DNA from: Datnioides undecimradiatus | Lineage: Eukaryota > Chordata > Actinopteri > Lobotiformes > Datnioididae | Assembly: GCA_008933995.1 (NCBI GenBank) | Contig: WARS01000033.1 | Span: forward strand, 3,035,813-3,099,812 | Length of the DNA stretch: 64,000 nt | Direction: 5' to 3' | Shown here: piece by piece, positions 1-64,000 of the stretch | Position numbering within the stretch: position 1 is the stretch's first letter | Layout: every line of letters begins with the position of its first letter | The notes under the pieces: generated by a model | Told to the model about the DNA's origin: nothing | The model's database searches: none | What the model saw: only the letters and a program-made list of their open reading frames with translations | Position numbers and translations under genes: made by a program

Positions 1-571
1 TCATGAGGCGTACAGACACAGTGTGTGTTTCAGAGAAGTGTAGGGAGAAACAGATGTCACATTGAACTGGAGAGGAGGCCGCTTCTCATCCTCATACTAA
101 ATCCTCAAGGCAAACCGTCTGCACACACACTCACACACAAACAGGCTGTATGGCTCTGCAGAGCACAGCACATAACCTCTCAATCTCTGTCTCCCCTTTG
201 ATGTGAGTTCAACAAGAGGCAAGAAGACAAAGAAACCATCGCTGTGCAAATCAAAAATTCATTAAAAACTCAACTACTGAAACTGAACCTGCAGAATACT
301 GATATGCAGCTCTGAAAACTCCCAGAAAAACACTAGAAAGTGATGAGAAAATTGTAAAAAAAAAAAAAAAAAAAAAAAAAATGCTGCCAGGAGAAAGATG
401 CCATGTAGAATCATTTATAGGATAGAAATAATGTGATTTGGGTTGCATGTATGATATTCTTGATGTTTAAAACACTAGTCTTAGTCCATCATTAACAATT
501 CCGGGCCAGTTCCTGATTATATTCAGAACAGTAATGGCAGGAACAAATGTAGTTTGTCCCTCTCTGCTTAC
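1..571 (-). other. cnih3: 5' part of cnih3 intron 3
   Basis: This stretch follows the splice donor of cnih3 exon 3 on the minus strand. The next exon, which should encode the segment starting near LVLPEYS in human CNIH3, is not in the window. I see no coding signal here, only a long A tract. Confidence 0.75.
356..381 (+). repeat. poly-A tract (26 A)
   Basis: An uninterrupted run of 26 A on the plus strand. It could be the tail of an old retroposed sequence, but I found no recognisable body next to it. Confidence 0.9.
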
Positions 572-619
572 CTTCCTCAGCAAGTTGCAGATCCTCTCGA
601 TGTTCCGCAGTCTCTCCCT
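572..619 (-). CDS. cnih3: Cornichon homolog 3, exon 3 (CNIH2/3-specific insert)
   Basis: A 48-base exon reading RERLRNIERICNLLRK on the minus strand. It is preceded by a pyrimidine-rich acceptor ending TTGCAG and followed by the donor GTAAGC; both boundaries are phase 0. The sequence matches the segment that distinguishes CNIH2 and CNIH3 from CNIH1/4 (human CNIH3 has RERLRNIERIC..LLRK from memory). In that family this loop is implicated in binding AMPA receptors. The reading RLRNIER, rather than RLKNIER, favours CNIH3 over CNIH2. The protein is a small multi-pass ER and plasma-membrane protein that helps export and gate AMPA-type glutamate receptors. The exon joins in frame to exon 2 at 12438-12506 across an 11.8 kb intron. 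Confidence 0.9.
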
Positions 620-1039
620 CTGCAAGAAGACAAACAGGAAAATGATACGTTTATTGTAGGTATAACATTTCATTATTGATGACTCACTCAGATGAGTGAA
701 AAATATAACGTAATAGAAATGGTGTAGGTTTTTTTTGCATTGTATCTAGATGAAATGGGGTGATGACGGGTTTGATTACATTTGAGATGTTTGTATGCTA
801 AAGCATATATTCCAGAAGAAGCCACAGGGACAGAGACCACAGCCAGATATACATGAATACAACCTGGACTTCATTCTAATGGTATGTCAAGTTCAGACCA
901 TGTGAAATACAAAAATACAATACAACACTTTATCATCTATAGGTATAAGTCATTGTTCCATTTGGCTACTGGTATCTGAGAATCAGCTCTTGACCCAAAT
1001 CAGGCCTGTTCCAAGGTCTATACAGAGGGACTCAAAGGT

Positions 1040-1531
1040 GAAAAAGGTACTCAGATCTGTTACTTCAATAAAATAAGAAACACTGTGGTCAAAAAATACT
1101 CTATTACAAGTAAAAGTCCTAAATTCTAGGAGTAAATTACTAATTTCAGAAAAGTACTTAAAAGTACTCATTAGGCAGAATATTTCGTTTCACAGTGTTA
1201 TAATATCAATATTCTGCTAATAACATTCTGCTTTTTTAAGAACAAGTACATGTAGGAGCACTTGTCAGAGCACGTGTCAACATGGCACTAATTTCAAATA
1301 CTTTATATACTTCTGCATAGATTAGTTAAATAATACTGCATTATGCCATGCATGGAAACATTATGAATTTGTTTTTGTAGATAGTGTCAAATATTTGCAG
1401 TGAGGTTAAAGTTAAATATTCCCTCTGGCATGCAATGGAGCAGACAAGACTATAGCAGAAAATGGGAAATACTCAAAGGTTTACTCAAACTACAGTGCTT
1501 AAGTAAATATACTAAGTTACGTCCCACCACT
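1040..1531 (-). mobile_element. MITE-like teleost repeat, copy 1
   Basis: The sequence is full of AAGTAC and ACTCAAG-type words and ends in CCACCACTC, the reverse complement of the CAGTGGTGG-type end seen in the copies at 51126 and 56889. Teleost genomes carry many non-autonomous elements with this look. I suspect hAT-type from the terminal motif, but I cannot see a clear 8-bp target duplication. Boundaries are approximate. Confidence 0.5.
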
Positions 1532-4500
1532 CATGTCAATATGTCTAACACCTGAGTGGACCCCCAGCGAATTAAATATCAGCTCTGATAGAGTTTTGCA
1601 ATAAATATGGAGAATCTAAAATGTAAAGGGAGCATAAACATGTCATTTATTGCTGATCGTGGTGCATTTGTAAGATCAGGTCTGACTGTCTTTAGATCAC
1701 TTCGGAAAAAAATCTCTATATATTTCTTCCTATTGCGTTGAACTTTTCCAAATTTTGGGACAAATTCAGGACCACTTTATGGAATTCTTTTCTCCAGCAG
1801 ACGTATGACTATGTGAATATAACTTGGTATATTTTAATATGTGAGTGTTCTCAGCTTGTGTAATAAGCTGTAAAATGCTTAAATCAGCACTCGCGACAAC
1901 ATTGACTCTAACAGCCACCGTTTTCCCAAAAGCTTTTAACATCGTCATCAAATATTAACTCATTCCTATAGAGACGCAAGCTGGACTTGACTGGCAGTGC
2001 TGCGTGTTCCACCGGGGGCGATGCATCACTCTGCCTGCTTTTAAATCATATATTGATTGGGGCGTCACGCTGTTTGTGCTTGTGGACAGTCAGTTTGACT
2101 TCATCTCTGCTTCTCATAAGCTGGCTGCAGACGTCAACAACCCAGGCGCCATGGGAACGATGGAATATATAAAAAGTATTTAGGCTTGTACAGAGTGTCA
2201 AAGCCAGCATGTCTGGAGCTGAGCTAATATTTAGGGTCTGCACAAGAGATAAACAGGATTAGAATGTGTGGCAATGTGTTGAAGTTGCTGGCGTGAAAAC
2301 ACACTTTGATGCCTATAAATGCTGCATGTATGAGTCTTATTGAAGTGCCACAGTGTCCTGCTTATTGTAATTGACTCATATATATTATATATATATCCAT
2401 CTGTATACTATGCACTGTCATGTCGCTGCATTTAAGGCCTCTGTGGTTTTAAACCTACCTGTGCAGTTTTTATTCCACGTTTGATGCCGAGTGTGAGCAC
2501 GAGGCCGCAGTTTTAGTTTTGCTGTGTGAAAATGTACCAGTGAGATTCCACCTCTACAGTTTGTGTGTGTGTGAATCAGACACAGAAGCAGGTGCAGGTG
2601 CTGACTTGGTGAAAGCTTTTAGAGAGAGAGACAGACAGACAGGATGTGCTATGTTTGCTTATGTGTGTGTGCAGCTTCTGCCCATTCACAACTGTGTGTG
2701 AGCACTGAGAGCATTTCAGCCACACAGTAACTAATAAACTACGATTTTCATTCACACATGGGCTTAACTTTGACTTTTTAATTCACTGTAATTTGTTGTA
2801 AGTGTTAAATTTAATTGAACAGTTAACTGTATTTAATTTTACTCCACTATTGGTTCTTGTTGAGAATTATAAGAGAGTTTTTAGACAGTGCATCAGTAAA
2901 AACCAGCCCATACTGGAGCTAAATGAGTCAGTGATAAACAACCGGCTGAGATGGTTTATTCTCTGTCAGGCAGGCTGGAATCACGGCATCACTGTATTTA
3001 GAAGCACAAATTCAGGTCTAAATAGGGGACCTGCAGGGCCACGCAGTCTTGATTGACTGTTTGTGTTTGTTGTTGTATGTGGAATTACAGATTACTTTCC
3101 ACTTTTGGATGAGTCACCGTGCCTTTTTTGGAAGCCTTTAACACCTCCAGCACTGCTCAGCTCCTTCTTTATCAGTCTGTGTGCATTTGTGTGTGTGTGT
3201 GCGCAAGAGAGAGTCTGACACTGTGATTTAAAGTGACTAAGTTGTTTTAAAAGAACAGTGAAACTCGCGTTGAGTGGCATCCAGTTTTTGATATGTTAAA
3301 TCAATGCTTTTCAAATGTTTATATTGCATTTTATGCACATTTGTTTGTATTTGTTGTATATGTTTATGGAATTTCTTGTTCTGAAACAAGTGGTCGGCCC
3401 AGCGGACGGTCTGGCCTGGGCGGCAGCAGCAGGGAGTTTTGAACTCAACATTGCAGTGGTTATTGGGTAACTGATTTTGAGATCTGCAAGGCAATTTGTA
3501 TTTACATCACTTCCTGTACAATGCACATCACAGCCTCATTGGTATTTGTTGGTTCTTCCTTTCCTTTCGGTCGGAACAGGAAATGCTGCCACACTGCAGC
3601 AGTTGCATTTATTTATTTAAATTCTCTTTCTCCTGAGAACAAGCTAAGAATGCATGGATTTACCCATCATGCTTTGCTTTTTTGTGCAAATTGCACAATC
3701 TAATTCTTTAATTAGGTAATGCTACATTTAAACATGTAAATATGTACGTAAGTGCAACATTTTGGGAAGATTGATTCAAAACTCATGTCTGAAGTATAAC
3801 ACTGAAGCTGGCTACTTTAGCAAACGCTTGTTGTGTTGGGTAGCAATGAATGGGCCGTCTCTGCTAGTCTACTTCTATGCTACCATCTACTGTCCTAGGT
3901 ATGAATTTATGCTAATCAGTCACACAGTAAACCCATCACCACAGCTCAGACCAAGCACATTATAACAGAACTAGAAGCAGGAGAAGTTATTTTAGTACAA
4001 AAGCTGGCTTTTTTCCTGAGTGCACCATTTGACATGAAATGAGTTGCTCAGCGGTGTTAAATGCATTGGGTCCACTTGTTGTGTTTCTTTATAGCATTTC
4101 AGTGAGTCACAGCACTAGCACGATCACTAACTCAGGTACATCACTCATGAACTGACAGAGTTCACCTTCAGACACACTTATAGTGCTTTTTTCCCTGGGA
4201 GATTGAAGGCATCAGACAGGCTTAACTCTGATATTCTGGCCCTAACCTTAAACATGCTGACACTTACGAAAGCCAATTGACCACATTTAGCTGACACGAT
4301 GCAGCGAGTACAATAACATGATGTCAGGCTCGGTTGCCTTTAAGATAAAGTCAGGACAAATCTAGCCTAGCTTAGCATACATGCTAGAACCATGGAGGAG
4401 CAACTAGCGTGGTTCTGTTCTACCTGAGACAGTGTTCCTGTTCTCGTAACACATCTGAAGCGGTCTTCAGTCTTGAAGCTGACATTTTATCTTTGGACAA

Positions 4501-4739
4501 GACCAAGCTAGCTGCTAGCTGCTTCACTATATTTCCAGTCTTTATTCCAAGCTTGGCCCACCTCATCCGGCACCCATCTCTGTACTGAACGCTGTACAAA
4601 TCAATGATACATATCACATATCATCAACTGGTCTTCCTGCTAGAAACAAAACCGTGTTTTTGCTTCAGTTACCTTAGCTACCTCGAGCAGCAGGCAGCAG
4701 CATTTCTGAGGAAAAGCTCCGATATGATTCTCCGGTAAG

Positions 4740-5010
4740 TGCCATGTGTTAGTAGCCAGGCAAAGTTAGAAACCAGCGGGTGAACATGGTGGAGCATTAA
4801 GCACCTAAAGAGCCAGATACTCTCCTCAGGAGTTGGTGGAGACAAAACTAAAGCTAAAAGAGGTCAATTATGAGGTGACCAAAAACGTAAAACATATGCT
4901 AGCGTTCCTCTGAGTCTACAGGACAGGTACAGTATAATATGTTGGCTATCAACTTTAGAAGTGGATAATATGTAGCTAGCCTTCTCTGCTGCCTCAAAGT
5001 GGCCAAAACA
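4740..5010 (+). repeat. Interspersed teleost repeat, copy A
   Basis: It contains the blocks CTAAAGAGCCAG and GAGTTGGTGGAGAC, in the same order and spacing as copies at about 48700-49095 and 54470-54880. I recognise it as a common percomorph repeat of unknown class. It has no coding capacity. Confidence 0.5.
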
Positions 5011-6294
5011 TCTAAAAGAAGAGAGAAGGCATCAAATACTCCTCAGACTCAGTAGTGATTCTGCTTTAAAATCTGTTGTTTGATGTATCTGAAGGTCAGA
5101 TGTCTACTCTCTTCAAACACTGAAGGCCTCTATAGTATTCCCTAAAATATACATGGATGGAGATATAAACATTCATATTTGATTACTATTTTTAAGAAGT
5201 GCAGTCTGCTACAGAGGTTTCTCCTCGAAAATGTTTAATTTATGCCTGTGCTCTAAATAATGAAGCTAGAGGTTCCTGGGTAGGAGGCTGGAAACAAGTC
5301 TGAGGTAACACCACTGTAACAATGGAGAGAGACGAGCGGGGGGAGAGTAAGTGAGAGGTAGTAAAAGAAATGCGGGTGACCACTGTATTATTTATTCATT
5401 TATTGTGTCAGTGTGTGTGTGTGATGAGACTTGCCAACTAAAGTATCACGATTTCTACTCTCATCTCCCCAAAAGCGCCTCGTGGGACTTTACCTCATTT
5501 TACATGGCAGGAAGCATGGGAAAAAAACGCAGAAAAATACATTGTGATGCCTTTCAACTTTTCATTATTTCAAATGTTGCAAAGCACAGGGAGGAAGCCA
5601 TTGCAGCTGACGGAAGTTGGACTTTGAAGTGCAGCACATGGCAGCGGTGCGACAGGCAAAAAAGGGAATCCGTGATTGGGAGGAGGTACAGTGGAAAAGT
5701 GTGGTTGGGGTAAGAATGTGTATTCACAGTGGTGGATTACAGATTTCTGCCTCGTGTTCAGGAAGTCTTTCATGTTCCTCAAAATTCATATATTTAACTC
5801 TCCCTCTGCCCTCATTATGACCCCACCTGCTGCACACACATATACCCACACCCCTATACACTTCTATAGTCTGCATACACCCACAACAGCCATAAATGGC
5901 CCGGTCTGATAGCCAATTATCTCCACCGCTAATGTCTATTTCTGGTTTCTGAGACCGCACACCTCATCAAGGACTGGACCGATTCACTCCCGCACAACAC
6001 CATCTCCCCTCGCCTTCATCTCCTGCCGGGTTTGAATGAGGACACGCAAATATATTCCACTCAAAAGCGGCGTTGTACGTGTGTTTGTTGGGGTACGTGC
6101 ACGCGTGCACCCGCAACTGTCTACTCATTAGCAAGCAATTAGGCTGATGCCTCTTTGAAATGTTACTCAGTGCGAATTGGCTTGACAAGCAAGAGCCGCG
6201 TGGAAGTATAAACAAGAGTTGGAAGAAGGGAGGGTGGGCTGGGAAACGAGAAGTGAGGAGGTGGAGGGTGGGGCTGGGGTATGGTGGGGGGTTT

Positions 6295-6350
6295 AAATTG
6301 ACCTTTATTTAACCAGGCAGGCCAATTAAGAGAAAATTCTCATTTACAGG
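6295..6350 (+). repeat. Fragment of 'ACCTTTATTTAACCAGG' repeat
   Basis: The stretch ACCTTTATTTAACCAGG followed by a CAATTAAGAGAAAATTCTC-type block resembles a widespread fish repeat. Only a short fragment is present. Confidence 0.4.
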
Positions 6351-9300
6351 AATTGGATTGTGTAAGCATGATTGGACAATGACCCCCCCCAAAGATAGAG
6401 TAGACGAGGGTGATCATAATGCTAATGTTTCACTGGCGCAAAGTTTTTTTAAATGCTGTGAAATGAATTTCCCCCTTTGACTCAATGAAAGCTTGAACTT
6501 AAGCAGGGGAGACAGGCGTGGAGCAGCTAGGGAGATGGAGTGATACAGGAGGTTGAGGGGTGGAGAGGAGCATTTAAACGGTGTGTAGAGGCTACAGTCA
6601 CTTCCATCGCTGGCGTTGTGTCCTTGGTGGGACGCTGATGAACATCAATCAGTCATGCTGATGTAAGCGCTGCTAAAACTCACATTCATAAAACATTTGA
6701 GTAAAAGAAAAACACCAGTCTCTTCTCTTCTTATCCTCCCTAGTTATCATTCTGATGTTAGACTCGTGATATTATCAGTGCTCCTGGCTATGGCTTCATC
6801 CTTTCATATTAAAGCGATGTGTGCATATGAATATGTACTGTTAGAGTGTTGCACCCTCTCTGGAGACTGCAGAGTGTTCATGTGTGGAACAATCACACAA
6901 GCAACAGATGCCACAGGCAGGGGAACTCCACAATAAAGCCTGGGCACTGTGGAAAACTGAAATATATTTTCATTGCAGTGCAGTGCGTTTGTTTGTGTGT
7001 GCCTACATGATGGAGTAATGTGTGAATTCATGACAGATATGTAAAGCAAGTGGATGTTCTTTGTTACTAAGAAAAGAGTATGTACATGCATGATGATGTG
7101 TGCTTGGAGACATGGTTGCCTTGACTTGACTTGAGAAAATAACAATTGAGGGGAATTCATGTGGCGGTGGCGGTGCTAGAAACTTGATGATGTATTGACT
7201 ACTTGCAGTTGGTGGACTGCTGTAGCTAGCTAAGAAAGAAATACTAATGTAGAATCAGTGGAATTTCAGCTGAGCAGATGAACAGTTTTAGTGTCCTTGC
7301 AATGCGGCACATGTTTAAAACCAAACAACAGTGTTCCTCAACTACTAAGCAGCAGTTACAGGTGCTCGCACAGAATTCAGATGATACTGAAAGACAAAAC
7401 ACATCCCAGCCACAGTCTGTTCACACTGCTGCCGTCTGACAATCGATACAGGAGTATCCACTGCTAGGGAATAACTTCTTTCCTCAGACTCCACAACTCC
7501 TCCTGTATACTCCACCATCAAAATAGTCTAATTTATGACTTTTTATTTAATTCCTTTTTTGGGAGTAGTATAAAGGGAATCCAGCTTGCACTTAGACATA
7601 CAACCCTGTGTTATAGAATGATAAATGATTGGGAAATGTACTTTGTAACTACCTTTTTGGGTTTTCTTGTGATATAAGGGATGCACCCTGGCATTTGCCT
7701 GCTGTTGTTGCTGGGACAGAACACTACAGCTACAGGGGGCTACTAGGACAAAAATACCCACTCTGACAGTGCTGTTTCCTTGTATTAGCTTCACAGGCAA
7801 ACTTTAGAAAGCATCTCTGCAAAGGAGGAATTTTATCCAGATTTTATCCCACATTTTATACAGCATGCTATGAAGGCAATTCTTCACGGGCAATTCAGGC
7901 AGGAAGAATGATTACAGCAACCAACAACTCTTTCTGTGTAAACAGATATCATATATTATGTTTTTTTTTTAAATTGGTTTTAAATATCTACATGATCTGA
8001 TGACCTTCTGCTGCTTGTAAACTACAAAAGTGTAGGCTCTTCTGCAGCATCTGGCCAGCGTTGGCAATAGGATAAAAACAACAATGAATATAGAGATTAT
8101 TCAGTGCATGCTTTTGCCAAACACATAATTTTTGTAAAGTTGGTATGTAGACTATAAAAACATGACTGTTAAATTTGGCATCAACTACACAGTCCTGTCA
8201 GTTTCAATGTTACAAAAAAAATGGAACTGTCAAATTGCAAACAGATCCAGATCTGAAATAGGAACACGCTTTGGCAATCAAAATCAAAAACCTGAAAGAA
8301 ATAACAGACCAAATGGAAGGGCTGAAAGAAGCTGAAGTGTCAGTATAAATGAAAGAGCTTGCAGTTAAAAGTTATAAGTTAAAATGTCAATTTAAACATG
8401 GGTGATGAATTGAGGAAGAAACCTCAACTGACAGAAAATACTGTCATTCAACTGACTGAATGGATAGAAGTGTCAGTTGGAGGTCTGAAATGAATTGAAA
8501 TTGATATATAGTGGAAGTTGTGGGAGTAGAAGTGTGGTTTAGTTATAGACCTGAGAACTACAAGATTTGAATTGTAAGTTTAACTGAATTAAGAGCACTG
8601 AAAGCAAAATTAAAATGAGTTAAACTGGTGACTGAATTCCCAATACAATTGGCATTGCAATGCAGGCAGTCAAACACGAAATTTAGTACATGCACACCCA
8701 ATGAAACACATCCATCAAATCAATGAACTAATGAACTATCAACAACACCAACAGCCAGAAGGAACAACTCCTCCAGTAACAGCAGTGCTACCTCTCTTGG
8801 AATCAACAAAATCTTTGAGGGCAAAAACAACTCTGCTCCTTGTTCAGTGTTCTGCATTATTTCCTCTACACTGTCAGACTAAAACTCGCCAATATATTGT
8901 GTGTGTGACAGATAGAGTTGGAAAGCGAGAAACAAAAACAGAGAAAGTTAGGCAAGTTTTACATAGTTTATTGCAAATGTGACAGCGAGAACAGATGGAT
9001 AGCATCGGTGTATGTGTATGTGTGAGTGTTTGAAGGGTCAGCACAATGTGAGGTTTCTGCCTGAGGGAGCAAACTGACAGAAACTGCTAATTAGACTGCT
9101 TGGTTTCAAGAAAGAGAGACAGCAACAGAAAGACAGAAAGGAAGGAAAGCTGGGAGGGAGACAATGCCAGAGCTACTGAGAGACAGGTCATACAGTACGG
9201 ATCATTTCTGGAAGTGTATGACATGAGAAAGAAGGAATAAGAAGGAGAATGATGGCTGGTTAAAATGGAAAAATTGAATATAAACTTTTGAATTTCATTC

Positions 9301-11946
9301 CTAGCCAAGATGCTGCTTGACGGCTATAACTGCTAACACAAAATAAAATGTAATAAAGGAACAAGTTACAAGTTGGTCTGACTATCAACTGTATCGAGGA
9401 AGAGCTTCACCTCCAGCTGAATGTCTACACCCTTGTACTGTATATCTGTCATGTCTGCGGATGTGTTGTGTAGTTAAATGAGTTTTTGCTGGATTTTGAT
9501 GGCATCAGGTGTTATATGCTATGGGGGCAGAGCAGAGTACTTAACTTCAACAGAAACTTGAGAAACACACATGAAAAGTGAGGTCAGTGGGAATCAGCTG
9601 TAACGTTAGCAGCTTTGTTAAGGACTTTTCACTTTCTAAACATGGACTGATCAGCTATAAGAGTCCTCATGAAAGTTGACTGGACACCTATCAAATCACT
9701 AGCAACTGTTAGCGAACACTTAAGCTATGTGGGAAAGGCTTGGTAAAGGCTGGACAATTCCTGTAAAACTGTGGCTGCTTTAAAACAACTCAAAATAAAT
9801 TTCCACCACATAAATCTACTGATTCTGTCCATAATTATTACTTTTCCTAAACCCACAAACTTTCTAGGGATCTCAGGACTTGTGGGAACCGAGACATTAA
9901 CTTGAACCTGTCACGAAAAGAACTACAACTTTGAGAATGTGTGTAATGAATGTATTTGAAAGAGAAATCGTGCATCTTAGGGCGCCGTTTTCATCTGCAA
10001 ATGGGCAACAGTGGCATATTTCATATAAGAAGCGAGAGGCAAAAGGGGAAGGATGGGTTTAAGAAACATGGGAGAGTGAGAGAAGAAAGGAAAAGGAAGA
10101 GAAAATGAGATGGAACCTTTTGTACCCATTCCCCTGCTGGATTCTTTGATATGTTCTGCATTGCATAATGATATGCAAATATGACAAAATATGAAAGTGG
10201 TACTGAGTAGGAAAATCTGGTCTAATGCACTGTTTTCAGAGTTTTGAAAATGCCTTTCAAGCTGAAGAATTCTTTTCATTTGCCTCTTAAGAAATCCTCA
10301 TTCAGCCATCTCTTCCTCTTTCTCTGTCTGTCTCCATCTCTAACTCCATTTTTTTCCACATTCTGTCTCTTTCTCCAACTTTTTCTCCCGTCTTTCTTGC
10401 ACTCATCCCCAAGGATGTATAGAAGTCAATACTCCAGAGAAGCTATACAGTCCAGAGCTCTTAAGTCAAAGTCACCTCCAAACTAACTGCTCGTGCTGTA
10501 CTATACTACCATGCATTATTAAGAGCCAGCTGTGTTAGTAAAAGCCCAAAAGACTCAAGGGAGAGGGATTTAGAGGGCTGGAATCCATCCTAAAACAACT
10601 TCACCAGGGGGCAGCTTTCCCACGCCGGCCAACGCTAATGTACATTTTTCTCCACAACGTCTCCTGATTGCTGCTGTGGCAATTTTGAGGAGTGACGGAG
10701 CAGAACATACGTGCCTGTTTCTTCACTGTGAAGATTTTTGTATTAGACAAGGTGGCGGGGCTGGGGTGAGGGGGAAAAAAGTCACTTTTCACAGCTTAAA
10801 AAGAGACATGTTTATTCATTTACATGGAAAAATACATTAATGCATATCTGCCAGAGCACCGTTTAAAGCGGGGCATTTATTTAATATTCACTGCATGTCC
10901 TATTTGTTTACCAGGCAGCCTGGGATAGTTGAGGATATACGTATAATCCAGTGTATTAACCTGTGAATTGCCTATTGTTAAATCATAATATTCTGTAAGC
11001 TGAAATAAATGAATGTTCCTATTTAAATAGCAGGCTAGATACACACTATCGCTAAAAGCCAAAATCCCTGCATTAAACTGAAACAGCCTTTAAATCATAT
11101 CAGGGAGAAACCAAATGGCGAACAGTGTGAGAAGCAGTGAGTCTGTGAGCATCTTTCAAGGTGACCCTGGAGGTCCCCACAGACTATATGATTCAGGTTT
11201 TTCATATCATATCCAGACATTTTATGTAAGTAAAAGCAACTTCAAGTGCTCTATTACAACTTAAAATTTTACATCCAAACCACTTTCATCAAGTCAGTTT
11301 AATCAGTATTATTAGTAAAAGGTACTGAAAAGTATAAAATTAAAATAACATTCAACAATAGATGACCATATAACATCACTGTTAACAAGCCTTAACCACA
11401 TTTGTTGTTTATCTAATTGTTTTTTTTTGTAAATTATTAGACACTTTTCCCTGTTCGTCAGTCCATGACGAGGAGCCACAACCTGCTTTTCAATCAAAAG
11501 CCAAGAATGTTCAGAAACCACCACTTTTTATTAGCTTATCATATGTTTTCTATGTAATTATAGCAACCAGATAACTATAGTGCAGGTAAAAATACAATAT
11601 TTCCTTCCTAAATATATTAAGGTATAAATCATAGAATGGAAAATTTGTGATTCTCTCCATTTTCTATTTTCTGTCACTATGACTTACCAGACGTTTAGCT
11701 AACACAAGTAAAGCTGGATGTCCTCCAGACCCATTTCCCAGTGTGTGATCAATCCAACCTCTTCCACAGTGAATGGGGACCTCAGAGCAGGTCCACCACA
11801 GAGCCATGACATCTCAGGGTTCCTTTTGTTGATTTCCAGCTTAGTTATATGAAATTCCCATAGCTGCAATTTTGAGAATTTAGATAGTCCAGGTTCAGTA
11901 GAAGGTTATAAATGCACTGTGAATGGTGAGTATCTGCAGGACTAGA

Positions 11947-12006
11947 CCAGCTGTAGATTCCATGAAGGAATTCCATGAAGGAATCTACCAGCTGTAGATT
12001 CCATGA
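11947..12006 (+). repeat. Short direct duplication with nested palindrome
   Basis: CCAGCTGTAGATTCCATGA occurs at 11947 and again at 11988. Between them, TAGATTCC and GGAATCTA are inverted around a GGAATTCC centre, and ATTCCATGAAGGA is partly repeated. The unit could fold into a hairpin. Confidence 0.8.
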
Positions 12007-12437
12007 TTGTATTTGGTTGTAGAGTGTCGCTTGTATTTTATTTATAAATGAATTCATTGTTTGTAAAAGATGATTCATTCGCACTTGATGTTTTGGCCCG
12101 GAGCCCTGTAATAGGAGTGCTTTTGAGCCAGGAAGTGAGGAGAGGGGGGCGGCCAGGACTAGCATTCTGACAGCTGCTTGATTTAAAATTAATGGAGAAA
12201 GAGAGAGGAGAGAACGTACAGGAATGGAGACCAGGACAGACAGAGAGTGAAAGATGAGATGGAGAATCTTCCCCTTGTAATGTGCTGTAGTAATTCATAC
12301 GCCCCACAGCAAATGGATTGGAATTGTTTTCCATACGTGCCATCAATTGGCTTCCACGCATAAACAATAAGACAACAATCTAAAGGAACATGTGGGGAAA
12401 ATGTCTGTGAAAAATGAGTAGGGAGAGCGAAACCTAC

Positions 12438-12506
12438 CGCATGGAGTGGATTGCCCTGATCGATCGGCACCTTGAAGTCAGCCTGCAGCTCATCAAAAGC
12501 CGTTAT
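12438..12506 (-). CDS. cnih3: Cornichon homolog 3, exon 2
   Basis: A 69-base exon (23 codons) reading ITAFDELQADFKVPIDQ then GNPLHA. The acceptor ends CTCTCGCAG and the donor is GTAGGT, with both boundaries in phase 0. It follows exon 1, which ends ...FFAIWH, and precedes RERLRNIER. Together these reproduce the cornichon N-terminal region: the end of the first membrane segment, then the cornichon-box AFDEL and the PIDQ loop. The NPLHA ending is close to human CNIH3 NPVHA. Compared with the IIAFDELRTDFK I remember for vertebrate CNIH1-3, this copy has T, Q and A substitutions, unusual for so conserved a stretch. Confidence 0.93.
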
Positions 12507-13942
12507 CTGCGAGAGAGGAAAGACGTGATGACAACAGAATCAATGAAACAGAGGGACAGTACTAAAAACTATTTGTACATTTAAACTTGATGATATTCAC
12601 GTTTTAACAAATCCCATGAAAAGCCAAAAACCACCAGCGAAACAAGTCCAAGTCATTTTTATCAATTTTTGAAAAAAGTAATATAAAGTTGAGTTGCACT
12701 TTGTGAGGCCACGTGGAGGTAGGTTAACATACCATGTTACCAATTTTAGCATCATTGCCATCCACAGAGCTCAGTACCAAGCTATTTGAAAAGCCTTTTC
12801 TGAAAGAATATATTTATAATATATTATATTTATACACTGATAGAGAGGCTAAAGCTGAGTTTGGTATTTTTATGAGCATTGTTGAAAATAAGATCACATA
12901 AAAACAGCTCTATCCTTTAAGACCAAGATCATACAGACCAATCAATTTCAGTTTTCCTTCAAACATGACTTTTACATGTTTTACTGCAGCATGTGTTATG
13001 CTGGTATCATGTGCCAAACAAAGCAATCCACCTGCTGCACAAGGCAAAAACAGCCCTTGACAGGAACATTACGCAGTACGACACTGAGGTTTCTCTTAAG
13101 TTGCTCTTAAGAGGAGCCATCCTGCACCCACATCCTCCATTTCAGAATCACCTCTCCATCCTTGCCATCATTAACACGATCCACTCCAGTTGAAATGTTG
13201 GATGAGATCTGCCCAGAGGCAAAACATTTGCATGCAAGAGACTTCGAAATCAGAACTCCTTGAAATGGTGTCATTTGATCCTGCTGCTCACCCACTGCTG
13301 CACTGTGGGAAAGCTCTTAGTAATAACGTCAAAGAAATGATGAACTGCGGAGAAACTACGCAACAGCTCCATTGGCGTTGCATGTGTTCCAATGGAGGCA
13401 ATTGCACTATAAAGACAGATGTCATTGCTTGACTAGTTGGGCCCCAGGAGGGAAGTGTGCGTATGAGAAAGCTGCGGAAACATTGCCGAATATGAGTGTG
13501 TCCATCAGTGTATCTGCATTCGAGCTACATTGTGTGTCTCGAGGGTGTGTGCACCATGAGGGTACAGTAAGATGTGAGAGCAAAGTGGGTATATCACTGC
13601 TTGTGTGTGTTTGGGTGCAAAAATTGATTTACTATTTGTGTGGTACGAAAACGTTATCCATGCATTGTGGTCTACATGAGAAAGAAACAGAGAAATGCCG
13701 TGGCATGTGAGTTTGTACATGTGAATGTGTGTGTTAGCCCCAGTATGGGGAATTAACATCAGAGAGACAGCAGAGGTTCGCACCAATCCCGGGTTATTTC
13801 CCTGGGCTCGCCCCCGCACTGACAGGCAGCTCTTTACATGTTATTTCCCAGTGGATCCCAACAGTGATCCTGGCTCATTGCCTCGCTCCGTTACAGTGTG
13901 TTAGCCTCCCCCAGGCTGTTCCTCATGGGCAACGGGAATTAT

Positions 13943-13974
13943 CACACACACGCACACACACACACACACACACA
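13943..13974 (+). repeat. CA microsatellite
   Basis: About 16 CA units with one CG interruption. Confidence 0.95.
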
Positions 13975-14334
13975 GTCTTCATGGGTGCATAAATACAAGC
14001 ATACAGTGAAGCACTGTACATATTTGTGCTCAGGACCACATTTTTCCAAAGAGACAACAGATAAAAGTGAAGTAGAAATACCTCGCCTATACAGCCTTAT
14101 CTGTACCATATGAGAAGAACAGTATAGACGTGATGGAAGTGGATCATGTCAGGGTTATGGGATCAATCAGTTTGCCACACTGGCTGTTATTTTCATCTTT
14201 TTTGCCATCACTTTTCTGACCAATGTATTGTACTCAAACTGGTGTGTAATTGCCCATATATCAAATAACGACAATACAGCTAAAACATAGTTATAAGGAG
14301 CAGTGGGCAATAAAGGTTGGAACAGTCTATGAAC

Positions 14335-14725
14335 TACCTCACCCTCTCCCTTGCTTCATCCTCCAGCTATTCCTGGGGCATCCTGAGGTGTTCCTGGGCC
14401 AGAGGAGACACTTAATGCCTCCAGCGTGTTCTGGGTCTGCCCCGGGTTCTCCTCCTAGTTGGACATGGCTCCACAGCTTGGTGTCAAAGAAGTATCCTAA
14501 TTAGATTCCTGAATCATCTCAACTGGCTTTTTTGACTTGAAGAAACACAGACTGTACACCAAGATCCAGCTGGATGCTCTGCGGGTGAACCCAGCCTCCA
14601 CGGAAAGGAAACTCACGTCAGCAGCATGGATGCGTGATCTTACAGGTATTACCCAACACCTTTGGCTGTAGATCAGCATCAAACCAGGACCTTTTGTTGT
14701 AGCCAAGAGGGCAGTTCAGGTACAC
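14335..14725 (-). mobile_element. Degenerate LINE fragment (Rex3/RTE-like, 3' coding end)
   Basis: The minus strand reads GRPRTRW within a Gly/Arg/Pro-rich context. This matches the GRRPRGRPRTRWRDY-type tail of fish RTE/Rex3-like reverse transcriptase polyproteins. On the plus strand it has the familiar 'TGTTCTGGGTCTGCCCC' and 'GGAAACTCA' landmarks of this abundant element. It is full of stops and indels and is clearly inactive. The exact family name is from memory. Confidence 0.6.
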
Positions 14726-17700
14726 CCATGGCAGCCAGGTTGTAAACCCCAATGCACAGTTCAAACAAACTGCATATGATTAGTTGAAAGTTGAACCTCA
14801 AAGTCCGTCTGTACTCTTTAAATCAATAATATTACATGTAATGTAGAATTTCATAATTTGTTTTTCATTCCTAATAGCTTTGTATAACGTGGAGCTTTGT
14901 ATACAACCTGTCTAATCAACTGAGTACCATTGGTTCTTCAAATCAAATCTCTTTTCAGCAAGGACACCAAATTTCCAAATATTATCCACTACCTTGGCAA
15001 ATACAGTGTTTTCATTACCAGAGATGATGGCTAAAACTGCCAAAATAAGACCCCCGTTGTAAAAAGTGGGTTATCCTTTAAGGGAAAATCCACCCTAAAA
15101 TAAATTTCGATCCCTTGATCTGAGGCTATTCAGTCACTCATGATCAGAGGCAACATTTGCCCTTGAGCTGTACACCACACGACCAAAAACTGGAATATGT
15201 GACATGTTCAGAGGGTGATTCCTGCTGAAGAGCTGCTGGCAATGACTGTGGCTTGTTTTTTTTGCGAACACAGTTCTATTTTCATGTGGAAGTTCACTTT
15301 AACAGACTGCTTTGAAGTCAAGGTTGGCTGGCAGAAACAGCAAACAAACTGGCACCCTCAGCTCCTCTCTTGGCACACCGAGCTCGGCATAAACAGTGTG
15401 TTTCAATGCAGGCAGTGGCTGCTAGTCGATTGACACCTTGCTGTGTGTGTCTGCAAGGGAAATGGCGGGAGCAGAGAGATGGATGTAGCCTAATTTGTTG
15501 TGTGTTTCAGCGTGGATGCAAATTTATGCTCATTTTCATTGTCTTTCAGTCGGTTGAAGCTATGACCAACCGAAAACATGCTTTTCCCACCATGCAGCCT
15601 TCAAGGCATTCATATGGAAATAACAAGATTAAAAACAACAACAGCAATCAGAGGAACCTCCACTCTAATGTGAAAGACTACAAGGTCCACTTTAATTATT
15701 CAAAGTCCTGTCTGAATTATTCATTGGGATTTTAAACCCACTCAATATGGGTTAATTTTCTGCACAACCATTCCTCACCAACCTCCGATGTGCAATTTAG
15801 AACCCAATAAAGCCTGGGCCGAACACTAAGTTTAATATGAACCAGCCAATTGACATCTGAACGGTGCTGGGCTTAATTCGTGTAATCTGTGTATACATTC
15901 ACCAACAGGTGTGATGCAAAGTTTACAACATGGGCTGCCAAATTTGCCCCACAAGCAGCATTAAAATTTCATCTGAGCCCACGCAGAGAGGAAAATGCAG
16001 TGCCTGGCTAACCAAGAATGGGTCTGGTGTGAGCAAGCCTGTGCTTGTCCTCATTGCGTGTGATTCATTTTTTAGTAAGGTTTAATAATCAAATGTTAGG
16101 GAAGGGAAAAGGCATTCAAAATGGCTGGCAATGTCCAGCTCAGTTTGGACGGCGTACAGACAAATCCACATGCAAGGATTCTCGCCCAGGGAAGGGATCG
16201 CCTGCTTCACATATTGATGTTGTTTTTTGAAAAGTGGAGCTTAGAAGGGAAACCTTGCTTCCATTTTTGCTACATTTTTGTTTTATATGTGTAAAACAAC
16301 ACTGAATGTGTTGGGTGTCTCTATCCCTGGATTTTAAGATCCGTTTATCCTACAACCGTACATCAAAATATCTCCTCTCCTGCAGACTTCCCAGAAGTCA
16401 TTGGCTGTCCATGTGCTGGGAGTTGGCTTGTGTTTTAATCGCTAACATGCTCCCGTCAGTGTCGGCCTGTATCTGTTTTGAACACCTTGGCAGGGGGAGA
16501 GAGCTGGAGAAGGCAGTTTCTCTGATGCTAATAAACACTTCTGGCACGGTTAACCCCTCCCTGCACTGTGACGAGATCAAATGAAATAAATCTCTTCCTT
16601 CCAGAAAATGTCTATATCAGCATTCTGTATGCATGATTCAGCTGTCAGGACTATCTTCCAGGCCCTGAAGCTAAATGATAAGCACATATACAGCCAGGGT
16701 GATGGTTATTAGACTGACACATTAACTGAGCCTCGTCAACACATGTGCATTTGTTTCCATCGAACAGGCTGGTGTGACCACACCTTTGGAATGATGCTGC
16801 AGTAACATTACAGAAGGGCAATACTGAAATCAATGGCAGGAGTTACATTACCATGGAAACATTGATTGTAGCAGCGCTCGCTCCCTTAACCTTACGTAAG
16901 TGAGACAATGATGTGAAGGTTCATCTTTTTTTCCTACCTACATACTGAGGTTACTGAAGGCAGTTGGTAAGCATAACAAACTGAAGTGGTAGACAACTGT
17001 ATTCAACAATCCAATGATTGAAAGAACTAGAATAGTGGCTGTGGCTTAATATAGAGACTGGTATATTGTCAAATGAACAGTACATTATGTTAAACAATAC
17101 TATGGTTAGCAATCATTCAAATGACTGTGTGTAATGAGAAAGGGGATGTTGTATCACCACAGCAGTGTAATGCACACATGACCCTGTGGAGGTCTGTGGA
17201 GCAACTTGCTTGGCTTTTAACCTCCTTCACAACCAAACCAGGTGGCTATTCACAGTGAAAACCTCATATGGGTACAGCAGACTCTGCCCGGTCAGTGCCA
17301 AACAGTGCAAACCAAAACAGGGCTAAAAGGACAGATAATACTACACTTGACCAAAACAAATTGATAATATGTTAACTTTGAGTTTAAAGGATTCTCCACC
17401 GCTCCACAGTGGTTAAAAAACAGGGGAAACTCCAACATATTATTACATATCTCTATCCGAAATTGTCAAAAATCTGTGCTAAACCAAGTCTTTTGGATTT
17501 CATTATCCATGGCTTAATAACTCGCTGAATTGCAATGAAGTGTATGTGCAGCTAATTGAAAACTTCTAGAAGATGTCAGGATTGCTGAAACAATGTCTTT
17601 AGCTATTTGCAACTTTATATAAGAGAATGCGAACTGGCCACAGTAGAATGTAGCAAATATCATTACAGTACATTGTTAAGGAGGAATTAGTTCAGCTCTG

Positions 17701-20700
17701 TAGGCATCTCATTATCAAAACAGAGCTGCTAGCTTTGCTAACAGGCTGGATTGTAGCCACAACATGTGACCGGTCTCTGCTGTGCTGGAGGAAAACAAAT
17801 TACAAGTTTGAGCGCAAGAGAAAAGTACATGCTATTTCATTCTCTTTATAAGCTTCCTTACCCTGCTATTAGTTTTTTCACATTTCCATGAATAAAAAAT
17901 GTATAAATGTAAATATCTGCTAAATATGTTTCTGTCTGACAGAGTAGGACATTGCTATACTAAAGTAAATCACAATCCCAGTAGTAATCTGTAATATTTC
18001 CCTCTGCATGCAAGTTTTCAAGTGGAAGCAATAAAACATAATGTGACTCTGGTCTCATTACTGGAGCACGAACATACAAGACTGTTATGTTGATACATAA
18101 AAAAGAGGAGGATTTAATTAATTATTTAACAATCCCACAGAGAGATCTGTTCATTCACACCAACCTGCTTATCATTAATGCTGCTATTCCTTTGGCCCTC
18201 CTGCCTGCACTGACTGTTATCCACAACTGCAAGCGGAAGGAGACAGTGGATTTTTTCAAGTATCTTAACATGGATGTGAAATCAATGCAAATCCAGTTGA
18301 TTCTAAATCCATAAATCCTCAACAGCGTATCAATTGTGATCACTTGGCCTGGAGAAATTTTCACGAACCAAACATACCCCCAAAGAAAAAGCCGGGATGG
18401 TGATTTGTCTGATGTTGCGAGCATTGTGTCTATGATGGGGCTGGTTAATGGGAACAGTCAGGGCTTTGGAAACTCGATCATCTCTAATCAAGCCCGGTGT
18501 TAAGACATTCGAAATGTGATAAGACCTGCACTGTGGTTTCAGTCAAATTGCCATCAGGCTTTCTTAACATCATCGGCAACAAAGCTTAGGAATAAAAACA
18601 AAAAAAGAAAGCAGGCTAGCAATCAAAAAGCACACACTTTACAGAGCTGACATTATCAACTGTCTGTCATTGTCTGAATGTGAGGAGCCAGTGAGGTGGC
18701 AGGTGAAATAAGAAGAAAGACATGAGTGAAAAGGAAGAGGAGAGAGGATGAGGATCACCCATTTAATCCCACAGTGTATGCACTGTACAGTGGAACAATA
18801 GAAACAGCGGAGTCAGGATGATGGATGAGGAGCCAGCAGGGGTTAATGAACACGGATCGATGCTGAGCCAACCTAGCTATATACTGAACGCCACCTCCAT
18901 TATAGCCTCCGGTGCCTGGTGCCAGAAAGCCCTGTTGACTGTTTGCTTCATTGAGATTACAGTTAATTGTATCACCTATGCATTTCTTCCCCCTGATGTC
19001 TTACTAGGGCACCTTGAGCCCGAGCTACTTCCTAGTTTATGCAGTTCAGGGGAGCGTGGTGGAAAATCAGTGTGGCTCTGCATGCTACTGATACTGCTAG
19101 GTGAAACCTTGAAGTCCTAAATTCACTTTTAAGGACATTTCTTTTCACATTTTTTTCCTGCATGTGTTTGCTTTCATTCTACTTCAAGGCCTGATTCTGT
19201 ATGTACCCAGAATCAGGGATTTATTAAATGCCATTCCCCCTTTTCCTCACATATACACGTATATACATAGATATTAAAATGGATTGTGTCAGTATTCTAC
19301 AGCCTCTACATTGTGCAATCAATGTTTAATTCATGATGAATAACACTGGTCTGTTGCTTACTTCCTGGTTAAACTCTCGAAAGTTAAAGGTTAAATCGAA
19401 AGTGATTTAAATAATCGGGCCATCTTGTTAACAACATGTCTAAACATCTTGACTGCTCATGTTTTGATCCCTAGCGGACTTCATTTTTAGCATTTTGTTT
19501 TAATGAATTTATTCAGCCTGACATCATGTTCATGTGAGACAATTTCTTGCTTACCCTGAATGAGTAGCAGGTGACGTACCCTCAAAATGTGGCAGTGGTC
19601 GCTCAGGTCAGCTAACTATGTTTTGATGAGGTGTTAAAGATCCCACCTACTCTTGTCGCCTTTCTCTGCCCCTAATTTCCATGGATTTAGCTAGCAGGTA
19701 GCAAGAAAGTGACGCAGGAAGATGATCTCCTCAAAGCTGTCGCCCAATGAAGTGATATACCATTCCCAGCATTTCCACCTTTTATGTAACCTAATAAAGC
19801 GCAATGCAATGTGTGCTGGATGTCCTCTTGACCTACTCCGCTGCGTCAAAGTGGCAGCTTTTCTGCTTGAATTTTATTTTTTAGAAGAGGAAGAAGACAC
19901 CCTTGCCAAATTTAGTGAGTACGTAGGGCGGTTGTACCATGATGGGGAACTAAAGCGCAATCATGCACAGTTCAGGTCATTTGTGCTAAATTTCCTCCCT
20001 TGGGTGCCTCAGTATGGTGCAGTAGAGCTCTCTGTTGACAGTCCCTGACCCTGGGGGGGACAAATTCAAAGAGAGTGACCCTGTGGACCCCAGAGAAAAC
20101 AACCAGCGTGCCCTCCTGATTCAATGCACCTACTTCCCTCTATGACAGTGCTGATCACCCAGCGATGACCCTACACACGAAGCCTGAGTTTGACACAGAT
20201 TTCGATCTTTGCTCTCTGCTGAAGTTTGAAGTCTGTGGTGAAAATCGTGTGCATCATCGCAGACGTGGTGCGAGCAGTCACACAACAGCATGTAACTCTG
20301 AGTAAATGATTTTGGACAAAGCGGGAGACAGATGTAACAAGAACATTAAGCAGAAAGCTGATTGTACTTCATCTTTATTTCATTGCTGTTATTAAGACAT
20401 GAATAATCCAGATGAAGACAGTGCGCACTTTGAGTGCCCTCCCCACAACACAGAGCTATACTTGCTGTGACAAAGTGGTCTGTTCTTCTGTCTCTAGTTA
20501 ATTATTTTGTTCTTGATCTCTCTTTGTGTGCCATGTTGTCACGTGCATGTCTGCTAGAGAAGCTTGATCCATCTCGGGACTTTTTCTACTTTACCAGAAA
20601 ACTTCAGCCTTCCAATGCAAAACTTTAAGTTTATAATCTATCACCCTGTCTTTCTTTGATCATGATATCTGTATTGCTGCCTGCTCGCAGCTTTGAATCT

Positions 20701-21979
20701 GCCTTTTCCTTCCTTTTCATGTCTAATCATCATTTTTTATTCTACTCCAGTCATCTATCGAGCAGTCCAACCTGTCCTGGTCTGAACTCCGAGTAAGAGA
20801 AATCTGTAGTCGATCTGCCCTTTCCCCCTTTCTTCTCCATCATCCCATCACTCCCACAGCTCCTGTCATTTCTCTGTCCTTCAGTCGACTCTGCCACATC
20901 CCCCTTTCATCTATCTTGCTGTGACTTTGTCTGTCCCTTTCCTCTGGGGCTTGACCAGTCTTTCTCCAGAAGACTCCTCCAATAGATTTCTATGGTGAAA
21001 GCTTAGGCCTCCAGAAGGCTATAGGAAGTAGAACAAAGCATGCTTGGCTAATTATTGCTCTCAGTTTAAATCTCCCCCTTTTTCTCAGCCATGTCTGAAG
21101 CTAAATCAACCTTCTGCCATTTGAAAATCAAATCCTCCACATTTCTTCCTGATGAATTTGCTCAAAGTGTCTCTCCACTGTTCCTGCACAAGCAACTCCA
21201 AAACTAATTTTGCTCCATCATCAGAACACCATAGAGACAGTAACAGATGAGGGAGCATTATGGCTGTTCGGTGTGAATGATTATTCACTCGACACCTCTG
21301 TTAAACCTGTGAATGCCCTGTACTTGTCAGAAATCTCAGTGTGATGCAAAGTCACGCTCGGCGAGGGAGCGACGCCAAGTGCGAGGCTAGCTGAGCGGCT
21401 CCCCTCCAAATTCATCCTGAAGTGTGCATGAAATCCTGATGTGTAGTGTCGCCTCAATGTTATTTAAACCAGCGTATGCTTTGTGTGATGTTATTTAAGT
21501 GAATAACTGGGAGACAGGTAGAAGAGAGCGGGTGACAAGAGAGGAGGTTTTAGAATAAAAGCATTTCTCCCTTGCTGCCTAGACTATGATTTAACTTGAA
21601 CTTGACCTTAAATAGGCAGGCCAAAGGTAGCCATCCCAGTACCACTACCTGCTATGCAATGTGTATGTATCCTGTTGTGGAAAAACCGACTGGGTACAGA
21701 GCAAAGTTAGGACTACAAATTAGCCAATTCATTATGTTTTGCTCAGAGACCCAAAAAACAACCAGTGGGATACAAGTTTAGGGGATCAGCTAGTTTGTGC
21801 TAATCTTATTAAACATAAATGTATGTCACACGTAAGCACAGTATCAACTCAGATAAGAAAGACCTTGAACCTGGGTTTTGACATGGTGCTTTTTGACAAG
21901 ACACAACATAATTCAGTAAAAATGAAGAAGCTGCCCCCCATCATCCCTGTTGTTTTAGCCCATACAGTGTTTTAGGGAT

Positions 21980-22272
21980 GGGGTTAGCTTGAGTTAGCAT
22001 AAAGACTGGAAGCTGCTGCAGCTAGCCTGACTCTGTACAAAGATAAAAAAATATCTGCTTAGAGGCTTAACACTTCTAAAGGTTACTAATTCACACATTA
22101 CATGCCTTATTTAAAAACCTTATTTCCTTATTGGACAGTAAGCCATTGTTTTACATGGGTTGGGAGCACTATTTCTCAGGCAGACCGCTGACTTCCTGGA
22201 GCATGCTAAGCTAACGGTCGACAGGCTGTAGCATTTTGGAAATGAAAAAGCATATTTCCCAAACTAATTAAA
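21980..22272 (+). repeat. Teleost interspersed repeat ('TTAGCATAAAGACTGGAAGC' family)
   Basis: It begins near GAGTTAGCATAAAGACTGGA, continues CAGCTAGCCTGACTCTGTAC, and ends GCATATTTCCCAAAC. I recognise these landmarks, in this order, from a very common percomorph repeat. Non-coding and diverged. Confidence 0.6.
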
Positions 22273-24059
22273 GGTAAACTATTTACATAAGTTCTAAGTA
22301 TTGGTTAACTAGCTATTGTATTGATTTACCATTACTAAAACAAATTTGCTTAATAAGAAGCACCATCATTTAAATATATCAATTTACTACTAAACCTAGG
22401 GCCCTCTGTTGGTCTGCAGTACTCAGGTGGTACTTGTTGTTCCATCCATATAGAAACATGCTGTTATACCTCACCGTTCCACTCATGCACTAAATACAAA
22501 AAAACGCCCCAACACAATGGAAACCCCTGCTGAGAGTGTAAATGATGTCAGTTTGAGATTCTACCCTCTGCCACAGTGCCAGGATAGCCCCTACATCATA
22601 TCTGCACCACGGGGGGGTTTCCCATCTATCAGAGGTGCACCAGTGGACCGTGCAGTTCGCTCCCAGCTTTAATGACACTTAGAGCACATTAGAGGCTGTG
22701 GTTACATGGGAGGAGAATCACTCAAGCAGAGCCTGACCGTCGAAGCACTGAGCCACGGAGCTTGGGGGAGGTCGCAGTTCACCTTGTATGTTAATTAAAA
22801 TGGCTTCGTAATCACTTACGCAAGTGCTCCCACGGGCCACTGTGATGTTGCATTTTATGTGATGAACAGATTGATTCTGCCGATTGCTGCTTCGGGTTTG
22901 TGAACCACGCAACATCCCGCAGTGAGAATACTATGTCATCAATGTTACATAATATCCGTATATATGTAATCCATAATGGACAAATGCGTCTTGTCCAGTT
23001 GCCAAAATCATTTAAAGAGTTAGTCTCTAGAAGTTTCTCTAGAAACTCCACTTAAAGATGGAGAAATGATGGAAAACATGCGATGCAATACACAGGAGCC
23101 ATCATGAAATATGGTGTAAAATCTTAAATGATCATATGACTAGCTTGTTTACAGGAAAACTACATGAACATGGTCCTTAAATTTTCTGCTGATTCATGTT
23201 TCTGAATGTACCTGGAGGGTGAAAGATGTGGTAGGACAGCTTATTAAACACTTATTGGTCAAATCTTTCGAAGCAGGCAGATCAGGCAGCATATACAACT
23301 TGTCTCAACTGATGTTGAAGTTTGACTGAAGTTCATGGGTGGATGATATATGTGACTAGAGCCTGTAAGAAATAAATTAAATCATTAAGCAACCATTAGC
23401 TTGCTTGTAGCACATTAAAACATTAGCGTCACTGATGTTCTGGCTCAGTTCTTCTTGCACAACTGTTAAAGTGTGTCAAGACAGAGCTGCCAGTGTGAGC
23501 GGGTACTGAACAGAGTCTGAACCTTCACGAAACCAATGATGCAAGTGAAATGACTGCATTCTCCACGCTGCTCATAAGCAGAAATGTGTATTGTTGGACG
23601 ATTCTTGCATTCATTTGTAAATTGCTATTTATCATAAGGTTGTCTCTAAGTACTTTAGAGTGAAGGTTTATATGGGGGATTAGTGATACAATGATTGGAC
23701 AAGCTCATCAACAATAAATTCTCAAAGTTATCATGTATCATGTATCATCAATGTATATCTTATATATACGTAGTGGCTTTAATGGACTTTTACATTGGTA
23801 AAGTGGAGTTCTATTACTTCCTCTTTACCTGACCTGGTCTTACTCAACACCTCAGCCCACGGTGAGTCCAGGTACGGCCAGAGGGAAAAGTGATTTTCCA
23901 AAGATAGCCGACACATCCTCCTTTCTTTTCCACGCAGACGTCCTATAGAACAGCCTCATGTGTAAATGAGGAGAATGGAAGAGGAATCGGCTCAGTGAGA
24001 TTTCCTGACTTCAAAACAAGTTAATGAAAAATTTATCTTCACCTGAAAATGAGCCGTGG

Positions 24060-24170
24060 GCCAGATAAGGCACATGCGTGTGAGCTAATTAACTTGACAG
24101 TGTACGGTTTGATTGATTATGCCCAATTAATAACACAAGTCCATCTTTGTGAAGTCATTAGTCATTCTTG
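24060..24170 (+). other. Possible conserved non-coding element in cnih3 intron 1
   Basis: An AT-rich stretch, free of repeats I recognise, with closely spaced homeodomain-type words (GCTAATTAAC, TTGATTGATTATG, CCCAATTAATAAC). It lies 1.6 kb downstream of cnih3 exon 1. Conservation cannot be judged from one sequence. Confidence 0.25.
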
Positions 24171-25803
24171 ACTGCTGTGACTCAGGCGCTCGCGTTACCT
24201 GCTGACAGCACTGGTAATATGTTTGAGTCAGAGCAGTTCATTACTCATTTTATTTCCTTTGTCTTTTCTCTGTGGCCTGTTTCACAGCCTTTGTCTCTTT
24301 CCATTCATTTACACTGGCTCGTTTTTATTTATAGCTTGATTTCACCCTGGGTAGTTTGACTCAGCACACTTGCTCTTTTTAGCAATGCACTGCTGCTCAG
24401 GGCATTAACGACTAACCTTTTGGTCAAGTGGCCACTGTGGCAGCGGGGTTCAGTGTTTTCAGCAGTTCTTTGAAACCAGATGAGTTCTTGAAACTGATGG
24501 AGATGTGGCCACCTGCCAGCGCCGAGCATAGAAGTGAGAGAGTTGCAGCCAAAATCTCCCAGAATTTGGCAGGTGGCTGGTGTTAATGTGCAGCCTTGGC
24601 TCTGCTGAACGCTTCCACAGCTCCACATATTTCCACCTCACAGCCTCTTCCTAATTATGTTTCCTCGCAGTATGGAGCCCCAGCTTATTATGCTGCATGT
24701 CTGTATGTCACCATGAACGGGAATCGGCAGAGGAGGCATCTCCACTGTTTCTGCCATCTTAAGCAGAATGCAAAATAAAGCCTGGTGCGATGTGGATTAT
24801 TGCTGAAGCTATGGAATAATGTGGTCCATTGTGATCCCTCCACCAGTGCTAACATCACAGACAGAGCTGAAAGAGGTGTTGTGCTTTCTGTCCTTCTCTC
24901 GTGAATCACAACATACGGAGATGTTTGTCCTTATCTGTGAAGCAGCATCACATAGATGCTGGATGGTTAGTCAGAGCGGTTTTGCATTTTTTTGCATCAT
25001 GGCTCAGTTTTAACTGTATCATCATGGGTGTCTGCACTCACACTGTCCTGGTCTCTTTATTTCTGCTCTGTGGGCAGACACATGGGCCACTGTCTGACAG
25101 ACAGGCAGACCGACTATTAGCTGTAATTGCCAGGGGATCAGTCATCCCAAGTGCATCAGGTCTGTTGCTGTTTCCATGCAAAAGGCAGACTGGGGGCAAT
25201 AGGCTGAAAGACCTGACCCAAATCTGTCTTTACATAAGGCCCTGCATGATGGAGATGTTGCTCAGGGAGCAAATAATTAGATTATTCAAATATCATAATG
25301 CAGTCAGTCACATTGGCACTGGTGTACAGCTGAGCCGAGGCTTGATTAAAGGCAGAGGGAGCAGAGCGGGAGATGAGAGGGGGGAGATTACACTCTACAA
25401 GATTTCCTAATTGATCTGGAAGGAAGGCTGTTTAATTGATCTTGGGTGCTGCGCAGATTTGCCAGCGTTTCTGCATATCGAATTGGGTCAGCATGCATGT
25501 GTAAAGTAGCTAAATAAGAGGGGAAACTGTTAAAATGGTGACAAAGTGGTAAAATGCATGCGTGAATGATGGAGCAGGAGTGCACGAGGCAGGTGTGGAG
25601 GAAATTCTAGGTAAGAAAAAGCAAAACAAAAACGACCCTGCATCATGTTGAACAGTGTAAAAGCTGGATGCGGGCGCAGAGCCGTGGGCTATCAAGCACT
25701 ATTACGCACCAATATCACACCTGCGGGTCCAATATGCAATGATAAGAAGATCCCCTGCTTATAACACACGAAAAAAAAAGAAAGAAATGCTCAAGATACT
25801 TAC

Positions 25804-25881
25804 GTGCCATATTGCAAAGAAGATCAGGGACACACAGAGGACCAGAGACAGCATGTAGCAGAAGGCAGCAAAAGTGAACAT
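25804..25881 (-). CDS. cnih3: Cornichon homolog 3, exon 1 with start codon
   Basis: A 78-base coding part (26 codons) starting [16 protein letters not shown] and ending SLIFFAIWH, with donor GTAAGT directly after the CAC codon (phase 0). This is the N-terminus and first hydrophobic segment of a cornichon protein. MLSLVLC and FFAIWH fit CNIH3 better than CNIH2 (MLTLVLC, FFVIWH). Other vertebrate cornichons start MAFTF; here the alanine codon is missing, so the protein begins MFTF. The ATG has A at -3 but T at +4. Exon 2 follows 13.3 kb downstream on the minus strand. Confidence 0.93.
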
Positions 25882-26700
25882 AATTGAAAAGGGAAACGGT
25901 GGATAATTCCCCAAAGAAGCACGATCCCGCTGACAAACATCTAAAAAAAAAGGGGGGGGGGAGGAGGGGAGTCAGGAAGAAAGTTCTCACGGTGTCATGA
26001 GAAGCCGATGCGGTACCGGCACCATGACTTCGCCCCTCACACTGTTTGCAACAAATTGTTGCAGGAAACCTCTCCAGGAGATCAGCCGTGCGTCCACCCA
26101 GCAGCGGTGATGCGACTCTGAAGTCAAAGCTGCTCTCAGATCAGTGCACTTGGTATGCTCAGCGCTCAGAGTCCACAGTGTTGTTGAGGTGACCACGCAA
26201 TCATGGAGAGGCAGGGGTATTCTCACAGGCGAGTGGCAACTGAATGCGCGGAGGTTCTGCGCCAAACCATCCGGTTGAGGTGTATCTGGAGGTAACCCAT
26301 TCAGCCGCGGCAGCAGGAGCTCTGCCGTGTCTGTGCTGTCACGGTGTTGTGAGAGGAGCCCTTCGTCACTTCATGCATAAGGCGTTAATAAATGCTGTTT
26401 TCTCTCGCTGACAAACCTATCAGAGAGCGCAGCGGAGAGCGCAGGAAGGCGCGTGAACAGGTGGATTTAAAAGAGCAGCGCCCGTTGTGCTCGCGCGCGT
26501 GTGTACAGCAGGTGTGTGTGGTTATATTTCTAGCTTTACGAGGACTCAATCAATTAAGGTTGGCTGCTGCGGGGTACTTTGGCTCATTTTGGGCGCTAAT
26601 CAGTTAAGAGAAATTGGAACTTGCGCGTGGTTCTGGGTTAATTGAGTGTTAATTGTGTGGCTGCTGAGTCTGTATCCAATGGAAGCTGCTATTGTCACCT
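25882..26700 (-). promoter_or_regulatory. cnih3: Likely cnih3 5' UTR and promoter region
   Basis: Immediately upstream of the cnih3 start codon, on the minus strand, base composition shifts to GC- and CpG-richer DNA, especially 26280-26510. No upstream coding exon of cnih3 is expected. I cannot place the transcription start, and I see no clear TATA box. Confidence 0.45.
25943..25961 (+). repeat. A9G10 homopolymer pair
   Basis: Nine A followed by ten G on the plus strand, within the presumed cnih3 5' UTR. Confidence 0.9.
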
Positions 26701-27599
26701 GTGCAAAAGGACTGGATCGACCCCTTAACGCACTGCGCACATGGCTCCGACAGGCAGCAAAGAGACCACAATAACTGAAACGTTGTCGTAAGCGCAAAAT
26801 GATCTCCTCTATCAAAATATAGCTACTTATTCCACAGTGACTGTTTAGATTTGAGGGAAACTAAGTGAAAAACAACAGTTTCATTGAGGATTTCAGAGAC
26901 ACTCAACCATCTACTTGGTCTGAGTCTACATTTAAACTGTGAGACTGGCGCCACCGTCTGACGCTTTTATTAATTGCAATATAACAGAGCAATAATCAGA
27001 ACCTCACAGAGGCATAATGCGGCGTCTACACTCCTGGGGAACAGGTACGCCTGCTCTGCAAAATAACTGAAACCTTTTTATAGTTTTCAGCTGTTTAAGT
27101 GTGCAGCTCGTGCATTGTAAACAAGGCAGTAAACTTCCCATAAATGTGTATATTTTTTTCATACAGCATATGGTTTATTTTATTTAGCAAGCTCTGCTAG
27201 GTTCAAACTTATTTTGTACTTAAGTTTAATGACAATAAAGTTGAGGGTAATTCAATGTGGATGATGGCAGTATAGTTTATAGTATAGTATAGTTTTCCAG
27301 AGGCAGGGAAATAAAGCCAATGACAGCTGTGAGGGCCTTTAAAACAACACCATTAAAAGAAGGTAAGCTGTGTGGAGTAGGCAGCAAACAGCCTTCAGGA
27401 GACATTTAGTTCTGTCTTGTAAAGCTGGTCAGATCCACTATTGATTTGAAGCTACAAGTGACTTGAGTTGCGACTGACTATAATGTATTTCTCATTTTGG
27501 GGGCAAATTAAAGTTTTTATGATAATGGATTTTAAAAAATCACAGGAAACATAAAAACACAACACAGACTTTTATTTTGAAAGTCACCTTAAAACCGGA

Positions 27600-27810
27600 T
27601 TTCACCTAGACACTCCGCCGAACTTGACGCTCGCGCCCTGTCTCCTAGCAACAGCTTGCGGCACCAATGGCTGCTACTTTCGACTAAACTGCTGCGTTAT
27701 TATTTTCACCACAGACACAGGTTGTTGGGCTGATAAAACAACAGAGATACAAACCTCAGTGTCGTGAGTAATAACTCCAACTTCCGGGGGTGATTTATAA
27801 AACGCACTGG
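27600..27810 (+). promoter_or_regulatory. Candidate promoter with RFX X-box, CCAAT, ETS and TATA-like motifs
   Basis: A locally CpG-rich patch. GTCTCCTAGCAAC at 27640-27652 resembles an RFX X-box with a one-base spacer. It is followed by CACCAATGG, ACTTCCGGGG (ETS type) and TTTATAAAAC near 27795. X-boxes mark ciliary and sperm-flagellar genes in animals. The next plus-strand exon candidate is at 30468. That this patch drives that gene is an inference. Confidence 0.35.
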
Positions 27811-28320
27811 TCGGCCACCGGCCGAGCCAGAGCAAACAGGAAGTTGGAAAACCAGGTGCAACAAATGACGACTTCCCTCATGAGAGAAGTTTTTCCTCAT
27901 GTTTAATTAGACCTAATAGAAATTGGAATATAATAAGTGTCACTTATAAGTTAAGACTCCTTTTAGGACTTCCCAGGTGTGTTGACTCCCACACCTATTA
28001 ACAAACCAGGCCTAATGGCTCCAGTTAAACATAGGATTAATTGAAGGCATGTGTGGGGATATACTGGGAAGAGCTGTGAAAAAAAATCCCAGCAAGTAGA
28101 GGGCCATTTTACAGATCATTACATCATTAATATGTTCCCGTTTCCTCCACAGCATGGCGAGAGCTCCGTGAGATACAGGGAAAAGAAGTCTGGGCTCTAA
28201 ATTGCCATTTTATTCCTTTCAGAGCATCTTCACGTTAGAACTATGTGCTGTGACACCTCCTGAGATGTCACAGAAAAATTGCTGCAGTGCAGCTTTTCAT
28301 TCTCCCCTTCAACCTCATTG

Positions 28321-28322
28321 TG

Positions 28323-28357
<35 letters not shown>
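28321..28357 (+). repeat. CG/CA microsatellite
   Basis: A short GC alternation running into about 14 CA units. Confidence 0.95.
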
Positions 28358-28359
<2 letters not shown>

Positions 28360-30467
28360 TTGCTAAGTCACTCCAAGACCCATCTTTGTTGCACTGACAC
28401 TTAACCGTGATGCTGTCACAGTCGTCTTCTTCCTTGATACATATGACGACATGACAGCACTGATGGCCACTTGGTCAGGCCTCGAGAGATTGTTGTGTCA
28501 AAGCATCAGTGGGAGACAGACAGGTGGCCCATAAGGAAGACAGACAGACAGGCTGAGGAGTCTGCATGGCAACCCGTGATGCAGCGGATTAAAGAAACTG
28601 CTGCGTCATTGCTTGGCATTCTTTGACATATGCCTGCTTGCTTTATTCCATGTATTGAAACATTCTGATTCTGCATCTAAGGTCTGTCAGCTCTGCCCAG
28701 ATACGCAGTGTAAACATTCTGCTTCCTGGTTAAAAGTCAATGAAAACAACAGAAACAATAATTTGGTGGATGCAGAGCTGATGACCTTATAAACAGCACT
28801 GGGTGAGCTTCGTCCTGAACTGAATCTAAACAACCTGAAACTAGAACAGACTTAGCTCACTACTCCTTCTTGACTCAGTGTGGAGCACCGCAGTGGTGGC
28901 AGCTGCACACAAATACACACTGAAGTGCTTTATGATTGTTTAGCTTGGACAAAAAAAAGGAAACTCCATATTTAAATTTGGTACAGCACTGCCGTGGAGT
29001 TTAAATAGTAGATCCTACAATTCCCATAATGCAACATCAACATTTTTTTAGACCCCTTCTCTGTGGTAACCTCAGACTACATGTGCCTTCATCCAGCACT
29101 TTACTGGAGCAGTTTGCAGGATTTAGGGACATCTAGCAGTGAAGCTGTAGATTACAACCAACTGGATCTGCACCCACTGACTGTGAATAAACACAAAGGG
29201 CTTCTCTAGAGCCAGTGTTTAGTTTGTCCCTTTTGGGCAACTGTAGAAACTGGCGATGCAGCATGGCAGACTCCCTCAAAGCAGATCACTTCTTATGTCA
29301 ATATAAGTGCATATGCCAAGGAAAACAACATTATTCTTATTTTCAGGAGATTATACGCATTCACCATCATTCATAATGAACACTGGACGGTTAAATGATG
29401 ACACTGTGACCTTGTTCACTGGTTCCCTTGAGGCCGTCGGCCCATGATACGCTGATTGCTCTCAAGAGTATCTACCGCTTCACTGTTCACTTTGAAATGA
29501 ATTTCCAGGGTTGTGCACCTCCACCGTGTTTGCGAGCAGTGGACCATCAGTATCAGCCATCCTGGGGATTCATTTTTAGCACTGATAAGCTATATGTGTC
29601 AGTGCTGGCCTTTTTACAGCACTCTCTGTGAAAGCAGCTTTGCAAGAAATTGGCATAGGCTCTAATTTTTGGTTTGGAGAGTGGCCAAGGCCATAATGTG
29701 CTCAATTCCCAGTAGGCATTTCAAGTAGTGTTGCATAGCAACTAATAATCCTTTTTGTCCAATCAAGAAGCTTTCTTTCCCCGCACTGTTTTCTAATCGT
29801 TATTTATCCAAGGGGAAGCTTTACTGAGCGTTCCCCCTCAGCAGCTGTTTGATATGCGCCTACAGTAGGTACTGGTCACACCTGGGACTTCCTCTGTTAC
29901 AGTGTTGGTCAGTGCTCAGCAAGCATCATGATAGCAACCGGTTACTAATTATGGTCATGAAGAAATCAATACAGCTGAGTTTTGCAATATTTGTTGTCAC
30001 AACTCTATATTGAAACTTCCAGACCCGTTGATCCATTAAGACACATGGCTTTAAAGCTCACTTCATTTTCATATGCTGTTATGTTATGTCATCTACATTT
30101 CAGTTTAGTGCGTTCAGTGACAAATAAGACTTACTTGATATGCACTGGATGTAACTCTGATTCAGTTTATTCTCTGAGTTATCATTATAATGAATTGTCT
30201 GTATTATATGACCCAGGTGGTACTCAGAAAGCCGTATTGTCAGCTATGGTTTTCCTTAATTATGTAGAATATTACAGTGTATTGTCATTGTGAGGCTCTT
30301 GCCAGTAGCTGACTCTCAATAACAGCACCTGGTTGTGTGTCTGTAAAGGGATTTCAACATCTCCTGGGTTTGTCCAGAGTACGTGGAGGAGCAGGGTGGT
30401 GATGTAAGCCTCTATGAATATGTTATGCACTCTGGTTCAGATAAATAATATTAGACCGCTGTTTAGA

Positions 30468-30628
30468 TTCCACCATGGAGTGGAAGGAGCAGGATGGATT
30501 GGTGTTGAAGCCCAGCATCAGGAAGCCCCACACTGACACGAGGAGCTCAGTGCGAGTTGAGGAAACCTCCCCTCTGCAGGACTACCCACATGAGAGCACT
30601 TGAGTCTTCAAAAGCGAGAAGAAACACG
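30468..30628 (+). CDS. Unrecognised plus-strand gene, candidate exon with start codon (in-frame TGA)
   Basis: An acceptor-like CTGTTTAG is followed by ATTCCACC and ATG at 30475 in a strong Kozak context (CCACCATGG). The frame reads MEWKEQDGLVLKPSI and on to DYPHEST for 42 codons. It then meets TGA at 30601-30603 and, past it, continues VFKSEKKH to a good donor, GTAAGA at 30629. The same frame continues into the next exon without a shift, which suggests the TGA interrupts a real reading frame. Either this allele is broken, or the first part is untranslated, or the model is wrong. I do not recognise the protein. Confidence 0.35.
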
Positions 30629-30740
30629 GTAAGATCCTGGAGTCTTTTTAGATAAATTCATAATTTTGGGGAAAACAAATAGTTATCACTGAATACATGT
30701 GCTGCAATTAATATCTGACTGCCTGTGCTCTTCCTTACAG

Positions 30741-30817
30741 GTGCGTCCCCTTGTCATGCAGTAATTGGAGCCAGACCCTTCTGCTCCCCCGAGTACAGCC
30801 CCGACTTCTACAAGTCA
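30741..30817 (+). CDS. Unrecognised plus-strand gene, candidate exon 2
   Basis: A strong acceptor (CTCTTCCTTACAG) is followed, in the frame carried over from the previous exon, by ASPCHAVIGARPFCSP and EYSPDFYK. Two donors are possible: GTCAGT after 30813, or GTGTCA after 30817. The second, weaker one keeps the next exon in its more protein-like frame. The Pro/Tyr-rich SPEYSPDFYK texture resembles small ciliary or sperm microtubule inner proteins, but I cannot assign a family. Confidence 0.4.
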
Positions 30818-31915
30818 GTGTCATCATTACTTAGCAGCATGTTACACTTCTTCTAAATGATCACATGCTAATATGAGCCTGCCTAATTGTTCAAAGACCT
30901 CATAGATTACTGTGTTAGAGACTAAGAATAAAGACATGTGATAACAACAGTTAACAGTATCACAGCAAATTCATAGTAATTTTAACAAATAACAAAATCT
31001 ATAATTATAGTAATTATGGTATTATCAGTCGCACCACACCAGCAGTGTTTTCTTTATCACCCTCTTTCACTGATGATTCAAACATATTTGTGATATAACC
31101 AAAGCCTTTCCTGAGCAACAGCTCATTTTCATAACACCTCAGAAATAATATAGAAACATGATCAGCCCAGTTTTACAGGACATGGGCTAATAACACCAAA
31201 TCGTTTGATTGCAGAGATGCAAATGAATATGAGTAACTTAATAACATGCGTCATTGTGCTGCTAAGTTAAATAATGGAACTCTTAAAGTGTTCCATGATA
31301 GAAACAGCACAAAGTTAGCAGGCTGAAGGTAACTCTGTACCAAAGAATGGGTTTGTAAGGTGAAATCTGTGGTGGATGTGATTGTGTCAGGTCACATGAC
31401 CTCTGCATAAATGTAGACCTGTGTTTTCAACTTTGAGAGCAGGCCAGGGTTCATTCAGTGTGCTGAATGGATCAATTATGAAAGCTAATAAGTACAATTT
31501 ATACTGATTTACTAAATAGAGCAATTAGTCCATCACAGAGCTGAGACCTGTGGCAGGTGTTTGAAACCCTTGGTGCAACTGAGTTAAAGTCCAGATGAAA
31601 CCTCATGTTGAGACCACGTGGCTTCAGTATCATGATGTATTAAATAGGGTTGATCTTAGCTCTGTGCCACTAAAAGAAAAAGGTTGATTGATGAGTGGAT
31701 GTCAGGTTTCAAGGCAGAAGTGAGTGCAGCTACATGACCGATGTCTCCAGAGGAACTGGAGACAGTTGTCCAGCAGATGGAGTCATTTCCATTTTTATCA
31801 GTGAAGTGGAGAAGAGCTGAGGTCATCAGCATGGGATTTTTTCATATGACATGTAAAATCATTTAACTAACTGCTTCACAGCAAACAGCTCAGACTGAAC
31901 TGATCCTTCTTACAG

Positions 31916-31969
31916 AACCATGTCACATACGGTAGCAGTTACCTCCATTCTTCCTGCTACCAAGACACG
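31916..31969 (+). CDS. Unrecognised plus-strand gene, candidate exon 3
   Basis: A 54-base segment with an excellent acceptor (GATCCTTCTTACAG) and donor (GTAAGT). In phase 0 it reads NHVTYGSSYLHSSCYQDT; an alternative frame reads TMSHTVAVTS and is also open. The phase-0 reading resembles another candidate exon at 50984-51045 (LTTGSYSHHSSCC). Confidence 0.45.
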
Positions 31970-32009
31970 GTAAGTGGAAAGCTACTATAGTTTGCCTTAT
32001 CATTATAGC

Positions 32010-33440
32010 TTGTCAAATAAGGTTGAAAGTCACTCCCTGCCATCGGTGTCTAAGTAGGAAATCAAGGGACTTTCTAAAGGAATTAACAAAAGATAGTCGG
32101 GTGTTTTCCAGTGTGAAGAGAACACAGGACTCTAAAAACAGCTGCACTAAGAAATGTAAAAGCACTAACAATGAATGTATAACTAACAACCAAATGAGAA
32201 ATATTGATTGTAATAAGTAACCTAAGAATGAACGAATAATTGTGATTGTGTAGAAGAAATATGACATACAAAAATGTTCTATTGAGTTGCACTGATTGTA
32301 AAATGATTATAAGAATGTTTTAAAAAATCATAATGTGAATCATAAGAAAATGGGGAAGTATTGAAGTTAGGAGAGAAACCAGTATTGAGAAATATTAAGC
32401 AATGAACCAAACAGATGGTAGAAGCTTCCTGATGTCCTCAAGCTGGACAGGGTGGAGTGAGGACAGAAGGACAAAAAGGAGAAGTCAAATGGTCAGAAGG
32501 TTATGAGTAAGTTACTGGAATTTTCTACTAATGGGTGGAGTGTTGATCGTACGAAGACGGAGATAAAGGGTATAAAAAGACGGGTAAAAGAGGAAGAAGT
32601 TGCTTAGTCCGACTCGACCTCACCCCGTCATGATACCCGTGTCCTGAGCTGGCTACTGGAGCGACCACACCCAGAAGAGGAACTAGCCGGACCGAAGACT
32701 GCAAAATTGGGGAAGGAGTTGTGAGCGGTTCGACACCAGAAAGGAGAAGGATCCAACACCTCAGCCCACAGCAAAGGAGTGCAGAGTCGAGGACAAGCCA
32801 TGGATTAAAGGCTGAAGGGGTTTCTGGAGAAATGTCGTTTTCCCTCACACTGTCTACAAGAACTGTGCATTCCTGAGGATTACTGGAATTAAGCAAGTCC
32901 ACAAGTTTTTTCTAGGATGCCAGGACGAGTGGACAAGGATGAGTTGTTTTGGCCAAATGACTTTTCACTCCATCTCAGTGATTATAATTTGTATTGATTA
33001 GTAACAGTCAGTTATTATGGCGAGAGATTATATTCTGAAGATTTGTTAAGAGTGATTGATAATTAAATCTGTTGCTTGCCCTTGCTAAAGTTGCTGAATA
33101 AATATGATGAAGTAGAAAGACATAAGAATTCTGGACATTGGTTTATTATGAGTATTGGTAAAGTTTAATGGGGAGTGTGAAATCCATCTTATTAGTTCTT
33201 GTAGGTTACTCTAGTCAATGTGTATAATCTGACCCTTGGGGCCGTTAATCCAGGCCACTAAATCACATCCTAGCTGTAGTAACAAGAGCCCGGATCCGAA
33301 TTAGGGGAGCTGCCGTGAACGGGCGTGGCTGAGGCAAAGTTAGTCTCTAGGGCTAGTCAGTCTGACATTATCTCAGAGGAAGCAGGGTAAACGCTCGGAT
33401 GAAGGTAGTGAGAAGCTAGGCGAGTCCCCTACACCAGCTA
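32010..33440 (+). mobile_element. LTR-like block of unknown family
   Basis: A block between candidate exons 3 and 4 that reads like a long regulatory LTR. It has TATAAAAA at 32571-32578, about 520 bases of stop-rich leader-like sequence, then AATAAA at 33097-33102. After that comes a GC-richer stretch ending near CCCCTACA. No gag, pol or env sequence accompanies it, so if it is an LTR it is solitary. I could not find a target-site duplication, and the ends are guesses. Confidence 0.3.
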
Positions 33441-33812
33441 CAATCTTCATCTTCTATATTAAACCTTAGTGTTGAGAATATGAGGATTTAACCCTTTGAA
33501 ATGGAGAGCTGGACCTGTACCTCTGCTGAGAGGTAGCTCGGGATCTGACAAGCTAAAGTATGTAAAAGTGACATTATACTCCACAGAGCGCTTTATTTAA
33601 ACATTAACAGTTTGTATTTCAGATAATTGCTTTTTAAAAAAGTTCCCCAAAGCAGGTACACGCAGCTACGTGGGACTTTAATGTGTTTCAATTGGAAACT
33701 AAACAATTCTACAAAACATTTGAAAAGAGGAGAAGAAGAGAGAAGAGAGAGGGAATAAGAAAACTCTCCTCAAATGTGCTTATTGCTTCTATTGCCAGGG
33801 TGCCGTACTCAG

Positions 33813-33932
33813 AAGAAGAGGCTCCAGGACAAACAGGAGGACGTCGAGGAGGTGAAGCAGCTGGATGCGTGGAAGCCGGCTGTCAGCATCTTGACAGCGG
33901 TGCTGAAGCAGGTAGATGACAAAGCCAGCTAG
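33813..33932 (+). CDS. Unrecognised plus-strand gene, terminal exon
   Basis: Reads KKRLQDKQEDVEEVKQLDAW then KPAVSILTAVLKQVDDKAS and a TAG stop at 33930-33932. This is a charged, probably helical C-terminus with strongly protein-like composition. A likely acceptor is CCGTACTCAG just before 33813, which keeps phase 0 with the 31916 exon; another AG at 33797-33798 is possible. The polyadenylation signal lies 50 bases after the stop. A longer overlapping frame (starting VPYSEEEAPG) exists but looks like a shadow. Confidence 0.5.
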   Translation, partial: KKRLQDKQEDVEEVKQLDAWKPAVSILTAVLKQVDDKAS

Positions 33933-33982
33933 CAGATCATCCACCGCGCACTCTTATTCTTATCCTAAATTGATTTAAGTCA

Positions 33983-33988
33983 AATAAA
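33983..33988 (+). terminator. Polyadenylation signal AATAAA
   Basis: AATAAA lies 50 bases downstream of the TAG of the preceding exon, consistent with the 3' end of that plus-strand gene. Confidence 0.5.
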
Positions 33989-36527
33989 CAGCAACATGCA
34001 TTTCAACACAGTAGAACAATTCAACTTCCTGGTCTTACTTCGCCTTTGCAGCTCTTTCAGATATTTCAGTTCTTGGACTTTCTTCTTAAGAAGATGACCC
34101 TCAAAGCGTCTGGATATCCAGTAGTGTAGCTTTAGCACTGCAAGCAGCTGTTCAACTGGATCTGAAGTTAACTTCCTTCAACCGTTTCCAGTACTTTTTG
34201 AGATCTTTCATATCAGCCTGTTCCCTACAGCACTGTATTCTGAACACGTTCCTGTGAATCTCACCTGCTTTCCCCACCTGTTGTATATTTAAGACAGGAT
34301 TCTCATGTTTTCAGATCAGTAAGGAAAGAAAACTTTGGTTTGATGCATAAAGAAACATGCCGTATGAGAGAAACTTCCCCAACTTCATCTCTGTAAAGCT
34401 GTAGTGTGGAACAGCAACAAATAAATGAACTTGTCTTGTTTGTTAAATGAGTGATATGACACACTGCTGGTTAAGCCTAATAGAGCCAACGCAATCTGGA
34501 ATGCATTTTGTATCAACTAGAAATGACTGGTTCACCAGAACTGAACGGGGGATAGAGGCCTCGCTGTCTTCCTGCAATCCCAGAGATACACGACAGGGAA
34601 TTCAAACCATGGCCTGTGTTCCACACAAGAACAGGGCAACAGTTATAATGTCTTGCCTGGACATAAAAAGGCAAACCAATTCAACACCTTCTGTTGTTGC
34701 TGTGAGGGTGGCGTTGGTGCCGAAGCGGCTGCTAACACCCACCTTTACTGTGAAGGAGGCTGGAGTTCTTCACCTATGTAGAGGCTGTAACCAACAAAGA
34801 GGCCAGGACCTGAAACTTAAGCTCTAAGGATTTCTTCAATTATTTCTGTTAATAGGTACATTTATATATAATACACAGTATTCAGGCTGTGTGTAGCCAT
34901 GCCTCAAACTAATGTGAGACATCAGTGATTGTAACAAAACTTTGCACTGAGGTCCACTTGTTTTATCTTGAACTGCATTTTTCCACTTTGTCCTTGTAGA
35001 AGTTGGCTGGTAGTCATGATCAGTCTTACTGCTGAACTACACAGCGCAGACACCATATCTAGTGTATGAACAAAAGGCCTCTCCGTGTGTAATAACTGTT
35101 CAGTATCATTTATTTTAAACCATTAGCGTAATACTCATTTAGGTCAGTTCAATACAGCTCATTTAATACCACGAGGTCACTGCAACAGTTAGAGCAGAGC
35201 CACCCTCAGTGCTGTACTGGTTGTTTCTGTGATCTGGGCCAATCAATGTTGTGATAATGAGTTAATCAATGAGTCCCAGGGCCCCGAAGCCAACCAAATA
35301 AAACAGAATTACTGCTTTTATCTTGAGTCCTGTGCTGCTGCGCGTACTGTTACCTCCCTGGAGTCAGCAGTTCCCGCCGGATCAGCTGCTGCTGCTGCGC
35401 CGTCCTCAGCCCTCAGCTTTGCGAATGCAGTAAATGTGTACAGATAGAGGTCTTGAATGCCTCATAGTGGTGTCATCATGGTATTTAGCTCTGGTGTTAA
35501 AGTACTGTATTTTAAATGATTTGGAAAATGTATGTTTCTTTCCCGATGACTGTTCCATTGGTGTGTGAATGAATGGGAGTGCACCTGCCATCAGTGTATG
35601 AACGGATGGGGTGTGAATGGGTGATTGACCACATGTAGCGTAAAGTGCTTTGAGTGGTCAGAAGACTAGAAAGGGGCTATATATAAGCGCAGTCCATTTA
35701 CAATGCATTCGAATACATGCTCTTTGGCTTTGAATGGCAAGTTAAATAGCAAAAACTACCACTCTGGGTTGTGGGCATTCACACCCAACCCCACTCCGCT
35801 ACACCAGTCTACTTTGGCATTCTGCTCTGTATTGTTGATATCTTAGAGGTAATCCTTTGTGATCTTAACTGAGACTGTTCTTAATAAATGTCAGAATGTT
35901 CGGTTTCTTACCATTAAACCTTTTATATGGTAGCAGGAAGAGAGCAGACGAGCAGACGAATTTAGCTTAAACTGTGCAGGAAATCATCAGTGAATTAATA
36001 AACAAGATGAACCCGTTCCTCCTCCTCCAATCAGAGCTTCTAAGTTGTAATGTCTGACTGCTGTTGACCAAAATTGACGTTTACTGTATGTTGCACATTG
36101 GCAACGACAAAAACCACGTACATGGCTGAGACACGTCCACGCTCACTGCTGCAAACCCCTGTGGAGATTTGCATGTAATTAGAGGTGCAAGGGTACAGAG
36201 CCTGGCCCTGCTAGATAAGCTAATATGCAGCCACCCTGTTGCCTCCACATTCATAGCAGTGCCAGCACGGGCACCAGCAAACTCCTGCTGCGGACTGAGA
36301 TGCAAAGCGCATCTGCATGATAGTTATTTATTGGATAGTAGAACGTGTGTTTGTGTGTAAGTGTGTGTGTGCATTGTAGGCTATCGGCATTACCTTTCAT
36401 TTTCAAGGCCACAAACATCAACAGCAACTTTGGGTTGAAGCGGCCATAGATGTTTCTGTGGTGTGCGTTGTGTTTGATCATTTTCAGGACAAAGTGAAGG
36501 AGATAGTGTTGGAAGCTTGGTGACACC
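33989..36527 (+). other. Intergenic stretch left of the LTR retrotransposon
   Basis: It contains a LINE/SINE-type tail at 35560-35705. A 126-codon open frame at 34447-34827 has no supporting feature. I see no gene here. Confidence 0.6.
35560..35705 (+). mobile_element. Teleost LINE/SINE 3' tail fragment
   Basis: It contains GTGTGAATGGGTGA, then AAAGTGCTTTGAGTGGTCAG, then AGACTAGAAAGGGGCTATAT and AGTCCATTTACA. This order is typical of an abundant fish LINE-type 3' tail shared with SINEs. It is a short, inactive fragment. Confidence 0.55.
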
Positions 36528-36532
36528 ATGAC
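36528..36532 (+). repeat. Target-site duplication ATGAC, left copy
   Basis: ATGAC directly precedes the retrotransposon. The same five bases follow it at 42131-42135. Confidence 0.9.
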
Positions 36533-37126
36533 TGACAAGGTCGGTTCTTGAACCCAATAGCACAACTCGGACTCAGGGCCAAATTCAAAAGATATAATTT
36601 ATTAACAAAGTACAACCAAAAATCACTCGAAAACGAGGAATACAACAAAGTAACAAATTAACTGTTTCAGCAAAAACTGGCTATCAAAGCCGCTAAGAAA
36701 GAAAACAGAAAATCACTCTAAAAAGAGGCAAAAAACAAAATCACACGCCACATGGGCTAACAACAAAAAAATCACTCTTAAAGAAGAGGTTCGGCTTAAC
36801 ACAGCAAAGTAACAAATAAACTCACAGACTTCATTATCGATCAGGACAGGATAACTAGACAAGACAGGACGCTGGTTCTCGGTTCTCACAGACGCGACGA
36901 ACTGGCACGAGACAGGGGGAGACGCAGACTTATATACACAATAGGAAATGGGGAACAGGTGGAAACAATCAGGTCGGGGAAGACAATCAGACAGGCGGGA
37001 ACCACATGAGGAAGGGCAAGCCACCTGAAACGAGAGGGAAGTTAGATCCTTCAAAATAAAAGGGAAGTCACAAGACACGACAGAAACCAAAACAAACCAG
37101 CTTGACCATCTAGTTATACCATGACA
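36533..37126 (-). repeat. 3' LTR of the chromovirus
   Basis: The 594-bp left-hand copy. On the minus strand it starts TGTCATGG and ends CCTTGTCA. The TATATAAG box is at 36929-36936, the predicted RNA start is near 36906, and AATAAA is at 36598-36603. The last codons of pol extend 13 bases into it. Confidence 0.95.
36598..36603 (-). terminator. Polyadenylation signal in the 3' LTR
   Basis: AATAAA on the minus strand, at the same LTR position as in the 5' copy. It would end the element's RNA and define a very short U5 of about 50 bases. Confidence 0.6.
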
Positions 37127-40100
37127 TTACCCCCCGTCCTAGGGACGGCTCCCGACGGCCCAGGATTCTGTGGATGTGACTGGTAGAATTCCGTGATGAG
37201 GTCTGGATCCATAATAAAACTGTCCGGAACCCAAGATCGTTCCTCCGGCCCGTATCCCTCCCAGTCTACCAGAAACTGTCTGCCCCGGCCCCTGGAACGC
37301 ACCGCCAGTAATTTCTTTACCGAATATACCGGACCCCCGTCCACCATCCGGGGGGGTGGTGGAGGCTTGACCACTGGAACCATCCGACTTTCCTTAACAG
37401 GCTTAATGCGACTCATGTGAAACGTCGGATGCACCCTCAGGGACCGAGGCAGACGCAACCGAACAGCGGAGGGTCCGATGACCTTCGAAATCGGGAACGG
37501 GCCCACGAATCGAGGGGCCAGCTTCTTGGACTCAATGCGCAGAGGAAGATCCCGGGCTGACAGCCACACCTTCTGGTCCGGCTGGTAGGTCGGAGCCGGG
37601 CGCCGTCTGCGATCGGCCGCCCTTTTCATCCGAGCTGCACTGCGTAGCAGCATCCGACGCGCAGCTGCCCAGACGCGGCGACACCGCCGAACCATGGCGT
37701 GAGCCGACGGCACTGAGATCTCCCCCTCTAGGTCCGGGAACAGAGGGGGCTGGTATCCGAATACGCACTGGAACGGAGACATTCCCGTGGCGGAGGTAGG
37801 AAGCGAATTATGGGCGAATTCCACCCAGGCCATGTTTTTACTCCAGGAAGCCGGAGTCTGTGACACCAAGCACCGCAGGCATGTCTCCAATTCCTGGTTT
37901 AGCCGCTCAGCCTGGCCATTTGATTCGGGGTGGTATCCTGAAGACAGGCTCACTGTAGCGCCTATGAGCTTGCAGAACTCCTTCCAGAAGTGTGACACGA
38001 ATTGGGGCCCTCTGTCCGATACAATGTCCTTTGGAAAACCATGAATACGAAACACGTTAGTCATCATAATTTCAGCAGTTTCTTTGGCTGAGGGCAACTT
38101 TGGCAACGCAATGAAATGTGTCATTTTAGAAAACCTGTCCACCACTGTCAGAATGGTGGTGTGTCCGTCTGACACTGGGAGCCCCGTGACAAAGTCCATC
38201 GAAATTTCCGCCCACGGACGGGTTGGCACTGGAAGTGGCTGTAACAAACCCATCCGTGCCCCAGAAGCGGTCTTATTTCGGGCGCAGACCGTACATGCCT
38301 CCACATATTCCCGTACTTCGCGATCCATGGCCGGCCACCAGAACCGTTGGGAAATGACCCACACGGTTCGTTTGATTCCGGGATGGCAGGTAAGGAGCGA
38401 GGTATGAGCCCAGTGGATTACCTGAGGACGCAGAGCCGCCGGAACAAACAAGCGGTTCCTTGGGCATCCTCTAGGTGGTGGGCTCACTCCATTTGCTCGC
38501 TGTACCTCAGACTCTATCTGCCACGAGACAGCTCCTACCACACGGTCGGGTGGTAGGATAGATTCTGGCTCCTTGGCAGGTGGTTCAGGGTTGAACAGAC
38601 GGGACAAAGCATCCGGCTTCCCATTCTGCGACCCCGGTCTATATGACAGGACAAAGTTGAACCGATTAAAAAAAAGTGACCATCTAGCCTGGCGTGAATT
38701 AAGCCTTTTTGCCTTCCTAACATACTCTAGATTCTTGTGGTCCGTCCAAACTACAAAAGGATGCTGCGCCCCTTCTAGCCAATGACGCCACTCTTCTAAA
38801 GCCATCTTAACCGCCAGTAGCTCTCTGTCACCTATATCATAATTTCGCTCCGCTGCAGAAAGTTTGCGCGATAGAAATGCGCACGGGTGAAGTTTACTAT
38901 CTCCTTCTGCGCGTTGCGACAGGATCGCCCCCACCCCTTCGCTGGATGCATCAACCTCCACTACAAATTGCCGCGCGGGGTCCGGAACAATTAATATGGG
39001 GGCTGAGGTAAAAAGCTGTTTTAGTTTGGTAAAAGCCGCGGCGGCTTCAGGGGACCACCGGAACGGCGCTTTAGGGGAGGTTAAGGTGGTGAGAGGGGCG
39101 ACTGTAGCGCTGAAGTTCCGGATAAACCGTCTGTAGAAGTTAGCAAATCCTAGGAATTGCTGAACTTTCTTACGGCTATCCGGGACCGGCCACTGAGCCA
39201 CAGCGCTGACTTTTGCCGGGTCCATCTGAATCTTCCCGGGGGCTACGATGAAGCCCAGGAAAGATACAGAATCGGCGTGGAATTCACTCTTTTCCGCTTT
39301 GACATACAACTGATTTTCCAGCAATCGCTGAAGAACCATCCGTACGTGTTGTACGTGCGAGTCCAGGTCGGCGGAAAAGATCAGAATGTCGTCTAGATAA
39401 ACGTAAACAAACTGGTTTAGAAATTCCCGTAACACTTCATTAATCATGCCCTGGAACACAGCCGGGGCATTCGTGAGTCCAAACGGCATTACCAAATACT
39501 CATAATGTCCGCTAGGCGTATTAAAACCCGTCTTCCATTCGTCCCCCTCCCGAATCCGAACTAGATGATATGCGTTTCGAAGATCTAGTTTGGTAAAGAC
39601 TTTGGCTTGCTGCAGCTGATCAAAAGCCTCTGACATCAACGGGAGGGGGTACCGATTTTTAATGGTAATTTCGTTTAGCGGACTATAATCTATGCACGGG
39701 CGCAACGAACCATCTTTCTTAGCTACAAAGAAAAACCCCGCTCCTGCTGGTGAGGAAGACGGACGAATGAGCCCGGCTTTTAGCGATGAGTCGATGTATT
39801 CTTTCATGGCTTCTTTCTCGGGACCTGACAGAGAGTAAACCCTCCCTTTAGGGATGGGTGCGCCCGGGACCAAATCTATGGGGCAGTCATATGGTCTGTG
39901 AGGAGGGAGAGAAGTGGCTTTGGCTTTACTAAACACTTCTCCTAAGTCGTGATAACGTCTGGGCACCAAGGACAGGTCGGGTGGAGCAGAACCTGAAGCG
40001 AGAACAGTATCTGTGTTAATTTTCAGCGACACCTGTTGCTCTCTCAACTCACTCCTACACTCATGGGAGCAGGCTTCGGCCCACCCCCGTACCGCCCCGG

Positions 40101-40545
40101 TAACCCAGTCTATGGTTGGATTATGTCGCTGTAACCACGGAAGACCCAGAACCAGCGGATGGTTGGGGGAGTCATATAGGAAAAAATTCATTAATTCTTG
40201 ATGGGTGTCCACCCGTACTTCAATGGGACCCGCCTGATGCGTGATTTTAAAAATCTCGCTGCCGTTTAATGCCTTGACCACCAGCGGTCGCGGTAATAGT
40301 CTAGCGGGGACTCTCAATTGGCGGGCCACCTCCCAGTCCATCAGACTTTCGTCCGCCCCTGAATCTATCAACGCCGATACTGTGACTATCGCGTCTTGGA
40401 ATTTAATTTTCACTTGAGTTAAGGCTCGGGATAGAGGTGGAGAGGAGGCAAAGCGGCTCACCAGTAGTTCTCCGTCTACTGGCGAGCCTGGTCTTTTACT
40501 GGGCATTTCGACCTGAGATGTCCCAACTCTCCACAATAAAAACAC
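37114..40545 (-). CDS. pol: Pol polyprotein of sushi-like chromovirus
   Basis: An 1143-codon frame counted from GTG at 40545. The frame is open from 40587, and a first ATG is at codon 14. Order seen: aspartic protease with DSGA at 61-64; reverse transcriptase about 265-430 with YLDD at 383-386; RNase H about 525-650 with VDAS, DRELL and TDHKN; integrase with an HHCC finger (H714, H721, C751, C754) and catalytic D784, D844 and E880 (35 residues between the last two); and a C-terminal chromodomain about 1074-1125 with Y1074, W1095 and W1105. It lies in the -1 frame relative to gag with about 112 bases of overlap, so it is probably made by frameshifting. The last codons run through the polypurine tract into the 3' LTR. 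All catalytic residues I looked for are present. Confidence 0.96.
37127..37140 (-). other. Polypurine tract
   Basis: On the minus strand, AGGACGGGGGGTAA abuts the TG of the 3' LTR. This is the expected position and composition of the primer for plus-strand DNA synthesis. It also encodes the end of pol. Confidence 0.8.
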
Positions 40546-41522
40546 CGCCCCTCTTGTAGTCGACGTCGGCGTTCCTCCGGAGACAGCTTAGCACCACCCA
40601 GTTCCATGGGCTCTGCGGCTGGTGTGTCGGAACTGGTTCTCCGTGTGATTGGAGATCCGTGAACCCACCGCTCCTTCCCCGCCTCTCCTGTGCGGCTCCT
40701 GAACCACTCCCGGGGCGGCTTGCTCCGAGCTTTCTGGCGTGCCTGCAAGCGGTTGTCCGTTCTAATGGCTAGGGTCATTAACGCCTCGAGCCGTGGTGGT
40801 AGATCCAGAGGAACTAAAAGGTCCTGGATCTGATCTGAAAGACCTTTCAGAAAAACGTCATAAAGCGCTGCTTCGTTCCATCCACTGCCTGAAGCCAGCG
40901 TACGAAACCGAACTGCATAGTCACTTACTGGTTCCCTGCCCTGATGAATGGAACTTAGTTCCCTTGCCCGTTCTTTGTCCACCACGGTGGGGTCGAAAAC
41001 CTCCCTCAGAGCCGTGATGAATCCCTGGATAGACTCACAGACAGGCGATTCCCGAGCCCACTCCGTTGTGGCCCATTTTCTTGCTCTCCCAGTGAGATGA
41101 GAGACCATGAAGGCCACCTTCGCTCGGTCTGAGGGGAATGCAGCAGGCGAGAAATCAAAGTGCATTTGACAGTCTGTTATGAATGAGCCACAATCGTCAG
41201 ACTCACCGGAGTATTTTTCAGGTGGGGCTAGGCGTAGACATTCTCCAGACGAAGGAGGGGATGGAGCACTTTGGACGGTGGTCGGCGCAGCTGCAACTTC
41301 CGTTCCTGGAGCGGCTCCAGCCGTGAGGAGAGTCAGGATTTGCTGCACCTGGGTTGACAGGACCCCCACCTGGACTGACATGCCTGCTTTAAAGAGCTCT
41401 TGATTGCCGGCCAGCTCCTTGATTCCCTGATGAAGTGAGGAGAGCTGGTCTTCTTGACTGTTCAGCCTCACGCCTTGGGCGTGAACGGCCGCTTCCAGAG
41501 TTCCGGAGTCGGCTGGGTTCAT
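40476..41522 (-). CDS. gag: Gag protein of sushi-like chromovirus
   Basis: 348 residues from the ATG at 41522, reading [16 protein letters not shown]. The open frame extends upstream into the 5' LTR, but this ATG is the plausible start, 16 bases after the LTR. The order is: a helical, coiled-coil-like N-terminus (about 15-65), a Pro/Ala linker, the retrotransposon gag capsid region (about 105-265), the PMELGG motif near 305-310, and a zinc knuckle, [14 protein letters not shown], at 327-340 (CX2CX4HX4C). It binds and packages the element RNA into particles. The pol frame starts within its last 112 bases. No stop or frameshift is seen. Confidence 0.95.
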
Positions 41523-41526
41523 GCTG

Positions 41527-41536
41527 GCCAGTTCGT
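41527..41536 (-). other. Putative self-priming primer-binding site
   Basis: On the minus strand the sequence two bases after the 5' LTR is ACGAACTGGC. Its exact reverse complement, GCCAGTTCGT, begins at 41910, the predicted RNA 5' end. No convincing tRNA complement is seen here. The arrangement matches the self-priming described for Tf1/sushi elements. Confidence 0.7.
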
Positions 41537-41603
41537 ACTGACAAGGTCGGTTCTTGAACCCAATAGCACAACTCGGACTCAGGGCCAAAATTCAAAGATA
41601 CAA

Positions 41604-41609
41604 TTTATT
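41604..41609 (-). terminator. Polyadenylation signal in the 5' LTR
   Basis: AATAAA on the minus strand, about 300 bases downstream of the predicted RNA start. The R region is therefore long. Confidence 0.6.
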
Positions 41610-41932
41610 AGCAAAGTACAACAAAAAATCACTCGTAAGCGAGGAATACAACAAAGTAACAAATTAACTGCTTCAGCGAAACTGGCTATCAAGGCCGATA
41701 AAAAGGAAAACAGAAAATCACTCCAGAAAGAGGCAAAAAACAAAATCACACGCCACATGGGCTAACAAACAAAAAATCACTCTTAAAGAAGAGGTTCAGC
41801 TTAATACAGCAAAGTAACAAAATAACTCACAGACTAGATTTTGCTCAGGACAGGATAACTTGACAAGACAGGACGCTGGTTCTCGGTTCTTACAGACGCG
41901 ACGAACTGGCACAAGACAGGGGGAGACGCAGA

Positions 41933-41940
41933 CTTATATA
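41933..41940 (-). promoter_or_regulatory. TATA box of the chromovirus LTR
   Basis: TATATAAG on the minus strand. Thirty bases from its first T lies G at 41910, where GCCAGTTCGT begins. That is the expected TATA-to-start distance and independently supports 41910 as the RNA 5' end. Confidence 0.75.
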
Positions 41941-42130
41941 CACAATAGGAAATGGGGAACAGGTGGAAACAATCAGGTCGGGGAAGACAATCAGACAAGC
42001 GGGAACCACATGAGGAAGGGCAAGCCACCTGAAACGAGAGGGAAGTTAGTTCCTTCAAAATAAAAGGGAAGTCACAAGACACGACAGAAACCAAAACAAA
42101 CCAGCTTGACCATCTAGTTATACCATGACA

Positions 42131-42135
42131 ATGAC
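42131..42135 (+). repeat. Target-site duplication ATGAC, right copy
   Basis: ATGAC directly follows the retrotransposon and matches 36528-36532. Confidence 0.9.
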
Positions 42136-43674
42136 GACCAGACAGTCAGTGACCAGAGTCGGTTAAAGGAACACATCCACCTCTGAGTTATGACTACAGA
42201 GGCGAGTTTGTGTATGTCTGTCAGTGTAAATGAAAAAAAAACCTTTGGGCTTTAACCTGTTATGAGACAAATCAATTTAAGAACTTGTGACACGTACTTT
42301 TCACTGTTCTTTGAGTTGCTTTTGGCCAAGTCACATCAGAAACAGGGAGAGGGAAACAGACTTCCATTGTTTTCTACCACAGGGTCTGGATTTTAAACTA
42401 CTCATTTTAAATGACTGATTTTAAATTACTCATCCAGCCTTTAATCAGGAAAATAATTAATAGATTACCTGACTTTGAAAGTTATCTACTGCACCAATGA
42501 ATAGGCAAATTATTGATTTGTCATTCAACAGAACATTAGTTGTCAAGTATTGGGATTATCCTTAAATGATTAAGGAACAATAAATTATTTTCTGCCACTA
42601 GGGGTCTCTCAACAAAACAGCAAAGCAAACATAGAAGATGCAGTTCCCATTGCCAGACACCCAATGACTAAAACCCTTCAACTGCTTCAAATATAGAGTG
42701 AAAAACAAACAAGGTGGGTTTTAGAAACATATGAGATAATATATAACACAACTCAATGCCATGTATAACATACGTCTTTTTAATGGAGAAATGTTTCAAG
42801 TCATGTGTTTAGGTTATTGGTCAAGCAAAAATGTCATTTGTTCCAGCTTCACAGGTATGAATCTTTTCTCCAATGAACTTAAATTGAACATTTCTGAATT
42901 TTGGGCGGTTGGTCAGACAAAATAATGAATTTCATTATGTCCTTTGGGGCTTGGGAATCTGGTGATTTTTTACTATTAACCTAGCAATAAGAAAATAAAT
43001 GGTAATTTATGGGTAATTGAAAAAGCAGCCATGTGTCTGAGTTTGTGGGTTAACAACTGGCAAACACTGCAGCTGTGGGAATAAATCCATCCAAAACAGA
43101 AAAGCAGGTGAATCACAACCAGCAAAATGTTTGCATGCAGGGAGAATAAGCAACTCGAGCGGGAGGTGGAGGCGCACCCTTACAAACAGTTTGTGTGGAA
43201 ACCATTTCCCCACCCTGCCCATGGCTATTGTTCCAAAGCAAGACCTATTACCACAAATAATAGCATTTCTGCCTCCACATACAAGGACCGGATGAAACCC
43301 TGTATTCACTGTGTGGAAATTGATATGCAGATTATATAGTGTGGTGTATAATACCAGAGCAAATCAAACCAGTGTAGCCTATCTTGAATAATGATTTTGT
43401 AGGGGTCCAATAACAATGAAATTGAAAATGCGGCCATTGAAACTGCATTGCATGTAAAGTGCTGACAGAGCCCACTTTTCAGTGTGTGCACAATGAGAAT
43501 GTACAGAAGCCTCCATCTCCTGCATGTGTTTCCCACATGGGTTCACAATCAGCTGAACCAGCAGCGCCCTGTAATGACAAGCCCATCAACCTGATTCACT
43601 TAAGGACGAATATGATTAAATTAAAACAAAACTTGAATATTTAAAACATTTTTAAAGCAGTACCTTCAGGTCAA

Positions 43675-43861
43675 ATGAGGATTCTACTATTCTGTGTTTT
43701 CATTTTCTGGAGCTGTCACAGATTTGACTGCAGGGAAAATGGTTCTCCCCTAAATGAACCCCAGTTCTACTCAACAGATGAGGGTGACAATCAACAAGCG
43801 CTCCCATCTTCAGTCAAACCTGGGAAGCTGCAGTTACCCCCGACACCTGTGCAGTACTTCA
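43675..43861 (+). CDS. Candidate exon with signal-peptide-like N-terminus
   Basis: Starts MRILLFCVFIFWSCHRFDC, a hydrophobic leader followed by a polar mature-like sequence. It ends at a donor, GTAAGG at 43862. In the same phase (1), a downstream segment with a very strong acceptor (pyrimidine tract ending CTAATCCAG) starts at 44472 and stays open to a TAA at 44644. The joined product would be a 119-residue secreted protein with NMT and NIS glycosylation motifs in its second half. I recognise no family. The match of phases could be chance. Confidence 0.2.
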
Positions 43862-44471
43862 GTAAGGAGTTGGGAATATTCAGTATTTATATTACAGTTA
43901 TTCAGAGCACGCTGTGAATGACTGACTTTGGTGTGTTTGTGAAGTTTAAATGTGAGCAGCATGGTCACAAGCAAAGTGCAGTGAAGATTCATGTTGTGAT
44001 GCTGTTTGAAACTCTATATAACAAAGTGATTTTGGCTTCAACTTGTTTCTGCACCAGTCCGTTACCAAAAATCACTTAAATGTTGTTTTACCTGACCTCA
44101 GTGCTAATAAATGTTAATACATAACTCTTCTGACTAATCTAGGGCACTCAAAGTGGACAGCAACTAAGAGTTTCTGATTGGTCTGAAGGACTTTTGGAGG
44201 ATTTGTTTAAGTAAAAACCTTTAGTAATAACCTCTTATAACATATGTTAAAACCGTACTGTGATCATCAACGCATTTAACTCTGTTTATGATATTATGCC
44301 TGCTTGATCTGAAGACCAGAGGAACATCCCCAAAGGTACAACCTAGGGGACTGGGCCTCTTACTTAAAAAGGCAGTTGTATAAGTCTGCTAATGTATAAA
44401 ATTACTTAATATAAATCATCAGATTATTAATTTGTTGACGATTTCTCTTTTTTTTCTTTTCCCTAATCCAG

Positions 44472-44644
44472 CTCCATCTCTAAATATGACATACATCAGA
44501 TGCAGCCCAGCCAACATTTCACCCTCCATCCAGTTAGCTGGTGTTCATGTGTTCATATCCTCCATCTCAGAGGTTGTCTCCAGCTCAGCCACTAGATGGC
44601 AGCCTTTAATTTCCTTCCTCTCCTGCTTGATGGATTTATCTTAA
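44472..44644 (+). CDS. Candidate second exon of the secreted-protein model
   Basis: The acceptor is preceded by a pyrimidine tract of more than 20 bases. In the phase set by the exon at 43675-43861 it reads PSLNMTYIRCSPANISPSIQ and on to LMDLS and TAA. A CTCF-type motif at 44589 lies inside it, which weakens the coding case. Confidence 0.18.
44589..44602 (+). promoter_or_regulatory. CTCF-type binding motif (plus orientation)
   Basis: CCACTAGATGGCAG, in the context GCCACTAGATGGCAGCC, fits the CTCF core consensus CCASYAGRKGGCA. Confidence 0.55.
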
Positions 44645-44717
44645 CAATTTGCCCTCTCAGCATGCTGCCTATCAACCGTCTCCAGCAGCATCTCCAGCCA
44701 TCCAGCGAGGAGGATGT

Positions 44718-44753
44718 ATGGAGGAAAACAAGCGCCGGTTAGCACGGATACAG
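44718..44753 (+). CDS. Candidate short first coding exon
   Basis: After an acceptor-like CATCTCCAG, ATG at 44718 (G at +4) reads MEENKRRLARIQ and meets the donor GTATGG in phase 0. The segment at 50984, with a good acceptor, is also phase 0 and open. The charged reading is protein-like, but it is only 12 codons. Confidence 0.25.
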
Positions 44754-45844
44754 GTATGGGGTATATACACTCTGCCATAAGCACATGTTGCACTGAGGCC
44801 TACACAGGATCCCTCACTACCGTTTGTTTAAGATGAATCACCGATCAATACGGTGCTGTCTGAAGCAGCACTCCTCATCCTGTTGGGGTCTTACTGCCTG
44901 TGTAAAATTGATGCCAAATGCTTCTGCTCACTGCTGCAGGCAGAAACGTGTGCAGCAGTGGCGTCTGACACCAGCACATTTTATTTTGTTTTTCCCTTTC
45001 ACTTTATTTTACTCTGCTTTTATAAGAAACAATAAAGCCCTGAAGCTAAAAGTATTCATTTTTTTCATGAGAGAAAAATCTCTTTATATAAATATAGAAA
45101 ATCAAAGGCAGCACACGGTTCATACTGTGTGTACAGACGGACCTCACAGTTTCCTGATAATTTAACATAAATCATAAGCCAGTGTTAATTCTAAGGAACA
45201 TGAGATTTAAGGGTTGAAAACAGTATATTCAGTGGTAGATATTTATGACTAAATAACATAATTAATGTGATTTTTAATTCATTCTTGAATAATTCGGTCA
45301 GTTTTTTGTAGTCAGTGCAGAAGAACTCCAACGGTTAAGTTTGAGGATCTTGTGAAACACAGATGGTCAAAACCAAATGTGTGTTCCTTAATTAAGGTCA
45401 AGTTTCAAAAGTGCTGGATCACTGACTTCCTGATGTGAAACTCCGTAATTAGACTCCTCCTGGTGTGTCAATGTTTGTGTATTTCAATAATCTGACGCCT
45501 GTGAACTCAGGTTCACAGCAAATTCTGAACTCAAGGTTCACTTTCCTGATTCCTCCAGAGCTTTCGGTCATGTCCTGTGGCCTTCAGGAGACAGAGTCTG
45601 CTCTGTTGTTATGGAGATGAGACGGTGTCTATCTCGTGACCTTCCTGCAATTGTTAACCTAGGAGTTATATTTTTATTTAACTGAACCATCTCCATGGCA
45701 ACCGGGCAGATTCCATCCAGTGATGAAGGCCACCAGACGTGACTGAAAGACTTTTGTGTTTTTGTCAAACTTTCAAAAGTCAAAAAGAATCGTCATGCCC
45801 AAACATCAGGGTTACTTTACAGATGGTTTACAGGCAAGCTGAGT

Positions 45845-45970
45845 TAAGGCTGGGCAATATGTCGATATTATCGATATTATATCAATATAATAACATGAGA
45901 TGAGATATTATCTTAGATTTTGGGTATCGTCATGTTGTAATATGACATAAGTCGGGTCTTTTCCACACTA
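45845..45970 (+). repeat. Fragment of 'GGCTGGGCAATAT' fish repeat
   Basis: GGCTGGGCAATATGTCGATA followed by alternating ATCGATATT-type sequence resembles a widespread teleost non-autonomous element. A short, diverged fragment. Confidence 0.4.
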
Positions 45971-47487
45971 TGTGCATGCATCAGCCCTGCAAACGTACCT
46001 TGAAATAAGTACAAATCACACAACATGAACTATTGAGATAAAAGCCAACATGTACTTCACACAGCATGCTAATGCATCTTGCAGGATAAGCAAAGACAGG
46101 TGAGCCACACCGGCAGATGAATATCAAGGCATAGTGCTGTAATATACTGGTTCTGCAGCATGCAGCTCCTATGTTTGTATCAGTGCATCTGCGTAGCTCC
46201 TCTGTATCACCTGCAGCATTGCTGTTTGCACACAACGTGACAGACTATAGAGAACTCGATTAGGGCCCTGGCAGAGAGAGTGGTGACCTGCTGAAGTGTT
46301 GCCTGAGCGAGCGAGCTCTGCTGCAAAGTCACAGCATCTCGCCTCTCCAGCAGAGAGAATCAGAGAGAGAGAGGGAGAGACGTGGAGACACACAGCACGG
46401 TTTGTTGCATCCAACTGAATATCTATCAGTTTAGCCGCTCTGAGCTCTGGGCTGTATTTCTCATCAACAACGATCCATTGTTGTCGGCTGGGAGTATGCG
46501 AGCCTTCGGGGGTGTAGCAGCACAGAGGAGGCGTAGCACAGCCTTTAGGAGTGTGCCAGCTAGCATCAGGGCCTAACTGTGGAGGGCACAGCCCGCCGGA
46601 TCAGCACTTTGTTCAAAGAGAGACAAGGCTCAGGCCTCACAGAGTCTCTTCCCTTTGTTCAACCTGTTATTCTCCTCTTTTAATTGTGTTAGATTTTCTC
46701 AGACTCCATTTTTATTTTTTTCTGCTCAAGCTTTCTCCTCTGCCATCCCTCCTTTCACCCCCTCCACTCTCATCCATATCACTTCTCATTTCACTAAGAG
46801 TTTCTCCTGCCATGAAATCAGAAGCTTTCCACTTTCTTCTTCTTCTTCCTATTTTTTTTTTTTTTTTGCGAAATTCAACTTAAAACGGCAGCGGAGTCAG
46901 CATCCTTTACATCAGTGTGTCAGATACAGCCCTGGGAGCCAGCCAGAAAAAGAGGAGGAGGAAAGCAGAGGGTATAAGAGCCACTTCGACATAGCTTGAA
47001 ATCGCTCCAAGAGTTCACCTTGATGTAAATGTGCAGCTAATCAATACACAACATTAAAGCAGTAACAATAGGCTTGGCAAATTGCCCCTTTAAAGGCACA
47101 CAAGGGAATTGGGTTCATTTATTTAAGAGCTCCTTTGCTGCCAGTTGTGCTACTTTACTCTTGTTACTGGGGGAAAAAAGTTCAGATTGTCTCTCTCCTT
47201 TCTTTCCCCTCCCCTTTTCTCTATCTTTCACAAACAACACCGCTGTCTCCCAGCCTCCCCATCTTTTTTTTGGACTAATTTGCCCATATCAGTTGTGCGG
47301 GCGAGGGCTGCCGGTGCATGTTTGACTTTGACTCACCTTTTCTAATTTGACTTGGTTCCTTTGTAAAGTGGTATCAGGGGTGTTTATTCAGCGCCGGAGA
47401 CTGCAACACCGGGCTAAAGGGCAAAAGGACAGCAGTCACTCAGGACCCATTCTGCTAATGAAGACAGATTAGTCAAGCAACAACGTC

Positions 47488-47515
47488 CACACACGCACAA
47501 ACACACACACACACA
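47488..47515 (+). repeat. CA microsatellite
   Basis: An imperfect CA run with CG and AA interruptions. Confidence 0.85.
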
Positions 47516-48699
47516 TGCACTGCCCTTGTATTGACTGCTTGAAACAAATTGCACTGTGTGATTCTGGTTTACTGTGTTTACAATAATGGAGCTGATCCGT
47601 TATCTGTATGCCCTATTTGGACAGTGAACGGATGTTGTATGGATGTTGGTGAAGTTAGGATAGAAGAAGTATCCCATTCCTGAGTTTTTACAGTATGAGA
47701 TGTTTCATGATTCTCTCTGAAGCGGATTGTATTCGCCAAACTTGGGAGAGATGGCATTCAGTGAAGCCTGTTTACATAAACCTTACCGGAGGTCAGTTAG
47801 ACCTGTGGTTTCCAGAATGGAGGTCGGGATCCCCAGAGAACTCGTACGATAAGTTGTTAAGGTCACGAGATGTTTGGATATTAGGAAAAGAAGAGTAGAG
47901 TCAAGCCAACTGGTCTTTGAGTGATTGCCGCTCCCTGCAGCAGAGTCACCTCAGCTGCTCACCTGCCTCTCGTTCACTCATTAGCTTCCCAATCTGGTCC
48001 TGATGCTGTGCAGACTGTGTTACCTTTTTGTACGTTGAGTTTTTGTTTCCTTGTGTAAAGAATCAAGAGTTATACGTTGAGGTTTTGTAGTGTTCTTTAG
48101 CAAATCTTCTAGGTATTGGCTCATTATTTGTTTATCTCGTAAAAGTAGCCTGTAAAGTGCCATGATGCACTATATTAAATTGTACCTTTACATGTCATAT
48201 AGAAATCTCTTATCTCTTTCGTATTTCGTTTTCCACATAAAAGACTCAATGGGAGACTTTTTAGAGATGACTTTTAAGACTCTAAACCTTCATACACATC
48301 TGCACGCGCTTTGACACGATTGTAATTCCCCTCGCTAATTTTGCTTCCCTTCTGCTGGTTAATCTTGGGTGGGAAATGAAAGCAGCCAACTCTTCCTCTT
48401 TAAGGATGTGCTGTAAAGTTATGTTAAGCACATCTCGCCTCCCCTCCCTCTCATTCATTTGACCTCATTATCAAGCGTTTCAGTCTTTGGGGAAGATTGC
48501 CTGGAGCAAAAAACAAAAAAAAGTGCTTTAATGTATAAACCTGTGCTCATCCAAAGAGAAACAACTGCTTCCTTTTTTTTCCTAAGCAGGTAACAGATAA
48601 CTGCCCAAGGATATGAGATGGCAACAAAACAGATGGAAAAAAAGAGGACAGAGACCATGGCTTATTAACGGGTCTGCTCTATTGTTTAAAGCAGCACTA

Positions 48700-49095
48700 A
48701 TGAGAATTTCTGCATGAACAAAGATAAAAAATGATAAAAGCATTATCGTCCAACTCTGCAGTTTCCTTCAGTTCTTTGGAGCTTTCTAGCCTCTTTTAGC
48801 TCCTTGTTTTGGTTTTTTAGCCAGTGATCAGCTGTGATAAACACTCCCGCTCAGCGCCATACAACTGACTGACAAAGTCATCAACTAGTTTGTGGGCATA
48901 GTGGAGCGTTTAGCAGCTAAAGAGCCAGGTGTTTGGAGTTGGAGGTGGTGGAGACCAAAAACGGAGTGAAAATTGGGAATATTATTTGGCTGACATTCAT
49001 CATGTGGCTGAAAAAACAACTCTGAATGGATCCTGATGTTGTTGTCTGTCTTCTAGATGTGTGAAGAAGCTAACATGTTAGCCATAACAAGTATA
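48700..49095 (+). repeat. Interspersed teleost repeat, copy B
   Basis: The most complete of three copies. It contains CAGTTCTTTGGAGCTTTCTA, CAACTAGTTTGTGGGCATAG, GCAGCTAAAGAGCCAG, GGTGGAGACCAAAAACGGAG and GTGTGAAGAAGCTAACATG. Non-coding. Confidence 0.6.
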
Positions 49096-50590
49096 TAAGC
49101 TAATAAAATGCCGACATTGTTTGTTCTTTACCAAAAGAGACTCAAAGGTCTTCAAAGAAACACAGAGGGTACATTTACACACTGTAATGATGCTTTCTTG
49201 TCTTGCTGGGGTGTGTTTGCGTCTCTTTGTGGTACTTTTGTGTCTCCGTGGTATCTGTGTCTCTTTGTGGTTGTATAATTGACTTTCACACTTCAAGTCA
49301 TTTGTACAGATGCTCCAGCTACCCTGACCCCTGAGGGCCCTGGGTCTGTGACTAGTTATTCCATTCAGTAATCCCTCCGTGTGCTACATTTTAGTGTGTA
49401 ATAAACCATTAATTAAGTGTTTGTAGACTGCTTGTAAATATTGTATAATGTGGCTATGTAAATGGATAAAGTAATATTTGTCATATGTCATGTCAAGAGC
49501 AATAAAGGTAATGTAAAGACAGTGGTGAAAGATCTCAGCAAGGAGCAACTGAGGGATGTTTCTGAGGTGAAGTAACGCCACTTTTGATATGTTTGCATGT
49601 TTGATATAAATCTGAACTGGAAGGAGAGTCCAGAGGGACTGGAGCAGCCTCTCCGACAGGCTAAAAACAGGTTGTGTGACATATGTTAGCGTGCCATATG
49701 ACATAGCGTGCCATGGGACCACCTCTGCATCTGTGTTGCGTGACACATGGAAACGCACCACTGAACCCTCTTTGACAGTACATGTACTATAACATTGGCA
49801 CAGAGGTGGCCAGATATGATGTGCATACAGAGGAGCTTTGACTACACGCAGGGTTGCGTAGCACAAAAAAGTATGTCAGGTTTAATTTTTTAAGCTTTTT
49901 CTCTGAATTAGCCTTTTTTTCTACATCTTTTAACAGTGTGGAATGAAAATGAAAATGCAACATGGAAATGTGTGGGGGAAATGTCACAAAAACAGCTGTG
50001 GCCCTCATCAGCCTAGTTTTGCTAAATGCTAATGTGTAATTTTATGCACAGCCTTTTCCTGAACATGCTGTGCCTTTAAAGTGCCTTCAACCTGGTGGGT
50101 TTCCTTTAATTATTATTGCTTTTAAGCTATTTAATGGCTGTCAGAGTAATGGCAGTGATTATAGGTTCTCCGAGTGGGGATCTTGGAGAATAACCCTTAA
50201 AATTAACTGTTTGACACTGATAAAGTCATAACAAGGTAGAGTACATAGGAGCGGAATGATGTGCAAATGGTCTGTTAGCTTTAAGGTTCATTTAGGTCAG
50301 GGCAGGAAAAACTGACATGCTGTACAAGAACATTACACATGGCAGGATGTTTTTGCTGCTTTTCATAAAAAGGGGAATAGAAATAGAACTAAAAAAATGT
50401 GTAACAACAAATTACAGCAAGTAAAAATGAAAAACGGTGCGTTAAAAACACCAGGGAAATGAGCACAAAGGTTGCCGGAGTGGAAATCAAATGATTTTAA
50501 TCTATGTACAAAAATGAAATGTTTGGATCTATTTGGCCTGGGTGTCAACACGTTCACCCTACTTTATCAGCTGCTGGTTATTGCAAAAGC

Positions 50591-50608
50591 AGCACCCCCT
50601 GGTGGCCA
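50591..50608 (-). promoter_or_regulatory. CTCF-type binding motif (minus orientation)
   Basis: The minus strand reads TGGCCACCAGGGGGTGCT, nearly identical to the vertebrate CTCF consensus. Its orientation is opposite to, and facing, the motif at 44589. Confidence 0.7.
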
Positions 50609-50983
50609 AAATATCACCCAATGCAGCAAAGCAGTCATTTGATTAAAATCCCTCTAAAACTGTCACGCTAAGTATCACAGTCCTGCAGCGCTAACCCACC
50701 CATTCAGTCTTCATAAAATATGTTAACGGAAGAATGAATCAAATATTAACTCAGCTATTTTGTAACAGTCTCTGCTCCCTCATCGGTATTGTCTGTGTCT
50801 GGCGACCAGAGGAAGCACGGGGAGCTGTGCTGCAGAGCTGCACTCTAGTCAGGCCCGGAAGGAAGAAGTGACGCCATGTACTGTCTGAGTATTTTTGTGT
50901 TTTACTAATTTAAACATATACCACCTGCTCTTAAAGATGTCACTGTGTACTCACCTGAAATCAACTTTTCATTCTCCTGATAG

Positions 50984-51045
50984 GTTGCTGAGAAGTTCAC
51001 CTTCCTGACCACAGGGTCATACAGTCACCACTCTTCCTGCTGTGG
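50984..51045 (+). CDS. Candidate exon resembling exon at 31916
   Basis: A good acceptor (CATTCTCCTGATAG) and a good donor (GTGAGT) flank 62 bases. Only one frame is open: VAEKFTFLTTGSYSHHSSCC. It is in phase with the mini-exon at 44718. The end of the peptide resembles the phase-0 reading of the exon at 31916-31969 (TYGSSYLHSSCY). Family unknown. Confidence 0.3.
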
Positions 51046-51125
51046 GTGAGTAGTTGGAAACATTATTTTCATTATTTATGTGTCAGAAATAACTTGGACC
51101 AAACCGCAAAATAACAGCATTGGTG

Positions 51126-51445
51126 CAGTGGTGGATTGTAAAGTACATGATTACTCAAGTACTGTATTTAAGTACAATTCTGAGGTACTTCATTCCTCTA
51201 CACGTATAAAGGCGATATACACTACTATTACAATGTGTTATTGCACCTTTACAACAGTATCTTTGTACTTTTGCAGCATTAAGTGATGGTTACACATGAA
51301 TGCACCAACAAAATATAATGTGCATCATTCTGAAATGTGTAATACTCCATAATGAGCGCTTTATTTTGTACTTCTAAGTACATTATGCTGCTCGTGTGAG
51401 GTATTTTTCCTAAAGTATTATATCTGTGTACTTCTTCCGCCACTG
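51126..51445 (+). mobile_element. MITE-like element, copy 2, with inverted ends
   Basis: About 320 bp starting CAGTGGTGGATTGTAAAGTAC and ending GTACTTCTTCCGCCACTG, i.e. imperfect terminal inverted repeats. Flanking octamers CATTGGTG and CAATGCTT match at only five of eight positions, so a target duplication is uncertain. It has no ORF. Confidence 0.6.
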
Positions 51446-53283
51446 CAATGCTTCTGTCTAAAGATGGCAATCAAGTCTTTGTGGCCAAAAAGCAACCAAG
51501 TTCAAGTATGGTGGAGAAAAGTGATAAAAAAATGTAGCAAAGTTGCATCCATGCATGAAATGTTGCAGATTCTCTTTTATGTAATAAGAGTGAGAAAGAC
51601 GACAACCAAGGATCTGAAGCATAATGAATAATCCAACTGGAGTTCTTTGAAAGTTCTTACTTACGCAGGCCCACACACAGGTCCACAGCAGTCACACTGT
51701 GTGCATCATCACCGTGATGGATATCGAAATGACAGCAAATGAACACACTGTCTAAACACACCAATCCAATCTGGTCACGTGGAAAGTAACAAATACAGTA
51801 TCTGAAGGATCTGCCCGCTGTCTGAGAATAGCCTCAGTCATTGTCCTCTCATCTCCACTAAGCTATTTCACACATGCTAAACGTACTTTATTATGGATGA
51901 TGTGCCGGGATGACAGGAATGGATGGCAGTGAGCCTTTTTTTAGTCACGGTGTCATCCTCTCCTCTCCTCATAAAACATTCATCTCCAAAGTATACAGTC
52001 AACTTTACGCCAGAGGCAATCAGCACAGCAGGGGAGCCACAACAAAAGGAAAGACAGAGGCAGACTGATGGAATGACTCAAGAGTTACTGTAGAAAGAAA
52101 CTATCTGGGAGGGGAAACATCAATCTTGTCTTTACTTCGCCTGAATGTAAGCATTTTAATGCTGGAGCTGAGAGAAATGTTTGCTAAAGGAACCACTGAG
52201 ATGAATTATGAAAGGCCCAGAGCAAATTTGCTTTTGCGATGTTCATCACTGATGTCCTTCACCACAAAATAACGAGTTCTCAGTCCCATTGGAATATTTC
52301 AATTTTACTAACTAATGGACTGATTTGGATCGAGTTTGCTCAGACATTTTAACTTGACTGACTGGGACACTAACTCATTGCCTATGTATTGAACGTCGGC
52401 TGGTTGTAAGTCCAAAGCCATGCAGCGGCAGGATTGAGACTAGGTCCATATGGCCAAGCTAGCACTGAGCTAATGTGCTAACATGTTTACTGTTGTTGTA
52501 CTTTTATAATTTTTAATAATTTTAAATGGTAATGGCACACTGTGAAATGGTTACGCTAAATTACATTTGTTGTCTTTTTCTTTAAACATCATTGTGTCAG
52601 GGCTGAAGTGGGAGCAGGGAGGAAAGCTTAATGTTTTCATAGCTGCCTCACTTGCACAGAGATGCCTTTATTCAGAGGAGCTATGTTTTATTAATACATA
52701 TATATACATACATGTCCTTGACCTACACCAACTCTTATTTTTAAGTTTGGATAAATCAGATACAATCAGACTGGAAATGGGCAAACTTGGATAAAAGAAA
52801 GCACTCATTATTGATTCAGTTTGTCCTCCAAAGAAATCATGATGATACACTCAACTGGTCCAAAGTGTCAAACTCAGCTTTGTGCATAATCACCTCTTAT
52901 TGACTGTCTCACAGATAAAACAACCTGGAATACACATCTGGGTTGGTGTGACCTCTTTTGTGACCTGTTGATCTTCCTCGCCCTAATCTCGGGCTTTTTC
53001 TTCAAATATAACGACCTGTGAAATACATTTTTTAAAAAGGCTGTAGCAGTCTGTTGAGTCTCTCTGTTAGTCACAGTGAAACAGTTAGCCGAATGTATAC
53101 ATCAGCTTGGTATCATGCTAACATAAGTGGTAAATTACAGTGTGGCTGTGGTTGACTTACCTACCGAGCCACCAACTGACCAACATTGCTGTAGAGCCTA
53201 GCCTAGCTTAGCTTCAAAACTATTTCAGAACTGTTTGTGCCTAGTTACGATATGGCTGTCTAACTCTGCATTAGCTCACGAGT

Positions 53284-53301
53284 AAAAAAAAAAAAAAAAA
53301 A
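53284..53301 (+). repeat. poly-A tract (18 A)
   Basis: An uninterrupted A run following a GCTAGCCTAGCTTAG-like low-complexity stretch. Confidence 0.9.
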
Positions 53302-54469
53302 GGCAAATCAGTCTCAGGTCTGTGAGCTGCTCTTGGATGACCTTCAGAAGTGGTGATGCAGCAGATTGTGATTTTGTTTTGATGAACTGCCAAAGGAAAG
53401 CCAATGACTCTCTCATCTGTGCAGCCTGTTAAATTAGAACATCTCTCCTTCTTCTGCTCTTTTTCTCTCCTCATGTCCACAAAGGGAATCTCAGCTCTCC
53501 TCGCTTCTCTTTGATCTCTGAATAACAGTTTGGGAGGAAGCTTGGCTCTGCCGCATATTCCTACGCAGCCATTGGTGGAGTTCATACATTCTCTTAATCC
53601 TCCTAAATTCACCTAAATTGGCTCCCCTTTTTTTAATGAACCGCACCATCTGGGGAGCGCTGTTGTGTAGGCGCACCCGGGGAAGCTGTTTGTTGCCACA
53701 AGGAACCTTAGATTTACCCCAGCTCGACCTGCGGGAGAGGTCGTAGACAATATTGAGGCGGTAGGTACGACCGAGGCCAGAATCGATAACCATAAAATTG
53801 CCCCTGCACTCTGACATTCCCCAGGCGAAGATCATTTAGCTCTTGTATCATGCATCTATCAATTTGTCTATGCAGTGTACTGCTCACATGCAAGGGAGCT
53901 GTGGGGTTGTCAATATAAAAGCATAACCACAGGCTCACATTACTGCATGAGCCAGTTTCACTCATCAGACAAAAGTGCTGCAAAATGATATCATGAGCAG
54001 CCATTAATTCATCTCAGGGGTGATTAATCTTTTCTTTGTCTATAAATATCTTTCACAGCCCAGAAGTGCTCATTAGGATTCCTAATTTCTTTCCCCACAT
54101 TACCTTGATTCACACCATTTATTCATATACTGTTACAAAGCACATTTCCCCCAAAGCTGGTTCTCATTGCCTTGGTAACAAGGTCCTGTTGCTCTCCTCT
54201 TAAATTAATTCCTGGCTGAGGTTTAGTCCAAGTCAACTGAAGGGTCCAACCTGCAAGTGTCACTTTAAATCTGGATTGTGCTCAGAACACAGATTAACAG
54301 TCGACTGTTGGTGTTAAGGGGGTTGTACAGTAGGTGTTCAACACAGAGCAGGTGTTTCCTGGTCAGAAGATGGCAACATGATCATTTGCCAACAAAATTG
54401 TTTTATTGAAGCTTCACTAATAGATGATTTTACATTAAGAAGCAGTTGAATTAATTTAAATTGGGTGGC

Positions 54470-54880
54470 TTATTGCTAAAAACAAAAGAATTAATATCCA
54501 GTTGTACAATTTCCCTCAGTTCTATGAAGTGTTAAGGCATCTTTTTTGGGTTTTCATTTTTTCTCAGCATTCGCAGCCACAGCAGGGGACTTTTTCATTA
54601 AAATAAGCTTTGATGAATGCGCTGTATGCTACCTGCCCACAAGCAAAGAGCAGATGGAGACAGTTAGCAACTAGTTGTTGAGTTAAACAGTGAGAAATTT
54701 CCACAGAAGTTGGTGGAGAAAAAAGGTTAGAAGGACAGTGAATAATCGATTTGGAAGTTGCATCGAGTAGTCACGAGAACACGTCGTTTTCATTTGGGGT
54801 AATATATCCAAAACTGTTGGTGTCCTGTTGTTGAGCGTTAGCCAGCTAAGCTAGCTATTCTTCAAGCTCAACAATGTTCA
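54470..54880 (+). repeat. Interspersed teleost repeat, copy C
   Basis: Shares TTTCCCTCAGTTCTATGAAG, GCAACTAGTTG and AAGTTGGTGGAGAAAAAAGG with copies A and B, in the same order, but is more diverged. Confidence 0.5.
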
Positions 54881-55843
54881 GTATTTCTGAAGTCTTGCAG
54901 ATGACCATGGGATCACTCAGATGTTTAATATGTTGAAATGCAACATAAAACATTGGACATGTTGCCCTTTTTCTGTTATGGGTTTGGGTTAAGAGTTAGC
55001 CTTCTTACGAGTCTTTCCCCATGTGTCCTTTTAAGTTCAAGTCCCATCTTTGTGTGTTTTCCTTCCATTTGTGATTGTCCGTGCTGGAACTCACCTGCAA
55101 TTCCTTTAGTTTCCTTCCTGTGTGTATTCAGCCTGTGTGTGCAACTCTCTTAGCTTTCAGTTCGTCATTTCTCATTGGGTTGAGTGACTTGGCCGTCATC
55201 CTTTTGGTTTTTTGGATACTTGCTTTGGTCTCTTTTGGGCCTTTTTAGTTTTTTATGTCTGCCAATTCATGGACTTGGTTCCCAACCTTCTGGTCAGACA
55301 GCTTTTATTCAAATTGGACACATAAGTGAACTTCCTGTTTCCCAAGAAGGTGGGACACTCATTCCAATGAAAGCTACTCATCTGTCCTGTTTGGGCCAGA
55401 TGGTATACGTGTTTTAAAAGTGCAGTATAAGATCATTTTCTATTTTACTGAACCAAATTGTGTTATATTTGAACAATGCTAAGAATGAAAAATACCAGGA
55501 CACTGAAAGCAACTCAGCGGACTGTATTCACACCTAAGCCTCAGCATCACATGACAACATTCAACAGTTTTGTTAGATTAGTCTGGAGCTCTCTTTGATA
55601 ATTTTTTTAGGGCATCTTGTCAAATTTGTTATATCTGCTTTGACTGCACATGATCATGTTATTGCTGCTGAAGTAATCAAGGTAACATGGGCTGTTATTT
55701 ACACAAAAACCATCAGCAACAAGCCATAAAGGGACCAACCCGGATATATAATGTATGGTTCCACCTTAGTCAGAAACATTATACTGGGCCCTGGGGAAAT
55801 ATTCAAGAGGAAATGCTTACAGTCTTTGTGTTTAAGCATGCTT

Positions 55844-55986
55844 ATGTGTGTAAGTGTGTGTGTGTGTATTTTTGCATATATATTAGTGTGTGTTGGCTGT
55901 GGGGGTGGTTCCTCTGGTGGATGACTAATGACTTTGTGTGTGCGTGTGAGGGTGGGTTGGGGGTGTGTGTGTGTGCATGTGTGTGG
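55844..55986 (+). repeat. GT-rich microsatellite region
   Basis: Two GT-rich blocks (about 55844-55868 and 55934-55986) separated by unique sequence. The 127-codon frame crossing them is a product of the repeat. Confidence 0.85.
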
Positions 55987-56754
55987 CTCAGAGAAACAGA
56001 GATGAAGAGAGAAATCCCTTTATTTGACCAGACTTATTCAGCAGTAGATGGATGTGCTCATGTATGTTAATGTACACTTGAACAAGTCGAAATTACCTGT
56101 TAAATCAGTCAGTTGGGCGACACAGGCAGGTGAGGGGAAACCACGGAGGCAGAAATAACGTGGTTTGTCTGAATCTGTTAACCTGGTGCACCCAAACACC
56201 CTCAGCTGAATTAATACTGCAGTGTGCGACCCCCATCCATTCCTCCGTGTGGCGCACAACACGTTCGTATTTGTCACCGTCAAATATATAATTTCAGCAG
56301 CAGTCAAAGTAAACTGGCCAGCCTCCCGCGGTACTTTATCAATGATTTACAAATCACGGTGGAGCAGAAAATAGGTGCACACATGCCCCAGTGTGTGTTC
56401 AGACTGTGGCATGCGCCGCTCCCTCCCACAGATCGATTGCTATGAAAAATGTGATGCGTCAGCGGGGGTAATAGTGTGTGTATGAAAGTGTAGCACTGAG
56501 TAAATATGTGTTACATTAACAAGTGCGTTTGATTGTGTGTGAGTGGGTCTTTTTTGATACATCTGCCTATATGTGTGTGTGCAATGAAAAACTTCTTCAC
56601 CATTGTGACATTAGCAGCAACTGACCGACATATATTGGCTACAGTGGCTGTGTCTAATTGGCTTGCAGGTGTTGGCTAAACATGTATAGAAGTACATGTC
56701 AGACCTATTTGAATCATCACTGAGACAGTTATATTCAGATATATTAAACTGTAG

Positions 56755-56768
56755 GTAGCCATGGCAAC
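56755..56768 (+). promoter_or_regulatory. Near-perfect RFX X-box motif
   Basis: GTAGCCATGGCAAC fits the X-box consensus (GTNRCC, AT spacer, GGCAAC arm). I see no promoter or exon beside it. Confidence 0.4.
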
Positions 56769-56888
56769 AGATGTGTGCTATGTTGTGCTAAATGTTACTA
56801 GGTAAACACAGTTAATCAGCTTTAAAAAGGACATTTTCTGTTTTTTGCCTGTAGCCTTATGGTATAAGTCCAACACTGCACATCGAGG

Positions 56889-57375
56889 CAGTGGTGGAAG
56901 AAGCACTCAGATCCCTTTACTTAGGTAAAGGTAGAAATACCAAGGTTGATAAAATACTCCATTAAAACTAAAAGCCCTGAATTCCAAATGTTAGTTAAGT
57001 AAAAGTAAATCAGTATTATCAGCACAATATACACACTCAACACATGACTCCCTTCAAAGCACTGTAATTCCATAGAGAATTAAAACACAGTTATTGCTAA
57101 CAAATGCATGTAAGAGTATCTACATGTTGTAGTCTGTCAGTGTGGCACGAAGTTTACATAAGTTGTATAATGGATAGAATAGCAGAGCTGCTTTAAGTCA
57201 TATGTGAGTATCATGAGTTTCTATGTGGATAAAGTAACTAGAAATATCAAATATCAATCAATAATTCCCTGAAATGCAGGGCAGCAAAGGTAGAAAATAG
57301 CAGAAGATGTAAATACTCAACTCAAGTACAAGTATGTCATAATTGGACTTAAGTACAGTACTTAATAAAATGTAC
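56889..57375 (+). mobile_element. MITE-like element, copy 3
   Basis: Starts CAGTGGTGGAAGAAGCACTC and continues with CAAGTACAAGTATG and TTAAGTACAGTAC words as in copies 1 and 2. The right end lacks a clear CCACCACTG and may be truncated. Confidence 0.5.
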
Positions 57376-60300
57376 TCGTGTGTTAAATATAATTAATCTA
57401 ATTAATACTTTTTAAACAATGGAAACACAAGATATTAGCATTAGCATGTATCCTATGGCTTTGTAAATGAATTCTGCCATTCACAGTTACTGTTAATGTT
57501 TTATATGCTGCTTGCTGCTAACTGCTGTTACTGCACATTATTGGCAAATCAGGCGCAATACAGTATGTTTAAGGCGGGTATAATCAATCATTTACATAAG
57601 CAGACAGCAGAAAATGAAATTGCAACACTATGGAATGTTTCAGAATCTTTCAATCTCAATGTTTCTGCTTTTAATGCTCCATGCCTGCTGACTTTGTGAT
57701 AGTTTATAGTCAAATAACATTACAGATAGAGTTCTACCTGAAAGAGCCACTTGTCCTTGAGCTACTCTTGTCCTTCAAACTCACCCAGGATCAGTCCTTA
57801 GCTGCATACACAGTACCAGCTGTCTTGGCGACGATTCTTAGCTGTTGGTTTTGATATTTGGCAGCCGGTTGGTCACGCACACCAACATGCTGTTTGAGGT
57901 TTACAGATTGAGAAAATCTATTTGGAGAAGCCTGTCTGGTCTGAACCCTCATATCTTTTATACCTGTAACATTTTCCATCAATATTATAGATTGTACAGT
58001 TCACAAACTATCATGAAATAAAAGAAATTCAAGTTTAAAACCTTAGCGCTTGGATTTCTTCTCCCAACAGTAACGGGTTTTCTCATCCAGTTACTTTAAA
58101 ATCATGTCACTGCTCGTGTTGACATTTGGCTCACTCAAGTCTACAGTTTCTATGCAAATGAAACATTCAAACATGGCAGATTGAAACACCCAGAGTGAGA
58201 CTGGCTGTTGGCTACTTTATAATCACATATTTTTACAGTTATATCAGAATTTTAGAACCATTTAAAAAAAAAAAATCTGTATCCATGAAAACCTCCCAAA
58301 GCGCTCAAGCATGGATGGGGGTCAGAAGCCAAACTACTGAAAGACTGAAAGATGTGAGTGAGTTTGGCATCTTTGTGTGCAATATTAAAGCAAGATTCAG
58401 ACTCATTTTTGTCTTTTTTTTCTTTAATACATTGAAAAATTATAAAATAACTCTCTGTCTCTGATTAACTAACCAACAGTGTTGCAAAAGCTCAAATTTC
58501 CTTTTTAGATCCCTGATGTTCTCAAATGTGTGCAGCTGAGTTGATGCTGAGTATATGTCATCTGTTTGTCATCCGGTGCATACCTGTGGATTTAATGAAT
58601 TGACTGTATTTCAAGGACGGTATTAACTCATATGTTCAGATATGCTACCCACTTTGACTGACCTTTGATGGATTTTTAGCCACTTGGGGTCAGCAGAACA
58701 ATGAAAATACAATGTATCCATTTATTTAAATTATTAGCTTATACATTTTCTATGGCTTTGCAGCTGGTTGCACTGTAATTATGGATACAGTATGATAGAT
58801 ATGGTTAATAAGTTTTCTAATACATATACAGCCTGATATTTGTGTGATTTAAACAGCTGACTGTGCATCATAAAAAAAACACAAGGGCTATCTTGTTACC
58901 ATGGAGACGACTGATAGCATTCTGCCTGAGCAAACAGTGAAAATAACAAGTGACTCTTATTTCTGTTGAGCAACAGTTATGAAAAGTGTTGAGCTACCAA
59001 TGAATCTGCCCTCAACCATGTCACCTTATCTCGATTTGATTCTGCAGCAGCGCAATTCCTCTCTCTGCTGGAACACACTTTAACCTTACTTCAGACATTC
59101 AAATTGTGTTTACACGTAATGTCCAGAGAGATTTAAATAAGGCGGACTTCAACAGATTGCACAGTTTAAAAACATTGCACTTACAGCACAACATAAATCC
59201 TGATAGTAATATAGCTTAACTACCTACTAACCTTGTTCTGATGCTGTTTTGTTCTTCTGGGCTGATGGAAATTGTGCTAAATTGTGCTGCAGCTGTAAAC
59301 AAATGTGATGAGAGTGGAGGTTATGCACTAGAGAAACAAAATAATACAGGAAATATTTTTGGAAGCTGGATGCTCAACAGCGTTGAGCTAAAAGATGCTA
59401 TGAGGGGAATGACAGCTGGTCATGCTTCTCCAGTAGGTTTGTTACCATGATCGACACCTTTCATTGCACATAGTTGTTTCCTAAATTAAGGGAAAATGTG
59501 AAGGAAGATTCTTTTTGTTAGTCCTGTTTCTTTTTGGCGGCAGTCTTGTCTAGCCATAAAAAAACACAGCCATCATTTTAAGTGACTCACTCGATTAATG
59601 CACTGTATTGTTAAGTGATACATTGCCTTTTACTTTGAATTCCCAGGCCTGTGCTCTGTAAGTAATGATGGACTGTTGTCTGCTCTCTCCCTCTCCCGGG
59701 AAGCATCTTGGATAAACCTCTCACGGAACTCCATTAGTTGCAAAAGCTCTCTGCTTAGTGTCAGCTCAGTTATATATGGTGCAGATTTGTTTTATGTTTA
59801 TACTTAATCGATGAGTGTAGCTTTATGTGGCATCTCCTTTTATCAGACACTAGCCTGGCCTCTCAGGGAAATTAAACTCTGTGATTGTGTGGCAGATTGC
59901 CTGCGTTTAAGCAGGGTTGCTGTTCACATTTTATGTGCGTTAAGATTTTGTCAAGCTAGCTCTATTTAACAGAATATTGTAGTTATTAATAATACAACAA
60001 CTGCTGGCTGCTGCTGCTGCACTTATTCTGATTATTATTGAATCAAATAAAACGCTGTTGTTAAGGGAATAGTATCAGGTGAGTGGGCATCCAAACTGCT
60101 GTCACATACGCTATTTAAGACATTGCTGTGTGTGTGTGTTTTGCTATTTCGTATAATTCCCCAGGGCTAAGAGCACCTTGGACAGTTAACAAGTTCATTA
60201 ACAGAGCTTTCTTTCTCATATGGAGTTTTATGATCGCCCTTGTAGTGACTGTGTTACTATATATTTTTTTTATATTGATATGTATAAAAACTTTTATTTG

Positions 60301-60689
60301 ATCAGGTAATCTCTTGCAAGAGTGACCCGAGTGCAGCAGAGAAAATACACAAAACACAAAAATCATCATACGGCATAGACAATCACAGACTGTATAGACT
60401 CAAAGTTAAATGTTTATAATCTGCCAGTGGGATCATTTGGGTTAGTACGATTTATAACAACATAATATTATGTGCAAAATACTGGAGTCCTCCCAGTTTC
60501 ATCATTTAAATGAGGGTTAACTAGAGTTAAACAGTCCAGAGGTCTGGTCTGGTGAGCAGTGGTTGTAAATTTGTAAATAAATAAAAACTACAGAGTATAA
60601 GTGTCTTGATTCTTCACATGTGGTGGCTAATGATAATGGTCCTACATTGATTGTTAAACAAAATGATACATTGCAGATTAGTTAGCTTT

Positions 60690-61090
60690 AGCAGTAGGAA
60701 AAGATATCTCCATATTTAAGCACAGACATGATGGCTGACTGTACATTTTCTTGTCCTTGGTACAGAAACATGCCTTATTATGATGTAAGAACTCCTTTGC
60801 AGACTAATGTCACGACTGAACCAAATTCCAAGACGTTTTTGAGACTGTAAGGTATTAATTTTTGTACCTTTCAGTGCAGAGATGACAGAGACAAGTGAAC
60901 TGGAGTTACTGGTTCTTAGGAAAGAAAAACTCCCCACATCTTGCTAATACAAGCATGAGATTCTGCAGAGGAGACTAAGATAGTCATCTTGATACAACAT
61001 CTAGAAGAGGAGAGAGATATATAAAGGACTGTGTCATCTGCATAAAAATGGATACTGTATGTTCTTGAATACATTAGCCTCTTAAAAGTA
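60690..61090 (-). mobile_element. Degenerate LINE reverse-transcriptase fragment
   Basis: The minus strand reads SIHFYADDTVLYIS, the YADD catalytic motif of a non-LTR reverse transcriptase. In shifted frames it continues SALKGTKINTLQSQKRLGIW and then NKACF, which match in order the KxNxxK, YKYLGIW and KACF segments of fish LINE polymerases. Several frameshifts and stops are present, and the upstream and downstream parts are missing. Confidence 0.65.
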
Positions 61091-61134
61091 TGTTTGTCTG
61101 CATAAGACAAACAGTTGGCAGTTTTAATAGACAA

Positions 61135-63024
61135 GAGATGCTTTTTATGGCATTAAATAAGACATTGGTATTATATGTATTGAGCACCTACCCCTGATGA
61201 AGCCAGTGCACGTCCCTGAACTGAGATGTTTCTGTGAAGGACTTGAGAATGATCTCAACCTTATTGTTGGACTGAAATGGATAGGTTACTTCCAACATTC
61301 TCTGTTTGCACTGCACCCCACACTGTACAAAAACACATGGAAAATGCATTTAAAAGGTCTTTTAGCTGGGCTTAAAATATTGATCAGCACAAATGTGTTC
61401 AGATACTGCATGTTGTTCCACAAACTTCTTTACCCATGGATCTCTCAGCCAACAAATGAGAGAAAACCATTCCAGCTCCGCAATTAATGGTATCACGCTC
61501 TCCAAATAAAATCCAACTGCATCCAAAATCCAATTTCAGGCACATCTTTCATAATTTATGTCACCGAAGCAACGCCAGGGTCCCTCTGCAAACTGTGTCA
61601 CATTTACATAGTCCCCGAAGGATTGTGGTGGATGTGACATTCCAGTCCAATGCATTTTTAAACAGCCACAATTATTCTCTGCTATCTATTGTGTTATAAA
61701 AACTTTGTATTGGAAAAGTAATTCTGCTAATTTAGTTAAATGAATGGGTCAGTGAAGAAAGCATTACAGGAACAAGTGAGGGGAAATGGAGGAAAAGATA
61801 AAGCAGGGAACTGGCTACTGCAGTGAGGCCTCACTGTCGGTAATATGTGGATTTATTTATCTGTCTGTTCCAGTAGCCTACCTTCCTTCCTCCCTCCTTC
61901 CTTTATTCCTCTCCCCTCAGATCGCATCTCTGTTTCCTCCTTCTGCTCCTCCTCCTCCTTTTCTTCCTCATCTATGCTTTATGTACACAATCAATTATTC
62001 AGCATGCAGTTTTCACAAGCTGTACCTCCCACTCTGCCAACTGCATGCCTTGTTGTAGCCTGAGATAAACACAGCTACTGTAGGCTGCAGACAGTACCGG
62101 AGCTATGGCCTGCGCCTCCAATCGGAGACCCTATAAGACATCTGCCAAGGTTGTATACTGTCTGCAAGGCCTTTGTTGGTTTATTGATTGGAACTACTCT
62201 TGTCCAGTGATGCTTAGAAGAGCAGAGATGCGCAGAGATCATCTGCACAAATGTGGGATTTTCATGAAATGAAACTGAAAATGTTGTTTTTTTTTAATAG
62301 AATTTAATCAGAATGTAGGACCCAATTTTACAAATTTTTACAGAAATGTTTGAAAAAAGACCCCACAATTTTTAGATCTTCATGTTTAATGTAAATGTGC
62401 CATTGTATCTTTACTTTTATCTGTCTGTCCTGCTGTCCCATCTGACATCTTATAGTGATCAAGTGACCAAAGAAACCAAGCTGGGGAGTCCTGGTTTCTC
62501 AAATAACTAGAAAATAACTGGAAACTAGCTTTCTCATTTACATGACATTTGACAGCAACTAACTGCCATCACTGCATGCATGGCGCCATCTGTGACCCTG
62601 AACAGGATAAGTAATGTATAAAAAGGATGGATAGATGAAAAAAATTATTTCACCCCTTTAGTCCAAGAAAATACATTTATGCATCTCACTTACCTTTGTG
62701 TAACCCAGACCTCGTATTTTAGTTGCCCATCCCTCACCATATCTTCACTATACGTGCTATGTTTGGACAACTGTTGATTGGTGATATCTGCTTTTGCTGA
62801 GTCATCCAATACCAGTGTTTGTGGCTAGAGTTGACTATTGACCAGTGCACTCACCACTCACCTCAGGAGGTCATGATGAACCTGGCATACTGTCTACAGA
62901 AAATGTATAAAATGTAACTTACTTGTAGATTGTCCCATTTACCTACTGTAGATCTTCTGTCCTCATACTCCTCCATCTGTGTCTTCTTCTTTTAATGTTG
63001 ATTCTTTGTGTTTATAAACTAATC
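61135..63024 (+). other. Intergenic stretch left of the terminal repeats
   Basis: It contains a pyrimidine-rich tract at 61880-61970. A minus-strand open segment of about 46 codons ends at a consensus donor (GTAAGT, near 62690); I could not link it to anything. No gene can be supported. Confidence 0.55.
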
Positions 63025-63342
63025 CCAACTATTGGATGGATTGTCATAAAAACATCCAGAGCCATGATTTAACTTTTTATGGATTATCATTATTTTTTCA
63101 GGGACTTTGGTAATGACAATTGTCTGGTATCCTATAGAAATATTTCAACATCTATTATTAGGTCATGGTTCTCACAGGAGCAAATGTATTAACTTTGATG
63201 ATCTGATGTCTTTGTCTTGTTGTAATACAAACCTTAAATACCTGCAGAACTAATGGCATTTCCATTAGCCCCAGCTATATTTGCTAATTAGCAAAGCTAG
63301 CTTGGTAACAGTACACTAAACTAAAGTGGTATAAGCGTTATA
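63025..63342 (+). repeat. Teleost 'ACTATTGGATGGATTG' repeat, interrupted
   Basis: It contains AACTATTGGATGGATTGTCA, TAACTTTGATGATCTGATG, AATACCTGCAGAACTAATGG and GCTAATTAGCAAAGCTAGC. I recognise these landmarks, in this order, from a very abundant teleost repeat. It breaks off at GTTATA, where the Tc1 element begins. Confidence 0.6.
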
Positions 63343-63348
63343 CACCGC

Positions 63349-63366
63349 GTTCCACATTATTATGCA
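63349..63366 (+). repeat. Outer direct repeat of the Tc1 terminal region
   Basis: GTTCCACATTATTATGCA. It repeats with one change at 63526-63543, 177 bases further in and in the same orientation. This is an IR/DR-type transposase binding arrangement like that of Sleeping Beauty. Confidence 0.8.
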
Positions 63367-63525
63367 AATGTAATTTTTCTCTCTTTTTCCTAAATAATCT
63401 ATAAAAATGATAGTTCTCATAATTTTCATGTCATCAAGCATTAGAGTATAACTCGACTGTTTTTGAACGAACCTCCAAATCATAACGTTTTTTTAAAAAA
63501 AAAAATCAAAATCTTAAAATGCACT

Positions 63526-63543
63526 GTTCCACATTATTACGCA
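63526..63543 (+). repeat. Inner direct repeat of the Tc1 terminal region
   Basis: GTTCCACATTATTACGCA, one base different from the outer copy at 63349-63366. Confidence 0.8.
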
Positions 63544-63673
63544 CAATAGAGTTTCAAAACATTTTATTGTTGTAAACAACTGAAAATGGTCATTAGTTAA
63601 ACTGCAAGCATTTGCAGGTTATATTTGCTGAAATCAAAAGCTCTTTCAATCAAAAATATCTTAACAGGCCAAA

Positions 63674-64000
63674 TTACATTTTGACATAGGACCCCTTATT
63701 GGATAGGAGCTTCACAATTCTTACATCCATGGAAGTTGTCAGTGTTTGGATGGTTTCTGCTGGAATTTCTTTGCAGGATGTCAGAATAGCCTCCCAGAGA
63801 TGCTGTTTTGATGTGAATTGCCTCCCACCCTCATAGATCTTTTGCTTCATGATGCTCCAAAGGTTCTCAATAGGGTTGAGATCAGGGGAGGATGGGGGCC
63901 ACACCATGAGGTTTTCTTGTTTTATGCCCATAGCAGTCAATGATGCACAGGTATTCCTTGCAGCATGGGATGGTGCATTGTCATGCATAAAGATGATCTT
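63674..64000 (-). CDS. Tc1-like transposase, C-terminal part
   Basis: The minus frame is open to the window edge (KIIF precedes the first visible Met) and ends with a stop at 63674. It reads FMHDNAPSHAARN, then WPPSSPDLNPIENLW, then a lysine-rich tail ending YVKM. The D of HDNAP and the E of PIENLW are the second and third catalytic residues of a DDE transposase. There are 37 residues between them, not the 34 of Sleeping Beauty-type Tc1 elements, so this is a DD37E enzyme. The visible part has no stop or frameshift. The N-terminal DNA-binding half and the first catalytic Asp lie beyond the window. Confidence 0.88.
   Translation of the reverse strand, partial: KIIFMHDNAPSHAARNTCASLTAMGIKQENLMVWPPSSPDLNPIENLWSIMKQKIYEGGRQFTSKQHLWEAILTSCKEIPAETIQTLTTSMDVRIVKLLSNKGSYVKM

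What the first reader, a model, noticed from the sequence alone, without database searches (positions are those of the whole stretch)
41527..41940. Self-priming signature in the chromovirus, supported by TATA spacing
The 10 bases ACGAACTGGC, two bases downstream of the 5' LTR (41536 to 41527, minus), are exactly complementary to GCCAGTTCGT starting at 41910. That point is 30 bases from the start of a TATATAAG box, where the RNA should begin. The RNA's own 5' end could therefore fold back and prime reverse transcription, as established for Tf1 and proposed for sushi elements. Two independent signals agree on one base.
Basis: partly seen in the sequence, partly recalled or inferred. Interest (0 to 1): 0.7.

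Follow-up and report, generated by a model that had tools for sequence, protein, structure and literature searches.

The report
Retrotransposon RNA that primes itself
The RNA of this jumping element very probably folds its own first ten letters onto a matching site downstream and uses them, instead of a borrowed tRNA, to start being copied into DNA; this is a known trick of its family, and here it is backed by six matched versions of the two sites that change together across sister families in the same genome.

Summary
ACGAACTGGC (41536-41527, minus strand) lies two bases after the 5' LTR and is the perfect complement of GCCAGTTCGT (41910-41901), which begins 30 bases from the TATATAAG box. 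In related chromoviruses of that genome I located both arms at 33 places: they pair 10 of 10 in 24, with G-U wobbles only in 3, with true mismatches in 6. The 24 exact pairs are of six sequences; four of the ten pairs change on both sides together, six never vary. The match is exactly ten bases in 24 of 24. A second helix, between U5 and the start of gag across the PBS, also covaries as a set, though not cleanly in every family; it resembles the U5-IR stem reported for Tf1. The third duplex of the Tf1 'pretzel' was not found. A tRNA primer is unlikely: tRNAs end in CCA, and the first TGG starts nine bases past the LTR. Self-priming is thus strongly supported by sequence; transcription start and RNase H cleavage were not measured. 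The mechanism is known for Tf1/sushi elements: a new member of a known kind.

The parts
41539..42130 (-). 5' LTR, 592 bp, TGTCAT...TTGTCA
36533..37126 (-). 3' LTR, 594 bp; 33 differences from the 5' LTR
42131..42135 (-). target-site duplication GTCAT, 5' side
36528..36532 (-). target-site duplication GTCAT, 3' side
41933..41940 (-). TATATAAG box, 30 bases before the presumed RNA start
41901..41910 (-). presumed self-primer GCCAGTTCGT, the presumed first ten bases of the RNA
41537..41538 (-). two-base spacer GT between the LTR and the PBS; it would be copied into the cDNA end and removed by integrase 3' processing (inference)
41527..41536 (-). primer-binding site ACGAACTGGC
36897..36906 (-). 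copy of the self-primer sequence in R of the 3' LTR, intact
41604..41609 (-). AATAAA, likely polyadenylation signal near the R/U5 border (motif recalled)
   Evidence: read
41555..41577 (-). U5 arm of the second helix (8 bp, 3-base bulge, then further pairs)
   Evidence: placed
41502..41521 (-). downstream arm of the second helix; overlaps the first gag codons
   Evidence: placed
40476..41522 (-). gag open frame from the ATG at 41522 (the listed frame opens at a TTG, 41588)
37114..40545 (-). pol open frame: protease, RT, RNase H, integrase, SH3_Tf2-1, chromodomain
37127..37139 (-). polypurine-tract region GGACGGGGGGTAA beside the 3' LTR

Best explanation
The element is a chromovirus (Ty3/gypsy with a chromodomain) that starts reverse transcription with its own RNA. 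RNA made from the TATA box begins at or near G41910 (inferred). Its first ten bases pair with the PBS two bases past the 5' LTR; that these two sites pair is shown by covariation. A second helix between U5 and the start of gag folds the RNA across the PBS (supported by covariation of the set). The element's RNase H then cuts after base 10, leaving a 3' U paired to A41536, and the RT extends from it through GT into U5 (inferred from Tf1). The copy of the ten bases in R of the 3' LTR restores the sequence after strand transfer (inferred). Plus-strand synthesis would copy the primer into the new PBS, so a change at the RNA 5' end can rewrite the PBS (inferred).
For: Exact arms and spacing. Both arms located at 33 places: 24 exact, 3 wobble, 6 mismatch; six exact pair types, four of the ten pairs changing on both sides. 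With eight representatives, own pairs give 80 of 80 Watson-Crick pairs; 4 of 40320 reassignments do as well, which is what two pairs of identical arms allow. Match length exactly ten in 24 of 24 exact cases; a TATA-like box 28-31 bases before the arm in 31 of 33 places. The arm is conserved in 12 LTRs at 77-80% identity while many blocks of the part downstream of it diverge. Second helix: 9 of 40320 reassignments fold as well as the own pairs. Chromodomain and SH3_Tf2-1. Literature passages.
Against: The RNA start and primer cleavage were not measured. Minimum-energy folding of the 474-base leader does not show the pairing, z = -0.54, 30 of 100 shuffles as good; with the second helix the fold is a pseudoknot, which that program does not model. 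The third Tf1 duplex is not seen: in 14 of 14 loci at least 53 of 300 shuffles were as good. For the second helix, 27 of 300 shuffles matched the window's own arms in the shorter stretch, and the own partner is the best partner in only 4 of 8 rows. Six of 33 places have mismatched arms. L032 has the arm in its 5' LTR but no recognisable PBS. Seven loci (six places if L087/L088 are one) with a PBS had no recognisable arm in the DNA held. Two of the six types rest on one place each.
Confidence: 0.92

Rival explanations
1. Ordinary tRNA priming: the conserved TGGYC inside the site binds a tRNA 3' end.
For: CTGG(C/T) is shared by the six exact PBS types.
Against: tRNAs end in CCA, so the PBS must begin TGG; here TGG begins at the ninth base past the LTR, which does not fit a two-base integrase trim. 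Best run from CCA among 20 tRNA genes is 4 bases (five amino acids only). It does not explain why bases outside that motif match the family's own LTR.
Confidence: 0.03
2. The pairing is real RNA structure but serves circularisation, dimerisation or packaging, not priming.
For: Covariation shows pairing, not its purpose.
Against: The arm sits where a PBS must be: two bases past the LTR in 9 of the 10 located places whose LTR end was set by an LTR pair or LTR alignment. No tRNA-type PBS stands at the LTR edge, and the related Tf1 uses the same pairing for priming.
Confidence: 0.04
3. Chance or shared descent without function.
For: Six of the ten pairs never vary among the exact types, so descent alone could explain that part of the match.
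Against: The other four pairs differ between the six types and each arm matches its own partner fully.
Confidence: 0.01

Closest known systems
Tf1 of Schizosaccharomyces pombe
   Same: RNA 5' end complementary to a PBS just past the 5' LTR; chromodomain integrase (recalled for Tf1); a flanking helix between an LTR sequence and a PBS-adjacent sequence
   Different: Ten paired bases here against eleven in Tf1 (recalled, not from a call); the third duplex was not found here; the host genome is another, unnamed one
sushi-ichi and other vertebrate Tf1/sushi elements (Butler et al. 2001, seen only as a citation; not held)
   Same: Chromovirus; self-priming and the pretzel fold are attributed to the group
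   Different: Sequences could not be compared here; the six co-resident arm types are the added evidence
Tj1 of S. japonicus
   Same: PBS complementary to its mRNA 5' end; 5-bp target duplication
   Different: Its transposition was tested in yeast; nothing of the kind here
Tcn1-clade chromoviruses of mosses and club-mosses
   Same: Self-priming predicted for the majority of elements of the clade
   Different: Different hosts; for SM-Tcn1 (a club-moss element, host recalled) an earlier paper found evidence for neither kind of priming

Membership tests
Tf1/sushi group of chromoviruses | Ty3-type pol with a chromodomain at the integrase C-terminus | tested here: met
   Pfam RVT_1, RNase H, H2C2, rve, SH3_Tf2-1 and Chromo in one open frame
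Tf1/sushi group of chromoviruses | PBS complementary to the RNA 5' end rather than to a tRNA | tested here: met
   the RNA 5' end itself is inferred from TATA spacing, and only 20 tRNA genes were compared
Tf1/sushi group of chromoviruses | flanking U5-IR-like duplex of the pretzel | tested here: met
   9 of 40320 reassignments as good; main helix, 3- or 4-base bulge and outer helix in 16 of 22 loci; own partner best in 4 of 8 rows
Tf1/sushi group of chromoviruses | third duplex of the pretzel | tested here: inconclusive
   in 14 of 14 loci at least 53 of 300 shuffles as good; the search was a simple duplex scan
Tf1/sushi group of chromoviruses | RNase H cleavage of the RNA to free the primer | not testable with these tools
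   needs biochemistry
Tf1/sushi group of chromoviruses | RT places in the group's clade in a tree | not tested
   no named reference RT set was fetched; among solved structures the best match is Ty3
tRNA-primed Ty3/gypsy elements | PBS starting TGG at the LTR edge and matching a tRNA 3' end | tested here: not met
   sequence; 20 tRNA genes of five amino acids

The most novel reading that the evidence does not exclude
One genome holds at least six self-primer 'codes'. Because plus-strand synthesis copies the primer back into the PBS, a single change at the RNA 5' end can rewrite both arms in one cycle, and the diverging codes may keep co-resident families from priming on each other's RNA.
Probability: 0.15. 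Interest if true: 0.55.

Novelty: new member of a known kind. Interest (0 to 1): 0.37.

Why it matters
Self-priming has been demonstrated for yeast Tf1 and attributed to vertebrate sushi elements. A set of co-resident families whose primer and PBS change together, with a second helix that covaries as a set, makes the claim testable in this genome with short RNAs and RNA-seq. It also warns that tools that look for tRNA-type PBS will miss such elements.

Tried and rejected
Whole-leader minimum-energy folding showed nothing special. A third pretzel duplex between the bases after the primer and those before the PBS was sought in 14 loci and not found. tRNA priming was tested against 20 tRNA genes, which are 20 of the 63 scored of 23,134 first-look candidates and cover Thr, Cys, Ala, Phe and Ser only. 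45 loci were fetched around 45 of the 99 SH3_Tf2-1 matches; 20 showed a recognisable PBS and 19 both arms; 25 gave no PBS in the piece held, among them L032 and L045, which do carry the arm in an LTR. In one search some matches to a loose PBS pattern were set aside by eye because they lay in unrelated context (in L045, L048, L049, L055, L057, L058, L059, L066, L074). Of 20 hits of the PBS pattern, 5 repeat earlier places; of the other 15, 9 had both arms and 6 none recognisable; in L087 and L088 a one-mismatch match in unrelated context was not counted. L086 was first a miss and proved exact at longer range. The wobble cases may partly be CpG decay (L036 could be), so I do not count them as extra proof of RNA pairing. 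That the PBS follows CAGT was a search condition for the SH3 pieces read with the loose pattern and for the pattern hits; it is independent only where an LTR pair or alignment set the LTR end. The list of TATA-like boxes was written after seeing the sequences.

Full report
WHAT IS THERE. The window holds a chromovirus insertion with both LTRs on the minus strand: 5' LTR 42130-41539, gag, pol, 3' LTR 37126-36533, flanked on both sides by the 5-bp duplication GTCAT. Pol carries RT, RNase H, integrase, the SH3_Tf2-1 domain and a chromodomain.

The window's genome (581 Mb, 497 contigs, unnamed) is held. A search with the 5' LTR and leader gave 40 scored matches of 808 candidates, 30 of them as loci; by eye 19 of the 30 read as solo LTRs with a short duplication on both sides. 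In 12 LTRs only 77-80% alike (L019-L030) the ten-base arm stays nearly unchanged, mean identity 0.98 against 0.76 for the LTR as a whole; but other blocks of U3 and the promoter are as conserved, and 32 of 583 ten-base blocks score higher. That shows conservation, not yet pairing.

COVARIATION. Loci around SH3_Tf2-1 matches and hits of a PBS pattern that leaves three bases of the PBS free (20 matches, none for the pattern read backwards) brought in sister families with other PBS sequences. Both arms were located at 33 places: 5 from the LTR search (window included), 19 from the SH3 set and 9 from the pattern set. In 24 of 33 they are exact complements, in 3 they differ by G-U pairs only (L036, L037, L082), in 6 there are true mismatches (L014, L018, L049, L060, L069, L076). 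The exact pairs are of six types, RNA 5' arm first: GCCAGTTCGT (11 places), GCCAGAGTGT (4), GCCAGATTGT (4), GCCAGATCGT (3), GCCAGTGTGT (1), ACCAGATTGT (1). Arm positions 1, 6, 7 and 8 differ between types and the PBS changes with them; the other six positions are constant. Neighbouring bases never extend the match in the 24 exact cases. With eight representatives, own partners give 80 of 80 Watson-Crick pairs, swapped ones 7-10 of 10; only 4 of 40320 reassignments equal the total, and these merely swap identical arms. Places were mostly found by allowing up to two mismatches to the PBS complement, so a place with worse arms would count as a miss. A blind scan of 45 loci for exact ten-base complements starting two bases behind any CA found 26, of which 13 are the PBS and promoter pairs; first-order random sequences gave 2-12 per set, mean 7.2 over 20 sets, without asking for a TATA box. 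Places with a PBS but no arm (L065, L084, L085, L087 and its likely duplicate L088, L089, L091) were checked, L088 excepted, with arm-masked flank queries: no flank was recognised upstream of the PBS, or, in L091, the flank match stops just before the arm, as after a deletion. A diverged LTR could also escape that check.

POSITION. The arm begins 30 bases from the first T of the TATA box in the window. A TATA-like box lies 28-31 bases before the arm in 31 of 33 places; L018 has 24-26 and L035 lacks the upstream sequence. The boxes range from TATATAAG to TTAAATAG and, in L049, L057, L063 and L092, weak TTATAC or TTATGC; the list of boxes was made after seeing the sequences. About 30 bases is where RNA polymerase II usually starts (established knowledge). 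It is a prediction, not a mapped start. PBS two bases past the LTR: the spacer is GT in 31 of 33 places, GA in L048, and L018 is decayed. For many of these CAGT was a search condition; among the 10 places whose LTR end was set by an LTR pair or LTR alignment (window, L014, L018, L023, L029, L031, L033-L036) it holds in 9.

SECOND HELIX. In the window, U5 bases 41577-41555 pair with 41521-41502 around the PBS: eight base pairs, a three-base bulge, then more pairs, running into the first gag codons. A main helix, a 3- or 4-base bulge and an outer helix occur in 16 of the 22 loci; L031, L033, L037, L052, L077 and L092 depart from it. The letters differ between families, for example TGGGTTCA with TGAACCCA, TGGGTCCA with TGGACCCA, and TGAGTCC with GGACTCA. 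As a set, own arms fold better than swapped arms: 9 of 40320 reassignments are as good, mean energy -23.1 own against -17.1 across types. Singly it is less clean: the own partner is the best one in 4 of 8 rows (not for L031, L048, L052, L077), and in the shorter stretch shuffles equalled the own arms in 0 to 36 of 300, 27 of 300 for the window. Part of the downstream arm is also coding. Passages of a paper on fission-yeast elements describe the Tf1 pretzel as a central primer-PBS duplex plus two duplexes between PBS-adjacent and LTR sequences; the name U5-IR is from the title of Lin and Levin 1998, seen in reference lists. One of these two duplexes has a counterpart here; the other does not show: in 14 of 14 loci at least 53 of 300 shuffles were as good.

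MECHANISM. Shown: the two arms change together, so they pair; the PBS lies two bases past the LTR in the window; a second helix can fold across it. Inferred from Tf1: the RNA's own first ten bases are cut free by RNase H and extended. The two-base gap fits removal of two bases from the cDNA end by integrase (inference). tRNA priming does not fit: the first TGG past the LTR starts at the ninth base, and 20 tRNA genes of this genome give at most four paired bases from their CCA end. In a self-primed cycle the PBS of the new copy can be copied from the primer itself, so matched changes need not be two independent mutations (inference); this would make the covariation evidence for priming in particular.

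KNOWN OR NEW. A survey of plant elements states that self-primers have been described in Tf1/sushi elements of yeast and vertebrates, citing Butler et al. 2001 and Lin and Levin 1997 (passages). The S. osmophilus genome paper calls self-priming a common feature of the group (passages). The Tj1 paper proposes it for that element and says it was first demonstrated for Tf1 (background section). [quoted passage not shown] So the mechanism is known. A search for 'self-primed reverse transcription' with 'covariation' found no paper, but Butler et al. is not held and may already show several such folds. I file this as a new member of a known kind.

Noticed in passing
42130-41539 and 37126-36533; L002-L006, L011-L013: The two LTRs of the window's element belong to different subfamilies: the 5' LTR is 99.7-99.8% identical to LTRs at other sites (L002-L006) but 94.4% to its own 3' LTR, which is nearer L012/L013 (98%). 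The target duplication is intact, so LTR conversion or intermolecular strand transfer is likely and LTR divergence cannot date it.
   Followed up: partly
40476-40545: Gag and pol open frames overlap in different frames in this copy, whereas some relatives show one open frame of about 1450 codons around the SH3 domain. Not pursued.
   Followed up: no
L005/L006, L087/L088: The same stretch appears on two contigs, which suggests haplotype duplicates in the assembly; copy counts may be inflated.
   Followed up: no
L086, L072: The distance from primer arm to PBS is 1282 and 1000 bases instead of 210-521 in the other 31 places, so something is probably inserted while both arms stay exact.
   Followed up: no
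G000, 71 places: A wider PBS-gag pattern matches 71 places in the genome and none when read backwards, so many leaders of this kind exist here; only part was read.
   Followed up: partly
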